From Acidobacteriota bacterium (GTDB lineage Bacteria; Acidobacteriota; Thermoanaerobaculia; Thermoanaerobaculales; Thermoanaerobaculaceae): 36,476 nucleotides of DNA. The stretch lies in contig SCRJ01000176.1 in the NCBI GenBank assembly GCA_004298115.1, forward strand, positions 1 through 36,476. Direction: 5' to 3'. Under the pieces are notes generated by a model. The model saw only the letters and a program-made list of their open reading frames with translations, made no database searches and was not told where the DNA came from. Positions 1 to 36,476 of this stretch are shown here, piece after piece. Position numbers and translations under genes: made by a program. Numbering within the stretch: position 1 is the stretch's first letter; each line of letters starts with the position of its first letter.

Positions 1-10
1 TATCGTCGAG

Positions 11-146
11 CTTCTCGTCTTCGAGGGAGGTTGTGGAGGCCGCGCGGCCTGCGGCCGGCGCGACCGGTTCGGAGCACTGACCACGGACCACGGACCACGG
101 ACCACGTCTTTCCGGAGTCCGGGGCCCGGACCCCGGACCCCGGTCC
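11..146 (-). repeat. Dispersed GC-rich repeat, left copy, abutting the EamA stop codon
   Basis: Read on the minus strand, the repeat starts directly after the TGA of the EamA gene. It has three parts: a GGACC/CCGGGG module containing the near-palindrome GTCCGGGGCCCGGAC (117-131), the bridge AAAGACGTGG, and four tandem GGACCACGG-type units (about 77-106). A GC-rich tail follows with GCGCCGGCCGCAGGCCGCG and CCTCCCTCG. The same modules in the same order lie after the APC permease stop at 36103-36240. The copy may run past the left edge of the window. It encodes nothing convincing. Confidence 0.7.
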
Positions 147-1019
147 TCACAGGGTGACGAGGAGGATGCCGGCGATGGCGAGTGCGGAGGCGAAGAGCTT
201 TCGGCGGGTGAACGGCTCGTGGAGGAAGACGGCGGCCAGGATCAGGACGTAGACGGTGCTCGACTGGTTGAGGATCGCCGCGACGCCGACCTTGGTGTAC
301 TTCATGCCGGCGATCCAGAAGATGAGCGCGAGGTAGGAGCCGAGCACCGCGGCGGGGAGGGACACCCGCCATGTGTGCGACGGGCGGAAGACCTCCAGGT
401 ACTCCCGCCGCCGCGGCGAGAGCAGCGCGATCGGTCCCATCACCAGGAGGCAGCCGACCTGCCGCACGGCGGTGGCCCACAGCACCGGCGAGTGGTCGAG
501 GACGGGCTTGGCGATGACGATGCCGAGCGCGAGCGCGACCATCGCGAGCACGCCCCACACCACGCCCAGGGCGATCTGGCGAGCGGGGACGCCCGCGGGT
601 GGCGCGTGCCCGGAGGCGGCGAGAACGCCGATGATGACGAGCGCCATGCCGAGGAGTTGCAGCGCCGAGAGGTGTTCGCCCAGCAGCACGGTGGCGAAGA
701 GCACGGTCAGGGGCGCGTACAGGCAGTCGATGATCGCCGAGATGCCGGCCCCGACCGCGTTCAGGCTCATGTGGAACAGGGTGTCCGACGTGGCGATCGC
801 GATGATGCCGGACGCGAACAGGATCAACACGTCGGCGAGCGAACCCCGGCTCCACCCCGCCTCCCCGGCCAGCACCACCGTCGGCAGCAGCAGCGCGGTC
901 GAGACCACCACGCGGAACAGGTTCAGGGCAAACGGCGGGACGCTCTCCCCCGAGCGCTTGAGGAGGATGACGGCCACCGCCCAGACCACGGCGGTCAGCA
1001 GCGCGAAGAACTCACCCAC
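147..1019 (-). CDS. EamA/DMT-family permease
   Basis: A 290-residue integral membrane protein of the drug/metabolite transporter superfamily, probably an inner-membrane exporter of a small metabolite; the substrate cannot be told. About ten hydrophobic segments are visible in two similar halves, the usual two-EamA-domain plan, and the length is normal. The N-terminus (MGEFFALLTAVVWAVAVILL) and the repeat-half motif with ALGIVIAKPVLDHSPVLWAT are typical. The start is GTG at 1019. The gene is the last of a minus-strand run behind smc and the ligase-like gene, 63 nt after the latter. Its stop codon sits on the border of the dispersed repeat at 11-146. Confidence 0.85.
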   Translation of the reverse strand: MGEFFALLTAVVWAVAVILLKRSGESVPPFALNLFRVVVSTALLLPTVVLAGEAGWSRGSLADVLILFASGIIAIATSDTLFHMSLNAVGAGISAIIDCLYAPLTVLFATVLLGEHLSALQLLGMALVIIGVLAASGHAPPAGVPARQIALGVVWGVLAMVALALGIVIAKPVLDHSPVLWATAVRQVGCLLVMGPIALLSPRRREYLEVFRPSHTWRVSLPAAVLGSYLALIFWIAGMKYTKVGVAAILNQSSTVYVLILAAVFLHEPFTRRKLFASALAIAGILLVTL

Positions 1020-1082
1020 GAGCCGCCCACCCGCTCAGGGCCGGGCCGGAGCACACGACGAAGGCATGCGGGCGCCGTCCCT

Positions 1083-2894
1083 TCATGGGGTGGCGGCGGG
1101 CGTGCCCTGGTACATCCACGCGTGTTCGGGCCCGTACCCGGACGCGTCGAGGCGGCGGCGCAACGCGCGCGACAGCGTCGGGTCGGTGATCGCGCGGAAC
1201 ACCGCGGGGTTGAGCCGCACGGCTTGTTCCAGGCGGCTCATGCCGGCCTCCTCGTCGCCCGACGCGAGCAGCGCCATGCCGAGGTCGAAGCGCACTTCGG
1301 GGCGGTCGGCGAGGTCCAGCGCGCGGGAGAAGCTCGCGAGCGCCGCGCGGGTGTCGCCCGCCTCGAGCGCGAGGTTTCCGAGGATCACGTCGGCTTGCCA
1401 GGAGTAGGGCCGCCAGAACGCCAGGCGCCGGAGGTTCGCGAAGGCCGTGCGCGCCAGCGCGGTCTTGACCGGCGAGCGCGCCGGCGTCGCGCGCAGGGTG
1501 CTGACCAGCACCTGGCCCTGTTCGAACGCGGTGTCGGCGCGGTACCGCTGCCACACGGTCGCGAGCACCGCCCCGGCGAGGAGCCCGATCGCCAGCAGCC
1601 GGACGCGCTCCGGCCAGCGCCCGCTCGTCGGGGGCGGCGGCAGCGGCGGCAGCGCGAGCGCGGCCAGCACCGCCCACTGGGCGGCGATCGCCGCCAGGTG
1701 GAGAGGGAACTGGGCGAACCCCACGACGAGCGCGGCGGCGCCGAGGGGCGCGCCGTCCAGGAGGCCCCGGCCATGGCCCTCCCGCCGGCGCAGCGCGAAC
1801 GCCGCGCCGGCGGCCGCGAGGGCGAGGCCGACGAGCCCCGTTTCGGCGACGTACTGCAGCAGGTCGTTGTGCGCCTCGCCGAAGCCGGTGACGAGGCCGA
1901 GGACGCGGCCGCGGGCGGCGAGCGCATCCGGGCTCTGAAAGCGGAACGAGTTGGCCTCGAACAGGCCGAAGCCGACGCCGGTCAGCGGCCGCGCGGCGAT
2001 CATCGCGCCGGCGGCCGCGAACGCCGCGCCGCGCGCGCTGCCGAGCCAGATGAGGCCGCCGCTTCGGGCCTCGGTGACGGCGGTCCGCATCCGGCCCGCG
2101 AGCGGCGTCAGGGCGAACGCGACGATCGCCGCCGCCGCGACGCCTCCGGCAACGGGAAGACGCCAACGCCGCGGCGCCGCCCGCCACCCCACCGCCAGCC
2201 CGCCGGCGGCGAGCGCGAGCGCGCCGGTGATCGTGCGCGTGCCGAGCACGACGCCGGCGAGCAGGGCCGCGCCGGCCCACCAGATGGGCCGCCGCCGCCG
2301 TGCCGCGAGCGCGCGCTGGGCGGCGAGCAGCGCAGGCAGTACCAGGAAGGTCGCCACGTCGGCGGGGTTGCCGAGGGTCCCGATCCAGTCGTAGCGCCCG
2401 GCCATGCCGGCGAATTGGCGGAAGACCTCCGGCTGCCACGACGGCCGCAGGAAGAGGATGACGAGCACGGCCTCGATCACGCCCGCCCAGACCACCAGGC
2501 GCGCGAGCGAGCGGCGACGTTCCTCGGAGAGCTGGCGGACCGCACCCCAGCCGAGCGCCGCGAACGCGAGAGGCACGAGGTTGCCCAGGGCGCGGACCGG
2601 CTCGGAACAGGCGACGGCGCTGAGGACGCCGCCGGCGAGCACGCCGGCCCACGGGGCCCACCACCGATCGCGCCACGCCGTGCCGCCCAGGTTGCCGATC
2701 GCGAACACCGCCGCGAGCACGCCCCAGCCCGCCAGGGCCAGCTCGCTCTTCGGCCCGCGGAACATGTCGAGGGCGCGGCTGTCGAACACGAGCGGGAGGG
2801 CGAGCACCAGCCCCGCCGCGGTGAGGAAGACGAGGGCCGCGAGGAGGCGGGCGCCGGGGGCGGGCTCGGGGGCGGCGGCGCGAGCGCGGCCCAC
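1083..2894 (-). CDS. O-antigen ligase/polymerase-like membrane protein with C-terminal TPR
   Basis: A 603-residue polytopic protein. About ten or more hydrophobic segments fill residues 15-430, including a Wzy_C/O-antigen-ligase-like central part with a long periplasmic loop (GVGFGLFEANSF, then FGEAHNDLLQ, the usual H-N-D signature after the loop). The C-terminal part (about 490-585) reads as TPR-like helices, for example LASFSRALDLADRPEVRFDL and a second repeat ending in EQAVRLNP. Members of this family transfer or polymerise undecaprenyl-linked glycans at the periplasmic face, so a role in surface polysaccharide or protein glycosylation is likely. The start is GTG 2894, only 2 nt after the smc stop, with GGAG inside the end of smc as ribosome binding site. 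It is therefore translationally coupled to smc. Confidence 0.75.
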   Translation of the reverse strand: MGRARAAAPEPAPGARLLAALVFLTAAGLVLALPLVFDSRALDMFRGPKSELALAGWGVLAAVFAIGNLGGTAWRDRWWAPWAGVLAGGVLSAVACSEPVRALGNLVPLAFAALGWGAVRQLSEERRRSLARLVVWAGVIEAVLVILFLRPSWQPEVFRQFAGMAGRYDWIGTLGNPADVATFLVLPALLAAQRALAARRRRPIWWAGAALLAGVVLGTRTITGALALAAGGLAVGWRAAPRRWRLPVAGGVAAAAIVAFALTPLAGRMRTAVTEARSGGLIWLGSARGAAFAAAGAMIAARPLTGVGFGLFEANSFRFQSPDALAARGRVLGLVTGFGEAHNDLLQYVAETGLVGLALAAAGAAFALRRREGHGRGLLDGAPLGAAALVVGFAQFPLHLAAIAAQWAVLAALALPPLPPPPTSGRWPERVRLLAIGLLAGAVLATVWQRYRADTAFEQGQVLVSTLRATPARSPVKTALARTAFANLRRLAFWRPYSWQADVILGNLALEAGDTRAALASFSRALDLADRPEVRFDLGMALLASGDEEAGMSRLEQAVRLNPAVFRAITDPTLSRALRRRLDASGYGPEHAWMYQGTPAATP

Positions 2895-2896
2895 GG

Positions 2897-5800
2897 CTAC
2901 TCCTCCAGGCGCACGGACACGATGCGCGACACGCCGGACTCCGCCATGGTGACGCCGTAGAGCACGTCGGCGTGCGCCATCGTGCGGCGGTTGTGGGTGA
3001 TGAGCAGGAACTGCGTGCCGCCGCTCATCTCGCGCAGCAGCCCGGCGAGGCGCTCGACGTTGGCGTCGTCGAGAGGAGCGTCCACCTCGTCGAGCAGGCA
3101 GAACGGCGCCGGGCGGATGCGGAACAGCGCCAGCAGGAGCGCGACCGCGGCGAGCGCCTTCTCGCCGCCGGACAGGAGCAGGACCGACTGCGCGTGTTTC
3201 CCCGGCGGCCGCACGCGGATCTCGATCCCGCTCTCGAGCGGCGCGTCCGGGTCGGAGAGCTCGGCTTTCGCCTCGCCGCCGCCGAACAGGCGGCGGAAGA
3301 CGTCGTCGAACGCGATGTTGACCTCGGCGAGGGTGGCGAGGAAGCGCTCGGCGCAGGTGGCGTCGAGTTCCTTGACCGTCCCGCCCAGCGATTCCATCGA
3401 GCGTTCGAGGTCGCGACGCTGTTCCTTGAGGAACTCGTGCCGCCGCTCGAGCTCATCGCGCTCGGTCACCGCCAGCTCGTTGACCGGACCGAGCGTCTCG
3501 AGCTCCGCGGCGAGCGTCTGCTCGCGAACCTCGAGATCGGGGACGGCGTCGAGCGGAGGCGGCTCGGGAAGCTCGGCCTGACCGGCCAGGGTGAGCGCGA
3601 TCGCCTCCTCGAGCCGCTCACGGGCCCCGCTGGCCTCCGCCAGCGCGAGGCGTGCCGCGTGCGCCGCGTCGCGGGCCGCGAGGTGCGCGCTCCGGCGCTG
3701 CTCCTCCTCGACGGCCGCGGCATCGACCCGCTGCCGGATCACCTCGACGTCCGCGGTGAAGCGCTCGACTTCCCGGTGGGAGGCGTTCCGCTGCGCGAGA
3801 AGCTCCTCGAGTTCGGCGCGCGCGGCGGCGGCGGCGTTGCCGGCCGCGGCGGCACGCTCGGCCTGGGCTCGCGCGTCCTCGCGCGTGGCCGCCTCGCGGC
3901 GCTGCAACTCCTGCAGCTCGTCGCGGTGGCGGTCGAGGTCGCGCCGCGCGGCGCCGAGGCGCTCCCGCGCCACGGCTTCAGCGCCGCGGGCGCGCTCGGC
4001 CTCGGCTCGTGCGGCGCCGGCGGCCTCACGGGCGCGGTCGGCGTCGCGGGCGAGGGCGTCGACCTCGGCCTCCATCTCGGAGGCGCGCGTGCCGAGCCGC
4101 TCGACCTCCTCACGCGCCACGGTCAACCGTCCGGCGAGCGCGGCGCTCTCCTCGGCGAGTCGGGCAAGCTCGGCGGCGAGCGCCTCCATCTCGCGCTCGA
4201 GGCGCTCGCGCTCGCGCTGGAGAGAGGTGCGGGCGGACGAGGCGGAAGCGAGCGCTTCGGCGGCGGCCCTGGCCGCCGCGTCGCGGTCGGCAAGCCGCGG
4301 CCCGAGCTCGGCGAGTTGTCGCTTCACCTGCTCGAGGGCGACCGAACTCTCGTCCTCGCGGGCCGCGGCGGCGGCCTCGGCGGCCGCGACGTCCCGCTCG
4401 CGCAGGCGGAGCTCGAGAGCGCCGGGAGCGGCGGCGCGCATCCCGGGAAGCTCGAGCAGTGCGCCGCGCCGGCGACCGCCGCCGGGGAGCAGCACCACGA
4501 GGTCGGGGTCGGCGGCCGCGAGCTCGCGGGCATGGTCGAGGTCACGCGCGACGTCGGCGCGCGGCAGCGCGGCGGACAACCATCCGAGGTGCTCGGCCGC
4601 CGCGGCGCCCTGGGCGAGCAGCGGAGAGGGCCGGCCTGCCAGTGTGGAATCGGCCACCACGACCGCGAGCTTGCCCTCGATCGTCGGCGCCTGGGCGACG
4701 AGCCGCTGCGCGGTCTCCTCGTCGGCGCAGACGGGGAGGTTCAGCAGCTCGCCGTACGCTCGGTCGAGGAGCTTGGCGGCCTCGGGCGCCGGCGCGAGGA
4801 AGTCCGCGACGGTTCCCAGGAGCTTCTCCGCCGGCAGTGCGCGCGAGAGTGCGGCCGGCAGGGCGCGCGCCTCGGCGAGGAGGCGCGCCAGGCCCTCACG
4901 CTCGTGGCGCGCCTGCCAGCGCTCGTGGCCGGCGCGGTCGCGTGCCGCGGTCAGCTCGGACGCGCGCGCGGCGAGCGTGTCCTGCCGGGCGCGCAGCTCC
5001 TCGCGCTCGGTCTCGAGCGTGCGCGCGGCGGCGGCGGCGGCACTCTCTCGGCCGGCCGCCTCCTGCTCGCCGCTGCCGACCTCGGCGAGGTGCGCCGAGA
5101 GCCGCTCGTGCTCCGCGCCGAGGCGCGTGCTCTGGTACGCGTCCTGCTCGAGCTCGACCTCGAGCCGGTGGACGCGGTTCTTCGCCTCGGACGCCGCGGC
5201 GACGGCGGCCAGCAACGTCCGCCGCGCTTCCTCGGCTCCAGCCCCGGCGGCGCGCGCGCCAGCCTCGGTGGTTTCGGCCGCCGCCGCGGCGTCCTTCGCC
5301 TGACGCTCGTGGCCCGCGAGGGTACCCTCGGCGCCCGCGAGCGCCCCGGTGAGCGCGGACCCCTGCCGGGCGAGTGCCTGCGCGGCGGCGGCGAGGCGAT
5401 CGGCCTCGACGACGGCCGCCTCGCGCCGGGCGGCCGCCTCCGCGGTCTCGCGCCGGGCCGCTTCTTCTTCCGCTTCGCGCCGTTGCGACAGGGCGTCGCT
5501 CCGGGCCTCCTGATCGCGAGCGGCGGTGAGGCGCTCCTGTCCACCGTCGAGATCGCGACGCAGCGCCGCGAGGGCGGCATCGGCGCTCGCGAGCGCGGCC
5601 GCGGCCTCGGCCTCGGCGAGGCCCGCGGCCGTCAGCGCCTCCTGCCGCGCCCCGACCTCCGCCAGGAGCACCGCGCGCCGTCCGGCGAACAGTGCGGCGC
5701 GCACCTCGGCGAGCGCGGTGCGCAGCTCGCGGTGCTTCTCGGCGCGGCGCGCCTGACGGCGCGCCTGTTCGAGCGCGCGCTTGACCTCGGCCGCCACGTC

Positions 5801-6385
5801 CGCCAGACGCAGGAGGTTGGCGCTGGTCTCGGCGAGTTTCAGCTCGGCCTCGTGGCGGCGCACGCGGAACTTCGTGATCCCGGCGGCCTCTTCGAACAGC
5901 GAGCGCCGCTCGGTCGCCTTCACCGACAGCACCTGGCCGATGCGCCCCTGTTCGATGATGGCGTAGGCGCGGGTGCCGAGCCCCGCATCCATCAACTCGT
6001 CCATCACGTCCTTCAGGCGCACGCGCCGTCCCTGCATGCGGTACTCGGAGGTGCCGTCGCGCATGACCCGGCGGGCGACCGCGAGCCGGCCGTCGGTCTC
6101 CGGCCAGCGGCCGTCGGGCGAGGCCAGCGTCAGCGTCACCTCGGCCGCGCCGAGAGCGGGACGGCTGGGGGCGCCCGCGAAGATCACGTCCGCCATGTTC
6201 TGCGAGCGCAGCAGGCGCGCCGACTGCTCCCCCAGCACCCAGGCGATCGAGTCGGAGATGTTCGACTTGCCCGAGCCGTTGGGGCCGACGATGGCGATGA
6301 TCGCGCCGGGAAACGACAACTCCACCCTGGCCGCGAACGACTTGAACCCCTCCAGGGTGAGCGAGGCGAGACGAACCGATCCCAT
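2897..6385 (-). CDS. smc: Chromosome segregation protein SMC
   Basis: A 1162-residue SMC ATPase, the normal length, that organises and segregates the chromosome with ScpA/ScpB (not in this window). The N-terminus has LEGFKSF and the Walker A GPNGSGKSN (about residues 34-42). A long Ala/Glu/Arg-rich coiled coil follows, with a hinge near residues 480-640, then a second coiled coil. The C-terminal head has the ABC signature LLSGGEKAL, the Walker B PAPFCLLDEVDAPLDD and the D/H-loop region LLITHNRRTM. The reading frame stays open far upstream, but ATG 6385 gives the canonical start just before the first beta strand. No clear Shine-Dalgarno is seen; TACCAT lies 13 nt upstream. The amrS gene ends 77 nt upstream on the same strand. 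Confidence 0.95.
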   Translation of the reverse strand: MGSVRLASLTLEGFKSFAARVELSFPGAIIAIVGPNGSGKSNISDSIAWVLGEQSARLLRSQNMADVIFAGAPSRPALGAAEVTLTLASPDGRWPETDGRLAVARRVMRDGTSEYRMQGRRVRLKDVMDELMDAGLGTRAYAIIEQGRIGQVLSVKATERRSLFEEAAGITKFRVRRHEAELKLAETSANLLRLADVAAEVKRALEQARRQARRAEKHRELRTALAEVRAALFAGRRAVLLAEVGARQEALTAAGLAEAEAAAALASADAALAALRRDLDGGQERLTAARDQEARSDALSQRREAEEEAARRETAEAAARREAAVVEADRLAAAAQALARQGSALTGALAGAEGTLAGHERQAKDAAAAAETTEAGARAAGAGAEEARRTLLAAVAAASEAKNRVHRLEVELEQDAYQSTRLGAEHERLSAHLAEVGSGEQEAAGRESAAAAAARTLETEREELRARQDTLAARASELTAARDRAGHERWQARHEREGLARLLAEARALPAALSRALPAEKLLGTVADFLAPAPEAAKLLDRAYGELLNLPVCADEETAQRLVAQAPTIEGKLAVVVADSTLAGRPSPLLAQGAAAAEHLGWLSAALPRADVARDLDHARELAAADPDLVVLLPGGGRRRGALLELPGMRAAAPGALELRLRERDVAAAEAAAAAREDESSVALEQVKRQLAELGPRLADRDAAARAAAEALASASSARTSLQRERERLEREMEALAAELARLAEESAALAGRLTVAREEVERLGTRASEMEAEVDALARDADRAREAAGAARAEAERARGAEAVARERLGAARRDLDRHRDELQELQRREAATREDARAQAERAAAAGNAAAAARAELEELLAQRNASHREVERFTADVEVIRQRVDAAAVEEEQRRSAHLAARDAAHAARLALAEASGARERLEEAIALTLAGQAELPEPPPLDAVPDLEVREQTLAAELETLGPVNELAVTERDELERRHEFLKEQRRDLERSMESLGGTVKELDATCAERFLATLAEVNIAFDDVFRRLFGGGEAKAELSDPDAPLESGIEIRVRPPGKHAQSVLLLSGGEKALAAVALLLALFRIRPAPFCLLDEVDAPLDDANVERLAGLLREMSGGTQFLLITHNRRTMAHADVLYGVTMAESGVSRIVSVRLEE

Positions 6386-6462
6386 CGTCGAACGCGAGAT
6401 GGTACCACCGATCCAGGGCGCGAACCCCGCGGCGAACGGCCGGCCGGTGGCCTGCGAAAGCG

Positions 6463-7518
6463 CTACGCCGGGTGTCGCGCCCAACGGCCGGCCACGGCGG
6501 CGCCGCACGCCGGGCAGGCGCCGGCCGGGGTGATGCGCTTCTGGAGCACCGTGAAGCCGGACCGCCGCACCAGGGTCGCGCCGCACGAGGGGCAGCGGGT
6601 GTCCTCGAGGCCGTCCGCGCGGCCGGGGACGTTGCCGGCGTACACGTAGCGCAGGCCCGCCTCGCGCCCGATCTCGGCGGCGGTCACGAGCGTCGCGACC
6701 GGGGTCGCCGGGACGTCGGCCATCTTGTAGTCGGGGTGGAACGCGGTCACGTGCCAGGGCACGTCGGGCGAGACGCCGGCGAGGAAGCCGGCGATCGACG
6801 CGAGCTCCGCGGCGGAGTCGTTGAGCCCGGGCACGATCAGCGTGACCACCTCGACCCAGATCGCGCGGGCGGCGAGGCCGGCGATCGTGTCGAGGACCGC
6901 CTGCAGCTTGCCGCCGAGCGCGGCGTAGGTCGCGGTCGAGATCGCCTTGAGGTCGACCTTGCAGGCGTCGAGGACCGGCGCCAGGTAATCGAGCACCTCG
7001 GGGGTGGCGTGACCGTTGGACACGAACGCGGTCACGAGGCCCGCCCGCTTCGCCTGCGCGAACACGTCGTGCGCCCACTCGGCCGTGATCAGAGGCTCGT
7101 TGTAGGTCGAGGCGATGATCTCGCAGCGGCGCTCGACCGCCGCCGCCACCAGCGCCTCGGGGCTGGCCGGTTCGGCGTCGTCGCCGGCGCGAGGGTCGCG
7201 CAGCGCCTGCGAGGTGAACCAGTTCTGGCAGTAGGCGCAGTGCAGATCGCAGCCGAGCATGCCGAACGACAGCGCGCGCGCCCCGGGGAGCAGGTGGAAG
7301 AACGGCTTCTTCTCGACCGGATCGATCGCGACGCCGGCGGCGTATCCCCAGGGGACCCGGAGCGCGTCCCCGGCCCGCCCGCGCACCAGACAGACGCCGC
7401 GCGCGCCGTCGGCCAGCTTGCAGCGGTGGGCGCACGCCACGCACACGAGCTTGCCCGACGGATGGGGCACGGCGAGCTCGCGCCGCGCGGCGGTGAAGGC
7501 GTCAAGTGGTGTCCCCAC
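6463..7518 (-). CDS. amrS: AmmeMemoRadiSam system radical SAM enzyme
   Basis: A 351-residue radical SAM protein of the AmrS family. The N-terminal cysteine cluster (CVACAHRCKLADGARGVC, residues 26-43) is followed by the radical-SAM motif GCDLHCAYCQNW, with C90, C94 and C97 in CxxxCxxC spacing. The C-terminus has two CxxC pairs (CPSC and CPAC) forming a zinc-ribbon-like module. AmrS is known from three-protein sets with AMMECR1 (AmrA) and Memo-like (AmrB) proteins, whose reaction is not established. Neither partner is in this window. The start is GTG 7518, divergent from aroA with 74 nt between. It is followed 77 nt later by smc, perhaps on one transcript. Confidence 0.88.
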   Translation of the reverse strand: MGTPLDAFTAARRELAVPHPSGKLVCVACAHRCKLADGARGVCLVRGRAGDALRVPWGYAAGVAIDPVEKKPFFHLLPGARALSFGMLGCDLHCAYCQNWFTSQALRDPRAGDDAEPASPEALVAAAVERRCEIIASTYNEPLITAEWAHDVFAQAKRAGLVTAFVSNGHATPEVLDYLAPVLDACKVDLKAISTATYAALGGKLQAVLDTIAGLAARAIWVEVVTLIVPGLNDSAAELASIAGFLAGVSPDVPWHVTAFHPDYKMADVPATPVATLVTAAEIGREAGLRYVYAGNVPGRADGLEDTRCPSCGATLVRRSGFTVLQKRITPAGACPACGAAVAGRWARHPA

Positions 7519-7540
7519 CCGACCAATGTGCGCCGGCGGC

Positions 7541-7569
7541 TTGACGGTGGCAAGCCCCGGCCCGAGAAT
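7541..7569 (+). promoter_or_regulatory. Candidate sigma-70 promoter for aroA, overlapping a divergent amrS promoter
   Basis: On the plus strand TTGACG (7541-7546), a 17-nt spacer and GAGAAT (7564-7569) would start transcription near 7576, just before aroA. On the minus strand TTGCCA (7548-7553), 17 nt and CACATT would lie in front of amrS. The two candidates overlap, so the genes may compete for polymerase. This is by eye only, and the minus-strand -10 is weak. Confidence 0.4.
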
Positions 7570-7592
7570 CAGGTGAGCCGGCGAAGGTGGCG

Positions 7593-8885
7593 ATGAGCGG
7601 ACATGGCGAGGGCGGTCGTGTGGTGCCCCATGCCCCGCGAGGGGTCAAGGGCCGCGTCCGCGTTCCGTCATCGAAGAGCGTGACGCAGCGGGCTCTCGTG
7701 GCGGCGGCGCTGGCCGGGCCGGGTTCCGCGGTGCGCTCGCCGCTCGATGCGGAGGACCCGCGGCTGCTCTTCGCAGCGCTGCGGCAGGCGGGCTTCCTCC
7801 TGGACTGGCAGGCGGACGGGATCGTCGCCCGCGGCCGCGACCGCGTCGCGGGCGGCGAGTTCTTCCTCGGCAACAACGGCACCGGCGCCCGCTTCCTGCT
7901 CGCCCAACTCGCCGCCCTCCCAGGCCGGTGGGTGCTCGACGGCTCCGAGCGCCTGCGCGAGCGCCCGCTGGCGCCGCTGGCGGCGGCGCTGGTGCGGCTC
8001 GGCGCCCGGATCGAGCCGATGCGCGGCGCGGCGCTGGCCCTGCCGCTCGCCGTGGCCGGCCGGCCGCTCGCCGGCGGCGAGGTGGCGCTGGACGCGTCCT
8101 CCTCCAGCCAGTTCGTGTCGGCGCTGCTGCTGCTTGGCGCGGCGCTGCCCGCTGGCCTTGCGGTGCGGCTCGCGGCGCCGCCGCCGTCGCGCCCGTACCT
8201 CGACCTCACGGCGGACGTGCTGGAAGTGTTCGGCGCACGCGTCGTTGCGGACGCCTCGGGCACGGTATTTACGGTGCCGGGCGGCGGCCTCGCCGCGGCC
8301 GAGATCACGGTCGAGGGGGACTGGTCGGCGGCGGCGTTTCCGCTCGCGGCGGCGGCCGTCGCCGGCGGCGCGGTCGAGGTCGTCGGGGTGCGGTGTACGA
8401 GCCGTCAAGGCGACGCCGCCGTGCTGGCGGTGCTCGAACGGGCGGGGTGCCGCTGGACGGCCTCGCGCGAAGGCGTCGTCCTCGCCGGGCCGGCCACGAG
8501 GCCGGTGGCGGCCGACCTGCGTGACGCCCCGGACCTGTTCCCCGCGCTCGCCGTGGTGACGGCGCTGGCGGGCGGCCGCCTCGACGGCCTGCAGGGGCTG
8601 GCGGCCAAGGAGAGCGACCGGCTGGCCGTGATGGCGCGCCACCTTGCGGCGCTGGGGTTCGCGGTGGAGACCGGCGAAGGGTGGTTCGCCGCGCCCGGCG
8701 GCCGCCCCGGTCCGGCCGGTCCGACCGCGCCGCTCGACCCCGCGGCGGACCACAGGATCGCGATGGCGCTGGCGGTGGCGGGGTGTGCCGTGCCGGGCGT
8801 CCGCGTCCTCGGCCCGGGGTGCGTCGCCAAGTCGTGGCCGGGGTTCTGGGACGCGTGGGAGGCTCTGGTCGCGGAGGGCGTGTGA
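7593..8885 (+). CDS. aroA: 3-phosphoshikimate 1-carboxyvinyltransferase (EPSP synthase)
   Basis: A 430-residue cytosolic enzyme of the shikimate pathway that joins shikimate-3-phosphate and phosphoenolpyruvate to give EPSP, for chorismate and aromatic amino acids. Visible landmarks in order: [11 protein letters not shown] (substrate-binding Lys/Ser), [97 protein letters not shown] and the C-terminal [10 protein letters not shown]. The ATG at 7593 is preferred because AAGG lies 5 nt upstream; a GTG at 7587 in the same frame overlaps that site. The last codons overlap the start of the sigma-54 activator gene by 4 nt. Confidence 0.95.
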
Positions 8886-11800
8886 GTGTGCGCCCGCCGG
8901 GCGCGGCGGAGCTGGCGCGCCTGTTGGCGTGGGACGCCACGTTCCTTCCCGAGGTGACCGAGGTCGGCGGCGGGCCCGACGCGGTGGTGGCGCGCTGCGA
9001 CGCCCGCGGCGCGACGCTGGGCGCGGTGGCGCGGTGGCCCCGCGGCCAGCGTGCGGCCGTTGCCGTGCAGGTGGTCGCGGCGGCCGCGTTCCTGTTCGAG
9101 CGCGGCTGGTACCCGTCCCGCGGTCTCCTGCGCGGCGGACGGGTGGAGCGCGGCGCATCGGGGCCGTGGTACCGCCTGAGCCGGCTCCCGCGCCGCCGCC
9201 TCGACGACGCCGGCGTCGAGCGCCACCTGCGGCTGGCGCTGGCGAGCGAGGCCACCCTCCTCGTCCCGGCCGTGCTCCCCCTGTTGCGCGCGCTTCTGCC
9301 CGAGGTGGGGGACGAACTCGAACGCGCGGCCCGCGTGCGGCCGGCCTGGGAGGCGGCCGCCGGCTGGCTCGGACTTCTCATCGGAAGCGGCAGCCGCCGC
9401 GGACCCGCGCTGCGCCATCCTGCGGGTGCGGGGAGGGCGCTGTGGGCGCTCCGGTTCGAGGTTCCCACCGCCGGCGTGCGCTGGGTCGAGGACGAGGCCC
9501 TTCTCCCCCGGTTGGCGGCGGCGGCCCGAATGGCCGCGTTGGGGCGCAACGTGGCGGTCGCCGCCGGCGCGCTCGACGACGCGGAGGTGGCGCGAGTGCA
9601 GGCGCACGCGGCGGCGGCGGGGTGCGACGCCGCGGTGCTCACGGCGCTGCCCCTGTCCGGCGTCGCGCCGGTCGAGCTGGCGGCGGGGGCCGAATCGGTG
9701 TGGATCGTCGCGCCCCGGCCGGACCTCGCCAACGCCCATGCGGTCGTGGCCCGCGAGGGCCGGCCGGGCGTGGCCCGCCTCGTGACCGAGGCCGGGGCAG
9801 TGGACGGGTTTGCGCGCCCGCCGCGGCCCCTGGAGGCGTTGCGGGCGCGCACCGGCCTCGCCTCGGAGGCGGCCCGGGTCGCTCTGAGCTGGCTCGCGAG
9901 CGCGCCGGCCGGTCTCTCCGCCGAGGAACTCGCGGCGGTCGCGGGAGAGGCCGCCGCCGGCCTCGCGGAGCTCAGGCGTCTCGGCCTGGCGCACGAGCGC
10001 CGGGGGACCTGGCGAGCGCAGCAGCCGGCCGCGTCCCCGGCGCCGGATCGGCTGGCGGCGATGGCCGAACGGCTGCCGGCCGCAAGCCCCGCAGGACTCG
10101 TCGCCCGGGCTGCGACCGGCGCCTGGGAGCCCGCGTTGGCGTGGTGCGACGAGCGCCTCGACCGCGGCGCCTTCGCCGCCGCCCGCGCCGTCGCGGCGGC
10201 GGCCGCGGTTGCCGCCGCGCCGCTCCGGCTCGCCGCCGCCGAAGGCGCGCTCGGCCTCGGCCGCCTTGCCGAGGCCGAAGCGCAGCTGTACGCCGTACCG
10301 GCCGCGCAACGCGAGACGCGCTGGCATGCCCTCGCCGCCTGGTGGGCCGAGGAGGCGGGCGCCAGCGAGCAGGCTGGGGCCGAGGTGGCGGCGGCGGCCG
10401 GCGATCTGCCCGGCCGCCTGGCGGCGCGGCGCGAGCTGGTGGCGGCGCAGGCGGCCCGCCGCCGGGGCGACCGCGCAGCCCAGCGGCGGCACCTCGAACG
10501 CGGCGCCGCCTGCACCACGCCCCCGCTCGCGGAGGTCGAGATCGAGCTCGCCGCGTGGGAGGGCGCGCCGGGGCTGCGCGCGCTCGCTCGCCGCAAGGCG
10601 CCGCGCTGGTCCGGCGACGATGCGGCCCGCCTGTTGCACCTGACGGGCCTGGCCGCGATCGACCGCGGCTGTCTCCCCACCGCGCTGACCGGGCTGCGCG
10701 CGGCGCTGCGCGCCGCGAGCGGCGGGAACCCGCGCCTGCTCGGCGAGATCCACGCCGATGTCGCGTGCGCGGCGATCCTCGCCGAGCAGCCCGGCGTTGC
10801 CGACCGCCACCTGGTGTTGGCGCAGGGGTTGCTCGAGCGCTGCGGTTCGCGGCGTGCGACCACGGTGGTGCGGGCCAACCGAGCGGTGTTGGCCAACGAT
10901 CGTCTCGACTGGCGCGCGGCCCGCGAGCTGACGCTCGCCGGTCGCCGGCTGCGCGGCGAGGTCGACGACGCCGGCACCTGGCTCTTCGACCTGGAGCTGG
11001 CGCGCACCGACCTGGCCCGCGGCGACGCGGCCGCGGTTCGCGACCAGCTCCCCCGCCTCACGGCCGGGGTCGCGAGGTTTCCCGAGCAACCGGTGCTCGG
11101 ACAAGCGCTCGCCGGCCTGGTGGCGCACCTCGCGCTGGCGCTCGGGGATCTGCCGGGCGCCGTGACATCGGCGGCGGCGGCCGAAGCCGGGGAACGGGGC
11201 CTCATCCTGGCCGTCGCGGCCGCCGACCTCGGCACCGACCCGCCCGCCGCCACGAGCCGGCGCTGGGGGGTCGCGGTGACGGCCCAGCTGCTCGCCGCCC
11301 GGCGCCGGGGCGACGAGGCCGGCGCGCTGGCGCTGCTCGAACGCGCGCTCGAGCACTGGCCCCGCGAGGCCGGCGTCGGGTTCGCCCGCTTCGCGGCGCT
11401 GCTGGCACGGCGGGGCGAGCGGTTGGGCCCGGCGTGGGACGACCCCGCGCAGCGCGTCGAGGCGGCACTCGGACAGGCCGATCTCGACGGCTGGGCGCGA
11501 GTCCTCCGCGACGCGTGCGGTCCCGATCCGGCGCGGGTGGTGCGCACGCTGGACGGCATGGTCAACGCGGGGACCGATGCCTGCAATCCGGTTCGTTTGG
11601 AGGCGCTGGCGCGAGCCCTGGACCTCGGTTTCCTGGAGGTCGAGCGCGGCGGCGCCGTCCTCGGGCGGTGGGGTCGAGTCGAGCGGCCGTTCTTCGCCGT
11701 CGAGGCCGGCGGGACGACGGTGCGCGCCGCCGGCGCCAGGCGTCCGCTCGCCGATGCGGCGCTGGCGATGGTGGCGCGCTGGATCGCCGGCGCGGCCGAC

Positions 11801-12772
11801 GGCACGCCCGCCGAGGCCGCCCGGGGCGCCGGTGAGCAGCTGCTCGGCAGCAGCCGCGCGCTGGCGCTGGTTCGCGAGGAGGTGGCGCGCTGGGGTCCGC
11901 TCCCGCTCACCGTTCTGATCGTCGGCGAGCCGGGGACCGGCAAGGAGCTTGTGGCCCGCGAGCTGCACCGCTCGAGCGGCAGGCGCGGGGCGTTCATCCC
12001 TGTCAACTGCGCCGGGATCCCCTCCGCCCTGCTCGAGGCCGAGCTGTTCGGTGTGACGCGCGGAGCGTTCACGGGCGCCGATCGCGACCGGGCGGGGCTC
12101 GTCGAGGCTGCCGAGGGCGGCACGCTCTTCCTCGACGAGGTGGGCGAGCTCCCTCTCGAGCTGCAGGGCAAGCTGTTGCGGTTGTTGCAGGAGCGCGAGG
12201 TGCGGCGGGTCGGTGCGACGCGCACCCGCACGATCGACGCCCGCTTCGTCGCCGCCTCGAACCGCGACCTCAAGGGCGCGGCGGCGGCCGGGTTGTTCCG
12301 GCAGGACCTCTACTACCGGCTCGCGGTCGCGGTGATCGAGGTGCCGCCGCTGCGCGCGCGGCCGGACGACATCGCCGAGCTGGCGCTCCACTTCGTCAGC
12401 CGGTTCGCGACAACGTTCGCCCGTCCCGGCGTCCGGCTGGCGCCCGCGGCGGTGGAGCTCCTGCGCCGCGCCCCGTGGCCCGGCAACGTTCGCGAGCTGG
12501 AGTCGGCGGTGGCGCGCGCGGTCGCCGCCGGACGCCCGGGAGAGGCGCTGGGGCCCGACCGTTTTCCCGGCCTTTCCCAGGCGGCGACCGACGCCGAGCC
12601 GCTGCCAACTTGGCCGGCGGCGCTGGCGTCGTTCCGGCAGGGCTACTTCGCGGCCGTGCTGCGGGAGTCGGCAGGGAACCGGACGCAGGCGGCGCGCCGG
12701 GCCGGGATCTCGCGTCAGGCGCTGCTCTACCACTTGAAAGAGCTCGGCGTTCGCGGACGGGGGCCGGGCTGA
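8882..12772 (+). CDS. Giant sigma-54-dependent transcriptional activator
   Basis: A 1296-residue bacterial enhancer-binding protein. The C-terminal third is canonical: AAA+ domain about 985-1215 with Walker A GEPGTGKE (about 1015-1022), the sigma-54 contact loop GAFTGA (1061-1066), Walker B GGTLFLDE and sensor [15 protein letters not shown] Fis-type helix-turn-helix ends the protein ([20 protein letters not shown]). The N-terminal 980 residues are not a usual receiver, GAF or PAS domain. Residues 1-380 are not recognised (possibly a degenerate kinase-like or STAND-like region), and about 390-800 is Ala/Leu/Arg-rich and reads as TPR-like helices. GTG 8882 overlaps the aroA stop (GTGTGA); GTG 8888 is an alternative. 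It should drive promoters of the -24/-12 type, one of which is seen at 25607. The input signal is unknown. Confidence 0.88.
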
Positions 12773-12915
12773 GCTACACTGACGGCCCGCCCTGCGCTGC
12801 GAATCGTCGTCCCGGCAAGAGCATGAGGGGCCGTCCCGGAGGCGGTCCGCGGGGGTGGCGATGAGGCGCCGGGAGCCGGAGAGCGGGCGCGAGCGACCGG
12901 AAGGCGCGTCGGCAG

Positions 12916-12946
12916 AAAAAAAGGTGGCGGGCTTGGGAGCCCGCCA
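12916..12946 (-). terminator. Perfect 9-bp hairpin with T-tract on the minus strand, inside the murB leader
   Basis: TGGCGGGCT (12925-12933) and AGCCCGCCA (12938-12946) form a perfect stem around a TGGG loop. Seven A residues (12916-12922) precede it on the plus strand, so on the minus strand the hairpin is followed by a T-tract, the form of an intrinsic terminator. No minus-strand gene precedes it. On the plus strand the hairpin sits directly before a strong ribosome binding site, so it may instead be a leader structure for murB. Confidence 0.5.
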
Positions 12947-12965
12947 GGATGAAGGAGGAGGTTGG

Positions 12966-12992
12966 ATGCGTGCGTTCAGGTCGTGGCCGTGA
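12966..12992 (+). CDS. Possible 8-residue leader peptide before murB
   Basis: ATG 12966 opens an 8-codon ORF (MRAFRSWP) just behind the very strong purine run AAGGAGGAGG (12952-12961). A second overlapping frame from ATG 12949 gives MKEEVGCVRSGRGRDP. murB itself, 33 nt after the first ORF, has no recognisable Shine-Dalgarno. The order hairpin, strong ribosome binding site, tiny ORF, gene resembles a translated leader, but neither peptide has an obvious run of one regulatory amino acid. The 252 nt between the activator and murB hold nothing else I can support, except a weak -10-like TACACT at 12775-12780. Confidence 0.25.
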   Translation: MRAFRSWP

Positions 12993-13024
12993 TCCCTGAC
13001 CGCACCCATCGCTAAGCAAACCCC

Positions 13025-13984
13025 ATGCCAGGTTCCCCCGAGTGGCGCTCGTTTCAACGGCAAGTTGCTGAGCTGTCGGTGGATGGCCTGTCGGTCAGCG
13101 AATTCGAGCCGCTCGCCCCCCACACGACCCTCAGGATCGGGGGCCCGGCTCGGCTCCTCGTGCGCTGCGCCAGCCGCGGCGCGGTGGCGGCCGCGGTGCG
13201 GGCCGCCGGGCAAGCCCGGATCCCATGGCTGGTGCTGGGGCTCGGCGCCAACGTGCTGGTGCCGGACGCGGGGTTGGATGCGGCGGTGCTGATGCTGGTG
13301 GACGAGCTTGCGGCCGTGGCGGTCGACGGCACACGGCTGCGGGCCGGCGGCGGCGCCCAACTCGGCCGGGCGGTGCGGGCCGCGCTGGACGCCGGTTTGG
13401 CCGGAATCGAGTGCCTGGGTGGCATCCCGTCGACGATCGGCGGGGCGCTCGCGATGAACGCCGGCGCCTACGGGCAGGAGATCCTCAATGTGGTTGATTG
13501 GGCAGAGGTTGTGGAGGAGGGTGGGGACCTGCGGCGGCTCGAGCGTCGGGAAATCGAGGGAGGGTACCGCTGGAGTGTCCTCGGGGTGGGACGGGTTGTC
13601 ACCTCCGCTGAACTGGCGCTGAAGGCCGAGGACCCCGCCGCGCTGCGGGAGCGCGCCCGCCAGGCGCGGGAGCGACGCCGCGGCGTCCTGCCGCCGGAGC
13701 CGTCCGCGGGGAGCGTGTTCCGCAACCCGGCGGGGGACTTCGCCGGACGGCTGCTGGAGCTCGCGGGGTGCAAGGGGATGCGCAGCGGGGGGGCCGAGGT
13801 CAGCGAGCGCCACGCCAACGTCATCGTCAACCCCGGAGGGGCGACGGCGGCGGGCGTGCGCGAGCTGGTGGCGGCGATGGCGGGGCGGGTTCGGGAGCGG
13901 TTCGGCGTGCACCTCGAGCTCGAGCTCAAGGTCCTCGATCGCAACGGCAAGGCGGTGGCCGATCCCGAAGCACCGCTTGCATGA
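13025..13984 (+). CDS. murB: UDP-N-acetylmuramate dehydrogenase
   Basis: A 319-residue FAD enzyme that reduces UDP-GlcNAc-enolpyruvate to UDP-MurNAc with NADPH in cytosolic peptidoglycan precursor synthesis. The FAD-binding part has [11 protein letters not shown] (37-46), [11 protein letters not shown] (71-81) and [20 protein letters not shown] (133-152). The substrate domain has YRWSVL (181-186) and GSVFRNP with the catalytic serine at about residue 230; a C-terminal Glu lies in HLELELKVL. There is no extra loop between YRWS and the serine, as in the shorter type II MurB enzymes. No Shine-Dalgarno is seen before ATG 13025. The acpP promoter overlaps the end of the gene. Confidence 0.93.
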
Positions 13985-14005
13985 GGAGCCCCCGTGTGAT
14001 AGAAA
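13977..14005 (+). promoter_or_regulatory. Sigma-70-type promoter for acpP-fabF
   Basis: TTGCAT (13977-13982), a 17-nt spacer and TAGAAA (14000-14005), with an extended -10 TGA directly before it. The -35 box overlaps the stop codon of murB. Transcription would begin near 14012, giving a short leader with AAGGAG (14035-14040) 8 nt before the acpP ATG. Confidence 0.55.
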
Positions 14006-14048
14006 TCCGCCCGCTGTCTACGACGGAGATCATGAAGGAGATCACCGC

Positions 14049-14288
14049 ATGAATATCGAACAGAAGGTCAAGGACATTATCGTGCAGCAGCTCGGTGTGG
14101 ACCCGGAGAAGGTGAAGCTCGAAGCCTCCTTCGTGGAGGACCTTGGCGCCGACTCCCTCGACACCGTCGAGCTGGTCATGGCGTTCGAGGAGGAGTTCGG
14201 CGTCGAGATCCCCGACGACGAGGCCGAGAAGATCCGCTCCGTCGGCGATGCCGTGAAGTATCTGAAGGAGCACGTGAAGGAAGCGTGA
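14049..14288 (+). CDS. acpP: Acyl carrier protein
   Basis: A 79-residue acidic four-helix protein that carries fatty acyl chains on 4'-phosphopantetheine during type II fatty acid synthesis. The attachment site is Ser36 in [18 protein letters not shown], and the length and charge are those of primary-metabolism ACP. The frame is open 24 codons further upstream, but ATG 14049 with AAGGAG 8 nt before it is the clear start. It has its own promoter and overlaps fabF by one base at TGATG, so the carrier and its condensing enzyme are made together. The usual fabD and fabG neighbours are absent here. Confidence 0.96.
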
Positions 14289-15526
14289 TGGCGCGCCGGG
14301 TCGTCGTGACCGGCGTCGGTCTCGTCTCGCCCCTCGGGGTCGGGACCGAGGCCACGTGGGAGGGGCTGATCGCCGGCAGGTCCGGGATCGGCCCCATCAC
14401 GCGCTTTGACGCCAGCGCCTCACCGGTTCGCATCGCGGCGGAGGTCAAGGGTTTCGACCCGACCACCGTGATGGAGCCGAAGGAGGTGCGCAAGTACGAC
14501 ACCTTCATCCACTACGCGATGGCCGCGGCCGACATGGCTGTGGCGTCGTCGGGGCTCGTGATCACGGCCGAGAACGCCGCCCGCGTGGGCGTCGTGATCG
14601 GGTCCGGGATCGGCGGGCTGCCGTCGATCTGTGAGAACCACTCGGTCCTCCTCGAAAAGGGTCCGCGGCGGGTGTCGCCGTTCTTCATCCCGGGGAGCAT
14701 CGTCAACATGCCGGCCGGCGTGGTGTCGATCCGGACCGGCGCCAAGGGGCCGAACACCGCGACGTGCACCGCCTGCTCGACCGGCGCGCACGCGATCGGA
14801 GATGCGTACCTGTACATCCAGCACGGGTACTGCGACGCCGCGATCTGCGGCGGCACGGAGTCCGTGATCCACCCGCTGACGATCGCCGGGTTCGCGAACA
14901 TGAAGGCGCTCTCCAACCGCAACGACGAGCCGGAACGGGCGTCGCGGCCGTGGGACCGCGACCGCGACGGGTTCGTGGTCGGGGAGGGGGCCGGTCTGCT
15001 GGTGCTGGAAGAGTTCGAGCACGCCCGCCGTCGCGGCGCTGCGATCTTCTGCGAGGTGCTCGGTTTCGGCATGACCGGCGACGCCCACCACATCACGGCG
15101 CCGTCGGAGGACGGCGACGGGCCGGCCCGGGTGATGCAGATGGCGATCGCCGACGCCGCGCTCGCGCCCGAGGACGTCGATTACATCAACGCGCACGGCA
15201 CCTCGACGCCGATGAACGATCGGATCGAGACGCTGGCGATCAAGAAGGTCTTCGGCGAGCACGCGTACAAGCTCGCGATCTCCTCGACGAAGTCCTCCAC
15301 CGGCCACCTGCTCGGCGCCGCCGGGGGGCTCGAGGTGGGCATCTCGGCCCTGGTCGTTGCCCGCGACACGATCCCGCCCACGTTGAACCTGGACAACCCC
15401 GGCGAAGGCTGCGACCTGGACTTCACCCCGCACACCGCGGTCCGTCGCGAGGTGCGGGTGGCGATCTCCAACTCGTTCGGGTTCGGCGGGACCAACGCCT
15501 GCGTGGTCCTCGGCAAACTGCGGTAG
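14288..15526 (+). CDS. fabF: 3-oxoacyl-[acyl-carrier-protein] synthase II
   Basis: A 412-residue beta-ketoacyl-ACP synthase that elongates acyl-ACP with malonyl-ACP. The catalytic triad is complete: Cys163 in TATCTACSTGAHAIGDAYLY, the first His in INAHGTSTPMND and the second in KSSTGHLLGAAGG. The C-terminal NSFGFGGTNAC loop is intact. Residue numbering matches the well-known FabF enzymes closely. ATG 14288 overlaps the acpP stop (TGATG), and a GTG directly before it (14285) is not needed. Coupled translation with acpP is expected. Confidence 0.96.
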   Translation: MARRVVVTGVGLVSPLGVGTEATWEGLIAGRSGIGPITRFDASASPVRIAAEVKGFDPTTVMEPKEVRKYDTFIHYAMAAADMAVASSGLVITAENAARVGVVIGSGIGGLPSICENHSVLLEKGPRRVSPFFIPGSIVNMPAGVVSIRTGAKGPNTATCTACSTGAHAIGDAYLYIQHGYCDAAICGGTESVIHPLTIAGFANMKALSNRNDEPERASRPWDRDRDGFVVGEGAGLLVLEEFEHARRRGAAIFCEVLGFGMTGDAHHITAPSEDGDGPARVMQMAIADAALAPEDVDYINAHGTSTPMNDRIETLAIKKVFGEHAYKLAISSTKSSTGHLLGAAGGLEVGISALVVARDTIPPTLNLDNPGEGCDLDFTPHTAVRREVRVAISNSFGFGGTNACVVLGKLR

Positions 15527-15540
15527 ATCCCGCCGCCGCC

Positions 15541-15581
15541 TTGCCGGCTTGCCATCCATCCGAAAAATGAGCGATCATTCA
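15541..15581 (+). promoter_or_regulatory. Candidate etfBA promoter with an overlapping palindromic operator
   Basis: TTGCCG (15541-15546), 16 nt and AAAAAT (15563-15568) form a possible promoter. The imperfect palindrome TGAGCGATCATTCA (15568-15581), with matched TGA/TCA ends and a GATC centre, lies over the start site. Its length and form resemble operators of TetR-family regulators of fatty-acid catabolism, which often control etf genes. No such regulator is in the window, so this is a suggestion only. Confidence 0.35.
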
Positions 15582-15616
15582 GTTTGGCCGGGAACGCCGG
15601 TCCTGGAGGGGGGCTC

Positions 15617-16411
15617 ATGAAGAGCTGCGTACTGATGGCGTATGTGCCCGACACCGCCTCGGTGATCAAAGTGGCGGCGGCGGGCAACCGGATCGAAGAG
15701 GCGGACATCAAGTGGATCGTCTCACCGTACGACGAGTACGCCCTGGAGGAGGCGATCCGGCTCAAGGAAGCCAAGGGTGCGCCCGTGACCGTGCTCACCT
15801 ACGGCCCGGAGCGCGCGCAGCAGGGGCTGCGCGAGTGTCTGGCGCGCGGGGCCGATGCCGCCGTGCACGTCAAGGGTGGCGAGGGCACGTTCGGCGACGC
15901 GCTCGCGATCGCGAAGGTGCTCGCGGCGGCGGTCCGCAAGAGCGGGCCGTTCGACATCATCTTCGCCGGGATCCAGGGCGTCGGCAGCGACAACGCCCTG
16001 GTCGGCGCGATGGTGGCGGAGCTCCTCGACGTGCCGCACGTCACCGGCGTCGTCAAGCTCGAGATCGGCGACGGGGCGATCACGGCGCACCGCGAAATCG
16101 AAGGCGGCACCGAGGTGGTCACGGCGCCGCTGCCGTGCGTCGTCACGGCGCAGAAGGGGCTCAACGAGCCGCGGTACCCGTCCCTCAAGGGCATCATGGC
16201 GGCCAAGAAGGTGGCGATCCAGGCGTTCGTCCCGGCCGACCTCGGCGTCGACGAGGGCGCGCTCGCGGGGGCCGGCGCCACCTGTCGCTGGAAGGCCCTG
16301 GCGCTGCCCCCCGCCAAGAGCGGCGGCGTGATCCTGAAGGGTGAGGAAGACCCCGCGGCCGCGGCCCGGGAACTGGCGCGCCTGCTGCGCGAGCAGGCCA
16401 AGGCGATCTAA
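15617..16411 (+). CDS. etfB: Electron transfer flavoprotein, beta subunit
   Basis: A 264-residue subunit of the soluble ETF heterodimer, which takes electrons from acyl-CoA and other dehydrogenases and passes them to the quinone pool through ETF-quinone oxidoreductase. Family landmarks are SPYDEYALEEAIRLKE (about 36-51), FAGIQGVGSDNALVGAMVAE in the nucleotide-binding fold, and CVVTAQKGLNEPRYPSLKGI near residue 175, the EtfB signature region. The frame is open 11 codons upstream, but ATG 15617 follows GGAGG by 7 nt. etfA begins 12 nt downstream. The partner dehydrogenases are not nearby. Confidence 0.95.
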   Translation: MKSCVLMAYVPDTASVIKVAAAGNRIEEADIKWIVSPYDEYALEEAIRLKEAKGAPVTVLTYGPERAQQGLRECLARGADAAVHVKGGEGTFGDALAIAKVLAAAVRKSGPFDIIFAGIQGVGSDNALVGAMVAELLDVPHVTGVVKLEIGDGAITAHREIEGGTEVVTAPLPCVVTAQKGLNEPRYPSLKGIMAAKKVAIQAFVPADLGVDEGALAGAGATCRWKALALPPAKSGGVILKGEEDPAAAARELARLLREQAKAI

Positions 16412-16423
16412 AAGGGGGCGACC

Positions 16424-17398
16424 ATGGCGTGCATTCTGGTTTTCGTCGAACAGCGAAACGGCAACATCCGCAAGGCGTCCCTCGAAGCGTTGTCCGAGGC
16501 CAAGCGCCTCGCGTCCCCCGCCGGCTGGACGGTGTGCGCGGTCGTGGCGGGCCACGGGGTCGGCGCGAAGGCGGCCGAGCTCGGGTCGTACGGCGCGAGC
16601 AAGGTCTACGTGGCGGACGAGGAGCGCCTGGCGCGCTACTCCTCGGAGGCGTACGCCGCCGTCACCCGCGAGGCGGTGGCGAGGTGCACCCCCTCCGCGC
16701 TCTTCATCGCGGCCACCGCGCTCAGCCGCGACCTGTCCGGTCGCGTCGCCGCCCGTCTCGGGTGGGGATGCCTGGCCGACGTCACCAAGCTCGCGCTCGA
16801 TGGCGGCGCCGTGGTGGCGACCCGGCCGGTGTACTCCGGCAAGGCGTTCGCCACGGCGGACGGCGGTGCCACGCCGGCCGTCGTCACGCTGCGGCCGAAC
16901 GTCTTCCCGGCCGAGGCGAGCACCGGCGCGGCCGAGGTCGAGGCGCTCCCCCCCGTTCCCGGCGACATCCGGGCGGTGGTGAAGGAGATCCTGGCCAAGG
17001 AGGGGGGCGAGCTCGACGTCGCCGAGGCGGACGTCATCGTCAGCGGCGGCCGCGGCATCAAGGGCCCCGAGCACTTCGCCCTGATCCGCGAGCTCGCGGG
17101 GGTCCTCGGCGCCGCCGTCGGCGCCTCCCGCGCGGTCGTGGACGCAGGTTGGATCGACCACGCGCACCAGGTCGGGCAGACCGGCAAGGTGGTCTCGCCG
17201 TCGCTCTACATCGCGTGCGGGATCTCCGGCGCGATCCAGCACCTGGCCGGGATGTCGTCGTCCAAGGTCATCGTAGCGATCAACAAGGACGCCGACGCGC
17301 CGATCTTCAAGGTGGCGGATTACGGCATCGTGGGCGACCTCTTTCAAGTCGTGCCGCCGCTGATCGCGGAGATCCGCAAGCTCAAGGCCGAAGCGTAG
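16424..17398 (+). CDS. etfA: Electron transfer flavoprotein, alpha subunit
   Basis: A 324-residue FAD-binding partner of EtfB. The N-terminal domain (1-190) has the divergent Rossmann-like fold with [20 protein letters not shown]. The C-terminal FAD domain is strongly conserved: [19 protein letters not shown] (about 206-224), [40 protein letters not shown] and [20 protein letters not shown]. It lies 12 nt after etfB in the same operon, with AAGGGGG as its ribosome binding site. The transcript probably ends at the terminator at 17607-17635, about 210 nt beyond the stop. Confidence 0.96.
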
Positions 17399-17428
17399 AA
17401 GCCGGCGGGAGGCGTGGCAGCAGTCTAG

Positions 17429-17450
17429 GGCCCGGGGTCAGACCCGGGCC
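17429..17450. repeat. Inverted repeat GGCCCGGG-GTCAGA-CCCGGGCC
   Basis: An 8-bp perfect inverted repeat with a 6-nt loop lies 30 nt after the etfA stop. GGGTCAGACCC-type palindromes are common as scattered REP-like elements in GC-rich bacteria, and this may be a relic of one. There is no T-tract, so it is not an intrinsic terminator by itself. Confidence 0.4.
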
Positions 17451-17510
17451 TGTTGGTCTCCGGGGTCGGTGGACGTGCCGCCGCGGCCCCGGCGCCCGTC
17501 CCCCTGTCCC

Positions 17511-17602
17511 GGAGCGGCCGCAGCGATATCCCACGTTCGTGGGATTGCCTTCGGCCGCGACTCGCGGGAAAGTAGACGGGCAAGGTGGAAGCTGGCCGCT
17601 CC
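17511..17602 (+). ncRNA. Candidate structured RNA between convergent etfA and ftcD
   Basis: An outer helix GGAGCGGCC (17511-17519) with GGCCGCTCC (17594-17602), nine perfect pairs, encloses the perfect hairpin ATCCCACG-TT-CGTGGGAT (17528-17545) and a smaller stem CCGCG-ACT-CGCGG (17555-17567). The 5' strand of the outer helix can instead pair as GCGGCCG (17514-17520) with CGGCCGC (17552-17558). Two exclusive folds directly before an intrinsic terminator resemble a riboswitch-like or sRNA layout. I match it to no known RNA family. No promoter is evident, so it may be the etfBA 3' untranslated region. Confidence 0.4.
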
Positions 17603-17606
17603 TTCC

Positions 17607-17635
17607 GGTGGTGCTCACGCACCACCAATTTTTTT
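17607..17635 (+). terminator. Intrinsic terminator of etfBA or of the RNA before it
   Basis: A perfect 8-bp stem GGTGGTGC/GCACCACC with a TCAC loop (17607-17626) is followed by AA and seven T residues (17629-17635). This is the clearest plus-strand intrinsic terminator near etfBA. The convergent ftcD gene ends 41 nt further on. Confidence 0.85.
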
Positions 17636-17675
17636 GCCCGCGACGGCGGCTCCGCCGAGCGCGCCCTCCGGAGAC

Positions 17676-19364
17676 TCAGGCCGGCGGCTCGGCGGCCTTG
17701 CGCAGCCCGCCGAGGATCTCCTCCTCGGCCCTCCAGTGCGCCGCGACCGCTTTCGCCCAGGCGGCGTCGGCGCGCCGCAGCAACCCGGCGGCCAGCGCCG
17801 GGTCGGAGAGTCCCGGCAGGTTGATGCAGACGTTCTGGTAGGCGCCGGCGGCGGCGGCGCGCGCGACCTGCGCCCCGGTGCCGGCGTCCGATCGCGAAGC
17901 CTGCAGGCCGATCGCCCCCGCCTCGAGGCACAGCTCGACCACCTCCGGGCACGCCTCCAACACGCCGAGCGGCACCTCGATCGCGCCGACGGTCGCGGCG
18001 GCGATCGCCGCCTCGCGTTCCGCCTGCTCCGCGGCGGTCCCCTTGGGCAGCCGCATCGCCGCGAGGAGCGCGTCGAACGCGGCGGTGTCGGCGTCCACGG
18101 CGGCGAGCAACCGGTCCTTGAGCGCTTGACCGCGGACCGCGATCCGCTCCAACTCGCCGAGCCGGCCCTCGAACCCCTTCTTGGTGTGGGACAAATTGGC
18201 GACCATCGCGGCGAGCCCGGCGCCGAGCGCGCCGGCGAGCGCCGCGACCGATCCGCCCCCGGGCGCCGGCGAGTCGGTCGAGAGCTCGTCGGTGAACTCA
18301 CGCAACGTCATCACGACCAGGCGGGACCGCTCCGCCAGGCGATACTCGATGATGCGCTCGCCGGGGTCGAACGCCTTGACCTCGGAAAGCCCCAGCGTCC
18401 GCATCGCCACGTGCAACAACGCCCTCTCGGGGACGCCGGCCGAGCGCCCCATCTGTGCGAGGTAGTGGCGGCCAGCCTCGAGCAGCGCCGACTTGGGGAT
18501 CAAGCCCACGATCTCGGAGCCGGTCACCCGCAGCCCGCGCTCGCGGGCGCGCTCGTCGCAGGTGTCGAACGCCACGTGCAGCGGCGTGACGTCGAGGTCG
18601 GTGAGGTTCATCGAGATCTGGGCACAGCCGAACTCCGGGATGACCCACCCCACCGCCTTGACCGACTTCAGGATCCCGGGGTCGAACACCGGGGCGCCGT
18701 GCTCATCCAGGACCGGGTCGCCGCGCTCGTCGCGCCGCATCCGCCCCTTCTCCCGCACGTCGAGGGCGACGCGGTTGGCGAGGCGCTTGTCCAGGGTGTT
18801 GAGGTTGACGTTGAAGGCGACCAGGAACTTGCGGGCGCCGATCACGCATGCGCCGGAGCGCGGCACGAACGCCGCAGGGCCGGAGTCCGGCCGCCACGCC
18901 GGGTCGCCCAGCTTCTCGGCGAGCCCCTCGTACTCGCCGGCGCGGATGTCGGCCAGGTTGCGCCGGGACGGGTCGGACGCCGCGAACTCGTAGAGGTAGA
19001 CCGGAATTCCGAGCTCGGAGCCGACCCGCTCGCCGAGGCGGCGGGCGAGCGCGGCGCACTCCTCCATGGTGACCCCGACGATCGGGACGAACGGCACGAC
19101 GTCCACAGCCCCGAGGCGGGGATGGGCGCCGCGGTGGGCGGCCATGTCGATACCCTCGATCGCTGCGGCCGTGAGGCGGAAGGCACCCTCGAGCACCGCC
19201 TCGGGCTCACCCACGAACGTGATCACCGTGCGGTTGGTCTCCACCCCCGGGTCGACGTTGAGCAGCGTCACTCCCGGGACCGCGGCGGCCGCCTTCGCGG
19301 CCGCCTCGTAGACCTCGGGACGCCGCCCGTCCGAGATGTTGGGAACGCACTCCACGAGCCTCAT
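17676..19364 (-). CDS. ftcD: Glutamate formimidoyltransferase / formimidoyltetrahydrofolate cyclodeaminase
   Basis: A 562-residue two-domain enzyme of histidine degradation. The N-terminal half (about 1-325) is the formiminotransferase, moving the formimino group of N-formiminoglutamate to tetrahydrofolate: LVECVPNISDGRRPEVYEA, DPGVETNRTVITFVGEP, AHRGAHPRLGAVDVVPFVPI and NVNLNTLDKRLAN. The C-terminal half (about 345-550) is the cyclodeaminase, releasing ammonia to give methenyl-THF: DSPAPGGGSVAALAGALGAG and MVANLSHTKKGFE. Having both domains in one chain is less common in bacteria than separate proteins. ATG 19364 follows GGAGG by 5 nt; the open frame beyond it is basic and unlike the family. 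No other hut gene is nearby. Confidence 0.94.
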   Translation of the reverse strand: MRLVECVPNISDGRRPEVYEAAAKAAAAVPGVTLLNVDPGVETNRTVITFVGEPEAVLEGAFRLTAAAIEGIDMAAHRGAHPRLGAVDVVPFVPIVGVTMEECAALARRLGERVGSELGIPVYLYEFAASDPSRRNLADIRAGEYEGLAEKLGDPAWRPDSGPAAFVPRSGACVIGARKFLVAFNVNLNTLDKRLANRVALDVREKGRMRRDERGDPVLDEHGAPVFDPGILKSVKAVGWVIPEFGCAQISMNLTDLDVTPLHVAFDTCDERARERGLRVTGSEIVGLIPKSALLEAGRHYLAQMGRSAGVPERALLHVAMRTLGLSEVKAFDPGERIIEYRLAERSRLVVMTLREFTDELSTDSPAPGGGSVAALAGALGAGLAAMVANLSHTKKGFEGRLGELERIAVRGQALKDRLLAAVDADTAAFDALLAAMRLPKGTAAEQAEREAAIAAATVGAIEVPLGVLEACPEVVELCLEAGAIGLQASRSDAGTGAQVARAAAAGAYQNVCINLPGLSDPALAAGLLRRADAAWAKAVAAHWRAEEEILGGLRKAAEPPA

Positions 19365-19386
19365 CGCAACCTCCGTACGGCCCCGC

Positions 19387-19415
19387 AATCTACCGCGCCG
19401 GCCGACCGCGGTCAA
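19387..19415 (-). promoter_or_regulatory. Sigma-70-type promoter for ftcD
   Basis: On the minus strand TTGACC (19415-19410), a 17-nt spacer and TAGATT (19392-19387), a close match to both hexamers in very GC-rich surroundings. Transcription would begin about 16 nt before the ftcD ATG, leaving room for its GGAGG. Confidence 0.6.
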
Positions 19416-19519
19416 AACGCCGCGCGCGCGGCCGCGCCGGCGAGGCGCGCGGCGGGTCACCGGCGCTCGGGCGCTCGCGGCGGCCGTCACCAGCCACGAT
19501 CGCCCGCATCCGGCTCGGT

Positions 19520-20290
19520 TCACGGCAGACCGAAGCGTCGGCGAGCGATCAGCAGGAGGGTCTCCGTGATGGTGCGCGAGACGTCCATCTTGCTCGCGCC
19601 TCGCTTGCGGTCGTAGCGCAACAACAGCGGCACCTCCGTCATGATGACCTCGGGGCTGCGCGCGCGCAGCTTGAGCAGGATGTCGACCATGACGCTGAAG
19701 CCGCGTTCGCTGATGAAGTTCGGGTTCTCCCGCAGCACCTCCTGCAGGAGGGTGGCGCGGTACGCACGGTAGCCGCAGGTGTAATCGCGCACGTTGCGGA
19801 TGGGGAACAGGAGTCTGAACGTCCAGGACCCCAGCAGGCTCAGGAGGCGGCGGCCCGGCGACAGCCCGATGACCCGCGCGCCGCGCCGGTAGCGCGAGGC
19901 GATGACCACGTCGTGGCCCTCTCGAACCGCTCTCACCATGGCGGGAGCCAGGCCCGGAGCGTGGCTGTTGTCGGCGTCCATGGTCAGCACGATGTCGCGG
20001 CTCCCGGCACGGCCGGCGCAGTAGGTCAGGCCGGTCTTGATCGCCTCCGCCAGGCCGCGGTTCCCCTCGTGACGGATCAGCGTGACCTTCGCGTGAGGAA
20101 ACTCGCCGGCCTCGGAACTCGCCGCGAAGTCCCCGACGATGGCCGCCGTCCGGTCGGTCGAACCGTCGTCGACGACCACGACCTCGACGTCCGACGCGGG
20201 TATGGACTCCGCGGAGGACAGACAGATCTCTCGCAGGAGGGAGCTGATGTTCTGCTCCTCGTTGCAGGCGGGGAGCGCGATGTAGATCAC
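19520..20290 (-). CDS. GT2-family glycosyltransferase, dolichyl-phosphate-mannose-synthase-like
   Basis: A 256-residue GT-A fold enzyme. The nucleotide-sugar site is intact: YIALPACNEEQNI at the N-terminus, VEVVVVDDGSTDRT (about 35-48), GNRGLAEAIKTGL and the metal site MDADNSH (about 103-109). DYTCGYRAYR and ERGFSVMVDILLKL further on are typical of polyprenyl-phosphate sugar transferases such as DPM1. It lacks the C-terminal membrane segments of larger members. It probably loads a sugar onto a lipid carrier at the cytoplasmic face, to be used by a GT-C enzyme such as the one at 21020-22564. The start is GTG 20290. It follows a methyltransferase by 37 nt on the same strand. Confidence 0.85.
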   Translation of the reverse strand: MIYIALPACNEEQNISSLLREICLSSAESIPASDVEVVVVDDGSTDRTAAIVGDFAASSEAGEFPHAKVTLIRHEGNRGLAEAIKTGLTYCAGRAGSRDIVLTMDADNSHAPGLAPAMVRAVREGHDVVIASRYRRGARVIGLSPGRRLLSLLGSWTFRLLFPIRNVRDYTCGYRAYRATLLQEVLRENPNFISERGFSVMVDILLKLRARSPEVIMTEVPLLLRYDRKRGASKMDVSRTITETLLLIARRRFGLP

Positions 20291-20327
20291 GGCCCGACGC
20301 CCGCGCGGGTTGCGCCGCCCCGCCGGG

Positions 20328-20972
20328 TCATCCGTCGCGTCCGATCAGCATGACCGCCGGGGAGAGACGATACAGGAGGCGCGAACCGAAGAAGAGGTAC
20401 GCGCGCCAGGGGAGGAGGTAGCGCCAGAGCCCGACCGACCGGACAACGTCGAGCCCGTGGTCCTCGAGTTTCTTCCGCCAGAAGTCTCTCCCTTGCCGCC
20501 ACACGTGCGTCGCGTCGTGATCGAGGTGCCGCACCACCCCTCCGGTGAGACCGTCGAAGACGGGAACGGTGACGGCCAACACGCCCTTGGGCGCCATCGC
20601 GCCCCGGAGCGCGGTCAGGGCCTCGTCCAGGGGCGTGACGTGCTCCAACGTGTCGAAGCACGTCACGACGTCGAACTCGTGGGCGCTATCGAGTTCGAGC
20701 ACGCTCGCGCGGCTGATGCGAACTCCGGGGAGGCGGGTGCGCGCGACCTCGACGGCGTCGAGGGAGACGTCGATGCCGGCAGCCTCGTACCGCCGGCCGG
20801 CGACCGCGAGGAAGCTCCCGAAGGCGCACCCCACGTCCAGGAGTCGACCGCTCGGTTGCACGGCGGCGATCTGCGAGAGGTAGAAGGCCGCTTTTCTCGC
20901 GGGGTTGTGGAGGTCGTAGTCGCCATGGTAGGCGCTGCGATAGTACCCGTGGTCGTACGTATCGGAACTCAT
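20328..20972 (-). CDS. Class I SAM-dependent methyltransferase
   Basis: A 214-residue methyltransferase of the Methyltransf_11/23 type. The SAM-binding motif is LLDVGCAFGSFLAVA (about 45-59), with the acidic second strand AAGIDVSLDAVE and the motif-IV region FDVVTCFDTLEHV (about 100-112). LRGAMAPKGVLAVTVPVFD follows. Such proteins beside glycosyltransferases often methylate sugars or lipid-linked intermediates, but the substrate is not shown by the sequence. No clear Shine-Dalgarno stands before ATG 20972. It lies between the GT-C-like membrane protein and GT2 in one minus-strand run. Confidence 0.8.
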   Translation of the reverse strand: MSSDTYDHGYYRSAYHGDYDLHNPARKAAFYLSQIAAVQPSGRLLDVGCAFGSFLAVAGRRYEAAGIDVSLDAVEVARTRLPGVRISRASVLELDSAHEFDVVTCFDTLEHVTPLDEALTALRGAMAPKGVLAVTVPVFDGLTGGVVRHLDHDATHVWRQGRDFWRKKLEDHGLDVVRSVGLWRYLLPWRAYLFFGSRLLYRLSPAVMLIGRDG

Positions 20973-21019
20973 GAGCGCGTGACCCGGGATGGCTGCATGA
21001 ATCAGCTACCTACCCAACT

Positions 21020-22564
21020 CTACCACGGCGTCAGGAGACGGACGTTGCACCCCCGCCGCCGCCAGGTGGAGACGACATCGCGCAGCGACCCCGTTGCGGG
21101 CGCCTCCCCGAACCTCCCGTCCTCGTGGACGACGACGGTGAACGGCCCGGGCGGCGGGGAGGCGAGCGATGCGTAGCGGTACATCGGGCCGCCCCGCGGA
21201 TAGAGCAGCCAGGACCAGAGCGCGGCGGTGTCGACGAGGCCGTAGGGGTCCTCATGCCGGACGAAGTAAGCCTTGGGCAGTCCAAGCGGCGTCTGAGACA
21301 GCAGGCGCAACGGGTTGTCGTGCTCGCAGTTCGCGCATACGACGACTCCGGCCGACGGCATGAACGGCGCGAAGCGAGCCGCCTCGGCGAGCAACCCGCG
21401 GTGCAGACCGTCGAGCCTTCGCCAATCGGCGATCTCGCTTTCGACCCAGAACACCCCCGCCACGAGGTACACGGCGGCGAGAACGCCGGCCGCCAGGCGG
21501 GCGAGCCTCGCGCCCCGGCGGCCGAGGTCCCCGGCCAATCCGGCGCCGGCCCCCACGACGACCATCAGGAAACCGGCAAACGGCGCGGTCGTGTAGCGGA
21601 TGGGGACGAAGGGCACGGGAATCAGGGGCAGGAGCGGCAGCAGGAAGAGCCCGAAGCCCAGCAGGACGGCGCGCAGTCTCCGCCGGAGCCCGATCCAGGC
21701 AACGCCGACGAGGGTGGCCAACCCCAGCAGCTCGGGCGTCCCGAAGCCGATCTGCATCGGACGCAACGTGGTCAGATCGAGGAAGCTGGCCCAGATGTGA
21801 GGGATCTTTGCCGCCCCCGCGATGCCGACGGAGTAGTAGCTCGCCACCTTGAACGGTGGATGCGAGAAGTACGCGGCGACATACGCGAATACCGGGATGA
21901 GCGTCCACGCGACGCGCCTGGCGGCGGTACCCGGGCTGGTTCCCCGCAGAGCGACCTCGAAGGCGAACGCGAGGCCCGGCAACACCACCCACGACTCGAG
22001 GAGGCCGACCGTGCAAGCCGCCAGAAGAACGGCGGCCGCGGCCCTGCCCGGCCGCCAGCGCGCTCCCGGTCCGGGCCACAACAACGCGAGGCCGAGCCAG
22101 CACGCCAGCATCACGAGGTAGATCGACGAGACGATGCTGAAGGCGGGCTCGGTGGAGAACGGTGAGCACCACCACACGGCCGCGACGCCGGCGCGGACCA
22201 GGGGGCCGCACCCGAGCCGCTGCAGGAGCGCAGCGAGGAGAACGCCGCACAGGAGGAAGAGGGCCAGCCCAACGGCGTGATACCCCAGCGGCGAGGCCCC
22301 GAAGGCAAGGTTCTCGAGGACCAGGACCCACGTGAACACGGGCCGGAAGCCCCCGAACGGGGCGATCAACAACGCAGGGTGCCGGATGGCGGCGGCGGCC
22401 TGCTGCCACCACTGGAAGTCGTCGCTCACGAGCCCGAACCGGAGTACCGGCGCGTAGACGACGATGGCCACGCCGGCGGCCACGGCGAGGGGGAAATGTT
22501 GCAGGAGCCCGCGGCCTGGAGCGGCCGGTCCGTGGGGGCTCGCCGCCTGGGGTTGCGGGCTCAT
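21020..22564 (-). CDS. GT-C-like polytopic membrane protein (PMT/GT39-type)
   Basis: A 514-residue membrane protein with about ten hydrophobic segments. After the first segment comes FGLVSDDFQWW (about 47-57), the acidic loop expected of GT-C transferases that use lipid-linked sugars. GYHAVGLALFLLCGVLLAALL and the aromatic-rich region AVWWCSPFSTEPAFS are also typical of undescribed PMT-like proteins. The C-terminal 100 residues are soluble. It probably works with the lipid-sugar synthase GT2 at 19520-20290. The start is uncertain: AGAGG touches ATG 22564 with no spacing, so a slightly different start is possible. The substrate is unknown. Confidence 0.7.
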   Translation of the reverse strand: MSPQPQAASPHGPAAPGRGLLQHFPLAVAAGVAIVVYAPVLRFGLVSDDFQWWQQAAAAIRHPALLIAPFGGFRPVFTWVLVLENLAFGASPLGYHAVGLALFLLCGVLLAALLQRLGCGPLVRAGVAAVWWCSPFSTEPAFSIVSSIYLVMLACWLGLALLWPGPGARWRPGRAAAAVLLAACTVGLLESWVVLPGLAFAFEVALRGTSPGTAARRVAWTLIPVFAYVAAYFSHPPFKVASYYSVGIAGAAKIPHIWASFLDLTTLRPMQIGFGTPELLGLATLVGVAWIGLRRRLRAVLLGFGLFLLPLLPLIPVPFVPIRYTTAPFAGFLMVVVGAGAGLAGDLGRRGARLARLAAGVLAAVYLVAGVFWVESEIADWRRLDGLHRGLLAEAARFAPFMPSAGVVVCANCEHDNPLRLLSQTPLGLPKAYFVRHEDPYGLVDTAALWSWLLYPRGGPMYRYASLASPPPGPFTVVVHEDGRFGEAPATGSLRDVVSTWRRRGCNVRLLTPW

Positions 22565-22631
22565 CCTCTCACACGGCGCCTCGTACCACCCGCACGACCG
22601 CGCGCGCCGAATCGGCCGGGCGGGCGATCGA

Positions 22632-24143
<1,512 letters not shown>

Positions 24144-25238
24144 TCAGCAGGCGAGAGCCGGGGCGGACTCCAGATAGTGCGCGATGTAGCTGGCGTACAG
24201 GCGGTACAGCCTGAGCTTCTCGGGAACGAGACGGTGGAAGTCGAGCTGGACCTCGGCGGCCCGGCGGACGATTTCCGCTTGCGCGTCGCCGGCGCGGAAG
24301 CCGCGGAAGCGGTCCGCGTACGGCCGCAGCGCGTCGATGACCCGCCGCATCGCCTCGTCGAACGCCGTCGGAGAAACCGCCGTTCCGGGTTCGAACTGCA
24401 AGATCGCGCGGCTCGCCACGTTCACCGGCAGGATCTTCACGAGGTCGAGGCAGCGCTGCCGCGACAGCGCCGCGAGCCCCTTGCGATCGGCGTCGAGGTG
24501 ATCGGCCACGCGCACCGGCTTGCCGTACGAGAGGTAGGTGTCCCCGATGTTGCGGATCATCGAGAACGAGTCGAGCACGTGCAGCGTGCGCGGCTTGCCC
24601 GTCCCCTCGCCGACCATCTCCTCGGCCTCGCGCACCCGGGTGTAGTCCACGTTGAACGGCACGATGTAGACCTCGCGGGCCGCAAGGCCGGGGTTGCTCG
24701 CGAGGATGAGCTCGCGGTTGCGCGCGTACTCGAGGGCGGCGTCGAACGCGGTGGGAAAAAAATCCCCGTAACGGGCGTGCGCCGGGATATTTTTCCGGGT
24801 GCCCTCGGGGAAGACCATCACGTCGAGGCCGTGCGCGAGGAACGAGAGCACGTCGTCCCGCAGCTGGCGCGCCGACTCGAGCATCTCCTTGCGGCTCGCC
24901 GGCCGCCGCACCAGGAACGCCCCGATCTTCCAGCTCAGATGTTGGAAGACCCGGCCCTTGACCAGGTTGTCGCCCATTCCGACGTACGGCACCGGCAGGC
25001 CGGCGAGATGGAGGGGCGGGAGCACCCCGCTCGTCTCCCACAGGCTCTTGTGCAGCCCGCAATAGAGGAACACGGCGTCGCCCCGCCGCTTGATCGCCGC
25101 CACGTCGTCGTCCATCTCGACGTGCGGGCGCACGAGGAAGCGATGACCGAACAGGGCGATCGTCCTGGCGGTCCAGTAGTAGACGTTGCGCCGGTCGGAA
25201 ACGTCGAGCGCGGCGACGGGGTAGGCACGATCACCCAT
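24144..25238 (-). CDS. PlsB/PlsC-type glycerol-phosphate acyltransferase
   Basis: A 364-residue acyltransferase of the phospholipid-synthesis superfamily. Motif I is HKSLWE (an HX4E variant of HX4D) in [14 protein letters not shown] near residue 58; motif III is [11 protein letters not shown] near 143. [10 protein letters not shown] between them fits motif II. It is longer than a typical PlsC (about 240 residues) and closer in plan to the catalytic part of PlsB or DHAP acyltransferases, so it may acylate glycerol-3-phosphate or a related polar head. ATG 25238 begins [20 protein letters not shown]; the open frame upstream is Arg/Pro-rich and unlikely. No Shine-Dalgarno is seen, but TATTCT ends 6 nt before the ATG. 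Confidence 0.82.
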
Positions 25239-25244
25239 TCGCGG

Positions 25245-25250
25245 AGAATA
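25245..25250 (-). promoter_or_regulatory. -10 box TATTCT placed for a leaderless acyltransferase mRNA
   Basis: On the minus strand TATTCT is followed by CCGCGA and ATG; a start 7 nt after the box is the A of ATG itself. No -35 match or Shine-Dalgarno is visible. Confidence 0.35.
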
Positions 25251-25417
25251 CACCCAAGCCTCCGGGGGGGGCGCCGCGGATCGCGGACCACGCGCCTGGC
25301 GGGGACCCGCGGCCGGAGCGGCCGCCTCCGGCCGACGACGGCGTCGCCGTCCTGGGGCGCGACCGCCGGGCGCGCATGTTGGCGATACCCATGCTCGGTT
25401 CCGAGGTCTTGCCCTCT

Positions 25418-25455
25418 CCGACCAAGGACCACGGACCCCGGGCCACGCCTCGGTG
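25418..25455. repeat. Short degenerate copy of the GGACCACGG repeat
   Basis: GACCAAGGACCACGGACC is followed by CCGGGCCACG and, after a short loop, GGTGGTCC, so GGACCAC/GTGGTCC form an inverted repeat. The units are those of the repeats at 11-146 and 36103-36240, but order and length are degraded. The rest of 25251-25600 holds no gene I can support. Confidence 0.4.
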
Positions 25456-25606
25456 GTCCCCCGTCGTGGCCGCGAGTGCCGTATTGGCCGCTGCCGGCGT
25501 CTGCAGCGTCCGGCCGGGGATGGGGCGGTGGCCTCCGGAGGGGACGGGCGAGGTGGCAGCCGTGGCGGCCGTGGACGCCATGCCGGGACCGTGGGGCATC
25601 GGGAGA

Positions 25607-25622
25607 TGGCACGGTAATTGCT
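25607..25622 (+). promoter_or_regulatory. Sigma-54 (-24/-12) promoter
   Basis: TGGCACGGTAATTGCT matches the sigma-54 consensus TGGCACG-N4-TTGCW at every fixed base, with the required 10 nt between the invariant GG (25608-25609) and GC (25620-25621). Transcription should start near 25633 on the plus strand. Such promoters are silent without an AAA+ activator of the kind encoded at 8882-12772. No annotated plus-strand gene follows before the terminator at 25804. Confidence 0.8.
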
Positions 25623-25693
25623 TAACGAAAGGCAAGCAGCACGCCCCTGCAGCGACATCGAGATCGCCGCAGGGCACGAGAGGAGGCAGGCGG

Positions 25694-25801
25694 TCATGCA
25701 CCCACTTTGCAGGCCACGCAACTTGGCCCACCAAACTTTCCTCTCTCACACTTCCATTCCTTGATGTCCAAACGTAGCGCTTGACCGCCTACCTTGCACA
25801 T
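25694..25801 (-). CDS. Possible 35-residue Cys-containing ORF antisense to the small RNA
   Basis: An ATG-to-TGA frame on the minus strand just beyond the secA-side hairpin. It has four cysteines (residues 2, 18, 29, 32), among them SCVACKVG at the end, which echoes CKVGG at the start. The third codon position is G or C in only 19 of 35 codons, far below neighbouring genes, so the piece is foreign or not coding. No Shine-Dalgarno is seen: the ATG follows the terminator hairpin directly. The plus-strand promoter and terminator speak for the other strand. I do not recognise the peptide. Confidence 0.15.
   Translation of the reverse strand: MCKVGGQALRLDIKEWKCERGKFGGPSCVACKVGA
25696..25764 (+). 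CDS. Possible 22-residue peptide encoded in the sigma-54 transcript
   Basis: ATG 25696 lies 10 nt after AGGAGG (25681-25686), the best ribosome binding site in this intergenic region. It opens a 22-codon frame beginning MHPLCRPRNL and ending in TGA, which overlaps the ATG of a further six-codon frame (MSKRSA). The peptide is basic, His/Pro/Thr-rich and without a hydrophobic stretch. The ATG falls at the end of the 5' strand of the 9-bp helix, so pairing would hide the start. It could be a real small protein, a regulatory ORF, or chance. Confidence 0.3.
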   Translation: MHPLCRPRNLAHQTFLSHTSIP

Positions 25802-25803
25802 CC

Positions 25804-25835
25804 AACCGCCGGCAGCCGCCGGCGGTTTGGTTTTT
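25804..25835 (+). terminator. Intrinsic terminator of the sigma-54 transcript
   Basis: AACCGCCGGC (25804-25813) and GCCGGCGGTT (25818-25827) form a perfect 10-bp stem with an AGCC loop, followed by TGGTTTTT. The T-tract is only on the plus-strand side, so it ends transcription coming from 25607 and not that of secA, whose stop is 13 nt away on the other strand. Confidence 0.85.
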
Positions 25836-25848
25836 GGGGAGGTCCCGC

Positions 25849-28629
<2,781 letters not shown>

Positions 28630-28647
28630 ACCCACCTCGAATCGGAA

Positions 28648-28676
28648 ACAGTACGCCTGACGGCCCGCAAACTCAA
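28648..28676 (-). promoter_or_regulatory. Sigma-70-type promoter for secA
   Basis: On the minus strand TTGAGT (28676-28671), a 17-nt spacer and TACTGT (28653-28648). The start would be near 28641, giving a leader of about a dozen nucleotides that contains the GAGGTGG ribosome binding site. Confidence 0.5.
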
Positions 28677-28779
28677 GCCGGAGCACGACCAACCGGCTTT
28701 TGAACCGGGTCGTGGCGAGGGCTCCGCCGTGGCGGGCCCGGGCGAGCCCAAGGTCGCCGACGGGTCTGCGATCGCGGCC

Positions 28780-28785
28780 TACAAT
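28780..28785 (+). promoter_or_regulatory. -10 box TACAAT placed for a leaderless HlyD-adaptor mRNA
   Basis: TACAAT is followed by CGACC and the ATG of the adaptor gene; a start 7 nt after the box falls on the start codon. There is no Shine-Dalgarno, and the -35 region is a poor match (CCGACG). The arrangement is the same as at guaB. Confidence 0.45.
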
Positions 28786-28790
28786 CGACC

Positions 28791-29933
28791 ATGCGCAAGT
28801 ACGCGGGTTGGCTGATCGCCCTCGTCGCAGTGCTGGCGGTCGCGGCGCTGCGTCTCTTCGTCTTCCGCCCCGCGCCGCTCGCGGTCGAGGTCGCCCGGGT
28901 GGAGACCGGCCCGGTCGAGGAGATCGTGACGAACACGCGGGCCGGGACCGTGAAGGCGCACCGCCGCGCCAAGCTCTCCCCCCAGATCGGCGGCCGGGTC
29001 GTGGAGTTGCCGTTCCGCAAGGGCGCCGCCGTCGCGGCCGGCGCGCTGCTGCTGCGGCTCGACGACTCCGTCCAGGCGGCGCAGGTGCGTCTGGCGGGCG
29101 AGCAGGTGAGGGCGGCCGGGTCGCAGGCCCGCCAGGCCTGTCTCGCCGCCGGCCTGGCCCAGCGGGATCTGACCCGCGGGCAGGCGCTGGCGGCCGACGG
29201 GATCGCGAGCCAGGAGAACCTGGATTCCCTGCAGAGCGCCCGCGACCAGACGCAGGCGGCGTGCCAGGCCGCCGAGGCCGCGCTCGGCGAGGCGCGCGCC
29301 CAGGTCGGCGTCGCCCGGGCGGAGCTCGCCCTCACGGTCGTGCGCGCCCCGTTCGCCGGCGTCCTGGCCGATTGCGGCACCGAGGCCGGGGAGTGGATCA
29401 CGCCGTCGCCGCCGGGCGTGCCGATCCCCGCGGTCCTCGACCTCATCGACCCCGGCTCGGTGTACGTCTCGGCGCCCATCGACGAGGTGGACTCGGGCCG
29501 GGTGCGGGCGGGGCAGGAGGTGCGGGTCACCGTCGACTCGCGGCCGGGCGAGAAATTGGCCGGCCGGCTGGCGCGGGTCGCGCCGTACGTCCTCGACGTG
29601 CTCGAGCAGAACCGCACCGTGGAGGTCGAGGTCGACCTCGCCGACGCCGCCGTGGCCGCGGGCCTGCTGCCCGGGACCTCGGCCGACGTGGAGGTGGTCC
29701 TGGCGCGCCGCGACGGCGTGCTGCGCGTCCCGACCGGAGCGATCGCCGAGGGCGGGAAGGTCCTGGTGCTGCGGGACGGCCGTCTCGAGGAGCGGACCAT
29801 CACGACCGGGATGCGCAACTGGCAGTTCGCCGAGGTGCGCTCCGGCCTCGCGGCCGGCGACCTGGTGGTGACCGCGCGCGACACGCCGGCGATCAAGCCC
29901 GGCGCCCGGGCGCGGGCGAAGGGGTCGGCGTGA
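28791..29933 (+). CDS. HlyD/MacA-type periplasmic adaptor
   Basis: A 380-residue membrane fusion protein. One N-terminal membrane anchor (about 5-25, [20 protein letters not shown]) is followed by a first beta-barrel and lipoyl half ([20 protein letters not shown]). A coiled-coil hairpin rich in Ala/Gln/Glu spans about 85-185. The second lipoyl half follows ([21 protein letters not shown]), then the beta-barrel ([20 protein letters not shown]) and the membrane-proximal domain. It should link the ABC permeases encoded downstream to an outer-membrane or periplasmic partner. It overlaps the ATPase gene by 4 nt (GTGA) and heads the operon. The cargo is unknown; no TolC-like gene is in the window. 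Confidence 0.88.
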
Positions 29934-30676
29934 TCCGTCTGGAAGACGTCTGGCGGACGTACACGGTGGGCGAGAGCGAGGTGGACGCGCTCAAGGGCGT
30001 CAGCCTGGAGATCGCCCGCGGCGAGCACCTCGCGCTGATCGGGCCGTCCGGCTCCGGCAAGTCCACGATGCTCCACATCGTCGGCTGCCTCGACCGCCCG
30101 ACCCGCGGGCGCTACCTGCTCGAGGGGCGCGAGGTCGGCTCGCTCTCGGAGGACGAGCGCTCGCACCTGCGGCGGCACCGGATCGGGTTCGTGTTCCAGT
30201 TCTTCCACCTGCTGCCGCGCCTGTCGGCGCTCGGCAACGTCGAGCTGCCGATGCTCTTCGCCGGGACGCCGGCCGGGGAGCGGCGGGAGCGCGCGGCGGC
30301 CGCCCTCGACGCCGTCGGGCTCGCGCCGCGGGCGGCCCACCGGCCCGACCAGCTCTCGGGCGGAGAGCGGCAGCGCGTCGCCATTGCTCGCGCGGTGGTG
30401 ATGGACCCGGCGGTGCTGCTCGCGGACGAGCCCACCGGCAACCTGGACCGCGCCTCGGCGCTCGAGGTGATGTCGCTGCTCGAGGGGATGAACCGGCGCG
30501 GGCTGACGCTGGTCGTCGTCACCCACGACCCGGCGATCGCCGAGCGCGCCCGCCGCGTCGTCCGCATGTCCGACGGCGAGATCCAGGGAACCGGGGACCG
30601 GGGACCGGGCACCGGGAACGATCCGGGTCTTCCCGGAGCCCGGTGCCCGGACCCCGAACCCAGGGACAGAGGCTGA
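29930..30676 (+). CDS. ABC exporter ATPase (MacB/LolD type) with a repeat-derived tail
   Basis: A 248-residue ATP-binding subunit. Walker A is GPSGSGKST (38-46); the Q-loop is in GFVFQFFHLLPRLSALGNVE; the signature is LSGGERQRVAIARA; Walker B is AVLLADEPTGNLD; the H-loop is VVTHD. These are marks of the MacB/LolD/FtsE group, which works with two four-helix permeases. The normal fold ends near residue 218 (MSDGEI). The last 30 residues are Gly/Pro/Asp/Arg-rich and are encoded by the GC-rich inverted repeat at 30588-30660, so they are probably an acquired disordered tail. GTG 29930 overlaps the adaptor stop. The first permease begins 1 nt after the stop. Confidence 0.9.
   Translation: MIRLEDVWRTYTVGESEVDALKGVSLEIARGEHLALIGPSGSGKSTMLHIVGCLDRPTRGRYLLEGREVGSLSEDERSHLRRHRIGFVFQFFHLLPRLSALGNVELPMLFAGTPAGERRERAAAALDAVGLAPRAAHRPDQLSGGERQRVAIARAVVMDPAVLLADEPTGNLDRASALEVMSLLEGMNRRGLTLVVVTHDPAIAERARRVVRMSDGEIQGTGDRGPGTGNDPGLPGARCPDPEPRDRG
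30588..30660. repeat. Nested inverted repeat forming the 3' end of the ATPase gene
   Basis: CCGGGCACCGGG (30605-30616) and CCCGGTGCCCGG (30639-30650) are perfect 12-bp arms; with one mismatch they extend outward by six more bases. Inside is the perfect hairpin TCCGGG-TCTT-CCCGGA (30622-30637). The units GGGGACCGG and GTCTTCCCGGAG are those of the repeats after the EamA and APC genes (11-146, 36103-36240). Here the element is in frame and is translated. Confidence 0.7.
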
Positions 30677-30677
30677 C

Positions 30678-31874
30678 GTGCGGCTGCTCGACCTGCTGGG
30701 GTTCGCCGCCGGGGCCCTGCGGGGCCACCGTCTGCGGACGACGCTGTCGGTGGCCGGGGTGGCGGTCGGCATCGCGGCGGTCGTCGCGCTCACCGCGCTC
30801 GGCGAGGGCGCGCGAGCGTACGTGGTGGACCAGTTCGCGGCGCTCGGCAGCAACCTCCTGATCGTCCTCCCGGGCAAGGTCGAGACCACCGGCGCCGCCC
30901 CGTTCGGCGGGGTGACCCACGACCTCACGCTCGACGACTACCGCGCCATCGCGAGGCTGCCCCGGGTGCGACGGTCGGCCCCGATGGCGGTGGCCACCGA
31001 CAGCGTGCGCTACCGGGACCGCGGCCGCGACGTGCCGGTGCTCGGCACCACCGCCGACTTCGCCGACGTCCGCCGGCTCGAGGTCGGCTCGGGCGCGTTC
31101 CTGTCCGCCGGCGACCCGGAGGAGGGCGGCAACGAGATCGTGCTCGGCGTCACCGTCGCCAACGAGCTGTTCCGCGGCGAGAGCCCGCTCGGGCAGGTCG
31201 TGCGGGTGGGGCCGTGGCGCTTCCGGGTCGTCGGCGTGCTCGCGCCGCGCGGGCAATCGCTCTCGTTCAACATCGACGACGTGGTGTTCGTCCCGGTGCG
31301 CACGGCGATGCGGGTGTTCAACCGGTCCTCCCTGTTCCGCATCCTCGTCGACGTGCGGATGCGCGACGAGCTGGCGCTCGCCAAGCGCGACGTCGAAGGG
31401 CTCATGCGCGAGCGGCACCGCGCGGACGACGTCACGGTCATCACCCAGGACGCGCTGATCGCGGCGTTCTCCTCCATCCTCAGGGTGCTCACGCTGGCGC
31501 TCGTGGGGATCGCCTCGGTCTCGCTCGCGGTCGCGGGCGTGGGCATCATGAACGTGATGCTGGTCTCGGTGACCGAGCGCCGCGCCGAGATCGGCCTGCT
31601 CAAGGCGCTCGGCGCGCGCGACCGCCAGGTCCTGGCGGCGTTCCTCGCCGAGGCGGTGTTGCTGGCGCTGACCGGAGGCGTCGCGGGCCTCGCGATCGGC
31701 GCGGCCGCGATCCGGGTGTTCGTCGGGATCTACCCGAGCTTTCCGGCCTCGCCGCCGGCGTGGGCGGTCGCGGCGGCGCTCGGCGTCTCGCTGGCGGTCG
31801 GGGTGGGGTTCGGCGTGTGGCCGGCGCGGCGGGCGACGCGCCTCGACCCGGTCGCCGCGTTGGCGCGGAGGTGA
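30678..31874 (+). CDS. MacB-type ABC permease, first copy
   Basis: A 398-residue permease with the MacB/LolC plan: an N-terminal membrane helix (about 20-42, LSVAGVAVGIAAVVALTAL), a large periplasmic domain (about 45-260) and three C-terminal helices. The coupling region is GIMNVMLVSVTERRAEIGLL (about 290-309), the standard motif that touches the ATPase, and the end is WPARRATRLDPVAAL. It should form a heterodimer with the next gene product. GTG 30678 begins one base after the ATPase stop. It has no ATPase domain of its own, unlike MacB proper. Confidence 0.88.
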   Translation: MRLLDLLGFAAGALRGHRLRTTLSVAGVAVGIAAVVALTALGEGARAYVVDQFAALGSNLLIVLPGKVETTGAAPFGGVTHDLTLDDYRAIARLPRVRRSAPMAVATDSVRYRDRGRDVPVLGTTADFADVRRLEVGSGAFLSAGDPEEGGNEIVLGVTVANELFRGESPLGQVVRVGPWRFRVVGVLAPRGQSLSFNIDDVVFVPVRTAMRVFNRSSLFRILVDVRMRDELALAKRDVEGLMRERHRADDVTVITQDALIAAFSSILRVLTLALVGIASVSLAVAGVGIMNVMLVSVTERRAEIGLLKALGARDRQVLAAFLAEAVLLALTGGVAGLAIGAAAIRVFVGIYPSFPASPPAWAVAAALGVSLAVGVGFGVWPARRATRLDPVAALARR

Positions 31875-31879
31875 CGGGG

Positions 31880-33082
31880 ATGGAGAGGGCCGACCTCGTC
31901 CGCTTCGCGCTCGGCGCCCTCGCCGGCCATCGCCTGCGCTCGGCCCTGTCCGCGCTCGGCGTGGCGATCGGCGTCGCCGCGGTCGTCCTCCTGACCGCGC
32001 TCGGCGAGGGGACGCGGCGCTACATCGTCGCCCAGTTCTCCCAGTTCGGCACCAACCTGATGGAGATCAACCCGGGCAAGGTCAAGACGTTCGGTTTCCC
32101 GGGTGCGTTCGGCGGCACCACCAACAAGCTCACGATCGACGACGCGACGGCGCTCGAGAAGCTGCCGGGGGTCGGCGAGGTCGTGCCGTTCGCGTTCGGC
32201 CAAGCGCGCGTCGAGGCGACGGCGCGCGGGCGCAGCGTCTACGTCTACGGCACGACGCGGGGCCTGCTCGCGGCCTGGCACGTCGGGATCGCCCAGGGCA
32301 GCTTCCTGCCGGCGATGGACCCGCACCGCAAGGGTTCGTTCGTGGTGCTCGGCCCCAAGCTGGCCGACGAGCTGTTCGGCGCCGCCTCCCCGCTCGGCCG
32401 GCGCGTGCGGATCGGGAGCTGGGGGTTCCTGGTGATCGGCGTCATGGAAGCCAAGGGGCAGTTCCTCGGCTTCGACGTCGACGACGCGGCGTACGTCCCG
32501 GTGGCGGCCGCCCTCGACCTCTTCAACCAGACCGAACTCGTGGCGATCGACGTCGTCGCCCGCGACGCCGGGTCGGTGCCGGGCGTCGTCGAGCGGGTCA
32601 GGGCGGTTCTGAAGGCGCGGCACCGCGGCAACGAGGACTTCACGATCACGACGCAGACCGAGATGGTCGACACGTTCGGCCGGATCATCGGCATCATCAC
32701 GGCGGCGGTCACCGCGATCGCCGGGATCTCGCTGTTCGTCGGCGCGATCGGCATTCTCACGATCATGTGGATCTCGGTGCACGAGCGCACCGGCGAGATC
32801 GGCCTGCTGCGCGCCCTCGGGGTGAGCGCCGCGGCGGTGCAGCGCCTGTTCCTGGTGGAGGCCGCCGCGCTCGCGGTCGCGGGCGGGGTGGCCGGGGTCG
32901 CGGTCGGGTTCGCGGTTCAGGGGATCCTGCACGCGCTCGTCCCCGGCCTGCCGCTTTCGACGCCGGCGGGGGCCGTCGCCGCCGCGCTCGCCATGAGCCT
33001 GGTTGTCGGCATCGCCGCCGGCGTGATCCCGGCCCGCCGCGCCGCCGCCCTCGACCCGGTGGAGGCGCTGCGCGCGGAGTAG
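31880..33082 (+). CDS. MacB-type ABC permease, second copy
   Basis: A 400-residue permease homologous to the preceding one: GHRLRSALSALGVAIGVAAV at the start, a periplasmic MacB_PCD-like domain, then GILTIMWISVHERTGEIGLL and the terminal PARRAAALDPVEALRAE. Its periplasmic part differs clearly from the first copy (FSQFGTNLMEINPGKVKTFG, for example), so the pair looks like an old duplication that has become a heterodimer, as in LolC/LolE. ATG 31880 lies 5 nt after the previous stop, with GGAGG overlapping it. It is the last gene of the operon and converges on the emfourin gene 13 nt away. Confidence 0.88.
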   Translation: MERADLVRFALGALAGHRLRSALSALGVAIGVAAVVLLTALGEGTRRYIVAQFSQFGTNLMEINPGKVKTFGFPGAFGGTTNKLTIDDATALEKLPGVGEVVPFAFGQARVEATARGRSVYVYGTTRGLLAAWHVGIAQGSFLPAMDPHRKGSFVVLGPKLADELFGAASPLGRRVRIGSWGFLVIGVMEAKGQFLGFDVDDAAYVPVAAALDLFNQTELVAIDVVARDAGSVPGVVERVRAVLKARHRGNEDFTITTQTEMVDTFGRIIGIITAAVTAIAGISLFVGAIGILTIMWISVHERTGEIGLLRALGVSAAAVQRLFLVEAAALAVAGGVAGVAVGFAVQGILHALVPGLPLSTPAGAVAAALAMSLVVGIAAGVIPARRAAALDPVEALRAE

Positions 33083-33095
33083 CGCCCGCTGCGCC

Positions 33096-33392
33096 CTAGC
33101 TTTCGGCGGTGCCCTGCAACCAGTCGATCAGGTGGCGGAGCGGCTCGGACGCGGTGTCCTCGGACACGCTGACCGAGCGGGCGCCGGCCTCGTCCTCGAG
33201 CGTGAGGCGGTAGACGAAGCGGTCCGGATGGCCGGGACGCGGCGGCGGGTCCTCGGGGAGGGTGTCGAGACCGGCGGCGGCGAGGAGGTCGCGCAGCTCG
33301 ACGGCGCGATCCGGCGCGAGCGCGGCCGCGTCCACGGTGACCGAACGGCGGACGTTCGCGAAGCCCCCCGAGCGTTCGAGCTTGACCCGCAT
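33096..33392 (-). CDS. Emfourin-like protease inhibitor
   Basis: A 98-residue protein starting MRVKLERSGGFANVRRSVTV and ending RHLIDWLQGTAES. The N-terminal beta strand with SGGFA, the Leu-rich AVELRDLLAAAG helix and the final helix match emfourin, the inhibitor encoded next to protealysin-like M4 proteases, which blocks its partner protease. It begins 8 nt after the stop of an M4 protease gene, the expected context. ATG 33392 is chosen from the family N-terminus; the frame is open far upstream only because it shadows the protease. No signal peptide is present. Confidence 0.78.
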   Translation of the reverse strand: MRVKLERSGGFANVRRSVTVDAAALAPDRAVELRDLLAAAGLDTLPEDPPPRPGHPDRFVYRLTLEDEAGARSVSVSEDTASEPLRHLIDWLQGTAES

Positions 33393-33400
33393 GCCGCCGC

Positions 33401-34471
33401 CTAGAGTACCCCGACCTCCGCCCAGGCGGCGGCGACGGCCTTCGCGGCTGCGCCGCGCGCGCCGAACAGCTCCCTCGCCACCGCGATCGTGAGGTTCGCC
33501 GCCGCCTTGAAGTCCGAGGTCGGCCGCAGCCGGTCGCGCAGCGTGACGTACCAGACCCGGCCCGCCTTCTCCCAGGCGAAGCCGCCGATCGCCACGGCCG
33601 CCAGGTAGAACGCGCGGTTGGGGATGCCGGAGTTGATGTGGACGCCGCCGTTGTCGTCGGCCGTCTCGACGTAGTGCGCCATGTCGGCGGGCTGCGGGTC
33701 GGAGCCGATGAGCGGGTCGTCGTACGCGGTCCCCGGCGCCGCCATCGAGCGCAACGCAACGCCGCGGATCGCCGGCGTGAACAGCCCGGCCCCGATCAGC
33801 CAGTCGGCCCGCCCGGCGGTCTGCCCGAGCGTCCGCGGCTTGACGAGCGAGCCGAAGACGTCGGAGACCGACTCGTTGAGCGCCCCCGGTTGGTCCGCGT
33901 AGTCGAGGTTGGCCTCGTACTGCGTCACGCCGTGGGTCAGCTCGTGGCCGATCACGTCGACGGCCTTCGTGAAGCGCCCGAAGATCTTGCCGTCGCCGTC
34001 CCCGTACACCATCTGGCTGCCGTCCCAGAACGCGTTGTCGTACCCCCGCCGGTAGTGGACGGTGGAGAGCAGCGGCATGCCGCGGTCGTCGATCGAGTCG
34101 CGGCCGAAGACCTCGTGGTAGAGGTCGTACGTGGCCCCGGCGCCGTCGTACGCCTCGTTGACGGCAACGTCCTTGCCCGGCGGGTCGCCCTCGCCGCGCG
34201 CCTTCGCGCCGGGGAGCTGCGAGCCGTGCTTGGCGTCGTACACGGTGCGTTGCTTGCCGGGCGCCGCGGCGGCAGCGGCGGTCGCGATGTCGCCGAGCAG
34301 CTCGCGCCGGCCGCGGATCCTCTCGGAGACCGCGAGGGCCTGCAGCGCCCAGGCGCGCTGCTCGGCGTCGCCGTTGGCGACGATCGCCCACAGGATGTGC
34401 GGCGGCAGGATCCCTGCGGTGGGGAGATGCGGTACGCCGACGGGGTATCGGACTCGGCTGCTCGCGGTCAT
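33401..34471 (-). CDS. Protealysin-like M4 metalloprotease
   Basis: A 356-residue zinc protease of the thermolysin family. Zinc ligands and catalytic Glu are in GHELTH (H176, E177, H180), with the third ligand E200 in GALNESVSDVFG and the catalytic His in DNGGVHINSGIPN. It has no signal peptide. The short N-terminal part has ILPPHIL (21-27), the PPxx motif of protealysin-type propeptides, so the protein is probably self-processed and acts in the cytoplasm or leaves by another route. An AAPGKQRTVYDA segment marks the start of the catalytic part. It forms a pair with the inhibitor gene 8 nt downstream. A GGGAG lies before ATG 34471. Confidence 0.9.
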   Translation of the reverse strand: MTASSRVRYPVGVPHLPTAGILPPHILWAIVANGDAEQRAWALQALAVSERIRGRRELLGDIATAAAAAAPGKQRTVYDAKHGSQLPGAKARGEGDPPGKDVAVNEAYDGAGATYDLYHEVFGRDSIDDRGMPLLSTVHYRRGYDNAFWDGSQMVYGDGDGKIFGRFTKAVDVIGHELTHGVTQYEANLDYADQPGALNESVSDVFGSLVKPRTLGQTAGRADWLIGAGLFTPAIRGVALRSMAAPGTAYDDPLIGSDPQPADMAHYVETADDNGGVHINSGIPNRAFYLAAVAIGGFAWEKAGRVWYVTLRDRLRPTSDFKAAANLTIAVARELFGARGAAAKAVAAAWAEVGVL

Positions 34472-34553
34472 CTCGACGCTCCCTCAGGTGGCGGTACGGC
34501 GGGTGGCCCGCCCGGCGCGGTGCGTGCGTCCGTGTTCCTGTCCTGTTCCCGGC

Positions 34554-34582
34554 AGCGTACGGCCCCGCCCCGCCCGGGTCAA
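34554..34582 (-). promoter_or_regulatory. Candidate promoter for the protease-inhibitor pair
   Basis: On the minus strand TTGACC (34582-34577), a 17-nt spacer and TACGCT (34559-34554), giving a leader of about 75 nt to ATG 34471. It is divergent from the APC permease promoter, 38 nt away. Confidence 0.45.
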
Positions 34583-34620
34583 GGCAGCTCTCCAGATCGG
34601 GCGCAGCGCCCCGCGCTCCG

Positions 34621-34649
34621 TTGCGGATGGCCGGGTCGCTGGCTATAGT
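34621..34649 (+). promoter_or_regulatory. Sigma-70-type promoter for the APC permease
   Basis: TTGCGG (34621-34626), a 17-nt spacer and TATAGT (34644-34649), one of the best -10 boxes in the window. The leader of about 43 nt carries GAGGAGG (34685-34691) before the ATG. Confidence 0.6.
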
Positions 34650-34698
34650 GACGCGACGTTGCTCGGTCGTTCATGCAATTCCTCGAGGAGGCGTCCCG

Positions 34699-36102
<1,404 letters not shown>

Positions 36103-36240
36103 AGACCGGGGACCGGGCTCCGGGCCCGGGAAGGACGTGGTCCGTGGTCAGTGGTCCGTGGTCCGAGCCCGCCGCGCCGGCCGCATGCCGCGCAGCCTGC
36201 GGTCCTCCCTCGGAGACGAAATGGTCAACGGGAGGCAGGA
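36103..36240 (+). repeat. Dispersed GC-rich repeat, right copy, abutting the APC permease stop
   Basis: Starts straight after TGA with AGACCGGGGACCGGG, then CTCCGGGCCCGGG, AAGGACGTGG, tandem TCCGTGG/TCAGTGG units, GCGCCGGCCGCATGCCGCG and CCTCCCTCGGAGACG. The order and most bases match the minus strand of the left copy at 11-146, and both begin at a stop codon. The two copies are in opposite orientation on the chromosome but in the same orientation to their upstream gene. Confidence 0.7.
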
Positions 36241-36282
36241 ACTCGCCACTTGGGGCGTGTAGCCGCGCCGCCGCCGTTGGTA

Positions 36283-36392
36283 GGGGCCGGTGATCACACT
36301 TTGGTGCCGGCGGCCTGACGATGAGGTACCCATATCGCTCGGCCGGCGGATCGGCGCTGCCGAATCGCGAACAAAGTGTGATGCCCGGCCCC
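36283..36392. repeat. REP-like long inverted repeat (21-bp arms)
   Basis: The arms at 36283-36303 (GGGGCCGGTGATCACACTTT then G) and 36372-36392 (CAAAGTGTGATGCCCGGCCC then C) match at 19 of 21 positions around a 68-nt centre that does not code for a convincing protein. The form suits a REP/BIME or a MITE-like element. No transposase gene is in the window. Confidence 0.55.
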
Positions 36393-36476
36393 TGGCAAGG
36401 CGCCCGAGGGGGCCGCAGCGGAGCGTAGCCGGAGGCTACGTGAGCATGCGAGCCGCCGAAGGGCAACGCCGCAGAT
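36393..36476. repeat. Partial dispersed element with hairpin CGTAGCC-GGA-GGCTACG
   Basis: Follows the inverted repeat directly and is cut by the window end. It holds a perfect 7-bp hairpin (36424-36440) and then GAGCCGCCGAAGGGCAACGC. Strings of this kind (GCGTAGCC...GGCTACGTGAG...AACGCCGCAGAT) recur in intergenic DNA of many GC-rich bacteria as I recall, so I take it as a mobile or structural repeat and not as part of a gene. Confidence 0.4.

Follow-up and report, generated by a model that had tools for sequence, protein, structure and literature searches.

A predicted sigma-54-controlled small RNA of Acidobacteriota and its putatively constitutive paralogue

The interval between an acyltransferase gene and secA in an acidobacterial genome very probably holds a free-standing noncoding RNA gene that has its own sigma-54 promoter and is kin to a second RNA gene of the same genome, a joint claim based on sequence comparison among relatives. 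The predicted RNA, type A, looks like the sigma-54-inducible sister of a constitutive sRNA, type B. None of the 17 genomes of the bacterial family lacks a copy of A or B, so that sequence, structure and promoter class together delimit a single RNA family in all family genomes searched, with a paralogue pair divided between housekeeping-type and sigma-54 control. Described sRNAs in Acidobacteria are very few (a 2022 survey gives four annotated families, PMC9029176), and the pair would offer a testable entry to RNA regulation in this phylum, the genomes here being rich in sigma-54 activators and encoding Hfq.

Promoter, predicted transcript and conservation of type A

The window (the whole stretch of DNA analysed, 36,476 nt of contig SCRJ01000176.1) contains a perfect match to the sigma-54 (−24/−12) promoter, TGGCAC-GGTAA-TTGCT, with no second perfect match anywhere in its 36 kb; genome-wide, the exact pattern was matched 12 times, against three matches for a reversed control pattern. 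Placing the C of TTGC at −12 puts the predicted start 12 nt further on, at about 25633, and therefore gives a predicted transcript of about 200 nt, with the terminator hairpin AACCGCCGGC-AGCC-GCCGGCGGTT, then TGGTTTTT, at its end (Table 1). Window scans thus bore out the first-pass annotation in its reading of a perfect promoter, a 10-bp hairpin with T-tract on the same strand and no conventional gene in between, the whole acyltransferase–secA interval being devoid of one. For its proposal that these make up a self-contained, sigma-54-dependent small transcript there is strong comparative support, in that both the promoter and a covarying structure are conserved and the genome encodes rpoN (PF04552 at G000:C20, E = 4.9e-63).

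Table 1. Features of the type A locus, in window coordinates
Feature	Position	Strand	Basis or remark
Acyltransferase gene (PF01553)	24144-25238	minus	Flanks the RNA unit
Sigma-54 (−24/−12) promoter, TGGCAC-GGTAA-TTGCT	25607..25622	+	Window scan and comparison of relatives
Predicted small RNA, type A	25633..25835	+	Inferred start to end of T-tract; covariance models R1, R3, R2
5′ hairpin, SL1	25645..25674	+	Consensus fold; four pairs with both sides changed
Closing helix P2, 5′ arm	25683..25699	+	97.6% of cells paired, six copies
Small internal hairpin, GCCA-N7-TGGC	25713..25727	+	95.8% of cells paired, six copies
GCCCACCAAAC, clearest CCNRCC example of the window copy	25726..25736	+	Family motif
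Long, mostly unpaired stretch, TTCCATTCCTTGATGTCCAAACG	25748..25780	+	Alignments; conservation strong among the five closest copies
Closing helix P2, 3′ arm	25779..25795	+	Same basis as the 5′ arm
Predicted intrinsic terminator, 10-bp stem and T-tract	25804..25835	+	Hairpin scan; stem compensations in relatives
secA	25849-28692	minus	Flanks the RNA unit on the other side

A blastn search of the unit against 100 relatives recovered matches in five same-genus genomes at 70–85% identity, and in all five the sigma-54 promoter lay at an equal distance from the RNA (perfect in four, TGGCAT in G006). With the more distant copies included, the promoter preceded type A in 9/9 copies found: it was perfect in G003, G007, G005, G002 and G012a, read TGGCAT in G006 and G009b, and carried one mismatch at −12 in G010b. 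Ten of the 11 fixed promoter positions were invariant across seven type A copies, compared with one of the five spacer positions (spacers included GGTAA, GTTGT, GGGAT, GATGT and GTGAT), and in the 60 columns immediately upstream only seven were gap-free across six copies, one of those seven being invariant. Fixed bases are therefore kept while spacer and upstream DNA drift, the pattern expected of a promoter in use. No conserved enhancer site was seen upstream of the type A promoter past the three closest relatives. Covariance-model searches did not find type A in G001, G004, G008, G011 or G013–G016, so in these eight family genomes it is either dispensable or was missed in drafts.

The RNA predicted from the window was more stable than its dinucleotide shuffles (z = −2.96). 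The consensus fold started with a 5′ hairpin and finished with that of the terminator; its remaining elements were a long-range closing helix and small internal hairpins. Across six copies 94.3% of cells were paired and nine pairs had changed on both sides, a level of pairing and covariation reached by 0/500 shuffles and by no slid version of the alignment, in a control that ignores the relatedness of the copies. Double-sided changes were carried by three of the five helices in these six copies. Helix P2 was nearly invariant among them, and the addition of G012a brought two double changes, U-A to C-G and A-U to G-C; the small internal hairpin is weakly tested because it is mostly invariant. 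In the terminator stem, compensatory changes in relatives preserve pairing. The conservation of promoter, helices and terminator sought by covariance search thus held for the promoter, the helices and the terminator stem, but not for the T-tract: type A relatives mostly have no clear one 3′ of the hairpin, and termination there may for this reason be imperfect.

The long stretch at 25748–25780 is a candidate antisense seed, judging by its conservation in the closest copies. In the alignments it was not conserved in G006, nor in type B; since the candidate seed is not kept in G006, any A-specific targets may be lineage-specific.

The type B paralogue and its surroundings

Covariance model R1 recovered a second copy (G000:C168:29774-29971, E = 4.7e-5) within the genome that carries the window, as well as type B copies in eight further family genomes. 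Conversely, model R2, made exclusively from ten type B copies, matched the window copy at 25669–25840 (E = 2.6e-14) together with 8/8 other type A copies, and the kinship of A and B is therefore reciprocal. Six sister-family genomes gave weaker full-length matches preceded by the same promoter as type B; homology there is based on promoter and motif, with scores that are not strong. Aligned jointly, type B f1 and f2 did not stay in register, so no model was made from that alignment, and matches in G144 and G053 and short f2 matches were dropped as terminator-like only or promoterless. The Rfam comparison gave no match at gathering score and nothing credible up to E 5, and the literature searched contained no description of an RNA of this sort from the bacterial class. 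The A/B RNAs would accordingly count as a new family, judged by sequence, of a known kind, sigma-54-dependent sRNAs that have a constitutive sister.

Type B was preceded by T(A/G)GACA-N17-TA, always with 17-nt spacing, in 20/20 collected copies, ten of which had been found by RNA models or an RNA sequence pattern and the rest gathered using the promoter pattern itself. The element was present in 10/10 of the copies first examined, and it forms part of neither R1 nor R2. Of 13 pattern matches in genome contigs, three (L062, L064, L069) were put down to chance. We infer from this housekeeping (sigma-70-type) promoter class that type B is constitutive.

In most of the family the gene immediately 5′ of type B encodes a PEGA-domain protein (PF08308, E = 1.9e-10), and the RNA usually overlaps that gene's stop codon; other sequence stands upstream in G009a, G018, G027, G028, G034 and G035. 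Of the 13 loci scanned, 12 show a sigma-54-type promoter ahead of the PEGA gene's ATG, the site in G010a being weaker. In the genome studied here this gene encodes a secreted PEGA-domain protein (L057, G000:C168, 584-1489), and a near-consensus sigma-54 promoter stands about 30 nt 5′ of the ATG. Other perfect sigma-54 sites stand before genes which, named by eye, encode a prepilin-like product, an uncharacterised secreted protein and a porin-like protein (L073, L075, L076), and an AprB-like ferredoxin and an HtrA-like protease (L078, L080). Taken with the PEGA gene, the products behind these other sites possibly point to an envelope theme.

The suggestion that the large activator encoded at 8882–12772 controls type A did not find support. 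At least ten activators resembling it are present in the genome. In G001, G006 and G009 the orthologue of the window's activator and secA occur on one contig, from which type A is absent: it was not detected in G001 and maps to different contigs in the other two; because the orthologue stays with secA and the RNA is elsewhere or undetected, its synteny is with secA and not with the RNA. The activator ORF itself (8681–12772) is very long (up to 1363 aa), and about 1000 residues at its N terminus have no Pfam match. A near-perfect sigma-54-like site (TGGCATGGGGTTTGCT, 13015–13030, minus strand) has the activator gene on one side and a murB-like gene on the other. In nine genomes a different activator, with GAF and sigma-54 interaction domains, is encoded at a distance of about 5–6 kb from type B. 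In the present genome (L156, G000:C168, 5871-9958) a PDZ-GAF-SpoIIE phosphatase gene is followed by this GAF/sigma-54 activator gene, about 5 kb downstream of type B. It is a candidate only, as conserved gene order could account for the proximity, and a stress or nutrient signal for type A is a guess.

Alternative readings and mode of action

Three other readings of the interval were weighed. A chance promoter match, with the conserved RNA driven from elsewhere, is the least probable of them: exact matches do arise at random a few times per genome, as the three control matches indicate, but the element stands just 5′ of the RNA in nine copies whose spacers drift, and no sigma-70-like site was found within 24000–27000. 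Hardly more plausible is a small peptide encoded by the 22-codon ORF at 25697–25765 (MHPLCRPRNLAHQTFLSHTSIP), which follows AGGAGG, a Shine-Dalgarno-like sequence suitably spaced from the ATG, and which has a same-length open frame in G003, G005 and G002. Substitutions in this frame are near neutral (dN/dS-like ratio 0.80, the other frames giving 0.95 and 1.09), G007 has a frameshift through a one-base deletion, the ATG is missing in G006, G012a and every type B copy, and the AGGAGG overlaps conserved helix P2, and on these grounds the small-peptide gene that had been entertained as an option in the first-pass annotation is not supported. Highly improbable, if a little less so, is that the unit serves secA expression as a terminator for secA or an antisense RNA on it. 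It is convergent with secA, and 13 nt separate its end from the stop codon of that gene, but the T-tract is on the plus strand, G001 and G008 carry secA with no detectable type A, and beyond the close relatives neighbourhoods differ, the copies in G006, G009, G010 and G012 lying by unrelated genes or on contigs other than that of secA.

As to mode of action, base-pairing with mRNAs, probably assisted by Hfq, is favoured and is given about an even chance; Hfq is encoded in 17/17 family genomes. Nearly all family genomes have two Hfq-family genes (here G000:C124:5175-5354 and G000:C88:34703-34861). An enhancer-binding protein would sense a signal, possibly cell-envelope-related, and turn on type A transcription; the RNA would then act in trans on a partner common to types A and B, and its conserved unpaired segment (25748–25780) could reach additional, A-specific targets. 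Type A would in this way supply a sigma-54-controlled extra dose of type B's function.

Both RNA types are rich in the motif CCNRCC, with 31 occurrences in type A against 10.0 expected from dinucleotide shuffles (about 3-fold) and, in two type B groups, 53 against 10.9 and 27 against 5.8 (about 5-fold); these counts come from 29 members that are mutually related, and hence not independent, and the motif was picked by eye before counting. Spacings between motifs peak at 13–15 nt, and accessibility is slightly higher at the motif than at other C bases. GG-spaced motifs are likewise enriched, probably owing to the closing helix. In the window copy CCNRCC occurs only once or twice.

This enrichment, spacing and accessibility speak for the main alternative to base-pairing, namely that type A, by raising the dose of a protein-binding core common to both RNAs, is a decoy sequestering an RNA-binding protein or RNase adaptor that acts on type B, an analogy we regard as possible but distinctly less probable. 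Closing helix, terminator fold and CCNRCC motifs are all common to A and B, and a sigma-54 promoter for A beside a housekeeping-type promoter for B recalls GlmY and GlmZ in E. coli (PMC7073468). Against it, the binding protein is postulated only, the window copy retains few of the motifs, and the 3′ half of type A is independently conserved in its closest copies, as would suit a base-pairing seed. Rather unlikely, finally, is a multi-site RNA in which a base helix bears a CCNRCC array (spacing of about 14 nt) that loads an RNA-binding protein, type B setting a baseline which type A and the sigma-54-controlled PEGA gene would shift under envelope stress; if true, this would be a new kind of multi-site RNA.

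Comparison with known systems

The Qrr RNAs of vibrios are sigma-54-dependent, activator-controlled regulatory sRNAs; type A differs from them in having no Rfam match, and no quorum-sensing genes were noticed at its locus. RNAs of the CsrB/RsmZ type act as protein sponges through repeated short motifs, GGA. A repeated short motif is likewise found within the A/B RNAs, but it is CCNRCC rather than GGA, and CsrA was found in 0/17 family genomes.

Pxr is an sRNA so far known only in myxobacteria; it is intergenic, structured and sigma-54-driven, has a terminal stem-loop, and is encoded downstream of nla19/pxrR, a sigma-54 activator gene (PMC5568312, PMC5684412). Type A is likewise intergenic and structured, with a sigma-54-type promoter and a terminal stem-loop. 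In contrast to Pxr, it occurs in Acidobacteriota and has a sigma-70-type paralogue, and its neighbourhood is variable with no linked activator, the window copy being placed between secA and the acyltransferase gene. Compared by eye, the Pxr probe (PMC5568312) and the window RNA showed no likeness.

The GlmY/GlmZ system of enterobacteria consists of two homologous sRNAs, GlmY being sigma-54-regulated and GlmZ constitutive, in which GlmY is a decoy (PMC7073468). GlmY draws RapZ away from GlmZ in the control of glmS. The A/B RNAs differ from GlmY and GlmZ in having no Rfam match and no sequence relation that could be found, and in that the sigma-70-type copy adjoins a PEGA gene. Like them, A and B are a paralogous pair in which, going by promoter class, one member would be sigma-54-controlled and the other constitutive, possibly an independent parallel to the GlmY/GlmZ layout.
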